Positions 1 to 64,000 of a stretch of 64,000 nt of DNA are shown here, one piece after another (position 1 is the first letter of the stretch; the number at the start of each line of letters is the position of its first letter). The notes beneath the pieces are model-generated. The model worked only from the letters and a program-made list of their open reading frames with translations. It was not told the DNA's origin and did no database searches. Location of the stretch: contig CAMCIC010000013.1 in NCBI GenBank assembly GCA_945874895.1, forward strand, positions 1-64,000. Reading direction: 5' to 3'. The DNA comes from Akkermansia muciniphila. Its GTDB lineage: Bacteria; Verrucomicrobiota; Verrucomicrobiia; Verrucomicrobiales; Akkermansiaceae. The position numbers and the translations under genes were made by a program.

Positions 1-3000
1 GTCACCACCACCGTGTTCCAGGTGCTCAGGTCGTCCGATCCCTCAATGGTGTATTTCACCAGATCTTTCGTCGCTTCCTGCTTGCTGCCGTTCGACGCGA
101 AGGTCGCTGCAGCTCGGGTCGCCACCGTGTAGGTCAAGACGCTGTTGCCACCGATCATGTGCACCTTGCCGTAGACGCGTGCGCGCGAGCTACCGTTGGT
201 CGGATTCGAGTTCGTAGCAAACTCCAGCAAGTTGTTCACGCCATCGCCATCGGGATCCGCCGATTTCGCCGCATTCGCTTCTGTCAGACCATTCTGTGTG
301 GCCCAGGCAAGGAACGGATCACCGTTGACGACTTTGATCTGACCATTGGTAGCAAAGGTCGAGGTGTCCCACTCCAGTCCTTGATCCAGCGTAGGTAGGC
401 TGAAGGTGGGTGTGCCGGTGGTCGATGCCGCATCTGCCAGATCGAACGTGTCGTTGACCACAGGGGTGTAACCGGACAAGCTCACCGTGATCGTGCCGTT
501 GGCAGTCAGCGCCCCCGTGACATTCACTTTGTCATTCGTTCCGTTACCCGTGATGGTCACCGCGTAGTTCGAACCAGACTCAAGAGTCAAGGTGCTACCG
601 AAGCTCAGCGTTCCCACGTTGTTCACGCCAGGCGAGAGCACCGCGCTAGTGGCCACCGTAGCAGCACCCGTGACGGTTCCCGTTCCACCGAGCACACCCG
701 TGGTTGCTGCACTGGCGCCACCGGCGACCGAACCCGTGATCAGCAGTGTCCCCGCGTTGATCGTGGTATTACCCGTGAAGGTGTTGGCCCCAGAAAGGGT
801 TTGGGTGCCCGTTCCGATCTTGGTCAGACCACCGGTTCCTGAAATGACTCCGGCGTAGGCGGCTGGGCTGGTGTTCTCACCGCCTACCGTCAAGGTGGCA
901 GCGCCCAAAGCCACATTGCCTCCCGTCGCACCACCACCGGTAAGAGAACCGATCTGGGTGTCGAAGCCGGTAATGTCTAGGATCGCGGTAGCGTTATCTG
1001 CCATGACCACAGCGGAGTTGTTACCAAACGCACCGCTGGTGTTTGCTACCGAGGCTACACCCGCGGCGAGCGTTCCACTGGCAACCGTTGTCGTCCCTGT
1101 ATGGGTGTTCGCCCCAGCAAGGGTCTGTGTGCCCGTTCCGATCTTCGTCAGACCACCTGTTCCTGAAATGGCTCCGGCGAAAGCGGCTGGGCTGGTATTG
1201 TCACCGCCTACCGTCAAGGTGGCAGCGCCAAGCGTCACATTGCCTCCCGTCGCACCACCACCCGTAAGAGAACCGATCTGGGTGTCAAATCCAGTGATGT
1301 CGAGCACCGCGGAATCGTTATCCGCCATGACCACAGCGGAGTTCTTACCAAACGCACCGCTGGTGTTCGCTACCGAAGCTACACCCGCCGCCAGCTTGCC
1401 AGTGGTGACCGTTGTAGGACCAGTATAGGTGTTCGCGCCCGATAGCGTCCAGGTGCCTGATGCTCCGTTTTTCGAGAGCGGCATTGCGACCGTATTGCCA
1501 TCAGAAATCACGCCCGTAACCACACCATCTCCGCTGCCGCGCAGCTGGAGCAGACGACCTGTTACTGTGGGAGCAATATTGCCGTTGAGTGTCAGCAACC
1601 CACTGGTCGACTCGATGGTGGTGCCTCCATTTCCAGCAACCAAGCTGATGTTGCCATTGATCACGTTATTGCCAGAATCGTTGTAAATGACTGCGCGGTT
1701 CAAAGACAACCCATTCTGAGCCCCATTGCCGCTGACGGATAGACTGATCCCGGAAGCCAGACTGATGTTGTTCTGCAGGTGAATCTCACCGCCACCAGTA
1801 GACTGCAACGTCTTCGATCCGACGCCGAGCGCGCCGGAATTCGTAACGGTCAGAATCGAATGAGGCTGAGTGTTCAATGCGGGCAAATTGATGCTGCCGG
1901 TAAACAGGTTGTTGCCACTGAGAGTGACGTTCGCTGAGGTGGTGGAGTTACCAATGGTAAGACCGCCTGTGGGCGTCGCGCCGGTTCCAATCACACCCGT
2001 GATGACAATCCTTCCCGAAGTCGCGGGATCCGTTCCCAATCCAAGCAAGGTGAGACCGTTGGCACCATTGCTGATGTTACCGTCCACCGTAAGTGTGCCG
2101 GCATCAGCGCGCACAATCGCGGCACCTGACAAAGCAATGCTGCGATTTACACCCAGAGCGTAATCATTGGCCGTAGAACGCAGCGCCGCTGCGCCCAACG
2201 CAATGGTGTTGGTGGCTGAACCATCGCCGAGGTGATTCGCCGCACTGATCTGAATGGTGCCAGCGCTGATCGTCGTGCTACCACTGTAGACATTGGTGCC
2301 GGAGAGCGTGAGCACGCCGGTGCCGCTCTTCACCAATGTGCCCGATGTACTGGTCAAGTCACTGGCCCAGGTCACGTTCTGCCCGTTCGTGTCCACGCGA
2401 TAGGCTTGGTTCGCAGCGCTGCTAAAGCGTCCGGAATAGTCAAACTGATTGCTTGCCGAATACTGCAAGGTGCCACCACCTAGGAGGATGGTGCCTGCAG
2501 CGTTCGCCAACTGATTCCCCATAGGACCGCTGGTGCCGGCTGTTTCAACCGCAGCGAGGTTGACGATCCCTGCGTTGATTTCAGTGACGCCCGTATAGGT
2601 ATTGGCTGTGTCGAGGGTGGTCGTGCCTGATCCCGACTGAACCAATGCTCCCGTGCCGCTGACGGCACCAAAGGCCGTGCTCTGGGTAACAGCATTGGAT
2701 CGGTTGATGACCAATCTGCCGTCATTGGTGATGGTGCTGCTACCCGAAAGCGCACCCGTTGTGCTCGCATTACCCAGTTGCAGCGTGCCCGCGTTGATCG
2801 TGGTCGCTCCGGTATAGGTATTGTTGGCGCTTAGAATCAGAGTTCCTTCACCAGTCTTGTTCAAGGCATTGCCCGTGCCGGAGAGAATCCCCGAGAGCGT
2901 GATTGTGCGCGCCGTTGTGTTGTCAACCGAGTCGAGGGTGTCGATTGTCACACCTGGGGAGGCGGACGTCAAGGTCATGGCAAGGCTGCTCGACCAATCG

Positions 3001-6000
3001 GCACTCGCACCGAGGGTGCCGGCACCAAGGTTCACAGCCCGTGTGGACGCACCGGCACCTGTGGTGGCAATACCGCCTGCGCCGAGATTCACTCGACCTC
3101 CATTAAGATTGAAGGTTCTTGTGCCGGTGGTGGTATCACCTAACAACATGCTGGCCGCATTCAAAGTTCCAGAGCTTTGCGTGTAGAAAGGATTGCCTCC
3201 TGCCGTGTTACTGGCCACGGTCACAGCTCCTGCAATATTGATAATACCAGAACCTGTGTAATTGATACCGGTCGTCGCATTGCTCAACGTGAGGGCGGAA
3301 GCATTGATGCTACCAGAACCTGCGAAAGTGTCCGTCGTTCGGTTGGTGCTAACCAACCAGATGCCGGCAACATTCAACGTTCCGTCCACTGTGTAACTGG
3401 TCCCCCAATTATTGGTAATTGAGGCCACGCTAACAGCTCCCCCGGTTTGAACCGTAAAAACATTGCCAACAGCTGCAGCCAAGCTCAACCCCCCTGTGGT
3501 TGTCAGGGATCCGCCATTGGCGACATTCAGAGTAGCGGGGGAGCCAGTAGCTCCTACCGTAATATTCCCAGCCGATGAATTTGTCGCTCCCGCAATCGTC
3601 AAAGTTCCGGCGTTCACCGTAGTGTTGCCGGTATAGGTGTTGGCTCCCGCGAGCGTCAGGGTATTCGTTCCGCTCTTGGTCACGCTGCCAGTTCCGGTGA
3701 TCGGACCGGAATAGGTCCTAGCGTTCGTCGTGAGAGCATAGGCCAAAATTCCATTGTTCACAATATCGCTAGAACTTGCAATGGATCCTTCGTTGATCGT
3801 CAAGGTGCCAGCGCTGATTGTTGTTGTGCCCGTGTAGGTATTGACACCCGATAGTGTCAAATTGCCCGTGCCTAACTTGGTCAGCGTGCCGAGGGTGCTG
3901 TCATCCTGCCATGCTTGACCGATTGTGATATCAAATCCGTTCGTGTCAAATTTCGCGCCATTGGCGGTGAGTTTTGCCGTCGAGAAGCTACCAGCGGGCA
4001 TGTATGTCGTGCTGGTTGCCGTAGGTCTGAGGTAACCGGTGGTAGAATCAATCGTCAATGTCGCTGTTGATCCCGCACCACGGGCGGACGGGAAAGCGGG
4101 CAGGGTCACCAGTGCCGAACCACCGATGTTGATGGTTGCCGTATTCGATGCTCCAGCGGCCAGAACCGTGAACTGATTGGCGCGGAAAGTGCCAGCCGTC
4201 AGGCTCAATGTCGCATTCACACCCGCGGAGCCTGATGCTGCTCCACCAAGGCTCAAAATGCCAACATTCGCTGTGCCGCCCGTCTGATTGAAGGCGTTCG
4301 TGGTATTGTTGGCCGTGGCACTTGAACGTCCGATTTCTAGCAACGCATCACCGCCACCACCGCTGGCCGCGGTCATGTTCAGCGTGCCCGTGCCACTGAG
4401 GTTGAAGATGCCTCCTCCGCTATTGACACCGGGAGTCGGGTTGGAATTGACGCCCAGCATGATGCCCCGTGTGGAGCTAGCGAATGTCGTGATCGAGCCA
4501 CCACTGAGGTTGTAGATGCCTTGGTTCCCTACGAAATTTTGACCGATCAACAGAGCGTTGCCGCTCGTGAAACTGATGGATCCGCCGGACTGATTGACTG
4601 TGCCAGTCGCTCCCGTCGTAGGCGCGTTCGCAATATTCATCGCATTGGCCCCGAGAGCGTAGGTGCCATTGGTGATGTTCAACACAGCACTCAGGCCTGC
4701 CACGTTACTCACGTTGAAGGCTCCGCTGCTTCCTGTGCGTGCGCCGGAGAGCGTAAGTGTGCCATTGGCGACAGTGGTCGTGCCCGTATACGTATTAGCC
4801 GCGGTAAGAACGACCGTGCCAGGACCACTGACATCGAGCGTGCGGCTCGTGCCGCTGATGACACCACTGACGGTGAGTTGGGTATCTGTTGCCGGCGTCA
4901 AAGTAGCATTGCTCAGCAATGCGATGTTTTCGGCAATGGTATGCGATCCCGATGTCACGGACACAACGGCATTGCTGGCTCCGTTGTTGAGCGTCAGGAA
5001 ATTGCCACCACTGGTGCCAACGGTATACGCATTGCTATTATGGAATCGCATAAAGCCCACAATCTGCGGGGTATCCACACTGACGGTCGCAGGTGCGGTA
5101 ATGGCGGAGCCGAACAGTGCGGCGTCTCCTGCGCTGGCGGGCAGATAGCCCGTCCAGTTCGCTCCCGTGCTCCAGTTGCCACCGCCTTCAAGTGCCCACT
5201 GTCCTTCGTCCACGGTGGCGGTAACCGTAATGCTGTTCGCATTGATGGTAGGCGTTAAGGTGACGCGACCAATGGTTTGACCCGTGAGAGTATAGCCACC
5301 GGCATTGGTGATGGGATTCACCGAAGTCAATACGGTGTAGGTATTGCCTTCCGACAAGCCACCCAGCGAATTGAAGGTCAATGCGCTGTTCGCGGTGATC
5401 GTGAAGTCCTGCACCGCAATGGTGTCACTGACTTGAGTAGAACCGACATCAAAGTTCAGTGAACCACCACTGAGCGTCAGCGGTTTGCCGGTCAAATCAA
5501 GAGTCGATGCGGAACCGGTGGTGAAACCGAGTGTGGCTCCGCTGGCGACGGAAACAGCGCTGGTCGTTGGAGTGCCTGCAGCATTTCCATTGAGCAACAG
5601 CGTGCCGCCCGTGACCGATGTAGGACCCGCATAGGTATTTGTGCCGGTGAGAGTCAGCGTTCCCGTTCCCGATTTGGTCAAACCACCTGCCGCATTTGGC
5701 GTGACAAGCGCGCCTGCCGTTACGGTAGCTCCGCTGCCACCACCGCCCAGCAGGGTAACCGTTGGCACGGTGCCCGAGGCATAGGTGCCAGGATTGGTGA
5801 TCACGATTTCGGTCACCGCTCCGCCACTGATCACCGCGTAACCTGCTGCTGGTGTGCCACCCGTGGTGACTCCCGTTGTGCTGAACTGCACCGCAGGCGC
5901 TCCGATGTAGCCGCTTCCCCCCTCAATGGTCAAATCCGCTTGCGTGACCCCCACGGCCGCGTTCAGCGTGGAACCCACGAGGTTGTTGGCAAACGTGCTG

Positions 6001-9000
6001 TTGAATCCGTTGGTATCCACCGTAAGGCCACCTTCGAAGTCATTCGCTGTGCCAGTGTTATCGATGGCTCCAAACACCGTCGAGGTCATTGTGATCGTTC
6101 CCGTGCTGGCAGGCGCATAGCCTGAGGCGAGTGCCGCACTGGTGCGAATGGTGCCGCCTGCAAAGTTGTAGTAGCCATTGTTGCCAGTGCCTGATCCAAT
6201 GTTTATCGTGCCTTGGGTGCCTGTGGTGAGGATGCCATCCGCTACGTTCACAGTTCCCGTGGTATTGCTGGCGGTTCCATTGCCAAAACGAATTGGCATA
6301 GTGCCGGTATCCACCGAACCTCCAGTCAAATTCAAGATTCCATTGGCACCGTTAGAATTCATCACGATGCCAAGTGGCTGAGTCGCTCCCACACGGGTCA
6401 CACTGCCTCCCGCGCCGACGGTCATTTGACCAACGCCACCAAAACCGATGATCATCCACTCGCCGTTGTTGTTGTTCAGCGTGCTACCAATGTATGCGAC
6501 ACCGACCGCATTGGTCGACCCTGTGCCCTGATTCACATCGAAGCGGTTCAAATCCCGGAACGTTCCTCCGGTAAGGTTAAAGTATCCATAGCCGTTCTGG
6601 GCAATGAACTGGGTATTGCTGGTGCCGGGGCTGATGGTCACGGTGCCGCCCGTTTGATTGTAGACCGCATTCGCTCCCGTAGCATTTGCTCCCGCAATGG
6701 CAAAGATCGTCATGTTGTTGCTCACATTAACGACCGTATTGCCCGCGGTCGCGCCATGCGACAGTGTGCTGGATGTGGTATTTCCTGTAATGGTGCCGGT
6801 CACATTCAATGTGCCCGCACTCAGCGTGGTATTGCCGGTGTAAACATTTGTGCCACCCAGAGTGAGCGTGCCTGCACCATCCGACTTACTCACGCCACCG
6901 GTTCCGAGAACGAGCGCACCGGGTATGTTGGTGTTCGCCGCACCACCCACAACAAGAGTAAAGTTGCCTGCGGATACAGCATTCGGATGGCTCAGAGTCA
7001 GAGTCCCGCTATCCGAGTTGATGCGCGACTGGGCTGCCATCGTGATCGCACCAGCATAGGTATTGTCGCCCGCGATGTTGCGCAGCGCACCACCGTTGCT
7101 GATCCCACCGCCGTTGATGGTCAGAGCTTCCGCGCCTACCGAGAAAGAACCGCCCGTACCGTCGAGTTCCAAGGCGCCAGCGCCAGACTGCGTCGTGCCC
7201 GCAGCGGTGGAGCCAAGAGCCGTTCCATGGGTAATTCTGAGCGTTCCCGCGCTGATGGTGGTCAGACCACCGTAGGTGTTCGCTCCGCTCAGGATCAAGG
7301 AACCAGTCCCTGCTTTTGTCAAAGCGCGGTTGTTGCCACCATCACTGATCACACCACCCACAGTGAGCGCGTTCGCAGTAGTCGCGCTCGTGACAACCGT
7401 GCTGTTGACCAGATTCACCGCTCCAGTACCCAGATTCAACGAGCCCGTGCCCGTAAAGGTGAAGTCACCGTTCCAGTTTTGCGCGTTGTTGTTGGTAAGA
7501 GTGTTATTCGCTGCCGTATTGATCGTGGTGCCCGCACCGATGGTCAACGTGCCCGTTCCCAGCGCCGTAGGGCTGTTCAGATTCAGTGTGCCCGCGCTCA
7601 GGGTCAGCGCTCCAGAACCGCTGTTATTGCCGGAAAGTGTCAAAGCCCCTGCACTAGTCTTGTTGACACTAGCGCCGAATGTGGTGTCGCCACTGACCAC
7701 CAGTGAACCTGTAGCATCCACATCCCAGGTTTGTGCAGCTCCGACACTCAAAGGTGCGGAGATGGTCGCATTGCCACCACCACTGAGGACACGGATGCCT
7801 CCCGAGGTGCTCACAGGTGATACGGTCAAAGAACCGCCTGTTCCTGGAGCCAAAGTCACTGCCGTAATGCCCGTAGGCACATTGGAAAATTGCAGACTGT
7901 CAATGGTGAATCCCGCGTCCAAAGTTGTCGCGATCGCATTATCCACCACAGGAGCTCCCGTGGCACTGAAAATCACCGTATCCGCTGCCACTGGCTTGCT
8001 CAAGGCATCGACCAGTCCAGCAGCGTCTGTAGTCCAGTTCGCGGAACCACTGCCCAGCGTGTTCCATGACAGATCCTGCCCACCGCGCCAGTAGCTCGGC
8101 ACATAGGCGGACACCGTGACGCTCACCACGGTGTCCGATGCGTTGATGGTATAGTTGTAACCGTTTGGTGCGACGCCAAGCGCATAGGTCGCCCCTGCGA
8201 GACCGCTATCGGCGGTGATCAGGGTGTAGGTTCCCGCGGCAGGAGTGCCGCTCAAGTTCAGGGTAACCACGCCAGAGGTGACGGCCGTGCCGCCCGTGCC
8301 TACCGCAATGCTATCATTGCTGGCGCCATTCAACTCAAAGCCCAATTGTGAGCCACCTGCCAGGGTCAAAGCTCCCGTGGTCGTTCCCAAGACCAAAGCC
8401 TCCGTGGCAGAGTTTTGCAAATCCACACGACCCGCTGTACCCACATTCAGAGTGGCGATACCCGCGCTGCCAAATCCCGCACGCAAGGTCCCCTCGTTCA
8501 CCACCACCCCAGCAGCACCTGCATTCAAGGTGGTCGCGCCACTGATGGCGACTGTGCCCGGACCGGTCTTGATCAGGTTACCACCCGTGCTCGTAACGGC
8601 CAAATTCAGAGTGCCCGCGGCACTGGCGACATCGACTGTGCCTGCGGATGCACCAATGACCAGGGGTCGATTCAGATTGGTCGATGCGGAGGACGTGTAG
8701 CTGATCCCGCCCCCGTTCAGGTTCACGACGGTCGAGTTGCCCAAGGGGCCCGAAGTCGCTGGAGATGAGGGGAATGCCACCGTTCCACCGTTGACGTTCA
8801 GCTCACCGGCGAAGTTGCTCGTGCCGCTGAGAGTCTGAGTTCCGGTTCCGATCTTAGTCACCGATAGCGTGCCGGTGGTGTTGTTGATCGCTCCACTGTG
8901 TGAAGCCGTGGCATTGTTGTCTCCCAGTGTCAAAGTCACCGTGCCCGAGGTGCTGGCCACGTTACCGCTACCGCTGAGACCGTTGATGGTTTCGCTGACG

Positions 9001-12000
9001 CCAACCAAACTCAGGAGTCCGATGCCACTTCCATTGCTATTGACAATCACGTTACCCGCGCCGGCCCCGTTGGGAATCTGATCCGGTTGAGACAATTGCA
9101 AAGTCGCCGATTTCCCGGAGGCAGCGTTCAGGTTGATGACCGTATCGCCCTGGTAGTTGTTGGTGTTGACCGTTGCATTGTTGAGAGTGACCGAGAACTG
9201 GGTAGCAGCGGCGCTCAACGATGTGATGTCCAAGACCAGACCGCTCGCTCCTGTGACCTGGTTGGTGAGAGTGACTGACCCACCCGTTCCCGAGTTGGAT
9301 GTGAATGTCAATGGCGCGAGGTTGGCGGTAATCACGCCAGACAAGGTAACTGCAGCATCCGCGCGAAGACCCACGCGGTCCGTGCCCAAAGCGGTGTTAA
9401 CGATGATGGGATTGCTCAGGGTCTGGCTTCCCGTCGTAAAGTAGATTCCAGCCTTGTCAGTCGGAGCCTCACCCATCGTAATCGCTCCCGTGCCGTAGGC
9501 ACCGGTCACAATCGTGCCGGGTGACATCCTGCTACCTGTAGCACTGTTGGTCAGAACAATTCCTCCCGAGAAATTGTTGGTTGAGTTGCTCAAGGCGAAG
9601 TTGCCATTTTCATTGGTGACGCGCAGCGCAATCGCGCCTGTGGCACCGTCGGTAATGGCCGCGGCCGTGGCGCCGCCGCCAGTAAACGCAAGAGTGCTGG
9701 CACTCGTGCCGCTATTGGTGATGGAGCAAGCAGCCACCGAGCTGGTGAGGGTGCCGATCGTAGGACTAAAACCATTCAGATCCAGAATGCCTGTGCCGGA
9801 CAAAGTCACGGCATTGGCACTGGTCAGTGTCGTGGCATTGCCAAAAAGCAGAGTCCCCGCGCTGACCGTGGTGGTTCCGGTATGGGTGTTCGCACCGGTC
9901 AAAGTGAGTTTTCCTTCTCCCGCTTTGGTGACCCCAAGGGTGGCAGCCGCACCATTTTGAAAAATCCCATCAAACGTAAAATCCGATGCATTTCCTACTG
10001 TGAGAGTCGCAGCCGTAGAAGCGTTGTTGTTCTGCACCGTTCCCACACCCGTTAAGCTCGCCACGGTGTTGCTGAAGCCGTTCAGACGCAGCGTTGCTCC
10101 ACTATTGAGCGCTACGTTGGCATTGGCAGGAAAGCCATTCGCAGCACCACTCTGCAGGATGCCGCCACTGAGTATGGTAGCGGTGCCGTTGTAAGTGGAA
10201 GTAGCAGAATGCAGAGTCACCAATCCGGAGATGTCCCAGTTCGCGCTACCGCTCACTGCGCCCGTTACGGTGAGAGCAGAACCGTTCGCACCGGTGCCAT
10301 CCACACTCCACTTCTGGTTCGATCCCAATACGACTGGGGCCGAGATGGTAACACTACCCGCATTCGCACCCACGCTGATGCCGTCATTGGAAGATGATGG
10401 AGAAATGGTGAGAACTCCTGCAGCAAAAGCAGGAGTAGTGCCACCCGCGATGGTAACGGAAGTCACCCCATTGGGATTGTTCCCAAACACCAGGTTGTTC
10501 ACGGAGTAGTTGTTGTCCAGAGTCGTCGTGATCACCCCGGCCGCGTTATTGGCATTGACTGTGCTAAAGCGCACCGTGCTTCCAGCGCCAGGACTGGCCT
10601 GCGCATTCGTAGCGCCGGATGCATCGCTATACCAATTAGAATTCAAGCCCGTCAGAGCACTCCAACTATTGCTCGTATCACCGCGCCAGTAAATGTCACC
10701 GGTGACGGGAGTCACTCCCAACTGCACGGCCGTATCGGTCGCATTGAGCGAGTAGGTGTATCCTCCGGGGGCATTGACAAGTGAGTAGGTAGCTCCGCTC
10801 AAACCACTGGGAGCGGAGATCAAGGTGTAACTGGAGGAGGTGCCGAAGCTCGGCAAGGCAAGAACGTTGATATTGATGACACCGCTGGTGGTTGCGGCCG
10901 CAGGAGTCACGATCGAATCAGAAGATGCGGTGTTTTCTCCCAATTCGAAAGTCAGGTTGGTCGCGCCTGTGACAGACCCGAGTGACAGAGCAGAAACATT
11001 CGTGAGTGCATTGGCATTGCCACTCGCCAGATGGAAGCCGGCCCCACCTGCGGTGGTAGGAGTCACCGTGAGAGAGGTATTCGATGGTATGGAACCGGAA
11101 AGCACCAGAGCACCTTCCTGCACGGTGGTTCCCCCTGTGAAGGTATGGGTCGCATTCAGAGTAACGCTGCCGATCCCAGTCTTGACGATGCCCAGATTCG
11201 ACCCAGCATCACCGATCGCGCCATCAAAGCGGACCGTGGTGCCCACCACCGTAGATCCCACGGCACTGGAAAGGGTGCGATTGCCACCGCTGAGTGTGAC
11301 GGGCCCAGAAAACACCAAGGTTTTTTCCGATGCCACCGTGGGGAAGGTGGTATTGGCAGAAATCGTTACGGCGTTGCCCACCGTGAAAGAACTGCCGGTG
11401 CCTGCACGAAGGGATCCACCCGCCAAGACCAAGGGCGCAGTGCCCGAACCAAAGGGACCGTCGGTAGGACTGCCCGCGGTTCCTGTCGAACCTATGGCAA
11501 TGGCAGTTGTGCTGCCGGCATTGAGCGTCGTGCCACCTGAGTAGGTATTTGCTGCACCAAGCACCACATCTCCGGTGCTAGAGCCAGTGATGCTGACTGC
11601 AGCGGCACCGCTGATGATTCCCGACATGGTCACACGACCAGCGGCATGGTTGAGCGTCAAGGCATTCCCGCTCATGTTCACCGTGGCGGTATTGCTCAAG
11701 GTCATAGCCCCAGCGCCTCCTCCAATCGTTGCAGCACCTGAGAGCGTCACAGGGCCAACCCAAGTCGCGGCCGTGCCTGAAGAGTTGGTGATGACGCCCG
11801 CTGGTGTCGCGGTCAATCCTGCGCCCGCAATGGTCAGGGGCTCAACGGCTGTCTGCGTCGTGCCGTTGAGGTTTAAAGCGGCACCAGAACTGATGGTAGT
11901 CCCTGCAGTGGTGTTACCCAAAGGATTGCCCGCATTTCCTAAGGTCAGCGTTCCGGCGCTTGCCGTGATCGTACCAGTAAAGGCCGTGCCGAAGTTCGAG

Positions 12001-13955
12001 GAGCCGGATCCCAGCGACAAGGTGCCCGCACCCGTTTTCGTCAGCGCACCAGAACCTTGCAACTGAGGAGCAGTCCATGCTGTGCCTGCTGCTCCCGTTC
12101 CGTCATCAATCGTTAAGGTCGAGCCTGAGGCCACATCAAGGATACCGCCACCTGTGCCGAAGCTGAAGACTTGCCCCGCTCCCACGTTGGTGGCGTTAGG
12201 GGTATTTACGTTATAGTTGCTACTCGCAAGACGGAACGTTCCACCGTTGGAAAGTTCCACCGATTTGTAAACGCTGGCTTGAGTTCCGAGAGGGTGCGTG
12301 GTTCCGAACGAGCCTGTAGTGTTACCTGGCATCGAAACAATCGCAGTCGCGCCATTGATCACAACATCTCCCGAGAAGGTGTTGCTGGTGGAACTGAGCG
12401 TCAATGTGCCTGCCGTAACGTTCAGCGAGTTGTTACCAGCAGTGGTCGAGCCCCCGCTGACAACGCCCGTCATCGTCATCGATCCTGCACCGGACTTGTT
12501 CAATGTGAAGGTGCCGAGGGCGGTCGTGCCGCCAAGAGTAACCAACGCATTCGCCTGAGGAGAAAAAGTCGAGGCACCAGTCTGCGTGGCGTTTCCGAAA
12601 GTAACACCGCCCGTGCCACTTGTCGCATTGGATCCACGATTCACCGTGAGTGTGTTCGCACCAATGCTCAAAGTTCCCAGTGTGTGTGTCAAACCCGCGC
12701 CAGCCGCAAGACGATCGGACGTGATCGCCGCGGATCCGCTGACCGTCGTATTGCGTGCATAGTTGAGCGCCGTATCGTTCGCCAGTTGCAATTCACCACC
12801 CGCGATGGACAAAGTAGCCGCGCCCGTGCCCAGAGCATTCGCACTGGTAGTCGCACGCAACACCCCAGAGTTGAGGGTAGTAGAGCTTGTATACAAATTC
12901 GCACCCGAAAAAACTGCAGGCACCACACCTTGTTTGGTCACACCAGTCACGTTGGCTCCGATGACCGAGCTGATGGTCGTAAGAGCAGCAGCGCCAGTGT
13001 TATCGCCTCGCACGGCAATCGTGCCAGTGGGATTGATCGCAGTCGTGCTCAATACAATCTTTGACGTCGCACCTGTGACACCGCCACCGTTGCCCGTGTT
13101 ATCGACTGTGAGATTCCCGGTGCCAGAAATGCCTCCTGTGATCGTCGTATTTCCCGTTCCCGCCAAGGTGGTGCCGTAGAAGGCACGCACCGTCAGGTTG
13201 CCTGCCAAAGTAATGGCACCCGAATAGGTCAACGAGTTTGCGACCGTGTTGGGAGTCAAGGTCACTACGCCACTATCGGGTGCATTGACCGTCAAAGCTC
13301 TGGCCACCGTCGCATTGCCCATCAGAGTAGCTCCTGTGGAACCCACGCCCCCCATGCTGATTGCGCTGGCTCCCACGGATGAACCATTCGCTCCCACGTT
13401 CACCGTGCCGTTGCGAATGGTCAATCCACCAGTAAAGGTATTGCCGTTGTTGCCGGGAACAAATGTGCCACTGCCATCCTTGATCAACCCTGCCGAGCCT
13501 GCGATGATGGAGCTAATGGTGTGGGAGTTCGAACCATTCACGGTAACTGTAGGTGCCGTGCCACCAAATGTCATGGTATTGGCCGCAGTTCCCAGCGTGA
13601 CGGCCGTTGTTTGACCCGCACCAAAAACGACTTTGTTCACGCTGACGGTGCCCGCACCAATGGTGGCGTTGCCATAGTTCAACGTAGCCGTTCCGATGTT
13701 AACGGTGTCAGCCGTGGTAATGGTGGTATTCGCCGTAGCCAGTGTGCCTGCGGAACTCGTGCTCCAAAACGCACTGGTGCCCCAAGTGCCAGTCGTAGAA
13801 CCAAAGCCGGCCGTAACACCATCAGAGTCCCACCAATAATCCACCGCCTTCGCTTGCTGAAGACCAAATGCGCAGGCCAGCGCAGCTGCGAGAATTCCAG
13901 GGATAAGACGACGACGTGAAGTACGCACTTGTACCAAGCTGTATTTGGCTTTCAT
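1..13955 (-). CDS. Giant secreted autotransporter-associated beta-strand-repeat protein (C-terminus beyond left edge)
   Basis: The minus frame is open from the ATG at 13955 to the edge, at least 4,651 codons. I checked it near 13955, 7260, 3600, 1080 and 1 and found the same frame. Residues 1-37 are a signal peptide: a basic stretch with RTSRRR, a hydrophobic ILAAALACAF core and an AKA|VD cleavage site. Almost all the rest is degenerate repeats of the form GTLTLSGANTYTGTTTI, rich in G, T, N, S and A, typical of autotransporter-associated beta-strand (PATR-type) passengers that form long beta-helices. Aromatic 'W..W' modules recur near 13840, 10690, 8090 and 5200, so the protein looks like several passengers joined together. 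The visible end holds DPDGDGVNNLLEFA and TIEGSDDLSTW, a Verrucomicrobia-type C-terminal region, so the stop is probably close beyond the edge. No autotransporter barrel or sorting signal is visible. The role is probably cell-surface or matrix structure or adhesion (inference). Confidence 0.9.
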   Translation of the reverse strand, partial: MKAKYSLVQVRTSRRRLIPGILAAALACAFGLQQAKAVDYWWDSDGVTAGFGSTTGTWGTSAFWSTSSAGTLATANTTITTADTVNIGTATLNYGNATIGAGTVSVNKVVFGAGQTTAVTLGTAANTMTFGGTAPTVTVNGSNSHTISSIIAGSAGLIKDGSGTFVPGNNGNTFTGGLTIRNGTVNVGANGSSVGASAISMGGVGSTGATLMGNATVARALTVNAPDSGVVTLTPNTVANSLTYSGAITLAGNLTVRAFYGTTLAGTGNTTITGGISGTGNLTVDNTGNGGGVTGATSKIVLSTTAINPTGTIAVRGDNTGAAALTTISSVIGANVTGVTKQGVVPAVFSGANLYTSSTTLNSGVLRATTSANALGTGAATLSIAGGELQLANDTALNYARNTTVSGSAAITSDRLAAGAGLTHTLGTLSIGANTLTVNRGSNATSGTGGVTFGNATQTGASTFSPQANALVTLGGTTALGTFTLNKSGAGSMTMTGVVSGGSTTAGNNSLNVTAGTLTLSSTSNTFSGDVVINGATAIVSMPGNTTGSFGTTHPLGTQASVYKSVELSNGGTFRLASSNYNVNTPNATNVGAGQVFSFGTGGGILDVASGSTLTIDDGTGAAGTAWTAPQLQGSGALTKTGAGTLSLGSGSSNFGTAFTGTITASAGTLTLGNAGNPLGNTTAGTTISSGAALNLNGTTQTAVEPLTIAGAGLTATPAGVITNSSGTAATWVGPVTLSGAATIGGGAGAMTLSNTATVNMSGNALTLNHAAGRVTMSGIISGAAAVSITGSSTGDVVLGAANTYSGGTTLNAGSTTAIAIGSTGTAGSPTDGPFGSGTAPLVLAGGSLRAGTGSSFTVGNAVTISANTTFPTVASEKTLVFSGPVTLSGGNRTLSSAVGSTVVGTTVRFDGAIGDAGSNLGIVKTGIGSVTLNATHTFTGGTTVQEGALVLSGSIPSNTSLTVTPTTAGGAGFHLASGNANALTNVSALSLGSVTGATNLTFELGENTASSDSIVTPAAATTSGVININVLALPSFGTSSSYTLISAPSGLSGATYSLVNAPGGYTYSLNATDTAVQLGVTPVTGDIYWRGDTSNSWSALTGLNSNWYSDASGATNAQASPGAGSTVRFSTVNANNAAGVITTTLDNNYSVNNLVFGNNPNGVTSVTIAGGTTPAFAAGVLTISPSSSNDGISVGANAGSVTISAPVVLGSNQKWSVDGTGANGSALTVTGAVSGSANWDISGLVTLHSATSTYNGTATILSGGILQSGAANGFPANANVALNSGATLRLNGFSNTVASLTGVGTVQNNNASTAATLTVGNASDFTFDGIFQNGAAATLGVTKAGEGKLTLTGANTHTGTTTVSAGTLLFGNATTLTSANAVTLSGTGILDLNGFSPTIGTLTSSVAACSITNSGTSASTLAFTGGGATAAAITDGATGAIALRVTNENGNFALSNSTNNFSGGIVLTNSATGSRMSPGTIVTGAYGTGAITMGEAPTDKAGIYFTTGSQTLSNPIIVNTALGTDRVGLRADAAVTLSGVITANLAPLTFTSNSGTGGSVTLTNQVTGASGLVLDITSLSAAATQFSVTLNNATVNTNNYQGDTVINLNAASGKSATLQLSQPDQIPNGAGAGNVIVNSNGSGIGLLSLVGVSETINGLSGSGNVASTSGTVTLTLGDNNATASHSGAINNTTGTLSVTKIGTGTQTLSGTSNFAGELNVNGGTVAFPSSPATSGPLGNSTVVNLNGGGISYTSSASTNLNRPLVIGASAGTVDVASAAGTLNLAVTSTGGNLIKTGPGTVAISGATTLNAGAAGVVVNEGTLRAGFGSAGIATLNVGTAGRVDLQNSATEALVLGTTTGALTLAGGSQLGFELNGASNDSIAVGTGGTAVTSGVVTLNLSGTPAAGTYTLITADSGLAGATYALGVAPNGYNYTINASDTVVSVTVSAYVPSYWRGGQDLSWNTLGSGSANWTTDAAGLVDALSKPVAADTVIFSATGAPVVDNAIATTLDAGFTIDSLQFSNVPTGITAVTLAPGTGGSLTVSPVSTSGGIRVLSGGGNATISAPLSVGAAQTWDVDATGSLVVSGDTTFGASVNKTSAGALTLSGNNSGSGALTLSAGTLNLNSPTALGTGTLTIGAGTTINTAANNTLTNNNAQNWNGDFTFTGTGSLNLGTGAVNLVNSTVVTSATTANALTVGGVISDGGNNRALTKAGTGSLILSGANTYGGLTTISAGTLRITHGTALGSTAAGTTQSGAGALELDGTGGSFSVGAEALTINGGGISNGGALRNIAGDNTYAGAITMAAQSRINSDSGTLTLSHPNAVSAGNFTLVVGGAANTNIPGALVLGTGGVSKSDGAGTLTLGGTNVYTGNTTLSAGTLNVTGTITGNTTSSTLSHGATAGNTVVNVSNNMTIFAIAGANATGANAVYNQTGGTVTISPGTSNTQFIAQNGYGYFNLTGGTFRDLNRFDVNQGTGSTNAVGVAYIGSTLNNNNGEWMIIGFGGVGQMTVGAGGSVTRVGATQPLGIVMNSNGANGILNLTGGSVDTGTMPIRFGNGTASNTTGTVNVADGILTTGTQGTINIGSGTGNNGYYNFAGGTIRTSAALASGYAPASTGTITMTSTVFGAIDNTGTANDFEGGLTVDTNGFNSTFANNLVGSTLNAAVGVTQADLTIEGGSGYIGAPAVQFSTTGVTTGGTPAAGYAVISGGAVTEIVITNPGTYASGTVPTVTLLGGGGSGATVTAGALVTPNAAGGLTKSGTGTLTLTGTNTYAGPTSVTGGTLLLNGNAAGTPTTSAVSVASGATLGFTTGSASTLDLTGKPLTLSGGSLNFDVGSTQVSDTIAVQDFTITANSALTFNSLGGLSEGNTYTVLTSVNPITNAGGYTLTGQTIGRVTLTPTINANSITVTATVDEGQWALEGGGNWSTGANWTGYLPASAGDAALFGSAITAPATVSVDTPQIVGFMRFHNSNAYTVGTSGGNFLTLNNGASNAVVSVTSGSHTIAENIALLSNATLTPATDTQLTVSGVISGTSRTLDVSGPGTVVLTAANTYTGTTTVANGTLTLSGARTGSSGAFNVSNVAGLSAVLNITNGTYALGANAMNIANAPTTGATGTVNQSGGSISFTSGNALLIGQNFVGNQGIYNLSGGSITTFASSTRGIMLGVNSNPTPGVNSGGGIFNLSGTGTLNMTAASGGGGDALLEIGRSSATANNTTNAFNQTGGTANVGILSLGGAASGSAGVNATLSLTAGTFRANQFTVLAAGASNTATINIGGSALVTLPAFPSARGAGSTATLTIDSTTGYLRPTATSTTYMPAGSFSTAKLTANGAKFDTNGFDITIGQAWQDDSTLGTLTKLGTGNLTLSGVNTYTGTTTISAGTLTINEGSIASSSDIVNNGILAYALTTNARTYSGPITGTGSVTKSGTNTLTLAGANTYTGNTTVNAGTLTIAGATNSSAGNITVGATGSPATLNVANGGSLTTTGGLSLAAAVGNVFTVQTGGAVSVASITNNWGTSYTVDGTLNVAGIWLVSTNRTTDTFAGSGSINASALTLSNATTGINYTGSGIINIAGAVTVASNTAGGNPFYTQSSGTLNAASMLLGDTTTGTRTFNLNGGRVNLGAGGIATTGAGASTRAVNLGAGTLGASADWSSSLAMTLTSASPGVTIDTLDSVDNTTARTITLSGILSGTGNALNKTGEGTLILSANNTYTGATTINAGTLQLGNASTTGALSGSSTITNDGRLVINRSNAVTQSTAFGAVSGTGALVQSGSGTTTLDTANTYTGVTEINAGIVNLAAVETAGTSGPMGNQLANAAGTILLGGGTLQYSASNQFDYSGRFSSAANQAYRVDTNGQNVTWASDLTSTSGTLVKSGTGVLTLSGTNVYSGSTTISAGTIQISAANHLGDGSATNTIALGAAALRSTANDYALGVNRSIALSGAAIVRADAGTLTVDGNISNGANGLTLLGLGTDPATSGRIVITGVIGTGATPTGGLTIGNSTTSANVTLSGNNLFTGSINLPALNTQPHSILTVTNSGALGVGSKTLQSTGGGEIHLQNNISLASGISLSVSGNGAQNGLSLNRAVIYNDSGNNVINGNISLVAGNGGTTIESTSGLLTLNGNIAPTVTGRLLQLRGSGDGVVTGVISDGNTVAMPLSKNGASGTWTLSGANTYTGPTTVTTGKLAAGVASVANTSGAFGKNSAVVMADNDSAVLDITGFDTQIGSLTGGGATGGNVTLGAATLTVGGDNTSPAAFAGAISGTGGLTKIGTGTQTLAGANTHTGTTTVASGTLAAGVASVANTSGAFGNNSAVVMADNATAILDITGFDTQIGSLTGGGATGGNVALGAATLTVGGENTSPAAYAGVISGTGGLTKIGTGTQTLSGANTFTGNTTINAGTLLITGSVAGGASAATTGVLGGTGTVTGAATVATSAVLSPGVNNVGTLSFGSTLTLESGSNYAVTITGNGTNDKVNVTGALTANGTITVSLSGYTPVVNDTFDLADAASTTGTPTFSLPTLDQGLEWDTSTFATNGQIKVVNGDPFLAWATQNGLTEANAAKSADPDGDGVNNLLEFATNSNPTNGSSRARVYGKVHMIGGNSVLTYTVATRAAATFASNGSKQEATKDLVKYTIEGSDDLSTWNTVVV
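811..1458 (-). repeat. Tandem 324-bp (108-residue) duplication inside the giant repeat protein
   Basis: Bases 811-1134 and 1135-1458 are two in-frame copies of one 324-bp unit. They are nearly identical over about the first 300 bases and diverge at the high-coordinate end. Both encode a segment with SGAFG, NSAVVMAD, DITGFDTQIGSLTGGGATGG and AATLTVGG, differing by a few substitutions (for example K/N and D/A). The other repeats in this gene are far more degenerate, so this duplication is recent or kept uniform by gene conversion. Confidence 0.85.
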
Positions 13956-14159
13956 AGAATGTGGGTTTGGGATTGGGTTTGAAAATCAGCGATCATTTTT
14001 CTCTAACAGATTTCCGAAATCAATAAAAAACCTTCTTTTTTTAAAAAAATTCACCCATGAACCCGGGAATGGCGACGAATCATGGACACGGCGTGACAAA
14101 AACTCATGCCTTTCGAGATTTTAGCGCTAGTTTGGAGCACATCGCACCGTAGTATCATC

Positions 14160-15359
14160 ATGTTTTTCACCCGCGTCATCGTGCCTTTATCCATCCTCGC
14201 TCTCGGTGCGGCAGGATGGTTTTACTTGGGCCAACCGGTCGAAAAGCCGAAGCCGCAGGCCCTGCCCGAGCAATGCATCAAAACGGAAGTATTGGAACTG
14301 AAGCCCCGAGATTATCAGGTCTGGATCGAAAGCCAAGGATCCGTGCGGGCGCACTACGTGACCACCCTCACGCCCTTGGTCAATGGCACGATCTCGGTGC
14401 TGCATCCCTGTTTTGAAGATGGCGCCTTTTTTGAGAAGGACCAAGTCTTGGCAGAACTGGATCCTGCCGATTTTCAAGCGAGCTTGGCTACCGCAGAAGC
14501 ACGTCTGGCCCGCGCGGAAGCAGCTCTGCAACAAGAACAAGCCCGCGCGAAACAAGCTCGACTCAACTGGGAAGACATCGGCTATGAAGACGATCCTTCC
14601 GAGCTCGTGCTGCGCATCCCTCAACTCAAGGAAGCCCAGGCATCCGTGAAAGCGGCAGCCGCCGATGTCGACCAAGCGAAACGCAATCTAGGACGCACCA
14701 AAATTCGCGCGCCCTTTGCGGGACGCGTCAAAGTTCGCAACGTGGGCCTGGGGCAAGCCGTCGGTAGCAATGCCGCCCTCGGCGAGGTGTTTGCGTCAGA
14801 CATCGCGGAAATCCGTTTGCCCATTTCCCCTGCGCAACTCCATTTTATCAAACTGCCCGCCGAAGAATCCGATCCTCCCGTCGCCGTAAACCTCACCGAT
14901 GCCAGCGGCGCGGCGAATGATCAACAGTGGCAAGCGCATATTGTTCGCACGGAAGGCACGCTCGATGAAGCCAGTCGCGAATTGTTCGCCATCGCCCGAA
15001 TCCAGGATCCCTTCGGCAGATCGAAAAAATCCCTCCCGCTGCGCATTGGTCAACCTCTGCGCGCTCAGATCCAAGGGATCATGTTGCAACAAGTCTTTGT
15101 GATTCCAAGAAAAGCGCTGCGTGGCGTGAATCGCGTATACATCGTAGAGCAAGAACCTCCGGTGCTAAAGCGCAAAGACATCGTGCCGAGTTGGTCCACA
15201 GCCGATGAGATCGTGGTGCGCGACGGATTTGTCAGCGGAGAAAAACTTTCCATCTCATCACTGAACTACGCGGTGGATGGAGCCAAAGTCGAGATCATCA
15301 CGCCTGCTTCCGATGCCCATTCGCAGGAAAATGACCCAGCCACGGCACCGAAATCTTGA
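14160..15359 (+). CDS. Membrane-fusion (HlyD/RND periplasmic adaptor) protein
   Basis: About 399 residues. I chose the ATG at 14160 because the hydrophobic anchor (FFTRVIVPLSILALGAAGWF) starts right after it; an in-frame ATG at 14106 would add 18 unlikely residues. The order is that of RND adaptors: N-terminal anchor, first half of the lipoyl domain (EVLELKPRDYQVWIESQG, then PLVNGTISVLHP), a charged coiled-coil hairpin (residues about 90-170, rich in A, E, Q and K), second lipoyl half (TKIRAPFAGRV), then a beta-barrel and membrane-proximal region. Such proteins link an inner-membrane pump to an outer-membrane channel. No RND or ABC pump or TolC-type gene is adjacent: the next gene encodes a LysM protein. 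It diverges from the giant repeat gene across about 200 bases. The family is sure; the transported substrate is unknown. Confidence 0.85.
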   Translation: MFFTRVIVPLSILALGAAGWFYLGQPVEKPKPQALPEQCIKTEVLELKPRDYQVWIESQGSVRAHYVTTLTPLVNGTISVLHPCFEDGAFFEKDQVLAELDPADFQASLATAEARLARAEAALQQEQARAKQARLNWEDIGYEDDPSELVLRIPQLKEAQASVKAAAADVDQAKRNLGRTKIRAPFAGRVKVRNVGLGQAVGSNAALGEVFASDIAEIRLPISPAQLHFIKLPAEESDPPVAVNLTDASGAANDQQWQAHIVRTEGTLDEASRELFAIARIQDPFGRSKKSLPLRIGQPLRAQIQGIMLQQVFVIPRKALRGVNRVYIVEQEPPVLKRKDIVPSWSTADEIVVRDGFVSGEKLSISSLNYAVDGAKVEIITPASDAHSQENDPATAPKS

Positions 15360-15402
15360 TCTCCCCATCCCATCTGAGCGGAGCATTTGAAAAAATATCA
15401 GG

Positions 15403-15416
15403 AAAACTTAAGTTTT
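15403..15416. promoter_or_regulatory. 14-bp perfect palindrome upstream of the LysM gene
   Basis: Bases 15403-15416 read AAAACTTAAGTTTT, a perfect palindrome 38 bases before the LysM ATG and 43 bases after the adaptor stop. It could be a regulator site or part of the promoter region. With no known consensus matched, this is only a candidate. Confidence 0.3.
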
Positions 15417-15454
15417 TTCTTGATCCCCTCGAAAAAATGGTTACTTTTCTTTTT

Positions 15455-16291
15455 ATGAAGATTCGAAATTTGTTCTTCGGTGTCGTTTTTTTCTCCATCG
15501 CATCGTTTGCCGGAGCGGCCACCTATGTTGTCAAATCAGGCGATAATTTTTATCGTATCGCAAAAAATTACGGGATTTCTCTCAAGCAATTGGAGCAAGC
15601 CAATCCTACTGTGAGTGCGAGTTCGCTGCGCATCGGAGCAAAGCTGGTCATTCCCAGCCGGTCAGATTCCGCATCGCCTGCAGCGTCAGCATCATCTTCA
15701 ACCCCTGCCATTGTCGCAGCCGAGGGTGCCTACGAAGTCCAACAGGGCGATAGCCTCAGCAAAATCGCCCGCACACAAGGCACCACGGTAGCCGCCCTGA
15801 AAGCAGCCAATCCGACATTGAATCCGAACAAAATGGCGATCGGTCAGAAAATTCAAATTCCAGGATCATCTGCTCCTCGCGAGCAAGTCGCCGCGACTCC
15901 TGCGCCCGCACCGACTCCCGTACAACAAACCACCCCAGAAGAGCGCAGCCCAGAGCCCGCTCCGCAGCCTGCTCCTGTGCAAGAAAAAACTTCTGTTGCG
16001 GAAATCCAGAATGCGACACAGCAAACCATGCCGGCACCCGAACCAGCGCCCGCACCTGCCCTCGCACAGGCGGACACCCAGACCGTGAAGAATACCGCGC
16101 CAGAAACCTCTACCCCACAAGGTTCTGCGGCCTACCGCCTGATCAAAACCACGCGTGAACTGACCTTGGCGGAAGTGGCGAAGGAGAACAATACCACTAC
16201 GGAAAAAATCAATGCTCTCAACGGCTGGAGCTTCAGCCCGCAAACCCTTCTCGCCGTGGACTCCGAACTCTACATTCCCGCCCAGCCATAA
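15455..16291 (+). CDS. LysM-repeat cell-wall-binding protein
   Basis: 278 residues from the ATG at 15455, where a signal peptide begins (MKIRNLFFGVVFFSIASFAGA). An upstream in-frame ATG at 15356 overlaps the previous stop and would bury this signal. Two clear LysM domains follow: residues about 22-66 (TYVVKSGDNFYRIAKNYGIS up to KLVIP) and about 88-132 (YEVQQGDSLSKIARTQGT up to QKIQIP). A proline- and alanine-rich linker of about 85 residues separates them from a weaker third LysM-like segment (LTLAEVAKENNTTTEKINAL up to LYIP). LysM domains bind N-acetylglucosamine-containing glycan, so this is probably a periplasmic peptidoglycan-associated protein. There is no catalytic domain. A strong terminator follows the gene. 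Confidence 0.88.
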   Translation: MKIRNLFFGVVFFSIASFAGAATYVVKSGDNFYRIAKNYGISLKQLEQANPTVSASSLRIGAKLVIPSRSDSASPAASASSSTPAIVAAEGAYEVQQGDSLSKIARTQGTTVAALKAANPTLNPNKMAIGQKIQIPGSSAPREQVAATPAPAPTPVQQTTPEERSPEPAPQPAPVQEKTSVAEIQNATQQTMPAPEPAPAPALAQADTQTVKNTAPETSTPQGSAAYRLIKTTRELTLAEVAKENNTTTEKINALNGWSFSPQTLLAVDSELYIPAQP

Positions 16292-16323
16292 GTAGAGCCT
16301 CTCGCAACTCACGGCATCCCGTG

Positions 16324-16364
16324 CCCGCCTGGAGTCATCCCCTCCAGGCGGGATTTTTGTTTTT
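16324..16364 (+). terminator. Rho-independent terminator after the LysM gene
   Basis: An 11-bp perfect stem (CCCGCCTGGAG at 16324-16334 pairing with CTCCAGGCGGG at 16342-16352) with a 7-base loop is followed by ATTTTTGTTTTT. It lies 33 bases after the LysM stop codon. Confidence 0.9.
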
Positions 16365-16489
16365 GCAGCAAGCGAAAAACACCGCGGTACATGCATCAGT
16401 ACGCGATACCGCATGACACCTTGCCATCGCAGCCACCTCGCCGCGCGCAAATTTCTCGCATTCAACCGATTCTTCGCCATCATCACGCC

Positions 16490-19264
16490 ATGCGCTTGTT
16501 TCTCCTCGATGGCATGGCTCTGATTTATCGTGCCCATTTCGCCTTCATCACCAATCCCATTCGCAACTCCAAGGGCATCAATACCTCCGCCCTTTACGGC
16601 TTCACGAACACGCTCCTCACCATCATCGAGAAGGAAAATCCAACACACCTCGGCGTGGCATTCGATACCCATGCGCCCACCGCACGTCACATCAAATTTC
16701 CCGCCTACAAGGCCCAACGCGATGCCACACCCGAGGAATTGCTCGCCGCGATTCCGCATGTGAAGCGACTCTGCCAAGCCTTCCAAATCCCAGTGCTCGA
16801 GCTCGATGGCTACGAGGCCGATGACATCATCGGCACCCTCGCTCACCGCGCAGATACCTGCGGCGATTTCCATACCTACATGGTCACGCCCGACAAGGAC
16901 TTTTCCCAACTCGTCACACCCACTACCTCGATCTGGCGCCCAGGCCGTAAGGGTACGGATCACGAGGTGCTTGATATGAACGCCATCCTGAGCCAGTGGG
17001 AAATCGTGCGACCCGCTCAGGTCATCGATATCCTCGGCCTCTGGGGTGATGCCGCCGACAACATTCCCGGCGTGCCCGGCGTAGGAGAAAAAACCGCAAA
17101 AAAACTCATCCGTGAATGGGACTCCATGGAAAACCTGTTAGCCCATGCCACACAGGTCAAAGGCAAACTCGGGGAAAATCTCATCGCCTATGCCGACCAA
17201 GCATTGCTCTCCAAAGAGCTCGCCACCATCCAGATCGATGTGCCCATCGCCTCATCTTGGGACGACCTGAAACTATCCAGCTACCACGAGGCGGACATCA
17301 AGGCCCTGTTCGGTGAATTTGAATTCCGCACTCTAACGAAACGGCTTTTTCCCGACTCTGGCCAAGCCACCGCACCCAAGGAAAATCCAACGGAATCACC
17401 CATCGCCACCCATCGCACCCTCCGCGACGTGGAGCACATCTATCAGATCGCAGATACTGCGGAAAAACAAACGGAACTCTTCACCGCACTCGCCGCCCAA
17501 TCCTCTTTCTGTTTCGATACGGAATCGACCTCGCTCGATCCCTTCGCTGCCGATCTGTTAGGCATCGCCTTCTGCTGGCAGGATCATGAGGCCTGGTATC
17601 TGCCGCTTACAACGTGCCAGAACCTGCCCGTGAAACTGTTAGAAATTTTCACGGCCAAGAGCCTGAAAATCGGGCACAACCTCAAATACGATCTCGCTCT
17701 GCTGCAGCAACAAGGCATTCCTTGCAGCGGTCCTTACTTCGATACCATGCTCGCCCACAGCCTGCTGCACCCGGATCAACGGCATGGCATGGATCGTTTG
17801 GCGGAAGCCTACCTCCACTATACTCCCATCAAGTTCACCGACATCGCCCAAGCGAATGATGCGGCGCATGCCAGCGATGATCTCTTTGCCTTCGCGGCGA
17901 GCCAACCGGCGAACAAAAAGGACTTGTCCGTGGCAAACATCCCGCTGGAAATCCTTGCCGAGTATGCGGCTGAGGATGCCGATGTCACCTGGCAACTCGC
18001 GCGCCTCCTGAGCGAGGAATTGAACTCCTCCGGTCAGCAAAACGTTTTCGAAACCATTGAATCCCCCTTGCTGCCTGTGCTCACACGCATGGAACAAGAA
18101 GGCATCGCCCTTGACACCGCAGGATTGCGGGAAATCGGCTTCGAGCTGCAACAGAATATCGATCAACTCACGAGCCGCATTCACCATCATGCGGGAGGGG
18201 TTTTTAACATCAACTCACCGAAACAACTCGGCGAGATTCTTTTCCATCGCCTACAACTCGCGGAAAAAGCCAAAAAAACGACTACGGGACAGTTCAAGAC
18301 CGATGAAAACACACTTCTTTCTCTTGAAGGCGCGCATCCCATCATTGCGGATATCCTGCAATACCGCGAGGCCAGCAAACTCAAGTCGACGTATGTCGAT
18401 GCACTGCCTGGACACATCCAGCCCAAGACTGGTCGCATCCACACGACCTTCCACCAACTCGTTGCAGCCACTGGTCGTCTCGCCTCCGCGGATCCGAACA
18501 TCCAGAACATTCCTGTTCGCTCCGATTTGGGGAAAAAAATCCGCAAGGCCTTCATCCCTGCTTCCGGTTGCACCTTGCTCAGTTGCGACTACTCGCAAAT
18601 TGAACTGCGCATCATGGCCGCCCTCTCCGGTGATGCTGGTATGATCGCTGCCTTCGAACAAAATCTCGACGTCCACACTGCCACCGCCGCCAAGGTCTAT
18701 GCCGTCTCTTTAGAAGAAGTCACACGTGAGATGCGAAGCCATGCCAAGATGGTAAACTTCGGCATCATCTATGGCATTTCCGCCTTCGGTCTCAGTCAAC
18801 GGCTTGGCATCCCGCGGGCCGATGCCGCGAAGCTGATCGATACCTATTTCGAGGAATACCCTAGCATCAAAGCCTTTATGGACGCCACCATCGCCCGCAC
18901 GCGCGAGCAAGGCTACATCGAGACCCTCAGCGGCCGCCGCCGTTACCTTCCTGACATTCATTCCTCTAACCAAAACATCCGCGGCAATGCCGAGCGCGCC
19001 GCCATCAATACGCCCATTCAGGGCACAGCGGCGGACATGATCAAACTCGCCATGATACGCGTGGCCGCCCTCTTGGATACGGGCTACCGTAGCCGCCTAC
19101 TCTTGCAAGTTCACGACGAACTCGTCTTCGATCTCCAACTGGACGAGCGAGAAACCCTGATACCACAAATCCTGGAGTTGATGCAAACCGCGCTGCCGCT
19201 CCCTCATCAGGTTCCCATCCTCGTCGAGGCAGGTACTGGCCCGAACTGGCTCGCGGCACACTGA
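16490..19264 (+). CDS. polA: DNA polymerase I
   Basis: 924 residues from the ATG at 16490 (MRLFLLDGMALIYRAHFAF), the usual start of the 5'-nuclease domain; the in-frame ATG at 16391 would add 33 atypical residues. Three parts are present. The 5'-3' exonuclease (about 1-290) has YEADDIIGTLA, VTPDKDFSQLV and the helix-hairpin-helix DNIPGVPGVGEKTA. The 3'-5' exonuclease (about 320-520) keeps DTES near residue 343, GHNLKYDLALL and AAEDADVTW, so proofreading looks intact. The polymerase domain has motif A DYSQIELR near 700, motif B KMVNFGIIYG near 753 and motif C VHDE near 875. It fills gaps in Okazaki-fragment maturation and excision repair. It stands alone after a terminator and converges on the PAP2 gene. 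Confidence 0.97.
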   Translation: MRLFLLDGMALIYRAHFAFITNPIRNSKGINTSALYGFTNTLLTIIEKENPTHLGVAFDTHAPTARHIKFPAYKAQRDATPEELLAAIPHVKRLCQAFQIPVLELDGYEADDIIGTLAHRADTCGDFHTYMVTPDKDFSQLVTPTTSIWRPGRKGTDHEVLDMNAILSQWEIVRPAQVIDILGLWGDAADNIPGVPGVGEKTAKKLIREWDSMENLLAHATQVKGKLGENLIAYADQALLSKELATIQIDVPIASSWDDLKLSSYHEADIKALFGEFEFRTLTKRLFPDSGQATAPKENPTESPIATHRTLRDVEHIYQIADTAEKQTELFTALAAQSSFCFDTESTSLDPFAADLLGIAFCWQDHEAWYLPLTTCQNLPVKLLEIFTAKSLKIGHNLKYDLALLQQQGIPCSGPYFDTMLAHSLLHPDQRHGMDRLAEAYLHYTPIKFTDIAQANDAAHASDDLFAFAASQPANKKDLSVANIPLEILAEYAAEDADVTWQLARLLSEELNSSGQQNVFETIESPLLPVLTRMEQEGIALDTAGLREIGFELQQNIDQLTSRIHHHAGGVFNINSPKQLGEILFHRLQLAEKAKKTTTGQFKTDENTLLSLEGAHPIIADILQYREASKLKSTYVDALPGHIQPKTGRIHTTFHQLVAATGRLASADPNIQNIPVRSDLGKKIRKAFIPASGCTLLSCDYSQIELRIMAALSGDAGMIAAFEQNLDVHTATAAKVYAVSLEEVTREMRSHAKMVNFGIIYGISAFGLSQRLGIPRADAAKLIDTYFEEYPSIKAFMDATIARTREQGYIETLSGRRRYLPDIHSSNQNIRGNAERAAINTPIQGTAADMIKLAMIRVAALLDTGYRSRLLLQVHDELVFDLQLDERETLIPQILELMQTALPLPHQVPILVEAGTGPNWLAAH

Positions 19265-19370
19265 CGATCCACCAAATCGCGCAGTGACCCTTTTCCCGTT
19301 GTCAAAAAAAGACGGGGCACCGCGGCCATGTCATTTCTCTGATGAATCCGATGAAGAAAATCCAATTTTA

Positions 19371-20510
19371 TCACGGATGGAGAGCATCTGCCTCCACCAG
19401 ATGACTCGCGCCCTTGCATACAATTTCGAGCGTTTGATCTTCCGGTTTTGTGATCGTGACGGACGATGTCAATTCCGTGAAAAAACCCTTGCGCACATCT
19501 TTGATCGTGAGGTCACCATTCGCATCGATGCGATGCTGGAATTTATTCGAACTGTTGGGCACTCCGAAGCCTTCAGCCCTTGCCGCAATATGGAACTTTT
19601 CTCCTTTCACCACCTTGACTTCCCCGTCGATATCGACAACCACCCTTTTCACAGAGGCGGAAGCAAGCGCGTTGGGAAACTTCCAAATTTCCTTGTAAGG
19701 AGTGCCCAGTAGACACAAAAGCATTCCTAGAGCAATCACAGGAGCGTAGCAAAAAAACTGCCAGGTGGGAACCTCACGCTTGAAGATCTGCCGAGGAATG
19801 TATTTCCGCCTATCCGAGAGACCCAACGCGTGGAATAACACGATGGCCACAAACCACATGATTGCAGCGGACCAGACGACATCTGATAGAAAATGCCCGC
19901 CCTGCGCAGCCCGGACCCATCCGAGTGCCAGACCGAGTGCGAGGCCAAAAGCAGCCGTCAAACAACGAGCCATTGTCATTCTTTGGGGAATGGCCAGAGC
20001 TACGGCAAAAAAGAAGAAGCCCATGGTCGCATGTCCACAGGGAAAGCTTTTCCCCTGCGACTCCCCCATCCAGACAAGGATGGGTTCAAAAGTTTGCGAT
20101 CCCCCAAACTCACGCAACTGGGAAGGACGCGGCCTGCCCCACAATCCTTTCAATAGGGCGTTGGCAATCAAACCAGATCCGACCAGCAGAGTGAGAACGA
20201 GATATCCTGCGATTTTCCTGTACTGAGCAAAGGCCATTCTACCGATGCCGAACAACAGAACTCCCAGAGCCGCCAAACCCACGAACAGTGCGGGAAGAAC
20301 TCCTAAGTTATAAATTCTCTCCACCCAAGGATGTTCCGCATAGCGCCATACAGATTTGTCCGCGTCCCAGAATCCGCGCTGCACGTGCACATCGAGATCG
20401 AAGATACGAATGCATATGGTCGCAAGTACAACGACCACTGCCGGTAAGATTATCGTGAGAAAAAATCCAGAATTACGCAACCGCACAAACCTAGCTATGC
20501 TTCCAGCCAT
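19371..20510 (-). CDS. PAP2-family membrane phosphatase with extra C-terminal beta domain
   Basis: About 379 residues from the ATG at 20510; another ATG at 20564 is possible but would run into the divergent gene. Membrane segments span most of residues 1-270. The three PAP2 phosphatase motifs are present: KGLWGRPRP, PCGHATMG (Cys in place of the usual Ser) and RAAQGGHFLSDV. The family removes phosphate from lipid phosphates such as undecaprenyl pyrophosphate or lipid A (LpxE/LpxF types). After the last membrane helix, about 110 residues (from WKFPNALASASVKRVVVDID onward) form a soluble, beta-rich tail resembling the putative adhesin or head-GIN domains of DUF2807/DUF4097 type. This tail is not part of a standard PAP2 enzyme. 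The neighbouring lipid glycosyltransferases favour an envelope lipid as substrate (inference). Confidence 0.85.
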   Translation of the reverse strand: MAGSIARFVRLRNSGFFLTIILPAVVVVLATICIRIFDLDVHVQRGFWDADKSVWRYAEHPWVERIYNLGVLPALFVGLAALGVLLFGIGRMAFAQYRKIAGYLVLTLLVGSGLIANALLKGLWGRPRPSQLREFGGSQTFEPILVWMGESQGKSFPCGHATMGFFFFAVALAIPQRMTMARCLTAAFGLALGLALGWVRAAQGGHFLSDVVWSAAIMWFVAIVLFHALGLSDRRKYIPRQIFKREVPTWQFFCYAPVIALGMLLCLLGTPYKEIWKFPNALASASVKRVVVDIDGEVKVVKGEKFHIAARAEGFGVPNSSNKFQHRIDANGDLTIKDVRKGFFTELTSSVTITKPEDQTLEIVCKGASHLVEADALHP

Positions 20511-20608
20511 CAAAAGGTCAACGGAAAATCGTGGTTGAATTCGTTGCAAGAAATCTCTTGCCATGTTGCAGAAAATCCGCGTCACTTCGACAGCTTTCGC
20601 CCGTATCC

Positions 20609-21376
20609 GTGACTTTGCAAAAATCATTTCGCTCCTCATGGAGAGCCTGCTTGTGCGGCATCCGTAAATACGGTGCAAAATCTCTCGCATGGTGGCTGGT
20701 TTTCAGTCTAACCAGCGTATTATTGCTCTGTCAGTATGACGAACATGCCGTCCTATACGCCACAAAGTTCGGGCTCGGCTGGTTCACAAACGAGAGACTG
20801 AAGCTGGCAGCTCGTGTGATTCACAGTTACGGCGACATCGAAATCTTTGTCGTCGCTCTGGGCTTGATTCTCTATGCCATCGGAAAGATCCGTTCCAATG
20901 CTTATTTCACCCGGACTGCTAGCTCGTTGTTTTTAGCAGGTGCCATGGCGGGTATCGGTGTTCAGGTCATTAAGTTTAGTGTCGGCCGACCCCGCCCACC
21001 TCTTGTTCAACAAGGAAAGGCCCATGCCTGGTCTTTCGCAGGCCCAACATTGAGCGCCAAGTATCGCTCGTATCCCAGTGGCCATTCGACAAGTGTCGCT
21101 ACCGCGGCGACCGTAATCGCTCTGGCTTTTCCCCGCATGATCCCGCTCGCCATTGCCACTGCGTTCCTAGTCGGAGCCTCGCGAGTGATTCATAACTATC
21201 ACTATCCTACCGATGTTCTCAGCGGATTGGCATTCGGCATGGCGGTAGGAGGCATCTGCGCACGTCATTTGGCACGATTGCGCGAACGCTTGCATCGCAG
21301 GGCTCAATGGCTTGCTTCCTCAGGTCGCCAAAAAACGAGTTCCACCCAAGAGCTATCTGCTGCCGACCAGCCTTGA
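20609..21376 (+). CDS. PAP2-family membrane phosphatase
   Basis: About 255 residues if started at the GTG at 20609; a further GTG at 20531 is in frame but its product looks like antisense of the opposite gene. Hydrophobic helices alternate with the PAP2 motifs KFSVGRPRPP, YPSGHSTSVATAA and SRVIHNYHYPTDVLSG, which carry the Lys/Arg, Ser-Gly-His and Arg-His-Asp catalytic residues. The protein ends in a basic cytoplasmic-type tail. It diverges from a second, different PAP2 gene. Its last 73 bases overlap the end of the convergent ArnT-type gene, an unusual 3'-to-3' overlap in which both frames appear real. It may act on lipid A phosphate, undecaprenyl pyrophosphate or phosphatidylglycerophosphate; the sequence does not decide. 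Confidence 0.87.
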   Translation: MTLQKSFRSSWRACLCGIRKYGAKSLAWWLVFSLTSVLLLCQYDEHAVLYATKFGLGWFTNERLKLAARVIHSYGDIEIFVVALGLILYAIGKIRSNAYFTRTASSLFLAGAMAGIGVQVIKFSVGRPRPPLVQQGKAHAWSFAGPTLSAKYRSYPSGHSTSVATAATVIALAFPRMIPLAIATAFLVGASRVIHNYHYPTDVLSGLAFGMAVGGICARHLARLRERLHRRAQWLASSGRQKTSSTQELSAADQP

Positions 21377-22950
21377 ACCGTCATAGCGCCATCGGGGATA
21401 GAGAGACCTTTTGCGCCATCTTTCGCCTCGGGCCGCTCGCCCCTCCAAATCGCCAAACATGTTTTACCGTCCGCCCGCCAGCGCCTTTTGATGGATACAC
21501 AGAAATCGGCATCTGGGGGGAATTCTTTCTGAAAAACCCATTGATGGGAGCCATACCAGACCAGACTGGGCTCGGTAAATCCAACTGCCGCAGGATGATG
21601 AAACTCGCCTCCCGATTTTTTTATCAATCGCTTGACCGCATGAACCTCCGATGCGTTATGAGCCATGACTTGAAAACCGATTACAGCAAATGCCATAGCA
21701 GCAAATGGAAGAATCCGGCGGTTCAGCCCCACTGCGAGCGATGCGAGCGAAATGCCAGTGAGCACCATCGCGAGACCAGCAAGCATTCCGGATAGCGCTG
21801 AATCGAACGCCACTGCCTTGACCGAACCATACGTGATGACGATGGCAAGAAGGCCAAAAATCGTGAACGGCAAAGCCGCGAGAATGAGCCTTGCTCTTTT
21901 CAGCCCCTTATCCCAACCCTTCGCCAATAGCAAAAAGAGAGCGGGATAGGCGGGCAGGATGTAATGGGGCAGTTGAGTCGCGTATCCAGAAAAAATCAGG
22001 ATCGGCGCGATGGTCCAGCAAGCTAAAAAGCGAGAATCTCGCTCAGGTTCGCGTGCCGCTGCGAAAGCACCCGCAAGCGCTCCTGTCCAAGGAGCAAAAA
22101 ATAGCGGCAGGACGATCAGATAATAAATCCCAGGAATCACTTTCCTATGATTGAATCCTTGCAGTCCACGGTCTACCACGTGAGTCCCGATCCCTACTTC
22201 AAAAAACAAGCCCCGCGTGGCGAGCAGCGCAGGTATCCCCCACAGTGCCACGAGCCCCAGAGCAGGCAACTGCGCCCATGCCCAGAATCCGAGCATCTTG
22301 CGCGCCATTTTCTGATCGGGCGCACCCTTCCACTTTTCCCAAACGAACAGAAGCAACAATGCCGCTAGGGGGACGACGATAGCCAAAGGTCCTTTGGCCA
22401 AAAACCCCAACCCCATCGAAAGCCAGAGGACGTGAAACCATCGGCTTTTCAGGAGAGAACTTTCTTCCGTCTTGGCACTTCCCAATTCCCAAAAAGCTCG
22501 CATGGTGACGATCAGCATCACGAGCATGTGCATGTCAGCCACCGCGATCCTGCCGTGAATCATCACCTGAAGGCATGTCAACCACCCGCCTGCTGCCAGG
22601 GCGCACTTTCCTGAAGGTAAGCCCAAGCGCCTGGCGAAAGCATAGATCAACCACATGGAGGCCAAGGCGGATAGAACCGTGGGCATACGCACCGCCATTT
22701 CTGTTTCTCCGAGGATGCTCAACCATGGCGACATGAGCCAGTAGGTGAGCGGCGGCTTGTCGAATCGAAATCCGCCATTGAACCAAGGCACCACCCAATC
22801 ACTTCGCTCCATCATCTCCACCGCCGCCCGAGAAAAACGCGGTTCATCGCGATCCAACAAAGGCAGATCACCGATGCCCGGGAATAAAAAGAGAAAACCT
22901 GCCAAGAGCAGGATGCCTATCCACTTGCGGTCACTCATCTGCCCTGCCAT
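21304..22950 (-). CDS. ArnT-type GT-C glycosyltransferase (GT83/PMT_2 superfamily)
   Basis: 548 residues with about a dozen hydrophobic helices and a C-terminal soluble part. The N-terminal loop carries the ArnT/PMT signature: LDRDEPRFSRAAVEMMERSD, VVPWFNGG and FRFDKPPLTYWL, with the acidic pair expected to bind the metal and lipid-linked sugar. Enzymes of this type take a sugar from a polyprenyl phosphate on the periplasmic side and add it to lipid A, LPS core or protein. It is the last gene of a minus-strand operon and overlaps the LAB_N gene by 20 bases, suggesting coupled translation. The sugar is probably the one made by the upstream epimerase and GT2 genes (inference). It may be an Rgt-like galacturonosyl transferase rather than an aminoarabinose transferase, since no aminoarabinose synthesis genes are seen. 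Confidence 0.85.
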   Translation of the reverse strand: MAGQMSDRKWIGILLLAGFLFLFPGIGDLPLLDRDEPRFSRAAVEMMERSDWVVPWFNGGFRFDKPPLTYWLMSPWLSILGETEMAVRMPTVLSALASMWLIYAFARRLGLPSGKCALAAGGWLTCLQVMIHGRIAVADMHMLVMLIVTMRAFWELGSAKTEESSLLKSRWFHVLWLSMGLGFLAKGPLAIVVPLAALLLLFVWEKWKGAPDQKMARKMLGFWAWAQLPALGLVALWGIPALLATRGLFFEVGIGTHVVDRGLQGFNHRKVIPGIYYLIVLPLFFAPWTGALAGAFAAAREPERDSRFLACWTIAPILIFSGYATQLPHYILPAYPALFLLLAKGWDKGLKRARLILAALPFTIFGLLAIVITYGSVKAVAFDSALSGMLAGLAMVLTGISLASLAVGLNRRILPFAAMAFAVIGFQVMAHNASEVHAVKRLIKKSGGEFHHPAAVGFTEPSLVWYGSHQWVFQKEFPPDADFCVSIKRRWRADGKTCLAIWRGERPEAKDGAKGLSIPDGAMTVQGWSAADSSWVELVFWRPEEASH

Positions 22951-23302
22951 TTTTCATGTTTCGTAAATCCAGATACAAATTGTATACCGATACAAATGCG
23001 GGGAAAAGGTTGGACAAGATGCCGACGGAATCATTTTTCCCGAAAATAAAATAAGACAGCAGGCAAACGGAACCGAGCACCGACATGATCCAGAAGATGC
23101 GCGGCATTTTTACCTGCTTGGCACGACGCGATGCCAGCATTTGCGGAAGCCAGCGACCGCCAAACATCAACACACCCACGTATCCAATCAGTTTCCATGG
23201 TACAATCACGATGGAGCGACCAAGGAAATCACCCTCCCAGATCGGGCTTTGCATGAATGACGTCGAGCCGATCACATCCAGCATCATGGCCGAGGTCGTC
23301 AT
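22931..23302 (-). CDS. Lipid A biosynthesis N-terminal (LAB_N) domain membrane protein
   Basis: 123 residues with three hydrophobic helices. The signature of the LAB_N family (a small domain distantly like MtN3/SWEET helices) is visible in [40 protein letters not shown] and [15 protein letters not shown]. The start ATG overlaps the GT2 stop in an ATGA, and its end overlaps the ArnT-type gene, so the three are translationally coupled. LAB_N proteins are often encoded between a GT2 polyprenyl-phosphate sugar synthase and a GT-C transferase. The exact biochemical role is not settled; a membrane anchor or flippase-like partner for the soluble GT2 enzyme is plausible here, because that enzyme lacks membrane helices. 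Confidence 0.85.
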
Positions 23303-24009
23303 TTCACCACCTCCTTTGCTGTGGTTTCTTCGACATCAAAACGCACCTTGCGTTTCAAAATCCAAGACACGCCAAAAAGATCGTGGATGCCGCGCAGGGC
23401 TCGATCGAAATTCGTGTATTTGCTGGTGCCGGCAAGCCGCTCCCGATGGTTCACCGCAACTTCGGAAAAATGATATCCGGCTTGCAAGAGCAGTGCGGGA
23501 ATGTAGCGATGCATGCCGTTGAAAGGGATCAGGTGCTCGACACATTCGCGACGCATCATCTTTAATGAGCAACCCGTATCACGCACTCCATCATTCAAAA
23601 AAGCGCGGCGTATCGCATTTGCCGCACGAGACGCGATTCGGCGAGACTTGGTATCTTTGCGCACAGCGCGGTAACCACAAACAAAGTCATGACCTTTGCT
23701 CGACAATTCGTCAAAGAGCTTGGGGAAGTCCGCTGGATCATTTTGCCCATCGCCATCCATCAGCCCGATCCACTCGCAGGTGGCCGCTTTCATCCCCGCA
23801 TACATCGCAGAGGATTGACCGCGATTGACTTTACCAGCTAGCACCCGCACACGAGGACTGCATCGCAGAAGCTCAAGCCGCGTTTTGTCCGCTGAGCCAT
23901 CATCGACCGCTATGATTTCGGCATCTGGGTTGGTTCTGATGACTTCTTCCAGCACCGCAGCGGCGTTTTCTTCTTCATTGTAAAAAGGGATGACTATCGA
24001 GTATTTCAT
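23299..24009 (-). CDS. GT2 polyprenyl-phosphate sugar transferase (DPM1/ArnC/RgtE type)
   Basis: 236 residues forming a single GT-A fold: [20 protein letters not shown] at the N-terminus, [12 protein letters not shown], the metal-binding DGDGQNDP near residue 105, and [14 protein letters not shown] in the acceptor region. It lacks the C-terminal membrane helices found in ArnC and many RgtE proteins, and so resembles dolichol-phosphate mannose synthase DPM1. It would charge undecaprenyl (or dodecaprenyl) phosphate with a sugar from UDP or GDP, making the donor for the two GT-C enzymes in the same operon. It starts 11 bases after the upstream GT-C stop and overlaps the LAB_N gene by 4 bases. 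The sugar identity is inferred only from the linked epimerase. Confidence 0.88.
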
Positions 24010-24020
24010 GATTGCTTGGA

Positions 24021-25502
24021 TCAGTGAGGATTTTCGCCAATCTGGGGCCAGTGAGCCAGTGGTTTGGATCGGTAAAAATGGAATTTCTGCTCAGGCCGTG
24101 CGGGATGCAGGGGGACGGAAGCCAGATACTCCGCACCATCAAAGACATCCGGTGGCGTGCGCGGAGCGTTTTTCGCGCCTTTGTCTTCCACCACTAACAA
24201 GAGATTTGCCTGGGTGGGTGGCGCGTTCCAAAGATCGTATTGGGAGCGTATTTCCCCACTATCATTCCATAGCCATACGGAGGGATGATCGTGAAGATGA
24301 AAAGCCAAGTGTGAGGCACTGAAACGATGTCCGATGACGACGATCGCGTCATCTTGGCGCCTGAAACGATCCAATGATGCTGCCAATTCTTTGTATCCCT
24401 CCCACCCACGCAGCTGAGGTTTGATCCATCCGTATTGATAAATCGTATTCATCAAAAACGGCACGGTCATAGCGATCAGTGTCATGGAGAGGGAAATGCA
24501 GAAAGCCCATTTCCAGAATTTCTTTTTGCTCTGAAAGAGCAGGAAGGCCATGACGACCAGCGGCGAAATGTAGACGATAGGCCAATTCGGATTCACTTGC
24601 TGCCGCAGCGTCATCAAAGCACAAAAGCAAAAGGGCAGCGCTCCCCATATCCAAAAAAACTGGATGGCTTGGGTTTGGCTGCGTAGGGCCCTGGATACGC
24701 TGGCGACCGCCATGAGGCAAAGGATGAAAACCACGGGCGAGACGAGCAGTGCCGTCACTCCGAACAATTCTCCGATGCGAGAAAGAAATGGCCCAAGGCC
24801 TAATTTCGCAGGCGCGAAATGATGGGCGGTATGTTGGAACGTGATCCAATCATTGGAATAATTCCACATCAACGATGGCACCAGAACCACGAGAGATCCC
24901 ACACTGGCGGCGAACAGTTCCCAGCGCCTCAACAAATCGCGCCGCATCCATACTGCGGTAATCGCAAGCAAAATGATCTGCATCATCATCATTTGCTTGA
25001 AAAGTGATCCCATGCTGATGGCCAACCAAAGATGAAAAAAATGCGAACCCTTCGGTTTTTCCTCATGCATGATTCGCGCGATCATCCATAAGCCCCCATT
25101 CCAGAAAAACACCAGCGGGGCGTCCGTCGTCAGGAAAGACCCAAGCAACAGATTACCAGGCGAAAGGACGAGAATGCAAGCTGCCGATCGCGCGATGGTA
25201 TCGCCAGAAAATTTCCTCACCGCGAGGAAGAGAAATGCCACGCTCGACGTAGCCAACAGCGCAGCGCACGCTTTGATGCCGTATGCCGATTGACCACCAA
25301 GCTCAGCAACCAACCTGTGGAGCCATGCGATACCGGGCGGCTTGCTAAAATAACCCCAGTCGAGCTTACGCCCCCAGTCCCAATAGTAGGCCTCGTCCCC
25401 CACGATGCCGATCGGTTCGCAGGCGTGCCAAAATAGGCGCAGGAATAAGATCAATGCTAAGATGGCCCACATTGCGCCGCGTTTTGCAAACAAATCTCTC
25501 AT
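24021..25502 (-). CDS. GT-C glycosyltransferase of the PMT_2/GT39-like group
   Basis: 493 residues starting at the ATG at 25502, which shares an ATGA with the stop of the upstream epimerase; an earlier in-frame ATG at 25529 would give a longer overlap and is less likely. Many membrane helices follow. The first periplasmic loop has [20 protein letters not shown] then PPGIAWLH, the acidic and KPP motifs of polyprenyl-phosphate-sugar-dependent transferases. Several DolP-mannose or Und-P-sugar transferases share this arrangement. It is the second GT-C enzyme of the operon, so one sugar could be added at two sites, or the two enzymes could use different acceptors. The acceptor is unknown. Confidence 0.85.
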
Positions 25503-26467
25503 ACCAACGTCTTTTTCATGCGCAGCCACTCGACATAACTTTGCAGACCTTGCTGCAAGGGGAATGTCGGGTTCCAGCCAAGCATGTCTTGCGCTTTGCC
25601 GATGTCGGCATGCGTCAAAGGCACATCCCCAGGCTGTTCAGGAGCCTGTTGAATCTTGGCTTCTCGTCCCAAGGCATCTTCAAGCATGGAGATCAAATCG
25701 CTCAAGCGAGTCGTGGCACTCCCTCCCAAATTGATCACTTCGTAGTCCCCGCCTTTGTCATCGAACGAACTCATGATCCCCCGCACAATGTCGTCCACAT
25801 AGGTGTAGTCGCGACGCGAATGTCCATCACCGAAGCGGGTGATGGTTTTCCCATCGAGTATGGCGCGGCAAAATTGCGCGATCGCCAGATCAGGACGTTG
25901 CCTTGGTCCATAAACCGTGAAGAATCGCAAGCAACGAGTCCGGATGCCAAACAAATGACTGTAGTTTGAGCAAATTTGCTCACTGGCCAATTTGGTCGCC
26001 GCGTATGGGGAAATCGTGCGCCCGATCGGATCCGTTTCGGAAAATGGTGCTTTTTGATTCACTCCATAAACGGATGATGAAGATGCAAAAATAAAGTTGC
26101 CCACCTCATGATGACGGCACGAGTCAATCAGATTGAAGGTCCCCTCAATGTTGGTCGTCATGTAAAGCTTGGGCTGCTGAATGGAAGGACGCACACCAGC
26201 ACGCGCTGCCAAATGAACAACCAGATCGAATCGACCCTGAACGAAACACCGCTCGACCAGAACGGCGTCACGAATGTCGCCTTCGATCAACTTGATATGC
26301 GGGAGCACTCCCGATAGATTGTCGCGCTTGATGCGCGAATCATAGGAATCATTGAAATCGTCAAAAACGGTCACGTCCCATCCATCGTTCACCAATCGTT
26401 CGGTCAGATGTGAACCGATGAAGCCTGCGCCTCCCGTCACCAATACTCGTCCTCGCGTTCCAAACAT
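25499..26467 (-). CDS. NAD-dependent nucleotide-sugar epimerase, UDP-glucuronate 4-epimerase type
   Basis: 322 residues, an extended short-chain dehydrogenase. TGGAGFIGSHL binds NAD near residue 11; DDFNDSYDSRIKRDNL resembles the glucuronate epimerase group (DNFNxYY...LK); SSSSVYG and SPYAATK give the Ser and Tyr-x3-Lys catalytic residues; FFTVYGPRQRPDLA and RRDYTYVDDIVRG are group-typical. The likely reaction is UDP-glucuronate to UDP-galacturonate. It heads the glycan operon and is coupled to the next gene by ATGA. Upstream, 26468-26751 holds no convincing gene; its A/T-rich part next to the ATG is probably the promoter region. It could instead be a UDP-glucose 4-epimerase or a dehydratase, but the motif set favours glucuronate. 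Confidence 0.85.
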   Translation of the reverse strand: MFGTRGRVLVTGGAGFIGSHLTERLVNDGWDVTVFDDFNDSYDSRIKRDNLSGVLPHIKLIEGDIRDAVLVERCFVQGRFDLVVHLAARAGVRPSIQQPKLYMTTNIEGTFNLIDSCRHHEVGNFIFASSSSVYGVNQKAPFSETDPIGRTISPYAATKLASEQICSNYSHLFGIRTRCLRFFTVYGPRQRPDLAIAQFCRAILDGKTITRFGDGHSRRDYTYVDDIVRGIMSSFDDKGGDYEVINLGGSATTRLSDLISMLEDALGREAKIQQAPEQPGDVPLTHADIGKAQDMLGWNPTFPLQQGLQSYVEWLRMKKTLV

Positions 26468-26751
26468 CTGTGTTTATACTCAGATTCCCTTCCTTCTGTA
26501 AAACATTTTTATGTGAGTTTTTTGACCACCCGTGTTCCAAAAACGGGCTGATGCGGTCGGAAGACCATGCATGATGCCCAGAGATCCGTGCGAAATGAGA
26601 TTACTCGATTTGTATTCTCCGTCCCGTGCCACAAGTGTCACACTCATTGACGCGAGCCGAGCAAATGAAGGGAGTGTGGACGACTTTGATCTCATGTTGC
26701 GAGGCAAATCAATTTTCCAAAAATGACGGGACCCGCTGACCCAGACCATCG

Positions 26752-26988
26752 CTAACCTGAGACGATGATATTTCTGAGTCGCTGGTGAAGATGAGTTGGA
26801 ATTTCTCTTGAAAATCGGATCCGTCCCGTCCCATCCAACCAGATTTCGCCTGCCGAAATTCCATTCTGCGACAAAAGCATCGAGAGATCGGTCAAGACGT
26901 GGCTGGGCATTTTGCCCTTCAAACAACGGGTGGAGCCAGGACCGATTTCAATCGCCAGCGCCGAGAGTGCTCTCGAGATCCATTTCAT
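26752..26988 (-). CDS. Small conserved-looking protein coupled to the exonuclease
   Basis: 78 residues. The ATG at 26988 overlaps the exonuclease stop in an ATGA, the best evidence that it is real. The N-terminus is hydrophobic or amphipathic (MKWISRALSALAIEIG), followed by KGKMPSHVLTDL and a C-terminal IRFSREIPTHLHQRLRNII. The latter resembles small DUF3634-type proteins as I remember them; I cannot confirm this. Several other frames cross this stretch, but they lack a coupled start and their composition looks non-coding. Function unknown. Confidence 0.6.
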   Translation of the reverse strand: MKWISRALSALAIEIGPGSTRCLKGKMPSHVLTDLSMLLSQNGISAGEIWLDGTGRIRFSREIPTHLHQRLRNIIVSG

Positions 26989-27605
26989 CGCTTCGATGCC
27001 TGATAGCGGTGCCAGGCGGCTTGATCGGGTTGCAAAAAATGAGTAAGCGGAACGTGCCATGCTTGGGTGAGTTGCAGGATCTTTTCCAATAACAACAGGG
27101 AGGCGGTGGCATCGAAAAGCGCATCATGCCATTGGCGATCGGGACAGGCCTTGCACACATGCGGAGTAAGGTCGAGGGCATCACAGAGCACGCCAAGCGA
27201 ATGATCCTGCCACTGCGGCCATGTGGCGCGCGATAGCAGCAGCGTGTCAAGCCAAGGGCCGAAACCATGACCAGGAAAGGCACGAAGGAATTTTTTTTCC
27301 GTGCCTTTGCCATGCGCCACGATGACGCGATCGCTGAGATATTCTCTCACCACTGGCCAAAGTGCCAACAAGTCAGGAGCCTCCTGCAAATCATCCAGAG
27401 TGATGCCATGAACCTTTTGCGCACTCCAAGCAATGCCTTGTTGGGCTCGTAAATAGGAAACATACGATGCCTGGAGGCCCGTATCTGGAGCCCACTCCGC
27501 CATGCCAATCTGGATGGGCACATCCGTGCGACCCGACGTCACACCCGCCGACTCGAAATCGATGGCGACAAAAGAACAATTGCGGATCGGCGAGTTGAGA
27601 ACCAT
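26985..27605 (-). CDS. DnaQ-like (DEDD superfamily) 3'-5' exonuclease
   Basis: 206 residues. Motif I is FVAIDFESAG near residue 14 (Asp and Glu present), motif II region VIVAHGKGTEKKFLRAF, and motif III HDALFDATASLLLLE (His and Asp). PIQIGMAEW and WSAQKVHGITLDDL also fit the RNase T/DnaQ fold. In motif II the Asp that normally follows 'HNA.F' is not in its usual form: Glu sits nearby in GTEKKF, so activity may be altered. It could trim DNA or RNA ends. It is followed by a 78-residue gene with which it overlaps by 4 bases. It is not linked to a polymerase subunit, so calling it the epsilon subunit is not justified. Confidence 0.82.
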   Translation of the reverse strand: MVLNSPIRNCSFVAIDFESAGVTSGRTDVPIQIGMAEWAPDTGLQASYVSYLRAQQGIAWSAQKVHGITLDDLQEAPDLLALWPVVREYLSDRVIVAHGKGTEKKFLRAFPGHGFGPWLDTLLLSRATWPQWQDHSLGVLCDALDLTPHVCKACPDRQWHDALFDATASLLLLEKILQLTQAWHVPLTHFLQPDQAAWHRYQASKR

Positions 27606-27814
27606 TTTTTCGCGGCCATGCTACCTATGACGGTAAAAAAATCCATGGCTGAAGTCAAAAAGTTCTCGGGATATGAAAACGCTGCTCGGTTTTCCTTCTG
27701 CGAAAAAAATGACGGGCGCATCGCGGCAACTCCTCTTGTGACCTTAAAAGCGCAACAGCAGGGATGTGGCAAAGAATGGGGACTGCGGTTTCTCCATCCA
27801 CAAGATCTCATTTT

Positions 27815-27985
27815 TCATTCACCCAGACCTTTGGCAAAAACCCCGAATTCTTCGAACACAATGACCATGGGTCGGCAGCAAATCTCGCAGTCGTAGTCCC
27901 ACTCGGCAGGCCATTCCGAAGAATCGGGACCCAATACCTCAAAAACCTCGCCGCAGGTAGGACACATCACCTCATGCATTTCCAT
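27815..27985 (-). CDS. CPXCG motif-containing cysteine-rich zinc-ribbon-like protein
   Basis: 56 residues, too short for most gene finders. It starts at 27985 (MEMHEV), with a second possible ATG at 27979. Two cysteine pairs are spaced as in the Cys_rich_CPXG family: MCPTCGEVFEV near residue 7 and YDCEICCRPMVIVFEEF near residue 31, with an acidic DSSEWPAEWDYD between. Four of the cysteines probably bind one zinc ion. The role of the family is unknown. It lies alone between the exonuclease (209 bases away, same strand) and a divergent lipoprotein gene. The full motif match makes chance unlikely. Confidence 0.85.
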   Translation of the reverse strand: MEMHEVMCPTCGEVFEVLGPDSSEWPAEWDYDCEICCRPMVIVFEEFGVFAKGLGE

Positions 27986-28103
27986 ATCAGAAACATCGCA
28001 GCATCATGAAATAAGGCAACTCCGTCTTTGACACGAATCACCAAAACACATAACGTGAGAAGGTAGTTGTCCACCTGATCTTTACCCCGCATCCTCCACA
28101 AAC

Positions 28104-28433
28104 ATGAAATCCACTCTATTTCTCTCGCTTGCCGTCCTACCCTTCATCGCAGCCTCCTGCAAACCCAAAGAAACCAGCGCACCTGCTGCACCTGCTGCAC
28201 CTGCTGCTGTTGCGCCTGCTGCTCCCGATACTCCTGCCCAGCCTGCGAAGCCTGCCGTGTCTGCACCTGGTGCGGCAATCCCAGAGGCTGTCAATGAAGC
28301 CGAATCAGCGGCCGACGCGGCCGATGCGGCGGCGAAGGCAGCGGCAGAAGCAGAAGCGGCCGCAGAAGCAGCGGCAAAGGCGGCCGCGGAAGCCGCTGCC
28401 AAATCTGCTCAACAATCGCAAGGCGGTCAATAA
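28104..28433 (+). CDS. Alanine-rich putative lipoprotein
   Basis: 109 residues. A lipoprotein signal peptide ends in the lipobox IAAS-C (Cys 19), then a proline/alanine-rich spacer of about 50 residues (repeats of APAAP) and a charged helix of A, K and E (AAEAEAAAEAAAKAAAEAAA). The shape recalls small helical lipoproteins such as Lpp that span from membrane to peptidoglycan, but no peptidoglycan-attachment lysine motif can be shown. The composition comes from short GCN codon repeats, so sequence comparison would be weak. Function unknown. Confidence 0.75.
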   Translation: MKSTLFLSLAVLPFIAASCKPKETSAPAAPAAPAAVAPAAPDTPAQPAKPAVSAPGAAIPEAVNEAESAADAADAAAKAAAEAEAAAEAAAKAAAEAAAKSAQQSQGGQ

Positions 28434-28552
28434 TCCGGCCACCCTCCCTCACTTAGCACGCCCGCTGTTTGTGCCTGTGCGGAGGTGGCATTTGCTGGGA
28501 CGGATCGATCTCGTGCATTGACCATACGGCGCGCCTTTTTTACCTTGCGTCT

Positions 28553-30487
28553 GTGACTGCCACTGACTCGGAATCTCTTCACGCCCTGCTGCGCCAGCGT
28601 TTCGGCATGGAGCGTTTCCGCGGTCAACAAGAGCAGGTAATTCAGGCATTGCTTGCAGGAAAATCCGCACTCGCACTCTTCGCCACTGGTGCCGGAAAAT
28701 CGCTCTGCTACCAACTTCCCTCCCTGATGCTTCCGGGCTTGACCATTGTCGTCAGTCCTTTGATCGCGTTGATGAAGGATCAGGTGGAATCGATGCATCG
28801 TCGTGGCATCGCCGCTGCGCGGATCGACTCGACATGGGCCGATGATGAGGCCGAGGACATCGTCAATGCCATACGCGCAGGAAGCATCAAACTTCTTTTC
28901 GTTTCTCCCGAACGTCTTGCGTCTCAGGGTTTTCGCAAGTCCATGAGGGGCGTCGCCATCAGCCTACTGGCGATTGATGAGGCGCATTGCGTGTCCGAGT
29001 GGGGTCACAACTTTCGTCCAGACTACCTGAAGATCGCCCGCTTGCGCCAACGAATGAAAATCGAACGCGTATTGGCGCTGACAGCGACCGCCACACCGCA
29101 GGTGGCGCGCGGGATTCGCAAGGCGTTCCGCATTCCCGCGTCCTGCCAATTTCAAGGAAGCTTCCACCGCGCCAACCTGCATCTCAAGGTAGAGGCTTGC
29201 GCGACCGAGGATAAGGACCAGCAACTGATCAGGGCGTTGCAAGAAATGAACGGCCCTACCATCGTGTATGCAACATCTCGTAAAGATACCGAACGGATCA
29301 CCACCATGCTCCAGAAAGCCGGTTTTACGGCGCTCTCCTACCACGCCGGCCTCCCCCCCGAAACTCGATCCCTGCATCAAGAGTCTTTTTTGAGTAATAA
29401 AAATCGTATCATCGTCGCGACCATTGCCTTTGGTATGGGGATTGATAAACCAGACATCCGCTGCATCATCCATTATCATTTGCCGAAAAGCATCGAGGGC
29501 TACAGTCAGGAAATCGGTCGCGCGGGTCGCGATGGTCTCGACTCACACTGCCTGCTCTTCGCGCACAAGCCTGATGCTAGAATCTTGGAAAATTTCATTC
29601 ATGCCGCGACTCCTTCGCCCCAGGCGCTGCGGAATTTTCTCGATCGCGTGCTCCGTCTCGCATCGCCCGGCAGATGTTTTGCGATCTCCCCCTACGAACT
29701 ATCCGTAAGTCTCGATATGCGGGAAGAATCGCTTCGCACGGTGCTGGCTTATCTCGAAACGGACGGCATCATCGAACGCAGCGGACAATTTCACGCCTAC
29801 CTGCGCGTGCGTTTGCTACGCCCGCTGGATCGCGTTTTGGCGGGTTACCCGATGCGGGTCAAGAACCGCATCCGCTCGCTATTCGCGGCGGCGGAAGAAG
29901 CCTACGGCAGCCTGCATTTCCGTTTTTATGAAATCACCGATATCACCGGTATCCCGCGCGAAGAAGCCACGGAAATCATCACCGCGCTGGCCGATGCGGG
30001 CGACATTCGTCTGGAACAACGAGGCATCCGGGAAGTCTATCAGCGCAGCAAACAAGCAGTGGTGGCGATCCCAGAAATCATCGAGAAAATGATTGAGCGC
30101 TTCGAATCCAGGGCCTCTTTTGAATTCGACCGCATCCGCCTGATGCAGCGATATGTTGAGTCGCGCCTATGCCGTGCCCGTGCTTTGGCCCAACATTTCG
30201 GCATCCGCGGAGCGGAACCTTGTGGCCACTGTGACATCTGCTTGGGTGGCAAGCCCATCCGTTGGCGTGATGACTCATCCAAGCCGATTCCTGACGCAGA
30301 GTGGCAGCTCATGCTCGCGCTGCGCCGCGAAGACCATCCGGCACTAGGAACGGCACGGCAACTCGCCAAGTTTCTCTGCGGCTTTTCCAGTCCTGCCGCC
30401 GCGCAGGCAAAACTCATGAGCAGGGCGGAATTCGGCATGTGGCAAGATCAAGATTTTCTCGATATCCTCGCCCTGCTAGAAGCATGA
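28553..30487 (+). CDS. recQ: ATP-dependent DNA helicase RecQ
   Basis: About 644 residues from a GTG at 28553, which places the RecQ start about 20 residues before FGMERFRGQQEQVI; a TTG at 28469 would add 28 residues unlike the family. Helicase motifs: Q-motif FRGQQ, Walker A ATGAGKSLCYQLP, Ia VVSPLIALMKDQ, Walker B AIDEAHCVSEWGHNFRPDY, III LTATATPQV, V TIAFGMGIDKPDIR and VI QEIGRAGRDG. A RecQ zinc-binding region follows (Cys in SRLCRARAL, then CGHCDIC near the end) with the winged-helix-like part. No HRDC domain is visible, but a C-terminal helical tail remains. It unwinds DNA in recombination and repair. It stands alone and ends 9 bases before the convergent dehydrogenase stop. Confidence 0.93.
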   Translation: MTATDSESLHALLRQRFGMERFRGQQEQVIQALLAGKSALALFATGAGKSLCYQLPSLMLPGLTIVVSPLIALMKDQVESMHRRGIAAARIDSTWADDEAEDIVNAIRAGSIKLLFVSPERLASQGFRKSMRGVAISLLAIDEAHCVSEWGHNFRPDYLKIARLRQRMKIERVLALTATATPQVARGIRKAFRIPASCQFQGSFHRANLHLKVEACATEDKDQQLIRALQEMNGPTIVYATSRKDTERITTMLQKAGFTALSYHAGLPPETRSLHQESFLSNKNRIIVATIAFGMGIDKPDIRCIIHYHLPKSIEGYSQEIGRAGRDGLDSHCLLFAHKPDARILENFIHAATPSPQALRNFLDRVLRLASPGRCFAISPYELSVSLDMREESLRTVLAYLETDGIIERSGQFHAYLRVRLLRPLDRVLAGYPMRVKNRIRSLFAAAEEAYGSLHFRFYEITDITGIPREEATEIITALADAGDIRLEQRGIREVYQRSKQAVVAIPEIIEKMIERFESRASFEFDRIRLMQRYVESRLCRARALAQHFGIRGAEPCGHCDICLGGKPIRWRDDSSKPIPDAEWQLMLALRREDHPALGTARQLAKFLCGFSSPAAAQAKLMSRAEFGMWQDQDFLDILALLEA

Positions 30488-30496
30488 GAGATCCGC

Positions 30497-31507
30497 TTAT
30501 CGATGCAAAACCAGGCGATAGCGTGCCTTGCCGGCGCGCAAGTGATCGAGTGCGGCATTGACATCAGACATCGCGAAATCCTCGGTCTGAGCAGCGATGC
30601 CGTGACGCGCGGCAAAATCCAACATCGTCTTTACCGTAGCAGGTGAGCCCAAAGGAGAGCCGGTGATTTTTTTGCGTCCGCCGATGAGAGAAAAGACCGG
30701 AACCGCAACGGGCTCGAGCACTGCACCCACAAAATGCAACGTGCCATCCGGTCCTAACAAGTTCAGGTATTCACTCCAATCGAGCGGCACATTCACCGTC
30801 GAGAGCAGGAAGTCAAAGCTGCCGGCCGCCTGTTTCATCGCGATAGCATCGCGGGAGTCCAGCACGGCATCCGCGCCTAATGCGCGAGCCTCATCCGCTT
30901 TGTCGGCACTGCTGGTGAAGGCGGTGACGTGACATCCCCATTTGTCAAAAAATTGCAGGGCGAGATGCCCCAGACCACCGATGCCAATCACTCCGACTCG
31001 ATGCGTCGGTTTTACTCCGCCGTCGATGATCGGAGCAAAGACCGTAATTCCCCCACAAAACAGAGGTCCCGCTTTGCGGGCATCCAACGCGGCAGGAAGG
31101 GGGATCGCCCAGCTCCAGTGAGCGCGCACACGCTCGGCAAAACCTCCGTGACGACCGACGATGGTTTGCTCAGACGAACCGCACAGCTGATGACGACCGG
31201 ACATGCACGGCGTGCAACTCAGGCAAGATCCCGCGAACCATCCCAAGCCTACGCGATCACCTACCTTTACACCCTTGACCGCCGCTCCAGTTTCCTCGAT
31301 CACGCCCACCACTTCATGACCGGCGACCAACGGATAGGCCGACATGCCCCAATCATTATCGATCATCGATAGATCCGAGTGACAAATGCCGCAGGACTCC
31401 ACGCGGATTTCCACTTCTTCCGGTCCTAATGCTCCGAAAACCACCGTCTGCTTTTGCAATTTTGCTCCAGCAGCTGCAGCGGCCCACGCTTCCCATGTTT
31501 TTTTCAT
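30497..31507 (-). CDS. Zinc-dependent alcohol dehydrogenase (medium-chain, YahK/CAD-like)
   Basis: 336 residues. Catalytic zinc ligands appear in CGICHSDL (near residue 40) and AGHEVVGVI; the structural zinc loop is CLSCTPCMSGRHQLC; the coenzyme-binding Rossmann turn is GVIGIGGLGHLALQFF. HSDLSMIDNDW and GWFAGSCLSC place it in the NADP(H)-linked aldehyde reductase/cinnamyl alcohol dehydrogenase-like group. It would reduce aldehydes to alcohols. It is divergent from the CYTH gene and has no operon partner, so the natural substrate cannot be told. Confidence 0.9.
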   Translation of the reverse strand: MKKTWEAWAAAAAGAKLQKQTVVFGALGPEEVEIRVESCGICHSDLSMIDNDWGMSAYPLVAGHEVVGVIEETGAAVKGVKVGDRVGLGWFAGSCLSCTPCMSGRHQLCGSSEQTIVGRHGGFAERVRAHWSWAIPLPAALDARKAGPLFCGGITVFAPIIDGGVKPTHRVGVIGIGGLGHLALQFFDKWGCHVTAFTSSADKADEARALGADAVLDSRDAIAMKQAAGSFDFLLSTVNVPLDWSEYLNLLGPDGTLHFVGAVLEPVAVPVFSLIGGRKKITGSPLGSPATVKTMLDFAARHGIAAQTEDFAMSDVNAALDHLRAGKARYRLVLHR

Positions 31508-31641
31508 CGGCTCAACTTAGCGCAAGTCCCAAGCATTTCCAGCGGAATTGGCGGCGACGAGCCGAATCGATGAAAGGATTGCGCCTTTCTTGCCAAGCGG
31601 ATGTTTGCACACACATCGGGAATCGGTTACCATCCGCCATC

Positions 31642-32139
31642 ATGTCCTACGAAATCGAACGGAAGTTTTTGTTGAAAAACGATGGTTGGCGCCAAGGCGC
31701 GATCGCTCATAGGATTCAGCAAGGATATCTGGCGCGCGAACCGCATCGGACGGTGCGAGTTCGCTGGCTGGACGATCATGCTTGGATGACCGTCAAAGGT
31801 CCCACCACCGGCATCACCCGACAGGAGGTGGAATTTCCGTTAGATCCAGCCATAGCAGCCAAATTGTTTGACCTATGTCTGGACGGCCGCATCGATAAAA
31901 CCCGCTACAAAATCATTTTCGAAGGAACACTTTGGGAAGTGGATGAGTTTCAGGGCGATAACGCAGGCCTGATGATCGCCGAGGTCGAATTGCCAGAGGA
32001 AACCAGTCATTTCGTGCATCCGCCGTGGTTGGGTGCGGAAGTGACGGCAGACTCTCGCTTGACCAACTCTTCGTTGGCACGGAGACCTTGGTTGGCATGG
32101 ACTCCCGAAGAACGTGCCGAAATTTTCGCCCTGACCTGA
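31642..32139 (+). CDS. CYTH-domain (triphosphate tunnel metalloenzyme) protein
   Basis: 165 residues from the ATG at 31642. The N-terminal EIERKFLL is the ExExK signature, followed by tunnel strands RTVRVRWLDDHAWMTVKGPT, RQEVEFPL, KTRYKI, WEVDEFQG and IAEVELP, rich in Arg, Lys and Glu at the alternating positions expected of a phosphate tunnel. Homologous small CYTH proteins hydrolyse inorganic triphosphate or nucleotide triphosphates, or make cAMP (CyaB). The short single-domain form favours the triphosphatase group. Its stop is 12 bases from the convergent OmpA-domain gene stop. Confidence 0.88.
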   Translation: MSYEIERKFLLKNDGWRQGAIAHRIQQGYLAREPHRTVRVRWLDDHAWMTVKGPTTGITRQEVEFPLDPAIAAKLFDLCLDGRIDKTRYKIIFEGTLWEVDEFQGDNAGLMIAEVELPEETSHFVHPPWLGAEVTADSRLTNSSLARRPWLAWTPEERAEIFALT

Positions 32140-32151
32140 CGGGCTGGGGAA

Positions 32152-33456
32152 TCATTCTTCCACGGCTTGGGCGCGGGGAGCGGGAGTCTCCTCAACAGCA
32201 GCAGCACGCGGCGGCGTTTCTTCGATGACGACGGGCGCGGCTTTTGGTGGCTCTGGTAGAGGATCTTCCGCCACGGGTAAAGCACGCAGCGGCTTTACGC
32301 GTATGGCTTGTGGCTTGGGCGATTCCGGTTGCGGCTCCGGCATGACGGGCGTGGCACGCGGTGCAGGCTCCACGGGAGCGCGGCTTTGGCGGGCGGGCTC
32401 GACCGGAGGAGTCTTGCGCATCTTGATTTCCACACGACGATTGATGGCCTGCTCGTCTTGATTCCCCTGTAACACAATCGGCTGTTGCTTGCCCATGGGC
32501 AGCGCACGGATTTTTTCCGCGTTCATTCCCATCGCCACGAGGAAGGATCTCACGGATTCCGCCCTGCGCAACGAAAGTTCGTGATTGAAATCATCACTGC
32601 CGATCAAATCAGTATGACCCTCGATCCAGCAATACAGCTGCGGGTTTAGGTCCATCACCAAGGCGATTTTCTGCAGACCCACCTTCGAGCTCTCGCGAAG
32701 TTGCGCGCTGTTGTATTCGAATAACAAATCGCCAGGCAACATGGTGGTTTTTGTCACGAGAACATTCTCTGGCAAACCGGCGATTTCATCGAGAGTGGAG
32801 GTGCCATCGAGTTTGCCATCGATCGATTTGCCTTCGCCGCCTTTTTTGATGAGATCCTTCATGAAGGAATCAAGCGGATCGTTCGGGGCGGACTCACTGC
32901 CGGGATCGACAATCATCTGTCCCTGAGCAGCCATGGGCGTGGCGGTCTCCGTCTGCCCCAGCGACTCCAGTTCCTCCGGCGCAATTTCCACCGCAGCCGC
33001 CAACTGCTTCAGGTCCCCCGCTGGATCACCGGAAAGCGTGGGAGCCTCAACCTGCAATGGCACATCAAACGATGCCACCTCTACGCCGGATTTCATTTCC
33101 AATTCAGGATCTTGCAGACGCTCCAGAATTTCCACGTCATCCACCAATTCCGCACGATCGGGCATGGGCGTAGGCTCATCGTTCGCGGCAGGCGGTACGT
33201 CACGCGGTAGATCCTCTTCGACAGCACGCACCGCGACAGGACGGGTTACCTCCTCTTTTTCGTTGGTCCAGCCATAGTCCATCTTGAGATATCCCAGAGA
33301 AATGAACAACACGATGTGCAACAGAATCGCCGCGAGCAGAGAAATCACCATCCACAAGCCAATGCGGTCCGGAGAAGGAAAAAAGGACTGGCGACCGCTC
33401 GCATGAGCGTGTGCGTGCCAACGAGAATGTCCTTCCATGCCTGAATCATACGCCAT
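32152..33456 (-). CDS. Membrane-anchored OmpA-domain protein with proline-rich tail
   Basis: 434 residues (an ATG 18 bases in is also possible). One hydrophobic helix (about 32-57, WMVISLLAAILLHIVLFISL) is followed by a long acidic, low-complexity periplasmic region (about 65-225). The OmpA C-terminal domain (about 235-350) contains LLFEYNSAQLRESSKVGLQK, EGHTDLIGSDDFNHELSLRR and INRRVEIKM, with the Asp and Arg that hold peptidoglycan diaminopimelate. About 85 residues of P/A/E repeats (PVEPAPRATPVMPEPQPE and similar) follow the domain, which is unusual because OmpA domains are normally terminal. The N-terminal anchor and Pro-rich part recall TonB-like proteins, but no TonB domain is seen. It probably links inner membrane and wall. 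Confidence 0.8.
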   Translation of the reverse strand: MAYDSGMEGHSRWHAHAHASGRQSFFPSPDRIGLWMVISLLAAILLHIVLFISLGYLKMDYGWTNEKEEVTRPVAVRAVEEDLPRDVPPAANDEPTPMPDRAELVDDVEILERLQDPELEMKSGVEVASFDVPLQVEAPTLSGDPAGDLKQLAAAVEIAPEELESLGQTETATPMAAQGQMIVDPGSESAPNDPLDSFMKDLIKKGGEGKSIDGKLDGTSTLDEIAGLPENVLVTKTTMLPGDLLFEYNSAQLRESSKVGLQKIALVMDLNPQLYCWIEGHTDLIGSDDFNHELSLRRAESVRSFLVAMGMNAEKIRALPMGKQQPIVLQGNQDEQAINRRVEIKMRKTPPVEPARQSRAPVEPAPRATPVMPEPQPESPKPQAIRVKPLRALPVAEDPLPEPPKAAPVVIEETPPRAAAVEETPAPRAQAVEE

Positions 33457-33537
33457 TGCGCGCTGAGATCAATCACCAGATCAGCAAAATCATCTTGGTA
33501 CAACACCTGCTTACCATAGCGAGAACCTGTCACCATC

Positions 33538-33777
33538 ATGAAACAAAAAGCTGACACCAAGAGCCCACGCGAACATAAAATCCCCTCTACGAAAACAAAA
33601 ACTGTGGGGAAAACAACGGCGAAAACACGCGTGCGCAAGGCCTCCGCAACGGTCATGCCCACAGGCTCCGAAGAAATCGCCGTAGCTGCTTTCCTCAACT
33701 GGTGTCAACGCCGCAATCAAGGCTTGCCAGACGATCCGATCGCTGATTGGATCATGGCGGAAACCACAATGGGATAA
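33538..33777 (+). CDS. Small DUF2934-like protein
   Basis: 79 residues. The first 40 are basic and Lys/Thr/Ser rich (disordered); the last 35, EEIAVAAFLNWCQRRNQGLP followed by DDPIADWIMAE, match the DUF2934 pattern (I..rAY.lw..rG...D...dWl.AE). The domain function is unknown. It is divergent from the OmpA-domain gene. An antisense frame covers the same bases but has a less protein-like composition. Confidence 0.7.
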   Translation: MKQKADTKSPREHKIPSTKTKTVGKTTAKTRVRKASATVMPTGSEEIAVAAFLNWCQRRNQGLPDDPIADWIMAETTMG

Positions 33778-33786
33778 GCCCATTGA

Positions 33787-34236
<450 letters not shown>

Positions 34237-34267
34237 TTTCTTGTGAGTTAGTGTTCGTCATGTTCTT

Positions 34268-34300
34268 AAGCCGCTGCACTCGCTGCAGCGGCTTTTGCTT
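34268..34300 (+). terminator. Rho-independent terminator after glnB
   Basis: A perfect 11-bp stem (AAGCCGCTGCA at 34268-34278 with TGCAGCGGCTT at 34284-34294) has a 5-base loop and is followed by TTGCTT, a weak U tract. It lies about 30 bases after the glnB stop. Confidence 0.8.
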
Positions 34301-34375
34301 GCCCTTGACTCCATTTCCATCTGGTCGGAACAACCCACCAGTGATTGCCTGCAAGACCATGCTGGCGAAGGATGT

Positions 34376-36361
34376 ATGCTTTTTATGTTTCCACTTCGCT
34401 GCTTGCTCTCCATTTTTCTGTTAAGCATTCCCGTACTGGCAGGGGAAACATTTGAATCGTGGCCCGCGCAACCCTTGCGCGACCATGTCATGGATCGCGG
34501 CCACTTGCATGCCGATGAAGGACATGCAGAATTGATCCGTGGCAAAGGACGTTCCGGTCATCAGTGTCTCAAGATTTCGGGAGGAGAAAACCGTTGCGTT
34601 GAATGGTCCTTGCCCAAAGTCATGGAACCAGCGAGCACCGTAGAATTCTGGGCGGAGCGATGGACTCGTGCTGAGCCCTTCCTCTTTCATCTGGAGGCCC
34701 AGCGCAACGGAACGTGGGAGAAAATCGGTGAGAAAAACGATACAGTCATCGGAGGTTTCCTGACCAAGGCGCGGTTCCGTCTCCCCACCGCCGTATCCGC
34801 TCTGCGGTTGGTCTGCACCAGCAAAGCGGGAGTGCTGATCGATGATCTAAGCTGGAATCCCGATGCCCCCATGCGCGTGACGGAAGTCAAAGGCGTGACT
34901 CCGGTAACACCCGTGATGATTCGCGGAAAAGATCAGCCGGTCATGGGATTTTCCGTGGTGAGTGAAGGGAACTTACGCCCACCTTCCATCGAATCGCTGA
35001 CGCTAACTTGGGATGATACGACGCAGATCGAGAAAATTGAATCCATCGCCCTCGTGCGAGGTCACGCAGAACCTGATGGTCGCTGGCACGAAACACTAGC
35101 GACCCATCGTGAAATCAAACGGACGATGTCACTCCCCCTGCATCACGAGTTGATTCCAGAAGAAGGGCATTTCTGGGTGGTCGTCCAACTCCAACCAGGG
35201 GCCTCCATCGACAGACGCATCGGACTGAGCATCGGAGAAATCATCATCGGCGGAGAAAAATTTGCGGCCACGGGCCATGCATCGGCGAGCCAACGGATCG
35301 GGGCCGCCGTGCGCCTACGTGGCGACGATGGATCGAAGTTCTATCGGATTCCGGGATTGGTGCGCAGCAAGCGCGGGACATTGCTAGCCGTCTATGATGT
35401 GCGCTACGACCAGTCGGGAGATCTTCCGGCCAACATTGACATCGGCATTTCCCGCAGCACCGATGGCGGACAGACTTGGGGACCCATGATCATTGCGATC
35501 GATCGGGGCAAGGATACTCTCTATGGTTTTGATGGCGTGGGCGATCCGGCGATATTGTGTGACGAGCGCAGCGGTCGACTTTGGGTGGCCGGATTGTGGA
35601 GTCACGGCAACCGCGCTTGGCATGGCTCGGGACCAGGGCTCCAACCAGAAGAAACTGGTCAGCTCATGCTCGCCTACAGCGACGACGATGGGATGACGTG
35701 GTCACAACCGCGCAACATCACTCGCGAGGTCAAACAGGCCGAATGGCGACTGCTCCTCAACGGCCCCGGTGCGGGAATCTGTCTGCGCGACGGCACGCTG
35801 GTGTTTGCCGCGCAGTATCGTGCGGCAGACGGCCCGCCTCATCAGGGCAAGCCCTTTTCAACCATCCTTTGGAGCAAAGACCAGGGAATCACATGGCATT
35901 TGGGAAAGGGCGTGAAAATCGACACCACCGAGGCACAAGTGGCGGAACTGCCGGATGGCAGCCTCATGCTCAACTGCCGCGACAATCGCGGTGGTTCCCG
36001 CACCGTGATGATCACGCGGGACCTCGGAAAAACCTGGACCACTCATGCCACCGACCGCAGCGCCCTGCGCGAACCGATATGCATGGCCAGCCTGCTGCGG
36101 TGGCAGAATGCAGCGGATGGAAATCTCTACTTCTTCAGTAACCCCGATAGCACCCAAGCACGCCATCGCATGACCATTAAGGTCTCCGATGATGCCGCGA
36201 TGACGTGGCCCGAAAAACGCCATACGCTTTACGACGAACGCACCGGCTTCGGCTACTCTTGCCTCGCACCCGTGAACGACAAGATCATCGGCGTCATCTA
36301 CGAATCCGCGGGTGATCTCCTGTTCCTGCGTTTTCCAATCAATGAACTACTACAAAAATAG
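34376..36361 (+). CDS. Secreted exo-alpha-sialidase (GH33)
   Basis: 661 residues from the ATG at 34376 (AAGGA just upstream; an ATG at 34385 is the alternative). The signal peptide is MLFMFPLRCLLSIFLLSIPV then LAG. Residues about 22-300 form a lectin-like and linker N-terminal part. The GH33 catalytic propeller then starts with KFYRIPGLVRSKRG (the F/YRIP arginine motif), VYDVRYDQ supplies the acid and Asp, and Asp-box repeats follow: SRSTDGGQTWGP, SDDDGMTWSQP, SKDQGITWHL and TRDLGKTWTTH. GFGYSCLAP near the end holds the catalytic Tyr region. It removes terminal sialic acids from glycans outside the cell or in the periplasm. No nan catabolic genes are adjacent. The stop nearly touches the convergent flavoprotein gene (4 bases). 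Confidence 0.92.
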   Translation: MLFMFPLRCLLSIFLLSIPVLAGETFESWPAQPLRDHVMDRGHLHADEGHAELIRGKGRSGHQCLKISGGENRCVEWSLPKVMEPASTVEFWAERWTRAEPFLFHLEAQRNGTWEKIGEKNDTVIGGFLTKARFRLPTAVSALRLVCTSKAGVLIDDLSWNPDAPMRVTEVKGVTPVTPVMIRGKDQPVMGFSVVSEGNLRPPSIESLTLTWDDTTQIEKIESIALVRGHAEPDGRWHETLATHREIKRTMSLPLHHELIPEEGHFWVVVQLQPGASIDRRIGLSIGEIIIGGEKFAATGHASASQRIGAAVRLRGDDGSKFYRIPGLVRSKRGTLLAVYDVRYDQSGDLPANIDIGISRSTDGGQTWGPMIIAIDRGKDTLYGFDGVGDPAILCDERSGRLWVAGLWSHGNRAWHGSGPGLQPEETGQLMLAYSDDDGMTWSQPRNITREVKQAEWRLLLNGPGAGICLRDGTLVFAAQYRAADGPPHQGKPFSTILWSKDQGITWHLGKGVKIDTTEAQVAELPDGSLMLNCRDNRGGSRTVMITRDLGKTWTTHATDRSALREPICMASLLRWQNAADGNLYFFSNPDSTQARHRMTIKVSDDAAMTWPEKRHTLYDERTGFGYSCLAPVNDKIIGVIYESAGDLLFLRFPINELLQK

Positions 36362-36365
36362 TAGT

Positions 36366-37922
36366 TTAGAGTGCGTCGGCGATCTTGAGTCCATCCAGCG
36401 CAGCGCTGACGATGCCGCCGGCGTATCCGGCGCCCTCGCCGCAGGGAAACAACCGTGCGACTTGCGGGTGTTGGAGTGTCGATTCATCACGCGGGACCCG
36501 TACGGGCGAACTGGTGCGAGTTTCAAATCCTAACAACAAGCCGTCTTGGGCCGTATAGCCGCGGATCTGGTTGCCGAACAGCCGTAGGCCCGCGCGCATT
36601 CTCTTCATCATGAAGGCAGGCATCAACTCGTGCAAGGGGGCCGATGTGGCGCCGGGAAAATAACTCATGGCAGGCAGAGAGGCGGAAATTTTTCCCGTTA
36701 AGAAATCCGCCACGCGTTGTCCCGGTGCTTTCTGGCCGCCCCCTCCCGCCTGTTTCGCGACCTGTTCCAGATTTTTTTGAAAGGCGATGCCGGATAGCAC
36801 ACCATGTTCGGCGGCGAAGGCCTCGGTGTCCTCTGGTTCCACCGTCACGACCATGCCGCTATTGGCGAAGGGCGAATCACGGCGCGCGAGGCTCATACCG
36901 TTGACCACCACCTCGTCGTTCTCCGTCGCTGCGGGGACAATCCATCCGCCGGGACACATGCAAAAACTGTGAACTCCGCGATCGTCGATTTTTGTGGCGA
37001 GGCGGTAGCGCGCCGCCGGCAACTGGCGCGGCCGAGCTTCACCGCGAGGAATGTGGTATTGCACCTGATCGATCAGAGCCTGCGGGTGCTCGATGCGCAC
37101 GCCCACGGCGAAAGGTTTTTTTTCTAACAAAAGATTCCGGCGCTGGAGCAGTTGATAGATATCGCGGGCGGAATGACCGCTGGCGAGCACCACGGAATCC
37201 GCCTCGAAACTTTTGCCATCCGCGCACACCACTCCGCGGATGTGACTTTGTTCGATGATAAAATCGGTAACTTTTGTTTGAAAATGCACTTCTCCTCCCG
37301 CATCGAGCACGGACTGGCGTATGGCCTTGACCACGTTCGGCAGCAAGTTCGATCCGATATGCGGATGGGCATCCGTGAGGATTTTTTCTGGTGCGCCGTG
37401 GGCGACGAGGACTTCATACACCGTGGCCACCGGCCCCCTCTTGGTGGCGCGGGTGTAGAGCTTGCCATCTGAGAATGTGCCCGCGCCTCCCTCGCCAAAA
37501 CAATAATTCGAATCCTCAATCACGCGGCCTTCACGCAAAATCGGCGCGAGGTCAAACCTGCGAGCGCTGGCGTCCTTGCCGCGCTCCAGCACCACAGGAC
37601 GAATGCCTCTTTCGAGGCAACGCAGAGCGGCAAACATGCCCGCTGGGCCGAAGCCGATGATCAAAGCACGGGGAGCCTGCGCAGACAAGGGAGCGCAGGA
37701 CCATGCTGGATGTTGATCGGGAGGCAATGGCGCATCGATGCCCACTTCCAATCGCAGTTGCACTTTGATATGGCGCTGACGGGCATCAATCGAATGCTTG
37801 CGCAAGGTCAAGGACTTCAGACGCGACCGAGAGATGCCGAGTTTTTTCGCCACCGCCTCACGCCACACCGCTTCATCCTCTGATTGCGCCAAAGGAACGA
37901 TGATGTCAACGGTTTCAACCAT
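36366..37922 (-). CDS. FAD-dependent dehydrogenase of the COG2509 family
   Basis: 518 residues from the ATG at 37922 (an ATG 24 bases earlier is possible). The first 80 residues form a small domain (KKLGISRSRLKSLTLRKHSI). Then ALIIGFGPAGMFAALRCLER binds the FAD ADP part, VVLERGKD follows, and CFGEGGAGTFSDGKLYTR is strongly characteristic of this family. ATKIDDRGVHSFCMCPGGWI and the C-terminal LFPCGEGAGYAGGIVSAALD complete it. The family is conserved but its substrate is not established. It ends 4 bases from the sialidase stop in convergent orientation and diverges from the MoxR gene. Confidence 0.9.
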   Translation of the reverse strand: MVETVDIIVPLAQSEDEAVWREAVAKKLGISRSRLKSLTLRKHSIDARQRHIKVQLRLEVGIDAPLPPDQHPAWSCAPLSAQAPRALIIGFGPAGMFAALRCLERGIRPVVLERGKDASARRFDLAPILREGRVIEDSNYCFGEGGAGTFSDGKLYTRATKRGPVATVYEVLVAHGAPEKILTDAHPHIGSNLLPNVVKAIRQSVLDAGGEVHFQTKVTDFIIEQSHIRGVVCADGKSFEADSVVLASGHSARDIYQLLQRRNLLLEKKPFAVGVRIEHPQALIDQVQYHIPRGEARPRQLPAARYRLATKIDDRGVHSFCMCPGGWIVPAATENDEVVVNGMSLARRDSPFANSGMVVTVEPEDTEAFAAEHGVLSGIAFQKNLEQVAKQAGGGGQKAPGQRVADFLTGKISASLPAMSYFPGATSAPLHELMPAFMMKRMRAGLRLFGNQIRGYTAQDGLLLGFETRTSSPVRVPRDESTLQHPQVARLFPCGEGAGYAGGIVSAALDGLKIADAL

Positions 37923-38041
37923 GGAGGCCACGCCCGACTGAAGCATGGCTGATGCAGTTTGGAAAGGTGATTCGGTTCATGGATTTGTGGAGGGAACGAG
38001 CAGTTGACGGAGTTGCGGACGCACTGTAGTTGTGGTGTCCC

Positions 38042-38980
38042 ATGCAGCCACCTTATGATGTCGCCCGCCGCCTTGAAACCAGTGTTCTATCGGTGATACG
38101 CGGCCAAGCATCGGCCATCCGTCGCATCCTCGCCTGTCTCTGCTCCGGTGGGCACGCATTGCTCGAGGATGTGCCGGGCACAGGCAAAACCACTCTCGCC
38201 AAAGCATTGGCGCACTCGATCGGAGGCACGTCGTTCCAACGCGTGCAATTCACTCCTGATCTTCTGCCCTCCGACATTCTCGGTCTTTCAGTGTTTGATC
38301 CCTCCCGCAGCAGTTTTCGTTTCCAACCAGGACCGATATTCACTGATATTCTGTTGGCCGATGAAATCAACCGCGCCTCGCCTCGGGTGCAAAGCGCTTT
38401 GTTGGAATCGATGGCGGAAAGGCAGGTCACGATCGATGGCAAATGCTATCCCTTCGAAGGCATTTTTTTCGTCATCGCCACGCAGAATCCTGTGGAGTTC
38501 CGTGGCACCTATCCCTTGCCTGAGGCTCAGATGGACCGCTTCACTCTGCAATGCCGCTTGGGATACGTTAGCGAAGAAGAAGAAGTGGGGATTCTCGCAG
38601 ACCAGCGTCACCAGCACCCGGTAGATCAGATGCAAGCGGTAGTAACACACGAGGAAATTCTCGCCCTCGTGGAAGCGGTGAAAAACGTGCGAATGAGCGA
38701 GGAGTTGCAGCATTACACCGTGCGATTGGTAGCCGCCACGCGCGCGCGCAAGGACTTGCAGCTCGCCGCCAGTCCCCGCGCCTCTCTGGCGATGATGAAA
38801 ATGGCACAGGCCCTATCGATCTTCGAGGGTCGCGATTTCGTCGTGCCCGAAACGATACAAGAGCTGCTGGCCGATGTCGTGGCGCATCGTCTTGTGCTCA
38901 GTCCCGATGCCCGTTACGCGGGGTCTACAGGACGCAGCATCATGGCGGAAATCTTGGAACAAATTCCTGTGCCGGTCTGA
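38042..38980 (+). CDS. MoxR-family AAA+ ATPase
   Basis: 312 residues from the ATG at 38042. Walker A VPGTGKTTLAKALA near residue 45; Walker B LLADEINRASPRVQSALLE; sensor 1 IATQNPVEFRGTYPLPEAQ; then the arginine finger region MDRF and the C-terminal helical lid with SPRASLAMM. These MoxR ATPases usually work with a DUF58 or von Willebrand factor A protein encoded next door; none is here, because the next gene converges (rnc). It is probably a chaperone-like ATPase acting in maturation of a metal-binding or membrane protein. The gene is complete and the motifs are intact. Confidence 0.9.
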   Translation: MQPPYDVARRLETSVLSVIRGQASAIRRILACLCSGGHALLEDVPGTGKTTLAKALAHSIGGTSFQRVQFTPDLLPSDILGLSVFDPSRSSFRFQPGPIFTDILLADEINRASPRVQSALLESMAERQVTIDGKCYPFEGIFFVIATQNPVEFRGTYPLPEAQMDRFTLQCRLGYVSEEEEVGILADQRHQHPVDQMQAVVTHEEILALVEAVKNVRMSEELQHYTVRLVAATRARKDLQLAASPRASLAMMKMAQALSIFEGRDFVVPETIQELLADVVAHRLVLSPDARYAGSTGRSIMAEILEQIPVPV

Positions 38981-39014
38981 TTCGTGTCGCATGGATGATG
39001 CGAGCTGATCCGGC

Positions 39015-39716
39015 TCACTCTGGCGAGGCTTCTTCGCGGAGCCATACTTTTTTGCGCAATGCTTCCAGTGCGGCGCGCACCTCGGCTTCTTTTTTGCTTT
39101 TGCCCCGACCTTGGGCCAGCACCTCGTCGCGCCAAATGACCTGCGCGTGAAAAACCTTGCGATGATCCGGACCGCTTTCCCCCGTGATACGGTAGCGCGG
39201 GGCTTCTTGACTCAGGGACTGCAGGGTCTCCTGCAAAGTTCCCTTGGGATTGCTCTCGGTTTTGCTTTCTGCCACCAACCCGATGCCCTGCTCAAACAAA
39301 CGGAGAACGAGTTCATGGGCGGATTGATAACCTGAATCAAGGTAAATGGCACCAATCAAGGCTTCCAGCGCATCCGCCAATGTGGAAGCACGCTTGCGAC
39401 CGCCGCTGGCTTCCTCACCCTTTCCTAACAAAATGTAATGCCCTAGTTGCAGATGGGAGGCGAATTGAGCAAGGGCCTGACGTGAGACCAATTGGGCTCG
39501 CAGCTTGGTCATGTGACCTTCCGGTGAATCGGGAAACATCCGATACAAATGCTCTGTCAGCACCAATTGCAAAACCGAGTCGCCGAGAAATTCCAGACGC
39601 TGATTGTCAAAGTGCGCTTTTTGAGACTCATAAGCGAGGCTGGGGTGCGTCAGAGCTTCCGCCAGCAACAAAGGGTTGCGGAATTTGTATCCTAGTCTGA
39701 CTTCTATGCTTTCCAT
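39015..39716 (-). CDS. rnc: Ribonuclease III
   Basis: 233 residues, starting at the ATG at 39716 (MESIEVRLGYKF). A longer frame exists upstream but would run through tRNA-His, so it is excluded. The catalytic helix motif NQRLEFLGDSVLQLVLTEHL (Glu and Asp) is near residue 38, the second acidic set is ADALEALIGAIYLDSG, and TGESGPDHRKVFHAQVIW with KSKKEAEVRAALEAL forms the C-terminal double-stranded-RNA-binding domain. It processes rRNA precursors and cuts double-stranded RNA. tRNA-His lies 57 bases upstream on the same strand; the leader may itself fold. The convergent MoxR gene ends 34 bases from its stop. Confidence 0.95.
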   Translation of the reverse strand: MESIEVRLGYKFRNPLLLAEALTHPSLAYESQKAHFDNQRLEFLGDSVLQLVLTEHLYRMFPDSPEGHMTKLRAQLVSRQALAQFASHLQLGHYILLGKGEEASGGRKRASTLADALEALIGAIYLDSGYQSAHELVLRLFEQGIGLVAESKTESNPKGTLQETLQSLSQEAPRYRITGESGPDHRKVFHAQVIWRDEVLAQGRGKSKKEAEVRAALEALRKKVWLREEASPE

Positions 39717-39773
39717 GCCTTGCGGAGTTACCTTCTCTCCCGCCCGATTTCTGAAAAAATCCGACAGGAAAGA

Positions 39774-39849
39774 TGGGGTGATCGACGGGATTCGAACCCG
39801 CAACAACCAGAATCACAATCTGGGGCTCTACCATTGAACTACGACCACC
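39774..39849 (-). tRNA. tRNA-His (anticodon GTG)
   Basis: 76 bases. With G-1 opposite C73, the acceptor stem is GTGGTCG pairing with CGATCAC; the D arm is GTTC/GAGC; the anticodon stem is CCAGA/TCTGG around loop TTGTGAT; the T arm contains GGTTCGAATCC. CCA is encoded. The encoded G-1, normal for bacterial tRNA-His, supports the assignment. It is 57 bases upstream of rnc on the same strand. Confidence 0.96.
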
Positions 39850-40157
39850 ATCTTTCGTAGGGGGGAAGAAAAAAATAAGGGAAAGTGAATTCTTGGCAAG
39901 CCAAAAATGCCAATTTGATCAGAAAATCGGCAACCCGCATGATCCTTACGAGTGAGCGAGATGGATGAGCGTCGCCCTCTGGACAGAATGCTGCGCCCAG
40001 TTTTCTCAATCGTAGGAAACCAGCACCCGTCAGTCACTCGCGAATACGATCTTGTCAGAACCGCTCCTACCACAAAAAAAGAACCCCACCGGAAGGTAGG
40101 GTTCTGAGAAAAGAAGCAAAGAAGTTCGGAGAAAAAACGCCGAGGCGCGGGGTCCCA
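39850..40157. other. Intergenic stretch between tRNA-His and the COX24-type gene
   Basis: About 308 bases with no reading frame I can support. It holds the terminator at 40073-40105 (minus) and, left of it, the A/T-containing region expected to carry the tRNA-His promoter. I see no further RNA gene. Confidence 0.6.
40073..40105 (-). terminator. Rho-independent terminator of the hisG / COX24-type unit
   Basis: Read on the minus strand, AGAACCCTACC and GGTGGGGTTCT pair around a TTCC loop (one mismatch region) and are followed by TTTTTTTGTGG, a strong U tract. It lies about 53 bases after the stop of the 34-residue gene, ending that transcription unit before tRNA-His. Confidence 0.85.
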
Positions 40158-40262
40158 TTAGGACTTGTAGCGCAGACGCTTTTTATGGCGATTCTGTTTC
40201 ATGCGCTTCTTGCGCTTGTGCTTGTTGATTTTCGTCTTACGGCGTTTCTTGATGGAACCCAT
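40158..40262 (-). CDS. AURKAIP1/COX24-domain mini-protein (bS22-like, ribosome-associated)
   Basis: Only 34 residues: MGSIKKRRKTKINKHKRKKR then MKQNRHKKRLRYKS, and a TAA stop. About half the residues are Lys or Arg, and the MGSIKKRRK start fits the small mitochondrial mS38/COX24 and bacterial bS22-like family found in Bacteroidota and Verrucomicrobiota genomes. Family members sit in the small ribosomal subunit. It follows hisG by 32 bases and precedes a terminator, so it shares a transcript with hisG. It is too short for automatic callers, but composition, start and family pattern agree. The function is assigned by family only. Confidence 0.85.
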   Translation of the reverse strand: MGSIKKRRKTKINKHKRKKRMKQNRHKKRLRYKS

Positions 40263-40294
40263 GGTTGTTTGTGTCGGTTGTTAAAAAAATTGGT

Positions 40295-41173
40295 TTAAGG
40301 AACGATTTTGTTGAGGGGATACTCGATGATTCCCTCAGCGCCGAGAGCGATCAGCTCGGGGATGATGTCGCGAACGACGGTTTCGTCAATCACTGTTTCC
40401 ACCGCAATCCAATTTTCATCGGTGAGCTGGGAAATGGTGGGACGGCGCAGCGAGGGTAGTTTTTCACTGATGATCGCCAAATTCGCCTTGGGCAAGTTCA
40501 TTTTCAGACCCACTTTACCACGAGCGAGCAAAGCCGCCTTGAGCAGCAGGGCGATGCGCTCCATTTTCTCCTTTTTCCAAGGATCCAACGCGGCAGCAGG
40601 GCTGGCATAAAAGTGGGGAAATGAGGTCAGGAGAGTATCGACGATGCGAAGTTTGTTCGCCTTGATGGACGAGCCCGTTTCGGTGACATCCACAATGGCA
40701 TCGACGAGATCGGGCACTTTCACCTCCGTGGCACCCCAGGAGAATTCCACTTCGGCCTTGATGCCTTTTTCCTCAAGGTAACGGCGGGTGATGCCCACGC
40801 CCTCGGTGGCAATCCGTTTGCCCTCAAGATCCTCGGGTTTTTGAATGGGGGAATCCTCGGGGACTACCAACACCCAGCGAGTAGGGCGGGCGGTGGCGCG
40901 AGAGTAGGGCAATTCCGCGAGATCGACAAGGTCCGCGCCATTTTCATAGGCCCAATCATAGCCCGTGATGCCACAATCGAGGAATCCCTGATGGATGTAG
41001 CGACCAACTTCCTGTGCACGGATGAGGTAAATGTCCAGCTCGGGATCGTTCGATGCCGGGCGCAATCCGCGCGAGGAAACGTAGATCTCATAGCCAGCTT
41101 TGGCCAGAAGTTCCACGGTGGGAGCTTCCAGACTTCCTTTCGGAATGGCGATTTTGAGAGTGCGATCGGACAT
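40295..41173 (-). CDS. hisG: ATP phosphoribosyltransferase (long form)
   Basis: 292 residues from the ATG at 41173 (MSDRTLKIAIPKGSLEAPTV); an upstream in-frame start would add 68 residues of non-family sequence. The signature RIATEGVGITRRYLEEKG and the phosphoribosyl loop VDVTETGSSIKAN are intact. The last 80 or so residues (LNLPKANLAIISEKLPSLRR region onward) are the HisG_C regulatory domain that binds histidine, so it is the long, self-sufficient type that needs no HisZ. It makes phosphoribosyl-ATP, the first step of histidine synthesis. No other his gene is here; it is followed by the mini-protein gene. It diverges from the IscA-type gene, with 143 bases between. Confidence 0.95.
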   Translation of the reverse strand: MSDRTLKIAIPKGSLEAPTVELLAKAGYEIYVSSRGLRPASNDPELDIYLIRAQEVGRYIHQGFLDCGITGYDWAYENGADLVDLAELPYSRATARPTRWVLVVPEDSPIQKPEDLEGKRIATEGVGITRRYLEEKGIKAEVEFSWGATEVKVPDLVDAIVDVTETGSSIKANKLRIVDTLLTSFPHFYASPAAALDPWKKEKMERIALLLKAALLARGKVGLKMNLPKANLAIISEKLPSLRRPTISQLTDENWIAVETVIDETVVRDIIPELIALGAEGIIEYPLNKIVP

Positions 41174-41316
41174 GCGCGGGGGGCGGGTTTTAGAGGGAAA
41201 TTCGCAGGGAATCAAGAAAAAGACGTGATTTTTCGCATTTTTTCCCGTCACGACAGGAAAATGACCGGCAGGATGCGCATTGACAGATCCCTTGACTGCA
41301 CACAATGTAACGCGGC

Positions 41317-41676
41317 ATGACGACGGTGAATTACAAGGTCGGCAACGAAACTCTGATCCGGGTAATGGATGCGGCATCGGCGCATTTGTGCGGGCTTTTG
41401 GAAAAACAAGGCCGAGCGGACGGGGCGCTGCGCATCGCGGTCATCGGTGGTGGTTGCAGTGGTTTGCAGTATAAAATGGACCTCGTCGATGGTCCGCGCG
41501 ACCGCGATATTCTCGTGGCTAGCAATAGGGTGAATGTGGTGATCGACCCGAAAAGCGCGTTGTTTGTCACGGGCAGTGAGTTGGACTGGTCGGACGACCT
41601 GCAACAAGGGGGCTTCAAGGTCAGCAATCCGAATGCCCTGGTGACCTGCTCGTGCGGGGAGAGTTTCGCTGCTTAA
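41317..41676 (+). CDS. A-type iron-sulfur carrier (IscA/ErpA/SufA-like)
   Basis: 119 residues. The three conserved cysteines are in VIGGGCSGLQYKM and TCSCGESF (C-x-C-G). LVASNRVNVVIDPKSALFVT and GSELDWSDD are typical. A-type carriers pass [2Fe-2S] or [4Fe-4S] clusters or iron to target proteins. The gene lies 5 bases upstream of the HscB-like gene, with which it forms a short operon. No iscS, iscU or sufBCD is in view, so the exact subfamily is uncertain. Confidence 0.92.
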   Translation: MTTVNYKVGNETLIRVMDAASAHLCGLLEKQGRADGALRIAVIGGGCSGLQYKMDLVDGPRDRDILVASNRVNVVIDPKSALFVTGSELDWSDDLQQGGFKVSNPNALVTCSCGESFAA

Positions 41677-41681
41677 CGAGG

Positions 41682-42209
41682 ATGGATGCTTTTTCCCTTT
41701 TGCAATGGCCGCGCAAGCTCAGTTTCGATGAGGCTTCCTTGCGCGAAGCCTATCGCGCGGCGAGCAAGCAGGCTACCGAAGAAGCCGAGCAGTCGGCGCT
41801 CACCACAGCATATCACATCTTACGCAGCCCAGCATCACGCCTACGTCACTGGCTGGAACTGCAGGACATGCAAGGAGAAACACGGGGCGCGATCGATGGG
41901 GAATTGGTGGATTGGTTCGGACAAATTGGGTTCGTGATTCAGGAATCGGACGCCCTGCTGCTACGTCGCGATCAATGTCAGAGCGCGCTGGCAAAAGCGA
42001 TGATGGAAAAGGATATCCAAGCGGGACGAGTGCGCATCGAAGAATGGCAGATGCGTTTGCAGGACTGGCTGTCTCGCAAAATGGCCGTATTTGCCACCAT
42101 CGAAGCGGGTCACGTCAGTTCTGCCGATGCTTGGACTTGCGCGCGCGATTTGGCATTCATCGAAAAATGGCAGCAACAACTGCGCGAGCGCTACGGCAAA
42201 TTTTTCTAA
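41682..42209 (+). CDS. HscB-like J-domain co-chaperone lacking HPD
   Basis: 175 residues from the ATG at 41682, with GAGG just before it. The N-terminal part, FSLLQWPRKLSFDEASLREA then YRAASKQATEEAEQSALTTA, has the spacing of an HscB J-domain, then ILRSPASRLRHWLEL and a C-terminal helical bundle (RIEEWQMRLQDWLSRK). HscB stimulates HscA in handing iron-sulfur clusters from IscU. The HPD motif between helices II and III, needed to stimulate Hsp70, is not there: that stretch reads KQATEEAEQ. It may have lost the chaperone role or works differently. The link to HscB rests on the overall pattern and the IscA neighbour. An hscA gene is not in view. Confidence 0.65.
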   Translation: MDAFSLLQWPRKLSFDEASLREAYRAASKQATEEAEQSALTTAYHILRSPASRLRHWLELQDMQGETRGAIDGELVDWFGQIGFVIQESDALLLRRDQCQSALAKAMMEKDIQAGRVRIEEWQMRLQDWLSRKMAVFATIEAGHVSSADAWTCARDLAFIEKWQQQLRERYGKFF

Positions 42210-42284
42210 GAATCCTGAAGTCCTCACGTAAAAAGATTCTCTCTGTCGCCTATCACCTTCCCATCCTTTTACTCACGGCATCGC

Positions 42285-42893
42285 ATGAATCCGCTGATCC
42301 CTTTGACACCCCATATCGAGGCAGTTCTTGCCATGACGGGTGTGGAGGCCCATGAAAGTCATGCTGCCGAGTGGGTGGATCCCGATGTGCAATGCATGGC
42401 AAAGGTGGCAGCTGGCGATCTGACAGCCTTCGAACACATTGTCGCGCGACATCAAAAATCTTTACTGAACTTTTTCGCGCGCATGGGCGCTCAATCGGAA
42501 TGTGAGGATCTTGTGCAAAACACCTTCGTGCGTCTCTATCAATTCCGCGACCGCTACCAGCCGACGGCAAAATTCACGACATTCCTTCATGTGCTCGCCT
42601 ATCGGGTATGGGCTGACATGGGGCGCAAGGCTCAACGCCGCGAGAAGCTGGCCGTCGAACTGCGCGTGGTTGCGGAAACCGTGGAGACCGCTGCCGATGA
42701 GCCCGCGCCGGGCATCGATGTGGAAGCCGCACTCGACAAGCTCTCTCCCAAACTTCGCGATGTGGTGGTGCTCCATTTCTACCAAGGTCTTCCGTATCAG
42801 GAAATCGCCGATGTTTTGCAAATCCCTCTCGGCACCGTGAAATCCCGCCTCCATCTCGCCATCAACGCCTTGCGCGACCATTTCCATGAATGA
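42285..42893 (+). CDS. ECF-type RNA polymerase sigma factor
   Basis: 202 residues. Region 2 (about 40-110) reads FEHIVARHQKSLLNFFARMG, DLVQNTFVRLYQFRD and AYRVWADMGR; region 4 (about 150-200) reads LDKLSPKLRDVVVLHFYQGL, then PYQEIADVLQIPLGTVKSRL. No region 1 or 3 is present, as expected for an extracytoplasmic-function sigma factor. The first 35 residues are extra. The stop overlaps the anti-sigma start by 8 bases (ATGAATGA), so the two are translated together. It would direct a set of envelope or uptake genes when the anti-sigma factor releases it; the TonB receptor downstream is one candidate. Confidence 0.92.
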   Translation: MNPLIPLTPHIEAVLAMTGVEAHESHAAEWVDPDVQCMAKVAAGDLTAFEHIVARHQKSLLNFFARMGAQSECEDLVQNTFVRLYQFRDRYQPTAKFTTFLHVLAYRVWADMGRKAQRREKLAVELRVVAETVETAADEPAPGIDVEAALDKLSPKLRDVVVLHFYQGLPYQEIADVLQIPLGTVKSRLHLAINALRDHFHE

Positions 42894-44037
42894 TTCATTT
42901 CTCCAGCCTGACTCATCCTCACTCCGCCAGCAAGGCATTGAGGCGACGCAGCATCTTTGCCACGACCGGATCCATACGAAGACCGCACGTCATCTCGATG
43001 CTTGTCCCTCGTGCCAGCAGGCCAAAGATGTGATCGATCATCTGCTGGCGATTCCCGATCTCGAACCCTCGCCCGATCTCACCGCCCGCATCATGGCAGC
43101 CGTGAAACAGGAACAAAGTCGTACCAAGCGCTCCGCATGGTGGCCGCGCGCAGCGGCGGCGGTGTTTCTGATCGGTCTATCCGTGACTGCCATCTCCATC
43201 TGGTCGCCGCGATCAAAACCGATGATCGCCACGACTCCATCGCCTCGGACTTCATTGCCCGTCGATCAAGGACGGCAAGAGGCATGGCAATGGTTCTGCC
43301 GCACCCAGGAAAGCAATGGATCATGGAATCCTACGCGCTGGGGAGGAGACGCTCGCTTCGAAGTCGCGTTGACAGCGCTGCCCCTGCTCGCCCTGCAATC
43401 CGCCGAAGGAGAAAAAACGGCCGAGCAAAAGGAAGTGATCCGGAAAGCTCAGCAATACCTCTTGTCGCGCTGCGATGACCAAGGTCGCTTCGGCCCCTCG
43501 TTTTTCGGTTCATCCTACACCCAAGGCATGGCGACCTTGGCCATGCTTTCCTGCTACCGGACAAATCCCGATCCCGAGATCAAACGCGTGCTGCATCGGG
43601 CTCTGGACGTCATCATCAGCCAACAGCAACCTTCGGGGTGTTGGTGTGCGGTCGGCATCGCGCAGCCCGATGTCACGGTCACCCTGTGGCAACTCGAAGC
43701 GCTCAAAGCAGCCTCGGCACTGGGATGGGACGAAGTACAACCCCATGTCTCTCTTGGCTCGAAATGGCTGACCAGCCATCGAAGCGAAAGCCCGCAGAAC
43801 GCCAATTTCGACCCCGATGGAAAAATCGATTACTTTCAACTCTACAGCGCCACCACCCAACTGAGGGAATCGGTCGATGCATCCGCTCACGACCAACTGA
43901 CCGCGATTCGCCGTAGACTTCTGCTCAAGCAAATCCAGCAGGGCGATGATTCCGGAAGTTGGTCGCCGGATGACCGATGGGCGATGATTGGCGGGCGCCT
44001 CTACACCACGGCGATGGCGTCGTTGGCTTTGCGATAA
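42886..44037 (+). CDS. Anti-sigma factor fused to a periplasmic terpene-cyclase-like alpha/alpha domain
   Basis: 383 residues. The cytoplasmic N-terminus has a zinc-finger-like HLDACPSC (H-x3-C-x2-C), the ZAS anti-sigma pattern, at about residues 36-43. A membrane helix (AAAAVFLIGLSVTAISIW) lies near 87-104. The rest (about 130-383) looks like a squalene-cyclase/prenyltransferase-type alpha/alpha toroid: FCRTQESNGSWNPTRWGG, QYLLSRCDDQGRFGP, GMATLAMLSCYR, ISQQQPSGCWC and QQGDDSGSWSPDDRW carry the QxxDGSW-like turns. The catalytic DXDD of cyclases is not seen, so it is probably a binding domain. It would hold the sigma factor and release it on an envelope signal. The ZAS domain alone would give a plain anti-sigma factor; the toroid is the odd part. 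Confidence 0.78.
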   Translation: MNDSFLQPDSSSLRQQGIEATQHLCHDRIHTKTARHLDACPSCQQAKDVIDHLLAIPDLEPSPDLTARIMAAVKQEQSRTKRSAWWPRAAAAVFLIGLSVTAISIWSPRSKPMIATTPSPRTSLPVDQGRQEAWQWFCRTQESNGSWNPTRWGGDARFEVALTALPLLALQSAEGEKTAEQKEVIRKAQQYLLSRCDDQGRFGPSFFGSSYTQGMATLAMLSCYRTNPDPEIKRVLHRALDVIISQQQPSGCWCAVGIAQPDVTVTLWQLEALKAASALGWDEVQPHVSLGSKWLTSHRSESPQNANFDPDGKIDYFQLYSATTQLRESVDASAHDQLTAIRRRLLLKQIQQGDDSGSWSPDDRWAMIGGRLYTTAMASLALR

Positions 44038-44140
44038 GAAAAATCGGAAAATTTTTCCTTTTTACTGAACCACATCGGCGTATCTGGCGATTTCTCCTCT
44101 GCACAGCCGATGCATTTCGGCGATACCTCTCGTTCCACCC

Positions 44141-46309
44141 ATGACTTCATCGAACCACAACCGCCATCCCCGCTTCTCGCTCGTTCGAACCGCACTGCTC
44201 GCCTCGGGCATCGCATGGTGGCCGAGCCATTCACTCGCCCAGGACTTTTTGGAACCTATCGTCGTCACTGCCACGCGCGGGAAGTCCGAGAAAGCGGACA
44301 CGGCCTATACCAGCACTTACTTGGGACAGGATTTCCTGCAGAACCATTTCCGCCGCAATATTCCCGACGCCCTGAATTTCACACCCGGTGTGCTCTCCCA
44401 AAAAACCACCTACGGTCACGGCTCACCCTTCATCCGCGGGCAAACCGGGCGCAGCAACCTGCTCATGTATGATGGCGTGCGCATCAACAACTCGACCTGG
44501 CGCAGTGGTCCAGTTCAATATGGGAACACGCTCGATTCCTACGCCATCGATCACATGGAGCTCATCAAAAGCCAGGGCAGTGTGCCCTTCGGCTCCGATG
44601 CCGTCGGTGGTACGCTCAATGCATTTGGCAAGACCACCGGTTTCCGCGATGAAGCGGACGGCGCCTTCTTCAACCACGGATCTGCCTACTATGAATATCG
44701 TAGCAATGGCGATGACTCCCACATCGGAAGGCTGGAGGGATCGATCGGAGAAGGAGGCAAATGGGGTCTGCGCGCCGGGATCACGGAAAAGGACTTCGGC
44801 GACATCCACTCATCGGCGATCGGCACGATGCGCAACACAGGATACGGCGAGCACGACTGGGATCTGCGTTTCGAATCGGCGCTCAACCCCGATACCACGC
44901 TTACCGCCGCGTTCATGCGCGTGCGGCAGGACGATGTCTGGCGCTGGCACCGCACCATATTCAATCCTGGCTGGAACCACGAGGGATCTTCCTCCACGGC
45001 CGGCACATGGTTGGCCAATACCTATGACCAGGATCGTATGTTAGGATTCCTGCGCGTGGCATCGGACGACCCGCGCCAAGGCGCGCTCATCTCCCACTGG
45101 TCCGCCACTCTATCTTACCAAGATAACAGTGATCTCGAGTTTCAAGATCGTAGAAATCAAACGACTCAATCGTTTAATTCCACGCGTTATCGCCAATGGC
45201 AGCAAGCCGATGTGCAAACCTACGGCATCGATCTTGAATTCGAATCGCCGATGGGTCCTGGCAAATGGATCTATGGTTTGGATTACTACCAGGATCAGGT
45301 TGACAGCTACGCCAAGCGAGATCGTGGGCTAGGAGAGGTGTTTCTGCCCTCCGCACGACCCGTGGCGGATGATTCCCGCTATTCCCTTTTCGGCATCCAC
45401 GGCCAATATCATTGGCAGGCGCTGGAGAAGCTTCGCGTGGAGTCTGGCGTGCGCTACACCTATGCCGAGGCGGACATCGGCAAGCGCTGGGACAACAATG
45501 CCGCCGCGGACATCGGCTCGCAGCGAGACTGGAACCATACCGTTTTTTCGCTGCGTGCTATTGAGGAATTGCCTTTTGATTGGTCGGTGTATGGCGGCGT
45601 GTCCCAAGCGTTCCGCGCGCCGAATCTCGCCGACTTGTCGGGCGTAACCACCAGCCGCTCCGGCGTGGAAACCGGCGGTTCCGTGAATGTGAATCCGGAG
45701 GATTTTCTTACCTACGAAATCGGGCTGCGGCAGAGTGGAAAATCCACCAGCATGCAAGCCGCATTTTTCTACGCAGACATGAAAAACATCATCACCGATG
45801 TTCCCGTCAGCAGCGGCTCCACTACGACCCAAGCCGCGAACGGTAGGAATGGCTACATTTACGGATTCGAAGTCGAGGGCGCATGGCGCATCAGCGAGCA
45901 ATGGCAGCTTTCGGGATTTGTTGCATGGCAGAAGGGAGAAACTTCCACGGCCGCCTTCGTAGGTGGCCCAACACTGGAGGAGCCCTACAGCCGAGCTCTG
46001 CCCTTGACGGGCTCGATGGCATTGCGCTGGACCCATCCATCCACGAAATGCTGGGTCGAAGGTCGCGTGCTCGCTGCGGAAACGGCAGATCGCCTATCGA
46101 CGGCCGACAAAGCCGATACCCAGCGCTTCCCCAATAAAGGCACACCCTCCTACGTCGTTCCCATGCTCTACAGCGGTTGGCAGGCCACGGATCACCTACT
46201 GGTTACTCTCGGCTTGGAAAACATCAGCAATGTTGATTTCCGGCATCACGGTTCCGGCAACAACGAACCCGGATTCAATGCTGTTCTCGGTGTGCGCACA
46301 ACTTGGTGA
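44141..46309 (+). CDS. TonB-dependent outer-membrane receptor
   Basis: 722 residues. A signal peptide ends near SLAQ, then the TonB box EPIVVTATR. The plug (about 40-160) has NIPDALNFTPGVLSQ, PFIRGQTGRSNLLMYDGVRI and VPFGSDAVGGTLNAF; the barrel follows with many alternating strands, and the protein ends in an aromatic residue (GVRTTW), as outer-membrane barrels do. Such receptors import siderophores, vitamins or oligosaccharides using TonB. The plug pattern suggests a siderophore or small-ligand receptor rather than SusC, but the substrate is not shown. It follows the sigma/anti-sigma pair by 104 bases and is ended by a terminator, so it may be a regulated target. Confidence 0.92.
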   Translation: MTSSNHNRHPRFSLVRTALLASGIAWWPSHSLAQDFLEPIVVTATRGKSEKADTAYTSTYLGQDFLQNHFRRNIPDALNFTPGVLSQKTTYGHGSPFIRGQTGRSNLLMYDGVRINNSTWRSGPVQYGNTLDSYAIDHMELIKSQGSVPFGSDAVGGTLNAFGKTTGFRDEADGAFFNHGSAYYEYRSNGDDSHIGRLEGSIGEGGKWGLRAGITEKDFGDIHSSAIGTMRNTGYGEHDWDLRFESALNPDTTLTAAFMRVRQDDVWRWHRTIFNPGWNHEGSSSTAGTWLANTYDQDRMLGFLRVASDDPRQGALISHWSATLSYQDNSDLEFQDRRNQTTQSFNSTRYRQWQQADVQTYGIDLEFESPMGPGKWIYGLDYYQDQVDSYAKRDRGLGEVFLPSARPVADDSRYSLFGIHGQYHWQALEKLRVESGVRYTYAEADIGKRWDNNAAADIGSQRDWNHTVFSLRAIEELPFDWSVYGGVSQAFRAPNLADLSGVTTSRSGVETGGSVNVNPEDFLTYEIGLRQSGKSTSMQAAFFYADMKNIITDVPVSSGSTTTQAANGRNGYIYGFEVEGAWRISEQWQLSGFVAWQKGETSTAAFVGGPTLEEPYSRALPLTGSMALRWTHPSTKCWVEGRVLAAETADRLSTADKADTQRFPNKGTPSYVVPMLYSGWQATDHLLVTLGLENISNVDFRHHGSGNNEPGFNAVLGVRTTW

Positions 46310-46344
46310 GTAAAGGATTCGACACGACGAATCCCCCTCGTTGG

Positions 46345-46378
46345 GAGCCCACGCAGCAAATGCTGCCGTGGGCTCTTT
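46345..46378 (+). terminator. Rho-independent terminator after the TonB receptor gene
   Basis: GAGCCCACG at 46345-46353 pairs with CGTGGGCTC at 46367-46375; the intervening CAGCA and TGCTG extend the stem, with a small loop. TTT follows. It lies about 36 bases after the receptor stop. Confidence 0.8.
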
Positions 46379-46553
46379 CTGCTTGCAAGTGCCTTCATGA
46401 GCAGCAGCCAACGCATGGCATCCGTTTGCATGCCTGCACAGATTCTGATGGCGAATCACGCCGAACTTTCCTGATTGCCTAACGGAAAAATATCGGGGAT
46501 GGTAGATCCCTCCCTTGGACTTTTGCCATAAGTCTCATTCCGCCCATCGATCC

Positions 46554-48725
46554 ATGAAACGACCCCTCTCCCTGCTCGCCCTTTGCTGTTCCGTTTTGTT
46601 GTCGCCCGCATCGGGCCAGACAGCTCCAGCGCCGGTAACTCTTGAATCCTTGCACAAGCAGATCGCGACGACGCTGGAAAACGAGATCGCCAACAACAAG
46701 AAGCTAAACCCCAATGTAGCCTTGCAACTGAAAGCCATGAGCCCCGTCTGGCGTGACAACCAATCACGCTCATCGATCGAAGGACGTTTGCAGAGTTTGA
46801 AGTCCGTTGTGAACCAGGACAACATTTCCCAGAAAACACGAGAAGCTACTGATGCCTGCATAAGGCAAATCAGCGATTTGATGGAAAAACACAGCAAGCA
46901 GATGGCTGAAGAGATCCGCAAAAGCACAAGTGACGCGTTGCGTCGCGTCATGAAAGCCACGGAGACTGAGGAAATTCGCAAGGTGATCTCCGCATTCAAA
47001 GAGGATCGCTTGAAGGTGCCGAATGGTGGATTCCGCGATGACAACGCCACACCTGTCAATACCTCCAGTGTTTCGGAATTCATGGATTATTGGCTGCGTT
47101 TTCATCAATATCGAGACTCCAACCAAACTCGCTATGCCGCGGGACAGGTTGCTCAAATGGAGGACATATCCTCGCGCATCTCGGCGTTTCTCACGGCCGA
47201 TGAAGTCACACAATCGTTGCAAAACCTGCGCAAGAGCATCGGCATGCTACCCCCCAAGGAACTGGAAGTTTTGTGGCAACAGACCTTTCAGGAATTGCTC
47301 GATGATGCCAATCAGGATCGCCTCGATGAACTCATCCAGAAAGTCAACAAAAACCACCAAATGAGCTTGGCATCCAATGCCACAGAAATGCAGGCCTCGC
47401 GCTGGCAGTGGCTTGATCAGTTCGGTCGCAAATTGAAAGAAAGCATCCAACGCGGGAGAGAGGGCACGACTCCCAACTTCACTGCGGAGGATTTCATGCG
47501 CCATGATTCCTCCTATGGCGTGATGATCAAGCCCGAGGAATTCACCAGTCGTATGAATCAGTATCTGATCCGCGGCAAAGACGCGAAAGGCCAAGAAATC
47601 TCCGTGCGTCTTTTCTACGATGTCGCCGAATTAAAAACGGCCACCGATCAATTGCTGGCACGCATTCTTGATGACGCCCATCAAGACCAGCTTGTCGGCT
47701 TGATGGAGGAGATCAAAAGACTGCGCTCTTATGCTTCGTCGAGTCGTCATTCCCATACATTCAATCTCAACGCGAAACTGGAACGCCTGTCGCTACTCGC
47801 ACGGAGCATCAAGGATAGCGTCACCGCATTGAAAATGGGTAACAGCAACCAACTGAGTCTGCAGCAACTGTATAACGATTACTCGGATGGCGAAGTCTTA
47901 TTGACGAAAGAGGATTTGCTCGAAAAACTCAAAAAGTATCAAGTTCAAGTGCCATCGAAGGACGCCGCTCCCATCAAACGCGCTTTGTTTGTCGATGCCG
48001 AAGAACTCTTACGACAAATCAAATCATGCAGTGAATTGCCTGCCATCTTGCCCGAACTCACCCGTGCTGCATCGAACTCCGTGAACGAGAACGGAACGAA
48101 TCCTCTAGCGGGGCTGATGCCATGCATCAACCGTTGCGCGGACATCGCCCAGCAACTTTCGACTGGGGAAGCCTTTACGTTGCAACCCTCGTCTTCTTCC
48201 CGTTACTACATCGGTGATCCATCGAGATCGATGCCTACATCCGGGCCCTTGGTGGATCGCATCAAACTCCTAGAAGCCGAAGTCGAGTGGTCGGCGATCC
48301 TACGATTCTTCCCAGGGGAAACTTCTCACGATGCGACTGATCACGAAAAAAGGCTCAAGACCCTGATGGCGAAATTCCGCGAACAAAACAAGTACGAGGC
48401 CATGAGTCAACTGCATGCGGTTTCTCAATACTTCAAGGCATCGCGCCAGCTATTGTCTCAGGCACAAGCGCGCACGATTCACGATTATCTCAACGGAGTG
48501 CGCCAACAAGAAGTTTTCGATCAACCAAGGTTGGCGGTTTACTTTCTTCAAAAAGCCGCGCTATCTACCAACAATCTGATCGATGCACAGCAACTGAAAA
48601 CCCGTTTGCAATCATTGCGCAGCCAATTTCCCTCGGATTACGACAAGGGCATCGATGATGCGATGAAATCGCCCGCCAGTGAGGCTTTTCCCCAAGAAAT
48701 CGAAATTCCTGCGCGAGCAAAATGA
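46554..48725 (+). CDS. Large secreted protein of unknown function, predominantly helical
   Basis: 723 residues from the ATG at 46554, where a signal peptide begins (MKRPLSLLALCCSVLLSPAS then GQ). The rest is rich in Glu, Gln, Lys, Leu and Ser with long helical heptad-like stretches (for example SRSSIEGRLQSLKSVVNQDN and LEKLKKYQVQVPSKD). I see no catalytic motif, membrane segment or lipobox. It may be periplasmic and rod-like. It comes after the TonB receptor terminator and 81 bases before the next secreted-protein gene, so it may belong to the same cluster. I do not recognise the family; the signal peptide and length are the only safe facts. Confidence 0.7.
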   Translation: MKRPLSLLALCCSVLLSPASGQTAPAPVTLESLHKQIATTLENEIANNKKLNPNVALQLKAMSPVWRDNQSRSSIEGRLQSLKSVVNQDNISQKTREATDACIRQISDLMEKHSKQMAEEIRKSTSDALRRVMKATETEEIRKVISAFKEDRLKVPNGGFRDDNATPVNTSSVSEFMDYWLRFHQYRDSNQTRYAAGQVAQMEDISSRISAFLTADEVTQSLQNLRKSIGMLPPKELEVLWQQTFQELLDDANQDRLDELIQKVNKNHQMSLASNATEMQASRWQWLDQFGRKLKESIQRGREGTTPNFTAEDFMRHDSSYGVMIKPEEFTSRMNQYLIRGKDAKGQEISVRLFYDVAELKTATDQLLARILDDAHQDQLVGLMEEIKRLRSYASSSRHSHTFNLNAKLERLSLLARSIKDSVTALKMGNSNQLSLQQLYNDYSDGEVLLTKEDLLEKLKKYQVQVPSKDAAPIKRALFVDAEELLRQIKSCSELPAILPELTRAASNSVNENGTNPLAGLMPCINRCADIAQQLSTGEAFTLQPSSSSRYYIGDPSRSMPTSGPLVDRIKLLEAEVEWSAILRFFPGETSHDATDHEKRLKTLMAKFREQNKYEAMSQLHAVSQYFKASRQLLSQAQARTIHDYLNGVRQQEVFDQPRLAVYFLQKAALSTNNLIDAQQLKTRLQSLRSQFPSDYDKGIDDAMKSPASEAFPQEIEIPARAK

Positions 48726-48806
48726 TGACTCATGTTATCGTGGATACGGGCAGCTATGACAAAGTCGAATGATAAAATCCCGCGATGATTCACGTAAGGG
48801 GTGCCC

Positions 48807-51245
48807 ATGCTCCGCTCTTTGCTGTTTGTTGGTCTGTTGCATCTCCCTGCCATCGCGCAGGTGGAATTTTCTGGTGTGTATCCGCACTTGGTCATGTCCA
48901 ACCAAGAAGGCGAATGTGGGACAGGCGGAGTGGTGCCTTGGGCAGGAAAGCTGTGGGTGATGACTTACGCGCCGCACCAGCCCAAGGGATCAACAGACAA
49001 ACTCTACGAGATCACTACCGACTTGAAGCAAACCATTCGCCCGGAAAGCATAGGTGGCACACCAGCGAACCGCATGATTCATGAGGAATCGCAGCAGTTG
49101 TTTCTGGGGCCGTATATCATCGATGCCCAAGGCGGGCTGCGCACCATTCCCTACACCACGATGTTTGGTCGCCATACGGGCAATGCCCGCCACCTCACCG
49201 ATCCGGCGGGCAAGATTCTTTATGCAAGCATGGAAGAAGGCATTTGCGAAGTGGATGTGAAAACCTTGGCGGTGAAATACCTTTGGATTGATGAGCAACT
49301 GCAGCCTGGCGGCGCTAACAAAAAAACTACGAGCGAGGATAAGGAAGGACCAAAGGCGAATCTGCCCGGTTACCACGGCAAAGGCTTTTATTCGGCGCAG
49401 GGCCGATACGTGTATGCGAACAATGGCGAACATGGTGGTGAGGCCAGAGTCAACCCGCGCATTCCCAGTGGCGTGCTGGCGGAATGGGATGGCAAGGCAG
49501 ACCAGTGGACCATCGTGCGGCGCAACCAGTTCACCGAAATCACTGGCCCAGGCGGCATCATGGGCAAGGCGGACTCCCCCGATGCGCCCCTTTGGGCGGT
49601 CGGGTGGGATCATCGTTCGCTCATCCTGATGTGCCTCCACGGCGGCAAATGGCACGCCTATCGTCTGCCGAAAGGATCCCATTCCTACGACGGCGCCCAC
49701 GGCTGGAACACCGAGTGGCCGCGCATTCGCGACATCGGCGAAAAAGATTTCCTGATGACCATGCACGGGACGTTTTGGAAATTTCCCAAGGACTTCACGC
49801 CACAGAAATCCGCAGGTATCACACCGCGCTCGAACTACCTCAAAGTCATCGGCGACTTCTGTGCGTGGCAGGGCAAGGTCGTTCTCGGATGCGACGATAC
49901 AGCAAAATCGGAATTCCTCAACAAACGCAAAGCCAAGGGGGAAATCGCGGCGCCGCGCTCGCAGTCGAACCTATGGTTCGTGAAACACGAGCGTCTCGAT
50001 CAACTCGGTGCGGTATTAGGTCGCGGCGCACTGTGGTTGAATGATGAGGTCAAAGCCGGAAAGGCCTCCGATCCCTATCTGTTCAGCGGTTATCAACAGC
50101 GGGTGATGCATGTCTCGCACACGGAGTCCACACCGCTCTCCTTGTTGCTGGAAGTGGATCGCAAAGGCGATGGCAATTGGACCAAGCTGGACACCATCAC
50201 CGCGGAATCTGGCGTTCTCACCACCAAAACCTTCTCTGCAAGTGAACAGGCCGCATGGATCCGCGTAACGCCACTGTCCGATGCCAAAAAACTCAGTGTC
50301 TGCTTCAGCTATCGCAATGCCTCACCACACATCAAGCCGGATGAAACTTTGTTTGCCGGAGTGGCAGCGAGCGGATCGAAATCCGCCCTTGGTGGATCGA
50401 TTCGCGCCGCGGATAACGATGCTCTGACATTGAGCATGATGGCCACAGACGCGGAAGGCAAAGAGACGGGCTACTACACCATGGGAGCCGATATGAAACT
50501 CACGTCTCAGACCGATACGAAGGCGTCGCAATTTCATCGCCAGCACTGCAAGATGATGGAAAAAAGCTTTACGGTAGATGAAGCGTCCGCCCTCGTCATC
50601 GATGACAAAGGCCGCCGCTGGCGTTTCCCGCGCGGCGCCGCCGCCTACGCCAACGGAGGCTCTTTCGGTAACGCGCGACTCGCACGTGAAGTTGCCACCG
50701 AGCGAGATCTCTTGAATCTCTGCGGCACGTTTTACGAACTGCCCGCCGAAAACGCCGGCGGCTTCGCCTTGGCCCGTCCGGTGGCCACCCACGACCGCCT
50801 GATCCACGATTTCTGCTCTTGGCGCGGGCTTTTGCTGATGAGCGGCATCGATGACACCAAGACCGACAACCGCCACATCATCCGTTCGGACGATGGCAAA
50901 GCAGCCCTGTGGGCGGGCGTGATCGACGACGCATGGAAACTGGGCAAACCACGTGGCGAGGGAGGTCCGTGGAAAAATACGATGGTTCAACAAGGAGCAG
51001 CTTCCGATCCTTATCTGATGACTGGCTATGACCGCAAATCGTTGACTCTAGTGAGTGATCAAAATACTACGATTTTAGTAGAAGTGGATATCAGCGGGTG
51101 GGGTGATTGGGTAGTGTATCAGAAAATGCCGCTGGAGGCTGGGAAGGAGTTGACGCACGTGTTCGGTGAGGCTTTTTCCGCTTACTGGGTTCGCTTCACC
51201 AGTGATAAAGATGCCGTAGTCTCTGCCCAATTGCGATACGAGTGA
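48807..51245 (+). CDS. Secreted repeat protein of unknown function (duplicated C-terminal module)
   Basis: 812 residues from the ATG at 48807, preceded by AAGGGG six bases upstream; the GTG at 48801 has no room for a ribosome site. The signal peptide is MLRSLLFVGLLHLPAIA|Q. The N-terminal half (YPHLVMSNQEGECGTGG, LWVMTYAPHQ, PANRMIHEESQQLFLGPYII, VYANNGEHGGEARV) looks like propeller-type beta sheet with turns, recalling YncE-like propellers. The second half contains an internal duplication: 49830-50315 and 50785-51243 both have D-F-C-x-W-x-G-x-x-L, an ALW segment, ASDPYL-G-Y and an LLLEVD or ILVEVD strand. No catalytic residues are recognised. The gene lies 91 bases before the FAD oxidoreductase and may share its transcript. 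Probable role: carbohydrate binding or recognition (inference). Confidence 0.7.
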   Translation: MLRSLLFVGLLHLPAIAQVEFSGVYPHLVMSNQEGECGTGGVVPWAGKLWVMTYAPHQPKGSTDKLYEITTDLKQTIRPESIGGTPANRMIHEESQQLFLGPYIIDAQGGLRTIPYTTMFGRHTGNARHLTDPAGKILYASMEEGICEVDVKTLAVKYLWIDEQLQPGGANKKTTSEDKEGPKANLPGYHGKGFYSAQGRYVYANNGEHGGEARVNPRIPSGVLAEWDGKADQWTIVRRNQFTEITGPGGIMGKADSPDAPLWAVGWDHRSLILMCLHGGKWHAYRLPKGSHSYDGAHGWNTEWPRIRDIGEKDFLMTMHGTFWKFPKDFTPQKSAGITPRSNYLKVIGDFCAWQGKVVLGCDDTAKSEFLNKRKAKGEIAAPRSQSNLWFVKHERLDQLGAVLGRGALWLNDEVKAGKASDPYLFSGYQQRVMHVSHTESTPLSLLLEVDRKGDGNWTKLDTITAESGVLTTKTFSASEQAAWIRVTPLSDAKKLSVCFSYRNASPHIKPDETLFAGVAASGSKSALGGSIRAADNDALTLSMMATDAEGKETGYYTMGADMKLTSQTDTKASQFHRQHCKMMEKSFTVDEASALVIDDKGRRWRFPRGAAAYANGGSFGNARLAREVATERDLLNLCGTFYELPAENAGGFALARPVATHDRLIHDFCSWRGLLLMSGIDDTKTDNRHIIRSDDGKAALWAGVIDDAWKLGKPRGEGGPWKNTMVQQGAASDPYLMTGYDRKSLTLVSDQNTTILVEVDISGWGDWVVYQKMPLEAGKELTHVFGEAFSAYWVRFTSDKDAVVSAQLRYE

Positions 51246-51336
51246 ATGCTGTCAGGCGGCAGGAAAGGTCCCGCAATGATCCTAAATGTCACGATTTTCG
51301 TAAGATCGGGTCTCCTTCCAGCGTAATCAAGCGCAC

Positions 51337-53151
51337 ATGAAATCAGCGCTATCTTCCTCTCTTGCTATCGCTCTGCTGGCAGTTGCTCATGCGGATTCTT
51401 TTGTTATCGAAGCTGAGCAGTTCGCGCAAAAAGGCGGCTGGATGGTGGACACCCAATTCATCGAGACGATGGGTTCGCCGTATCTCATCGCGCACGGCAT
51501 GGGCAAGCCAGTCGCAGATGCGAGCACGAAGGTGAGCGTTCCCACCGATGGCAACTACCAGGTTTGGGTTCGCACCATCGACTGGAGCAAGCGCCTCAAG
51601 CGCGCGGACAGCGCGGGGACTTTTTCCGTATCGGTGAATGGCAAGGATCTCGGAGCAGTGCTGGGTCAGGGCAACACGACTTGGTCATGGGTGAAAGCGG
51701 GCAAAGCGGATTTGAAAAAAGGTTCAACGGAAGTGACCTTAAAGGATCTCACAGGTTTTGACGGTCGCGTGGACGCCATCCTTTTCAGCAGTGATGGGTC
51801 CTTCAGCCCCCCAGAAAAATGCCTATTGGAGGAGCGTGCGACGTGGAAGATCGCGGGAGCTCCCGCCCCCATCGAGGATGCCGGATCCTATGATCTGGTT
51901 GTCGTAGGGGGTGGCTACGGTGGCATGGGGGCCGCCATTTCCGCGGCGCGTCTCGGCGCCAAGGTGGCATTGATTCAGAACCGCAAGGTACTGGGCGGCA
52001 ATGGCTCCTCGGAAATCCGCGTGTGGGCCATGGGCAATACGCCTCCCAGCGAATACGCTCTGGCCGATATCGTTAACGAATTTCAAGACAGCGCTAAGGC
52101 ATCACCCGCTCCTGCCGAACAATTTGAAGACGAGAAAAAAGAAAAAATCGTCCGCGCGGAGAAAAACATTCGCCTCTTTCTCGGTCATCACGCCTACGGA
52201 TTGGACATGAAAAAAGGCTCGATCAGTGCCGTGAATGTGCTCGAAGTAGAAACAGGAAAAACCAAAAAAATCACTGGCGTGCTCTTTGCCGATTGCACTG
52301 GCCACGGCTTCATCGGTCAATGGTCCAAAGCGGATTCCACCATGGTCGCCAAAGGTCGGATGGGCATGAGCAACATGTGGATGTGGGAAAATCGCGACAA
52401 GCCGGTCGCCTTCCCGCCGCAAAAGTGGATGCTTTCGCTCGCGGAAAAAGATTTCCCGCATCCGCGTCGCGGCCACGCCGAGTGGTTCTGGGAGAGCGGA
52501 TATGATCGCCATCCGATTGAGGAACTGGAGATTACTCGCGACTGGAATCTGATCTCTGCCTACAGCGCCTTCAGTGCCTTGAAAAACTATGGGGCTCACG
52601 CCGCACGCGATCCCCACCAACACGCGAATGCAGAGATGACCTGGCTTGCCTACGTCGGTGGCACTCGCGAAACCCAACAATTGCTCGGCGATGTGATTTT
52701 GAACGAAGAGCACATCGAAAAGGACAAAACCGTTTTCCCCGATGGCTGCGTATTGACCACTTGGTCCATCGACCTCCACGTGCCCGAACAAAAATACATC
52801 CAGGGCAATCCCGAGCATCCTTTCATTTCCAAAGCGATCCACCGTCACGCCATCGACAAACGCGTAGGCTACCCGATCCCCTACCGCTGTTTCTATTCTC
52901 GCAACGTGCCCAATCTTTACATGGCAGGTCGTAACATCAGCGTCAATCGCGACGCCTTGGGCACCATCCGCGTAATGAACACCATCGGCATGATGGGCGT
53001 CTGCGTGGGCCGTAGCGCCGCTCTGTGCCGCGTGCACAATTGCCTGCCGCGGGACATTTACACCAAGCACCTCGATCAAGCGAAAAGCCTGTGGAAACTT
53101 CCTGGCGCGCAACGCTACGAGAGCCTCGTCGAGCTGAAAAAATCACTGTAA
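51337..53151 (+). CDS. Secreted FAD-dependent oxidoreductase with N-terminal carbohydrate-binding-like domain
   Basis: 604 residues. A signal peptide (MKSALSSSLAIALLAVAHA) precedes a beta-sandwich of about 150 residues (FVIEAEQFAQKGGWMVDTQF, VPTDGNYQVWVRTIDWS, VSVNGKDLG) like CBM6/CBM35 domains. The FAD_oxidored domain (PF12831 type) follows: VVVGGGYGGMGAAISAARLG near residue 190, GGNGSSEIRVW, FADCTGHGFIGQW and the late FAD contact LYMAGRNISVNRDALGTIRV. Such proteins are often annotated 'xanthan lyase' in polysaccharide loci, but that name is not supported for activity. It probably oxidises a sugar residue. It is the last of the secreted-protein cluster beginning at 46554. Confidence 0.8.
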   Translation: MKSALSSSLAIALLAVAHADSFVIEAEQFAQKGGWMVDTQFIETMGSPYLIAHGMGKPVADASTKVSVPTDGNYQVWVRTIDWSKRLKRADSAGTFSVSVNGKDLGAVLGQGNTTWSWVKAGKADLKKGSTEVTLKDLTGFDGRVDAILFSSDGSFSPPEKCLLEERATWKIAGAPAPIEDAGSYDLVVVGGGYGGMGAAISAARLGAKVALIQNRKVLGGNGSSEIRVWAMGNTPPSEYALADIVNEFQDSAKASPAPAEQFEDEKKEKIVRAEKNIRLFLGHHAYGLDMKKGSISAVNVLEVETGKTKKITGVLFADCTGHGFIGQWSKADSTMVAKGRMGMSNMWMWENRDKPVAFPPQKWMLSLAEKDFPHPRRGHAEWFWESGYDRHPIEELEITRDWNLISAYSAFSALKNYGAHAARDPHQHANAEMTWLAYVGGTRETQQLLGDVILNEEHIEKDKTVFPDGCVLTTWSIDLHVPEQKYIQGNPEHPFISKAIHRHAIDKRVGYPIPYRCFYSRNVPNLYMAGRNISVNRDALGTIRVMNTIGMMGVCVGRSAALCRVHNCLPRDIYTKHLDQAKSLWKLPGAQRYESLVELKKSL

Positions 53152-53673
53152 CGAGGAAGAGACCCGAACATTCACGCAATTAGGGTCTTGGGTCCTTAGC
53201 TGTGGAGTAAAATAGGCTGATTCCTGCCAGGTGCGTAGCCTTGTGCGCCCCTGCCCGCTGGGCGCGCAATGTCTCTGCGTAACCATTTCGCGAGCCGTGA
53301 TGGAGCTCTGTACTGGTTCCATCAAGCCCATTCCACTCTTCAACAGATCAGCGCTGAGGAAAAAATCTCGCGAAACCCTCATCCCTTTGCTATCAAAGCA
53401 GGGTGAATGAAGAGAGCCGCAGCACATGGCCCATCATCCACATAGAAAACGACGCTGGCTCCCACTTCGAACCATTTTCGCAAAAATGCTCCCCACTGTG
53501 ATTTTGCACTCCATCGGCATCATAGAGAAAAAGTTACGAAAAATTTTTGAATAAACTTTTCTCTATGGCATCCTACCCATGACAACAAGATCGGCGAATG
53601 AATCCGCAACCTATGCGTAGCGAATCAGCGCGACATCCATTAACCTCCACATCACCAAGAAAGAAACAATCGT
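53152..53673. other. Intergenic region between the FAD oxidoreductase gene and clpB
   Basis: 522 bases without a supported gene. It starts with a weak terminator-like pair (AGACCC...GGGTCT with a long loop, 53159-53194). It ends with the A/T-rich inverted repeat at 53521-53567 and the clpB upstream region. No CIRCE element is seen. Confidence 0.5.
53521..53567. promoter_or_regulatory. Inverted repeat upstream of clpB
   Basis: CATAGAGAAAAAGTT (53521-53535) and AACTTTTCTCTATG (53554-53567) are an inverted repeat with one gap, separated by 18 A/T-rich bases, about 107 bases before the clpB ATG. It could be a regulator site or an RNA hairpin. It is not a CIRCE element (TTAGCACTC-N9-GAGTGCTAA). 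Confidence 0.5.
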
Positions 53674-56247
53674 ATGGGACTCGATAAAATCACACAGAAA
53701 CTCCAAGAAGCACTTCAACAAGCGCAGCGCCTGGCCTCAAAGTCGAGCCACGCCGAGCTGAAAAGCGCACACGTGCTGCAGACCTTGCTCGAGCAGGAAG
53801 GCGGCATCCTCACGCCCATTTTGCAAAAAGCGGGCGTCGATCTGACGAAGCTCAAGATAGCAGTGCGCGAGAATCTTGCAGCAGAACCGAGGATGGAAGG
53901 CTCCACTTCGCAGCCGCAACTCAGCTACGGTCTGCGCGCCACCTTGGAAAAAGCCGATGATGCCCGCGAAGCACTCGGCGATGATTTTCTCAGCGTGGAG
54001 CACTTTATCCTCGGCTCCTTGCAGGCAGATTCCCCTGCGGGCAAGCTGCTGAAAAGCGCCGGTCTCAGCGAAGCAAAAGCCCGCGAGGCGATCCAATCCG
54101 TGCGCGGTAGCCAGAAGGTCACCGACGAGAATCCTGAAGGAAAATACCAAACCCTCGAAAAATACGGCACCGACCTCACAGCGCGCGCACGCGAGGGCAA
54201 GATCGATCCGGTGATCGGTCGCGACAACGAAATCCGCCGTGTCATGCAGGTACTCTCGCGCCGCACGAAAAACAACCCAGTGCTCATCGGTGAGCCAGGC
54301 GTGGGCAAGACCGCAATTGTCGAAGGCCTCGCCCGCCGCATCGTCTCGGGCGATGTGCCGGACTCGATGAAAAACAAACGCGTCATCGCGCTCGACCTCG
54401 GCGGCATGCTGGCGGGTGCGAAGTATCGTGGCGAGTTCGAGGATCGCCTCAAGGCATTCCTCAAGGAGGTCACTGACTCCGCGGGCGAGATCATCCTTTT
54501 CATCGATGAGCTGCACACCATCGTCGGCGCTGGCAAGACCGAGGGCAGCCCTGATGCAGGCAATCTGCTCAAGCCACAACTCGCCCGTGGTGAGCTCTCG
54601 ACCATCGGCGCCACCACGCTGGATGAATACCGCAAACACATCGAAAAAGACGCCGCACTCGAGCGCCGCTTCCAGCCCGTGCTCGTCGGTGAACCCTCGG
54701 CGGAAGATACCATCGCGATCCTGCGCGGACTGAAGGAACGCTACGAGGTCCACCACGGCGTGCGCATCCAGGACGGTGCCATCGTCGCCGCCGCCATGCT
54801 GTCCGACCGCTACATTTCTGATCGTTTCCTGCCCGACAAAGCCGTCGACCTGATTGATGAGGCCGCCTCGCGCTTGAAGATCGAGCTCGACTCCATGCCC
54901 ACGGAAATCGACCAGCTCGAACGCCAGGTCTTGCAACTGGAAATGGAGAAAAAAGCGTTAGAGAAAGAGACGGACAAGGCCTCACTCGCCCGCTTAGAAA
55001 AAGTGAAGGAAGAGCAATCGAACCTTAAAGAAGAAAGCGCCACACTGATGACGCAATGGCGCAATGAAAAGGCAATCATTGACGAAGTGCGTGCTGCACA
55101 AGAGAAAATCGAATCGCTCAAGACTCAAGCCGAACAAGCGCAACGCATCGGCAACCTGACCCGAGCTTCCGAAATCACCTACGGCGAGATCCCCCACGTG
55201 CAGCGCGAACTGGAAACCGCCAAAGAAAAACTTGTGAGCTTTCAACTCAATGGTGGCATCCTCAAGGAGGAGGTCACCGAGGACGACATCGCCCGCGTCG
55301 TGTCCGCCTGGACCGGTATTCCCGTGAACCGCTTGCAGGAAGGTGAGCGCTCGAAGTTGCTGCACATGGAAGAGCGTCTCGGCGAACGCGTGATCGGACA
55401 AAAAAAAGCCATCACTGCGGTGTCGAATGCGGTGAGGCGCGCCCGCTCGGGCTTGCAGGATGAGAACCGCCCCGTGGGCTCCTTCCTGTTTCTCGGTCCC
55501 ACCGGTGTGGGCAAAACGGAGTTGTCCAAAGCACTCGCCGAATTTCTCTTCGACGATGAAAACGCCATGGTTCGCATCGATATGTCGGAATACATGGAGA
55601 AACACAGTGTCGCGCGGCTCATCGGCGCGCCTCCGGGTTATGTCGGCTACGATGAAGGCGGGCAGCTCAGCGAACGCGTACGCCGCAAGCCCTATAGCGT
55701 CATCCTGTTCGATGAAGTAGAAAAAGCCCACAGCGACGTCTTCAACGTCCTGCTGCAGGTGCTCGATGATGGTCGCATCACCGATGGCCAGGGCCGCACC
55801 GTTGATTTCCGCAACACCGTCATCATCCTCACCTCGAACATTGGCTCGCAGTTCATCCTTCACGAGGAAAATGCCGAACAACGCGAAGCAAAGGTGTTGG
55901 AGGCATTACGTGCGCATTTCCGTCCGGAGTTTCTCAACCGCATCGATGAGACCATCATCTTTGATCGCTTGGCCCGCGAGGAAATCACCCGCATTGTCGA
56001 CATCCAGCTCACGCGCCTGCGTCAGCGCCTTGCCAAACAAGGTCTGGCTCTGGCTCTCAGCACGGAGGCGAAGGATTTTCTTGGCAATCAAGGCTACGAT
56101 CCCATCTACGGCGCTCGTCCGTTGAAACGCGCCATCCAGCACCACCTGCTCGATCCTTTGAGCATGGCCGTGCTCGATGGTCAATTCCACGAAGGCGATG
56201 TCATCGAAGTCGGTGTCGCCAACAACGCATTGACGTTCCAGAAATAA
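53674..56247 (+). CDS. clpB: Chaperone ClpB (disaggregase)
   Basis: 857 residues, the normal length. The N-domain (about 1-150) starts at [20 protein letters not shown]. The first AAA+ module has [15 protein letters not shown] (Walker A), [15 protein letters not shown] (Walker B), and [20 protein letters not shown]. The coiled-coil middle domain (about 410-530) is long, as in ClpB and unlike ClpA. The second AAA+ module has [40 protein letters not shown] and [11 protein letters not shown]. It frees proteins from aggregates with DnaK. It stands alone in the window with a likely regulatory inverted repeat upstream. Confidence 0.97.
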
Positions 56248-56272
56248 GCACCGCCGCAAGGCATCATCGTGC

Positions 56273-56788
56273 TCACTCGCTCACTTGGTCGTCGGCATTG
56301 TAGGGGATGCCGTCTGGGCCTGGTGAACGGATTTCCATGATGGTTCCCGACATGGCATGGAATACGTAGGGGTTTCCCCAGCGGTCCAGCAGACAACCAC
56401 GAGCATCGATCAATCGCTTCACCTCATCCGCAAGATAGGCCAGTTTTTTGCCGTTCTGCCCTGACAAGGCAGCCGTGACTTCATCGTTCTCCCCGATGGG
56501 ATTTCCGCCCAGATTCCGGCGATACTCCTGCAACAACTGCTGGATGAGGGCGAGGTCTTCCCGCACATTCGATTGCGGATCCAGCAATTGCAAGGATTCT
56601 GCCGCCACGGGCATCTGAGTTCGATCGGAATCATCGTCCACGATGGATACAGCCTGTTGGTGCAAGGATGGTTGTCTTTTGTCCGCGGATGATTCCGAGC
56701 CACGGAAAAAAGAAGAGCTTCCCCCGCTGCTCCACCAAACGATGAGCAGAATCATGATGCCAATCAACAGCAGCAGAACACGTTTCAC
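56273..56788 (-). CDS. Pseudopilin-like (GspG C-terminal-type) secreted protein
   Basis: 171 residues. An N-terminal hydrophobic segment (MKRVLLLLIGIMILLIVWWS) serves as signal or anchor, then a Ser/Glu-rich stretch; the last 45 residues, CLLDRWGNPYVFHAMSGTIM then EIRSPGPDGIPYNADDQ, match the C-terminal calcium-binding region of type II secretion major pseudopilin GspG (DxWGxPY...SxGxDG...DD). The N-terminus lacks the usual prepilin cleavage site G|FTLIE, so it is not an ordinary pseudopilin. It is the last gene of the DUF1800/DUF1501 operon; its ATG overlaps the DUF1501 stop (ATGA). Role unknown. Confidence 0.75.
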   Translation of the reverse strand: MKRVLLLLIGIMILLIVWWSSGGSSSFFRGSESSADKRQPSLHQQAVSIVDDDSDRTQMPVAAESLQLLDPQSNVREDLALIQQLLQEYRRNLGGNPIGENDEVTAALSGQNGKKLAYLADEVKRLIDARGCLLDRWGNPYVFHAMSGTIMEIRSPGPDGIPYNADDQVSE

Positions 56789-58344
56789 AAGAATGCGAGG
56801 TTCGCCGTACTGACGGTGAAGGGATTGTCAAAACGCGGCAGATTGGGGAAAATCGCCTCCATGTCGTTATCCGTGGCTCCCATCCACTTCGTCATGACAG
56901 CGGAATATTGATCCACCGATGTGCCCGGGATCCAGCGCCCGCGATTGTTGGTGCCGGCATCGATCGATCCAGTAGCGCTGCCGATTTTCAGCTTGGGGTA
57001 ATGACCATAGATTTGTCCACCGCGCACGGCGCCGCCCATCACCAAAGTGTGCCCACCCCACGCGTGATCGGAACCCGCGGTAGTAGCAATCGTACTGTTC
57101 GGTGTAAAGGTGCGATTGAAATCCGAGGCCGTGAAGGTCACCACATTATCAAAAACCTGAAGATCGACCAAGGCATCGCGAAAGGCTTTGAGCGAGTTCG
57201 ACAGCTCAGCCATCAGCGGAGCATGTGAGGTCAACAACGTGGAATGGGTATCATAGCCGCCGACCTGACAGAAAAAAATCTGACGCTGGTTGCCTAGGAC
57301 CGAACGACCGGCGATGAGCTTAGCAATCATTTTCAACTGACTACCCAGGCTCGTCGTCGCACCCGCGAATTTCGCATCGAAATCCACCCCCGTGGCAGCG
57401 GCGGCAGTCATCGCGGCCCCGATGAAACCCTCGGTCGTCCGCGCGCGGCGGATGATGCGGTTGTGCTCTTCCTCATGGAGGTTCGCATGAGTAAGACGCA
57501 TGATGTCCTCAAAGGCTTTGAGACGCCTTCCTTGATCCGTCGTTTTATACGATCCATCAGAATTTAACGCGGCGCCGTAATTGTCGGTTCCGCTCACGAA
57601 ACCGGATAGCGGCACGGTTCCCGTGGATTTCACGACGTATTGCACCACTTGCCCCGCGGTGCCGACCTGCCATGAATTCACGCCGGCGAGCGAGATGGAC
57701 ATCGAGACCTTGCTCGCATTGGTGGGATTGTAGGATGCGTTCAGCAGATCGGCCGCTCTGCCACCCCAGCCGGAAGTGAAAGGCCGGTCCGGTACCGATG
57801 ATTGCCATTGTGATTGTTGATCCGAGTGGGAAAACAACTGGAGGGGGAGAGGGATTTTTCCTCCTAAATAATCAGCGCGCGTGGGCACAGGGTAGGCGAG
57901 ACTGCCGACGTTGCAAACCACGGCGAGATCCCCTTCATTGAACAAAGTGGCAAGATTCGGAGCGCTGGGATGGAAACCCATGGTGGGTGTGGGGCCGGGG
58001 TAATGCCGCGCGAAGGCTTGCGTTTGCGCAGGCATGTTCACAAGTTGCACTTGATCGCTGGGAATGGCCAGTACGCCCCGTCCAGCCTGATAATCCGAAC
58101 GCAACTCGCTGCTGGCAGCATCACCTGCGGGCACAAACAAGTTATTCGAATCGTTGCCCCCATTGAGGAACAAACACACGAGAGCTTTGTAGCCAGAGCC
58201 ACCGCCCCCTTGAGCCATGGCTGCCGTCATCAAGCGCATTTGCGCGAGCATGTTGACCAAGCCTGTCACGCCCAGTGAGGCACAGGCGGATTGGCGCAGG
58301 AAATCCCGGCGCGTGCGGAGGTCTTCTTTCTGATGTTTTTTCAC
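56785..58344 (-). CDS. DUF1501-domain protein (twin-arginine signal)
   Basis: 519 residues. The N-terminal KHQKEDLRTRRDFLRQSACA has a Tat twin-arginine signal (RRDFL) followed by a hydrophobic region, so it is exported folded. DUF1501 features include ALVCLFLNGGNDSNNLFVPA, the sulfatase/phosphatase-like LFSHSDQQSQWQSS, and AWGGHTLVMGGAVRGGQIYG towards the end. The family belongs to the alkaline-phosphatase superfamily and is nearly always encoded next to DUF1800; the activity is not known. It follows DUF1800 by 15 bases and overlaps the next gene. Confidence 0.93.
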   Translation of the reverse strand: MKKHQKEDLRTRRDFLRQSACASLGVTGLVNMLAQMRLMTAAMAQGGGGSGYKALVCLFLNGGNDSNNLFVPAGDAASSELRSDYQAGRGVLAIPSDQVQLVNMPAQTQAFARHYPGPTPTMGFHPSAPNLATLFNEGDLAVVCNVGSLAYPVPTRADYLGGKIPLPLQLFSHSDQQSQWQSSVPDRPFTSGWGGRAADLLNASYNPTNASKVSMSISLAGVNSWQVGTAGQVVQYVVKSTGTVPLSGFVSGTDNYGAALNSDGSYKTTDQGRRLKAFEDIMRLTHANLHEEEHNRIIRRARTTEGFIGAAMTAAAATGVDFDAKFAGATTSLGSQLKMIAKLIAGRSVLGNQRQIFFCQVGGYDTHSTLLTSHAPLMAELSNSLKAFRDALVDLQVFDNVVTFTASDFNRTFTPNSTIATTAGSDHAWGGHTLVMGGAVRGGQIYGHYPKLKIGSATGSIDAGTNNRGRWIPGTSVDQYSAVMTKWMGATDNDMEAIFPNLPRFDNPFTVSTANLAFL

Positions 58345-58359
58345 AGCGGGAGAGGGAGA

Positions 58360-61300
58360 TTATTTCTGAACAAGAAACTCGGGAGAGCTGATGACAAGCC
58401 ACACGATATCTTCCACGCGTTCGCGCATGGAGGTGACGTGCGTGCTGAGAGTGCTGGAAGTATTGCTGCTAGCTCTCACCAGCACGGCGGCATCGAGAAT
58501 GGCAGCCCTGGGTTTGCCGGCCGCGTTGCCATAGCGCGCTTTCAAAGCACCGCCGCACAGCAGCAAGTCCACCCGGTCCAGAACCGCCTCGCAGGCCGCA
58601 CGGATCAAAGTGGAGTTGCGATATTCGGTGAGATTCACGGTGTTGTCGTTGTTGGTATCGAACACATCCTGATACAAAAGCTCCAAGGTGGTTTCATAAG
58701 GGATGATGAGGTTATCGGAACTCGATGTATAGGTTGATCCCGTTTCGGTCTGATTGACCAGAGCTTCACCGCCCTGGCCAGTGGAGTTGTCGATGAGACC
58801 GTAAAGATAATTCGTCGCGCTTAAGGTCGTGTTCTCATTCGCGATCTGCAATTCCGGAGAAACGAGGCCATTGGCAGGAAGCGAACCCGAGGGGGAAAAG
58901 TCCGGCAGGAACCAATTGAAGACGGATGGAGGAGAATGCGGCGTCTGACCGAGGCTGGAATCGGTATCAGCCACCCGCATGATGGTCGTGCCATCGGGAA
59001 ACTTCGCCAGCTCCGAGGCGGGATAACCATATGATGACAAATCACTGAGGCGCAGTTGCGACTTTGCACCTAGGCCTCGCAACACAGCAAGATAACGCAG
59101 CAGGGGTTCACGCACCTTGCCTGATCCCGCGACCGAATCGGCGAGCGAGAGGGAGCGCGCCTCACTATCGAGCAGAATGGCGCGCACGGTGGTGCCGATG
59201 TTGCCGCCCGAATTCGCAAAGGCCGTGGAAACCCGATAGAGATAACCGGGCGAGGGGTTGGCAGTAACCAAGCGCTGGATCAGCCGCCGGCAAATGAACG
59301 GCGCGGTGTTGGGATGAGTGGCCAGTCGATCGAGCACGATGCTCAGCTCCTGCTCGCCCGTGAGACCCGCGGGAATCGTCAAGCCCAACCACTGCTTCGA
59401 CGCAGTATCGTGATACGTGGCGAACTGCTTCAGCGGATTCGTCCACGAGGCCTCAAAGCGCTCATTGCCGACGCTCTGGAAAAAACTCGTGTTGTCCGCC
59501 ACAGTGTTGCTATTCGACGGATTGTTGCGTTTGGAAAAAGACCATCCAGTGAAGACGCGCGACAAGGCGGCGATGTCATCTTGCGTATAGGAGGCCAGAG
59601 GAAGTCCGTTGGATCCCAGCTTCAAGGAACCATCCGGGTGCATCTCGATCAAACCGATGGAAAACAACTGCATGATCTCGCGGGCGAAATTTTCATCCGG
59701 TGATGTCAAGGCCTTGCCTTGGGAATCATAGGTCGTTTTCTGATTTTTCAAATGTGACAGATACTGCGCCATGATCGGGTGCAGGGCGACGTTTTCTAAC
59801 AGATTGCGATACGTGCCATGGGCATGGTTTTTGAGCATGTCGTAGTAATTCGTCATACCGTAGGCGCGGTTCAGTATGGTGCTATCATTGTCGCTGATGA
59901 CGAAAATTTCCGATAATGCGAAAGCTACCCGTTGCCGCAGTTGATCGGGTGCATGACGGGCCAACAACCACCAGCCTCGGCGCGCGTTGTTTTGGTTCGG
60001 ATCAAAAGCGGCGTTGTAATAGGTTTTGGTGGGATCGGTGTAGAGCGCGATTTCTTGATCGTTCGCCGCGCGCGTGTAGGCTTCCAAACTGGGTGATGGC
60101 AGAGCGAACTGGGCATCGATCCAAGCACCGTATGCCGCGATGCGGTCTCCCGCGTGCGCAGCGATCAAACTTCTCAGGGCCTCGATGTCCTGCATGGTCG
60201 GGCCGAAGGTCGCTTGCGTAAGAAAACGATGGATGTCGCGATCGATGGACGCTCCAGTCAGGGTTGTCAACGCTTGCGGGGCAGGGGGAACTTGGAAACT
60301 GGTCGAACCGTTCGCCATTTGATAGAACCCGTGGATTTCTCCGCTGGCATGGGCATTGGTGTAAATGCCCAGCTGCACACCCCCGGAGAGCATGGCATCG
60401 AGCAAAGCCTGATCTGTCAGATAATTCTGACTGGCGCGAACTGGCCAGTTCTGCCCACCGTAGTTGAAGGAAGGCACGGATTGCAAAATGGATTCGTTCT
60501 CCGTGAGCACCTGGGTGTTGGTCACGACAGAGTTCAAATTCGAGAAGGACAAGGCGACTGTCGCGACGTCGTTATCGCCCGACAACCGCACGGTAGAAAC
60601 GCCGGATCCCAGAGAGGAAATGCCGGTTTTCGGGCGCAGATAGGCAACCAGCAATCGCTGGTTCGCCGGCGTGTTAGCAGCATCAACGACTGTGATGCTA
60701 CGATCGAGCGCCGATCCGCCGATCTTTATGCGCAAGTGTTCGGGCACTTCCGTCAGGGCATCGGCCACCGCGTGAATTTCCAAGGTCGCACTGCTGGCTC
60801 CAGCGGGAATCACCAATCGGCGTCCCAGTGCTTGTTGAGCGGAATTTTTGAATTGATATTCGCCGGACTGCGGCGAGGAGCGGGCGGCTTCCGCAGGACG
60901 GTCCGTTTTCAGAAACAACGAAAACGGACGACTGAGATCGCCGCTGCGCGTGTAGGAAATGATCGCAGGTTGTTGCTCTTTTTCCATCGACTGGCTGGCG
61001 GTCACGCTGGCGGTCAATGCGCCAGAACCGAGCTGGGACAGCCATTCTTGCACTCCAGCGAGGTCATTGCCGGTCGCGCCAAAGCTATTGGCCCGGGAAC
61101 GATCGTAGCCAGAAAGTTGCATCTCCGCCCAGTCCTGAACACCATCGCCATCGGTATCTTGCTCGGCTACTTCCACAGAATAAAACCGCGTTCCCGCCGC
61201 TAGCGGCGCGGTGCTGATCCACTGGTCCGTGAGTGCCAGATGCCAATCACCCACAGGGACCCAAGCCCCATGCAATCCGCTATTGCTGCGCAAACGGTAT

Positions 61301-61587
61301 CTTTTTCCCGGTTGCGTGGCGACGACAATGCGTAGGCTGCCCCCCACACGTTCGATGTTGCTGGCAAAGCGTGATGCCCCATCCCAGGGGTCGGTGCCAG
61401 CAAGCGCCTCTTGCGCATTTCCCACGCCATCGCCATCCAGATCAGCCGCCGCGTTTACCGCGCCCGCATGATGAATGGCCTGCCACACATCGCACATGCC
61501 ATCCCCATTGGCATCGATCGCACGCAAGGGCAGCATCAGCCCCGAAAAGCCAATGAGCCACCACAACAGGGAAAGATGGGTTTTCAT
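58360..61587 (-). CDS. DUF1800-domain secreted protein with calcium-repeat and CHRD-like parts
   Basis: 1,075 residues. After a signal peptide (MKTHLSLLWWLIGFSGLMLP then LRA), thrombospondin-type DxDGDG calcium motifs occur (DANGDGMCDVWQAIHHA, DLDGDGVGNAQEALAGTDP, QDTDGDGVQDWAEMQLSG). Then a CHRD-like segment ends in GIYTNAHASGEIHGFY (about 360-430), and the DUF1800 domain follows (about 450-1070) with RFLTQATFGPTMQDIEALRS, LLARHAPDQLRQRVAFALSE, ENFAREIMQLFSIGLIEMH and VFTGWSF. DUF1800 is unexplained biochemically but is usually paired with DUF1501. It heads an operon of three. The calcium repeats fit the C-terminal style of the giant protein at the left edge. Confidence 0.92.
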   Translation of the reverse strand: MKTHLSLLWWLIGFSGLMLPLRAIDANGDGMCDVWQAIHHAGAVNAAADLDGDGVGNAQEALAGTDPWDGASRFASNIERVGGSLRIVVATQPGKRYRLRSNSGLHGAWVPVGDWHLALTDQWISTAPLAAGTRFYSVEVAEQDTDGDGVQDWAEMQLSGYDRSRANSFGATGNDLAGVQEWLSQLGSGALTASVTASQSMEKEQQPAIISYTRSGDLSRPFSLFLKTDRPAEAARSSPQSGEYQFKNSAQQALGRRLVIPAGASSATLEIHAVADALTEVPEHLRIKIGGSALDRSITVVDAANTPANQRLLVAYLRPKTGISSLGSGVSTVRLSGDNDVATVALSFSNLNSVVTNTQVLTENESILQSVPSFNYGGQNWPVRASQNYLTDQALLDAMLSGGVQLGIYTNAHASGEIHGFYQMANGSTSFQVPPAPQALTTLTGASIDRDIHRFLTQATFGPTMQDIEALRSLIAAHAGDRIAAYGAWIDAQFALPSPSLEAYTRAANDQEIALYTDPTKTYYNAAFDPNQNNARRGWWLLARHAPDQLRQRVAFALSEIFVISDNDSTILNRAYGMTNYYDMLKNHAHGTYRNLLENVALHPIMAQYLSHLKNQKTTYDSQGKALTSPDENFAREIMQLFSIGLIEMHPDGSLKLGSNGLPLASYTQDDIAALSRVFTGWSFSKRNNPSNSNTVADNTSFFQSVGNERFEASWTNPLKQFATYHDTASKQWLGLTIPAGLTGEQELSIVLDRLATHPNTAPFICRRLIQRLVTANPSPGYLYRVSTAFANSGGNIGTTVRAILLDSEARSLSLADSVAGSGKVREPLLRYLAVLRGLGAKSQLRLSDLSSYGYPASELAKFPDGTTIMRVADTDSSLGQTPHSPPSVFNWFLPDFSPSGSLPANGLVSPELQIANENTTLSATNYLYGLIDNSTGQGGEALVNQTETGSTYTSSSDNLIIPYETTLELLYQDVFDTNNDNTVNLTEYRNSTLIRAACEAVLDRVDLLLCGGALKARYGNAAGKPRAAILDAAVLVRASSNTSSTLSTHVTSMRERVEDIVWLVISSPEFLVQK

Positions 61588-62115
61588 GTTGAGTCTTCCT
61601 ATCTATCATTCCGGCGAAATTGCACAAGCGAAAAGCTAGGGAAACAGCAGGTAGATGGACCCTACGCGAAGCATGAGGTCAAGGAGGCTGGATCAGGATA
61701 CGACGGATGGTACGGATTTACGGATGGGTGAATCATACGCTACCACTCTTCCTCAACGAAATCCTCATCACCGGAACCTTCTCCCTTTTCCTTTGTGCCA
61801 GCTTCCGCCTTTTCATCCGTAACATCCGTCGTGAAAAAGCGGATCGTTTTGACCTAGCGAGCCGATCTTGCTTTAGGTCATACGCACTTGAGACGCGCGA
61901 GAATCGTTTCCATTCCACCGATCTCCATGGATCTGCGACGAGACCGATGGATTTGTCATGCATGACATCCTTTCCCTCGCTTGATCGCCGTGGGCCTGTC
62001 TTATCCTAACAGCATATCTTTCACCTGATGGCTCTTTGAAAAGGGCGCGATCGTGCGAACGGAACAAACGGAGTTTTCCATCGCCAAGCATGCGGAGGTG
62101 GGTTAGAAAAATGGC
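61588..62115. other. Intergenic region between the divergent DUF1800 and sulfatase genes
   Basis: 528 bases between two divergent genes. Short frames exist but lack any coding look. The segment near 61690-61735 contains three ACGGAT copies. It must hold both promoters; I cannot place their boxes with confidence. Confidence 0.4.
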
Positions 62116-63684
62116 ATGAAATGGTTGACTATGTTTCTGGCCTTGTGCGCCGCCCCATTGCAGGCCGAGCAACGGCCGAACATTTTGATCCTGTTTGCCG
62201 ATGACTTGGGACGCTATGCCTCCGTCTATGCCGACCCGAAAGAACCGTCGCCCAATGACATCATCCGCACACCGGTATTCGATCGTATCGCACGGGAGGG
62301 CGCGCGCTTCCAGCACGCATTCGTCTCAGTCCCATCCTGCACACCCTCGCGAACCGCGCTGATGACAGGTCGGCATTTTTTCCGCAACGGCTCGCACTCG
62401 CAACTGCACCACCCTTGGCAAGCGGGCACCCCAGATCCCTTCGAAGATGTGGTGGGAATGCCGATGACCCTACAGCAACACGGCTATCACATCGGCCATA
62501 GCCTGAAGCTGCACATGCACGATCGCATCATCGGCGGCAAAAAAAACCTCTACAGCAGCGCCGGACAAAAGATCAATGAATACTCGGAAATTCTTACCAA
62601 ATCCGATGACAAAGAAGCGGCGAAAAAACAAATTTTTGAGGAAGTGCGCGGCAATTTCCGCAAGTTCCTCGATCGACGCGAAAAAGGTCAGCCGTTTTAT
62701 TATTCATTCAATCCAACCAACACCCACCGCCTGTGGGTGCGTGGATCGGGCAAGGCCTTGTGGGGGCTGAATCCTGAGGATTTGAAAGGCAAAATGCCCC
62801 CCGTGCTACCCGATGTGCCAGAAATCCGCGAGGACATGGCCGACTATCTGGGAGAAGCCATGGCCTTCGATGCCGCCTGCGGTGTGTTGGTGGCCATGCT
62901 TGAAGAAATCGGCGAGCTCGACAATACGATCGTGATGATTTCCGGCGACCACGGCATTCCCGGATTTCCGCGTGGAAAAACCAACGTGCACGACTTCGGG
63001 TCAGAGGTCCTGCTCGCCTTGCGGTGGCCAAAAAAAATCGCCGCCTCGCGCGTGGTCCAGGCACCGGTTTCGCTCATCGATATCGCACCCACTTTTCTCG
63101 CCGCGGCCCATCTCGCATCGCCTGATCAACCGAACGGACAAAACCTGCTGCCCGCCTTAGCACCTGGGGCCGATGACTCGCTGCTGCGGGGATGGGCTCT
63201 CATCGGTCGTGAACGCCATGCCGATCGTGCTCGCGAGGGCCAGCTGCCTTACCCGGTGCGGGCGCTGCGCACGAGGGATTTTCTTTACGTCAAAAATTTC
63301 AAAAGCGACCGCTGGCCCATGGGCTCGCCCGATCCAGTCACCCAGCAAAGCGCTCCATCCTATGAGACTCTGACCAACGATACCTTCGCCGCTTTTCCCG
63401 ATATGGACATGTCGCCCACCAAGGCTTGGTTGGTCAAGCACCGCAATGACTCGCAAATGAAAGCGTTTCTCGATTTCGCCTGGGAAAAACGCCCGGCAGA
63501 GGAACTCTACGATCTGCGCACCGATCCCCATCAAACGAAAAACCTCGCCCAGGACCCGCAACACTCCCTCACACTCGCTCGTCTGCGTGATCAGCTCATT
63601 CGGGAACTCATGGCCAACAACGACCCGCGATTGCAAGATGACGCCTTTGACCGCCCGCCGTATCACGTCAAAAACAAAAAATAA
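62116..63684 (+). CDS. Secreted sulfatase (alkaline-phosphatase superfamily, formylglycine type)
   Basis: 522 residues. Signal peptide MKWLTMFLALCAAPLQA|EQ, then RPNILILFADDLGRYASVYA with the first metal-binding Asp pair. SCTPSRTALMTGR holds the C-x-P-S-R motif whose Cys is turned into formylglycine, and ISGDHGIPGFPRGK carries further metal ligands (Asp-His). The C-terminal LYDLRTDPHQTKNLAQDP is typical. The short early GRY loop suggests the heparan N-sulfatase-like group, but the substrate cannot be told. A formylglycine-generating enzyme or radical-SAM maturase is needed and is not in view. The next gene, 32 bases on, is a second sulfatase of different sequence, so the two probably form an operon for sulfated glycans. 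Confidence 0.93.
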   Translation: MKWLTMFLALCAAPLQAEQRPNILILFADDLGRYASVYADPKEPSPNDIIRTPVFDRIAREGARFQHAFVSVPSCTPSRTALMTGRHFFRNGSHSQLHHPWQAGTPDPFEDVVGMPMTLQQHGYHIGHSLKLHMHDRIIGGKKNLYSSAGQKINEYSEILTKSDDKEAAKKQIFEEVRGNFRKFLDRREKGQPFYYSFNPTNTHRLWVRGSGKALWGLNPEDLKGKMPPVLPDVPEIREDMADYLGEAMAFDAACGVLVAMLEEIGELDNTIVMISGDHGIPGFPRGKTNVHDFGSEVLLALRWPKKIAASRVVQAPVSLIDIAPTFLAAAHLASPDQPNGQNLLPALAPGADDSLLRGWALIGRERHADRAREGQLPYPVRALRTRDFLYVKNFKSDRWPMGSPDPVTQQSAPSYETLTNDTFAAFPDMDMSPTKAWLVKHRNDSQMKAFLDFAWEKRPAEELYDLRTDPHQTKNLAQDPQHSLTLARLRDQLIRELMANNDPRLQDDAFDRPPYHVKNKK

Positions 63685-63716
63685 GCCCTCTATCCTAAAA
63701 ACTCTCAAAAATCCTA

Positions 63717-64000
63717 ATGAAACGTTTTTTTCGATGCATGTTTGGCATCACTCTGCTAATGCCAGTGACGTCATTCTCCGCGGAAACCCAACGTCCGCCC
63801 AACATTGTGTTGATTTTCGCCGATGATCTTGGCTGGAACGATGTGGGCTACAATGACGAGGGGGATTTCATCGAGACCCCGCATCTCGACAAGCTGGCGG
63901 AAGAGGGAATGGTTTTCACTCGGGCCTACGCGGGCATGGGGAACTGCGTGCCTTCGCGAGCCTGTTTGCTATCCGGCAAATATTCGCCGCGCCACGATGT
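63717..64000 (+). CDS. Sulfatase, N-terminal part only (runs off right edge)
   Basis: 94 complete codons are visible. Start ATG at 63717, with signal peptide MKRFFRCMFGITLLMPVTSFSA, then RPPNIVLIFADDLGWNDVGY (metal Asp pair), TPHLDKLAEEGMVFTRAYA and the CVPSRACLLSGKY motif with the formylglycine Cys in C-V-P-S-R. It is a member of the arylsulfatase group and begins 32 bases after the preceding sulfatase. It clearly differs from that neighbour (ALMTG versus CLLSG). The rest lies beyond the window. Confidence 0.92.
   Translation, partial: MKRFFRCMFGITLLMPVTSFSAETQRPPNIVLIFADDLGWNDVGYNDEGDFIETPHLDKLAEEGMVFTRAYAGMGNCVPSRACLLSGKYSPRHD

Follow-up and report, generated by a model that had tools for sequence, protein, structure and literature searches.

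The locus under study lies at positions 19371–26467 of the window, the 64,000-nucleotide stretch of DNA analysed here, and comprises seven ORFs, all of which, as judged by ORF, Pfam and NCBIfam checks, are real and belong to the families originally assigned to them; none of the seven proteins reaches the cut-off of an NCBIfam equivalog model that it matches. On the minus strand, the first gene of the operon encodes an SDR epimerase of the UDP-glucuronate 4-epimerase type (UDP-GlcA to UDP-GalA; 25499..26467), followed by GT-C transferase 2 (PMT_2, 502 aa; 24021..25529; PF13231, E 1.7e-18), proposed to be RgtD-like and to act at the 4' position, a soluble RgtE-like GT2, i.e. a polyprenyl-phosphate sugar transferase (23299..24009; PF00535, E 3.7e-31), a LAB_N protein of the SemiSWEET/PQ-loop type (22931..23302; PF07578, 72.2 bits, over the 26.7 cut-off) and the ArnT/RgtF-like GT-C transferase 1 (548 aa; 21304..22950; PF13231 and PF02366), proposed for the 1 position. 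Next to these lie an LpxE-like PAP2 phosphatase on the plus strand (20531..21376, although the start may be the GTG at 20609; PF01569, 82.6 bits) and, on the minus strand, an LpxF-like PAP2 phosphatase with an extra C-terminal helix and beta domain (19371..20510; PF01569, 75.9 bits), the ORF of which opens at 20690 with ATG 20510 as the likely start.

The original prediction described an operon with overlaps of 4 to 20 bases. This holds for GT2/LAB_N (4 bases) and LAB_N/ArnT-like GT-C (20 bases), but not for the epimerase and GT-C 2, which overlap by 31 bases provided that the GTG start is right, nor for GT-C 2 and GT2, which are 11 bases apart. Similarly, the two PAP2 genes are divergent with respect to each other only if the minus-strand copy begins at ATG 20510 and not at 20690, and the plus-strand copy, rather than diverging from the operon, converges on the ArnT-like gene and covers the last 73 bases of it. 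Nor is the set confined to one Verrucomicrobium: other Verrucomicrobiota and other phyla have the same families grouped in altered orders, and the gene set is therefore more than a chance grouping. The host genome (97% complete) contains two PAP2 proteins, two PMT_2 GT-Cs and one LAB_N protein in total, every one of them within the locus; LpxC, UppP/BacA and one UDP-glucose dehydrogenase-type gene are located elsewhere. The possibility that the plus-strand PAP2 is the genome's only undecaprenyl-pyrophosphatase was rejected, since BacA is present.

Which sugar would this set handle? Among solved sequences the epimerase is best matched by 5u4q (E 6.8e-79), titled dTDP-glucose 4,6-dehydratase, with further matches to 6zl6 (E 3.9e-59), which we take to be a B. 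cereus enzyme, and MoeE5 (6kv9; E 3.2e-51). Residues S130, S131, S132, T184 and R191 of the epimerase align with T126, S127, S128, T178 and R185 of 6zl6, the sequence numbering of which agrees with the residue numbers in the UGAepi papers. MoeE5 is called a UDP-GlcA 4-epimerase in PMC7984243, and the carboxylate-binding set of UGAepi is given as Thr/Ser126, Ser127, Ser128, Thr178 and Arg185 (PMC7984243, PMC12338863). The window epimerase carries this set, with Thr126 replaced by Ser, and has Ser where decarboxylases have Glu (position 128 of 6zl6). Since it has the residues of a UDP-glucuronate 4-epimerase, galacturonate is the likely sugar. GlcA, another uronate or a hexose in place of GalA could be argued for from several sides: the best NCBIfam model of the epimerase is GalE (TIGR01179; 201.6 bits, below the 262.3 cut-off of the equivalog), its top solved relative is titled a dehydratase, the sugar preference of the GT2 is not readable from its sequence, and, of the LAB_N loci, only 5 of the 41 from Verrucomicrobiota and none of the 40 from Rhizobiales have the epimerase close by. 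Furthermore, the host's UDP-glucose dehydrogenase-type gene is adjoined by a gene with a Ser-Glu motif, presumably of the UDP-glucuronate decarboxylase type. Against this stands the fact that the enzyme with the UGAepi carboxylate-binding residues, and with Ser in place of the decarboxylase Glu, heads the very same operon, and we regard a sugar other than GalA as distinctly improbable.

Of the PDB entries matched by the family profile of the LAB_N protein (A1), six out of six are SemiSWEET-type (best 4qnc, E 7.1e-6; 5uhs, E 1.6e-4): three are named SemiSWEET, 4x5m and 4rng are described so in the Foldseek output, and 4qnc, titled ‘chemical transport protein’, has one residue different from the SemiSWEET 5uhs over the aligned stretch. 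The match spans the whole three-helix unit, and a conserved LAB_N Gln aligns with a SemiSWEET Gln. The AF2 model (mean pLDDT 88) has three helical spans, of which the first is split into two parts; the rank 1 Foldseek match of this model is AtSWEET13, which is not significant (E 0.37, prob 0.92), and the best 50 VIA-align matches contain no SWEET, so that it is the sequence profile on which the SemiSWEET similarity rests. LAB_N is among the labels borne by PQ-loop family members (PMC3281891). Long LAB_N ORFs, found in L070 and L036, have LAB_N alone and no fused domain according to Pfam.

The GT2 matches the solved ArnC sequence 9hwj (E 1.5e-22) and is 42% identical to the GT2 of the Rhizobiales locus L212, as compared to 33% for E. 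coli ArnC. It was originally suggested that LAB_N compensates for the helices which this GT2 lacks. As judged by a hydropathy count of the GT2 tails, with E. coli ArnC as the positive control (value 2.62), C-terminal helices are absent from 64 of 65 GT2s with LAB_N nearby, from all eight with VTT instead and from 27 of 31 with neither; two of the four exceptions in the last group are ArnC-like second GT2s (L104, L109), and both of these loci have LAB_N. As GT2s without LAB_N mostly lack helices as well, and as LAB_N matches SemiSWEETs, the idea of a helix substitute fails. A related reading, which gives LAB_N no transport role and sees it instead as anchoring or scaffolding the helix-less GT2, draws on the missing helices and on the close spacing of the two genes (at most 120 bases in 39 of 43 LAB_N-bearing GT2 loci); however, the helix-less GT2s that have VTT or neither partner, the resemblance to SemiSWEETs and the placement of Lab-N in Pfam's MtN3-like clan (PMC4499210) all argue against it, and we consider it unlikely. 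The GT2 tree was a quick build with long-branch warnings (L071 with ArnC), from which L077 was dropped as a duplicate of L049.

GT2 and LAB_N genes are coupled in the sets examined. A GT2 lies within 2.5 kb of LAB_N in 40 of the 40 Rhizobiales loci fetched (hand-chosen, mostly on long contigs, from 117 genomes over the cut-off) and in 24 of 41 Verrucomicrobiota loci, leaving 17 of the 41 with no GT2 within this distance; for Verrucomicrobiota, 40 loci were fetched from the 44 other LAB_N genomes, with G054, G072, G152 and G225 left out. Approached from the GT2 side, using the best 80 of 549 relatives (the 80 include the duplicate L077), LAB_N is present within 3 kb of the GT2 in 41 loci and VTT/DedA in 8, with no locus containing both; thus in this set the two exclude each other, and in 8 of the 80 loci a VTT/DedA protein takes LAB_N's place. 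Neither is nearby in 29–31 of the 80, and of the loci scored as lacking LAB_N, five (L083, L133, L143, L154 and L156) belong to genomes carrying LAB_N elsewhere. The genome-level association of GT2 and LAB_N (44/45 vs 29/195 genomes at a threshold of E 1e-70, counted by eye) is inflated, as is the LAB_N share of the 80 loci, because most sequences in the underlying alignment (A2) are GT2s adjacent to LAB_N. Eight of 16 hand-picked genomes are without any LAB_N, seven from Caulobacterales/Phenylobacterium/Hyphomonadaceae and one from Methylobacter. LAB_N is not a universal part of the pathway: the Caulobacter control genome yielded no LAB_N match, yet the two-GalA backbone is said to occur in Caulobacter lipid A too (PMC7663294). 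Azospirillum lipoferum, which PMC7795004 lists with the bacteria that have lipid A 1-GalA and an rgtF-like gene, has GT2-LAB_N-GT39 on a plasmid. Finally, L214 contains a natural PAP2-GT2 fusion adjoining LAB_N, the sole two-family ORF among 471 with matches; the genus search comprised this one genome, no plasmid record covers 80% of it, and it may be an assembly error.

Taken with the SemiSWEET match, this makes LAB_N a candidate for an Und-P-GalA flippase or utilisation factor and for a bacterial counterpart of MPDU1; the comparison of relatives suggests that it carries a lipid-linked sugar across the membrane.

Turning to the transferases, the ArnT-like GT-C scores 133 bits with the NCBIfam ArnT model (NF009784), below the 567 cut-off of this equivalog, and is 28% identical to the L212 GT-C (549 aa) over about 350 aa. 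GT-C 2 has no NCBIfam match, and the notion that it is a duplicate of GT-C 1 was discarded, the two matching each other with 22.7 bits. As for the phosphatases, the PAP2 lipid phosphatase motif reads KX6RP, PSGH, SRX5HX3D (PMC6581854). The plus-strand PAP2 has all three elements; the minus-strand PAP2 conforms, but with PCGH for PSGH and no Ser before the third-motif Arg, and its K181, R188-P189, G219-H220, R260, H266 and D270 are invariant in 6 sequences. The family profile of the plus-strand PAP2 (A4) has LpxE 6ebu as the best PDB match (E 5.6e-15), its top NCBIfam model is SepP (40.8 bits, under cut-off), and the LpxE model is absent among the NCBIfam matches of the window proteins. The minus-strand PAP2 scores 91.9 bits with the LpxF model, below the equivalog cut-off of 400, and LpxF is also the top NCBIfam model, always under cut-off, for 11 of 12 scanned homologues; with its profile (A3) the leading PDB matches are PgpB and YodM (E 1e-4), and the mean pLDDT of its structure model (six sequences) is 69.7. 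We therefore refer to the two only as LpxE-like and LpxF-like.

Phosphatases and transferases pair by type. Among adjacent pairs in 160 loci, the LpxE-like PAP2 abuts the ArnT/RgtF-like GT-C in 20 of 20 cases and the LpxF-like PAP2 abuts the second GT-C type in 8 of 9 (Fisher p 2e-6, uncorrected for relatedness; some LpxF-like assignments are weak, such as L139 with 23 bits at a contig end, and L077 was dropped). This suggests that each end of lipid A has its own phosphatase-transferase pair. The LpxF-like PAP2 of the window does not abut GT-C 2, its nearest GT-C being the ArnT-like one at 617 bases, and the genome-level association of LpxF-like PAP2 with LAB_N is weak (11/45 vs 24/195 genomes, p 0.058). 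Should the set instead make Und-P-GalA for some other acceptor – LPS core, O-antigen, exopolysaccharide or glycoprotein – one or both PAP2s would recycle undecaprenyl pyrophosphate and not act on lipid A. The SepP undecaprenyl-diphosphatase model as the top match of the plus-strand PAP2, the reported action of LpxE enzymes on C55-PP as well (PMC6581854) and the PgpB and YodM matches of the LpxF-like profile are consistent with such recycling, and the acceptor cannot be read from the GT-C families. The type-wise pairing, the proximity of the minus-strand PAP2 to the LpxF model, the BacA/UppP already encoded elsewhere and a gene order matching that of an rgtE/rgtF/lpxE locus speak against it, making another acceptor, in our estimation, unlikely.

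We thus consider it probable that the locus encodes a complete Rgt-type system which dephosphorylates lipid A and caps it with galacturonate. UDP-GlcA, produced by the genome's single UDP-glucose dehydrogenase-type enzyme, would be epimerised to UDP-GalA, and the RgtE-like GT2 would load GalA onto undecaprenyl phosphate at the cytoplasmic face. LAB_N, probably as a dimer, would carry Und-P-GalA to the periplasmic face or present it there. The LpxE-like PAP2 would then strip the 1-phosphate and the ArnT/RgtF-like GT-C place GalA at this position, with the LpxF-like PAP2 and GT-C 2 acting likewise at 4'. Lipid A as the acceptor, the assignment of the GT-Cs to positions and the transport role of LAB_N are inferred here. 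More tentatively, and with less confidence than in the system as a whole, we propose that LAB_N proteins could be the missing transport step in three-part polyprenyl-phosphate-sugar systems, i.e. SemiSWEET-like Und-P-uronate flippases, the window holding a seven-gene cassette that would convert bisphosphorylated into bis-galacturonate lipid A. How lipid-linked monosaccharides cross membranes is an unsettled question; if LAB_N does transport them, the bacterial three-gene modules would be a small test system. From the locus one would also predict that some Verrucomicrobiota have lipid A free of phosphate and bearing galacturonate, which would affect outer-membrane charge and lipid recognition.

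The closest known counterpart is the Rgt system (RgtE, RgtD and RgtF plus LpxE/LpxF; rhizobia, Oligotropha, Caulobacter), the presumed donor of which is polyprenyl-phosphate-GalA (PMC7663294, PMC7795004, PMC5644692). In M. loti, rgtE (RS01125) encodes 244 aa, rgtF (RS01135) 547 or 549 aa and lpxE (RS01140) 271 aa (PMC7795004, PMC5644692), and rgtF is reported to add the lipid A 1-GalA (rgtF work of Brown 2013, as given in citing papers). L212, with GT2 (244 aa), LAB_N, GT-C (549 aa) and PAP2, agrees with rgtE-(unnamed)-rgtF-lpxE in order and main sizes, these being the features compared. The window GT2 and LAB_N, together with one GT-C and one PAP2, have homologues in L212 and follow the same linear order, with the PAP2 inverted onto the opposite strand. 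Dephosphorylation coupled to polyprenyl-linked hexuronate addition of the Rgt type, as originally predicted, is thereby supported, although ‘analogous’ was too weak a word for homologous components in the same order. The window shares the GT2, GT-C and PAP2 classes, sizes and order with the Rgt system; unlike the latter, it holds all parts in one locus together with an epimerase and LAB_N, and does so in a Verrucomicrobium. LAB_N is not named as an Rgt component in the passages and tables consulted of PMC7663294, PMC7795004 and PMC5644692. The scheme of GT2, small membrane protein and GT-C is likewise that of ArnC-ArnE/F-ArnT; ArnC, however, has C-terminal helices, as our control showed, the Arn gene set has ArnE/F annotated as flippase subunits, and the sugar differs. 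In the Arn pathway the GT2 makes an Und-P-sugar, small membrane proteins move it and the GT-C transfers the sugar to lipid A; ArnE/F belong to another family than LAB_N. MPDU1 is a PQ-loop superfamily protein required for dolichol-phosphate-sugar reactions, its function was called unknown in 2012, and the consulted passages of the same paper name no bacterial counterpart (PMC3281891). It is likened to LAB_N through the PQ-loop superfamily but differs in being a 247 aa protein of the ER. Finally, SemiSWEETs carry free sugars, whereas the substrate of LAB_N would be lipid-linked.

The seven genes listed in the original prediction were recovered as seven ORFs. On the minus strand, the order is epimerase (25499..26467), GT-C 2 of the PMT_2 type (24021..25529), RgtE-like GT2 (23299..24009), LAB_N protein (PF07578; 22931..23302) and the ArnT/RgtF-like GT-C 1 (21304..22950). 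The plus-strand, LpxE-like PAP2 (20531..21376) lies tail-to-tail with GT-C 1, the two running into each other, and the minus-strand, LpxF-like PAP2 (19371..20510) is divergent from it, with the start taken at 20510. In the host genome, which belongs to Verrucomicrobiota and is 97% complete, this locus holds both PAP2 genes, both PMT_2 GT-Cs, the single LAB_N gene and the single GT2 of the window's family (at E 1e-30); LpxC and BacA are encoded outside it. Also outside is the genome's one UDP-glucose dehydrogenase-type gene, adjoining a gene that we take, from its motif, to be of UDP-glucuronate decarboxylase type. As predicted from its genes, the set belongs to the Rgt kind and is unusually complete for it.

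The nearest solved sequences to the epimerase are 5u4q, titled dTDP-glucose 4,6-dehydratase in its record, and 6zl6, which we take to be the Bacillus cereus UDP-glucuronate 4-epimerase; MoeE5 (6kv9) comes lower in the list. Residues S130, S131, S132, T184 and R191 align to T126, S127, S128, T178 and R185 of 6zl6. As described in PMC7984243, T126, S127, S128 and T178 of the Bacillus cereus enzyme bind the carboxylate, and position 128 is Glu in decarboxylases; R185 binds the carboxylate of UDP-GalA (PMC12338863). All of these carboxylate-binding residues are conserved in the window's epimerase except T126, which is replaced by Ser, and S131, S132, T184 and R191 are invariant across nine epimerase sequences from Verrucomicrobiota and Proteobacteria. 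The top NCBIfam model is GalE, with a score under the cut-off, which counts against assignment as a UDP-glucuronate 4-epimerase. UDP-GalA is the best-supported candidate for the donor precursor.

We typed the phosphatases by profile (44 PAP2 genes in 160 loci), counting a GT-C as adjacent at a distance of up to 300 bases. The partner was of the ArnT/RgtF-like type for 20 of 20 LpxE-like PAP2s adjoining a GT-C, and of the second GT-C type for 8 of 9 LpxF-like ones (Fisher 2e-6, treating loci as unrelated); the remaining 15 of the 44 were non-adjacent or in loci lacking a GT-C. The LpxE-like profile has LpxE (6ebu) as its top PDB match, and the LpxF-like profile matches PgpB and YodM best, weakly. 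LpxF is the best NCBIfam model, always under the cut-off, for the window's minus-strand PAP2 and for 11 of 12 scanned homologues, the exception (L116) matching PAP2_lipid_A best. Taken together, the pairing and the profile matches indicate that the window holds one PAP2 of each type, consistent with both phosphates being removed and the two ends capped; adjacency within the window is seen for the LpxE-like PAP2 and ArnT-like GT-C only. In a low-confidence model, the LpxF-like PAP2 also has an additional helix and a beta-rich domain at its C-terminus (residues about 310-439; 19374-19763, minus strand); both are missing from two shorter homologues (L042, L051).

Searched against the PDB with an E limit of 10, a LAB_N profile of 27 proteins matched six sequences, every one of them SemiSWEET-type (best E 7.1e-6), the alignment spanning the full unit. 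Three helical spans were modelled with good confidence. In fold searches with this model, Foldseek ranked AtSWEET13 first at a non-significant E of 0.37 (prob 0.92), and the top 50 of VIA-align included no SWEET. Pfam's MtN3-like clan includes LAB_N (PMC4499210), and MPDU1, a eukaryotic protein required for dolichol-phosphate-sugar reactions, shares the PQ-loop superfamily with SWEETs (PMC3281891).

Around the GT2 (best 80 of 549 relatives, with named records from Proteobacteria, Verrucomicrobia, Hydrogenedentota and others), LAB_N occurred in 43 loci; in 41, its distance from the best GT2 was 3 kb or less. A VTT-type protein lay within 3 kb in 8 of the 80, and none had both; the absence of overlap with all 43 LAB_N loci has p 0.0013 under independence, treating loci as unrelated. 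PF09335 was confirmed for five of the eight VTT-type proteins and for one Alteromonas plasmid protein. In a GT2 tree built quickly from 107 rows, six changes are required to explain the VTT label, and well-supported branches make at least two of these unavoidable. UptA is a DedA-type protein. UptA-type transporters flip undecaprenyl phosphate (PMC11474028). That LAB_N or VTT fills one slot between donor synthase and transferase suggests that the slot may serve to carry the lipid-linked sugar, and the comparison makes the role of LAB_N testable. LAB_N was absent from 8 of 16 hand-picked genomes (seven Caulobacterales/Phenylobacterium/Hyphomonadaceae by title and one Methylobacter) and from the Caulobacter control, so these must either have different carriers or find LAB_N dispensable. 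Small hydrophobic proteins, similar by eye, lie downstream of a LAB_N-less GT2 in three alphaproteobacterial loci (L125:9638-10075, L127:10217-10672, L153:8796-9368); that of L125 had no match in Pfam. An Alteromonas macleodii plasmid (L159:4902-10193) consecutively encodes GT2, VTT protein, GT39, phosphoethanolamine lipid A transferase and diacylglycerol kinase.

LAB_N was found in 45 of 240 Verrucomicrobiota genomes and, over the cut-off, in 117 of 297 Rhizobiales genomes. Within 2.5 kb of LAB_N (41 Verrucomicrobiota and 40 Rhizobiales loci, respectively), we counted a GT2 of the window's family in 24/41 and 40/40, a GT-C in 17/41 and 32/40, a PAP2 in 8/41 and 20/40, and an epimerase in 5/41 and 0/40. 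The GT2 was thus beyond this distance or missing in 17 of the 41 Verrucomicrobiota loci; counted by eye, 44 of the 45 genomes have one somewhere. All seven genes are present in L033, from the window's family, and six in L040, in a different order. No genome of g2, a genus of that family, is among the 45 LAB_N-matched or 35 LpxF-like-PAP2-matched genomes, so the system is patchy inside the family. Elsewhere, a Paracoccus plasmid (L158:4056-8014) has LAB_N, GT39, GT2, a small ORF and epimerase consecutively, next to two-component system-type genes; in two Pseudomonas loci (L104, L109) epimerase-GT2-LAB_N-GT-C adjoins a second, arn-like set; and one genome has a tandem pair of LAB_N matches (G252:C89:12898-13403) and a third on a different contig.

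The RgtF route is reported to place GalA at lipid A C-1, and Oligotropha, with two GalA reported, has consecutive tags for its rgtE, lpxE and rgtF homologues (PMC7663294). In M. loti, rgtE is RS01125 (244 aa), rgtF RS01135 (547 or 549 aa) and lpxE RS01140 (271 aa) (PMC7795004 Table 2, PMC5644692); the available portions of these two papers held no mention of RS01130, the tag between rgtE and rgtF. One Rhizobiales genome encodes a 544-aa ORF (L214:4356-5987) fusing an LpxE-like PAP2 to an RgtE-like GT2, adjoining LAB_N and a GT-C. The Rhizobiales comparison locus L212 has GT2 (244 aa), LAB_N, GT-C (549 aa) and PAP2, the M. loti rgtE/rgtF/lpxE order. Identities between window and L212 are 42% for GT2 (222 columns), 36% for LAB_N (77), 28% for GT-C (351) and 31% for PAP2 (115), and the linear order is identical, with the window's PAP2 on the opposite strand.
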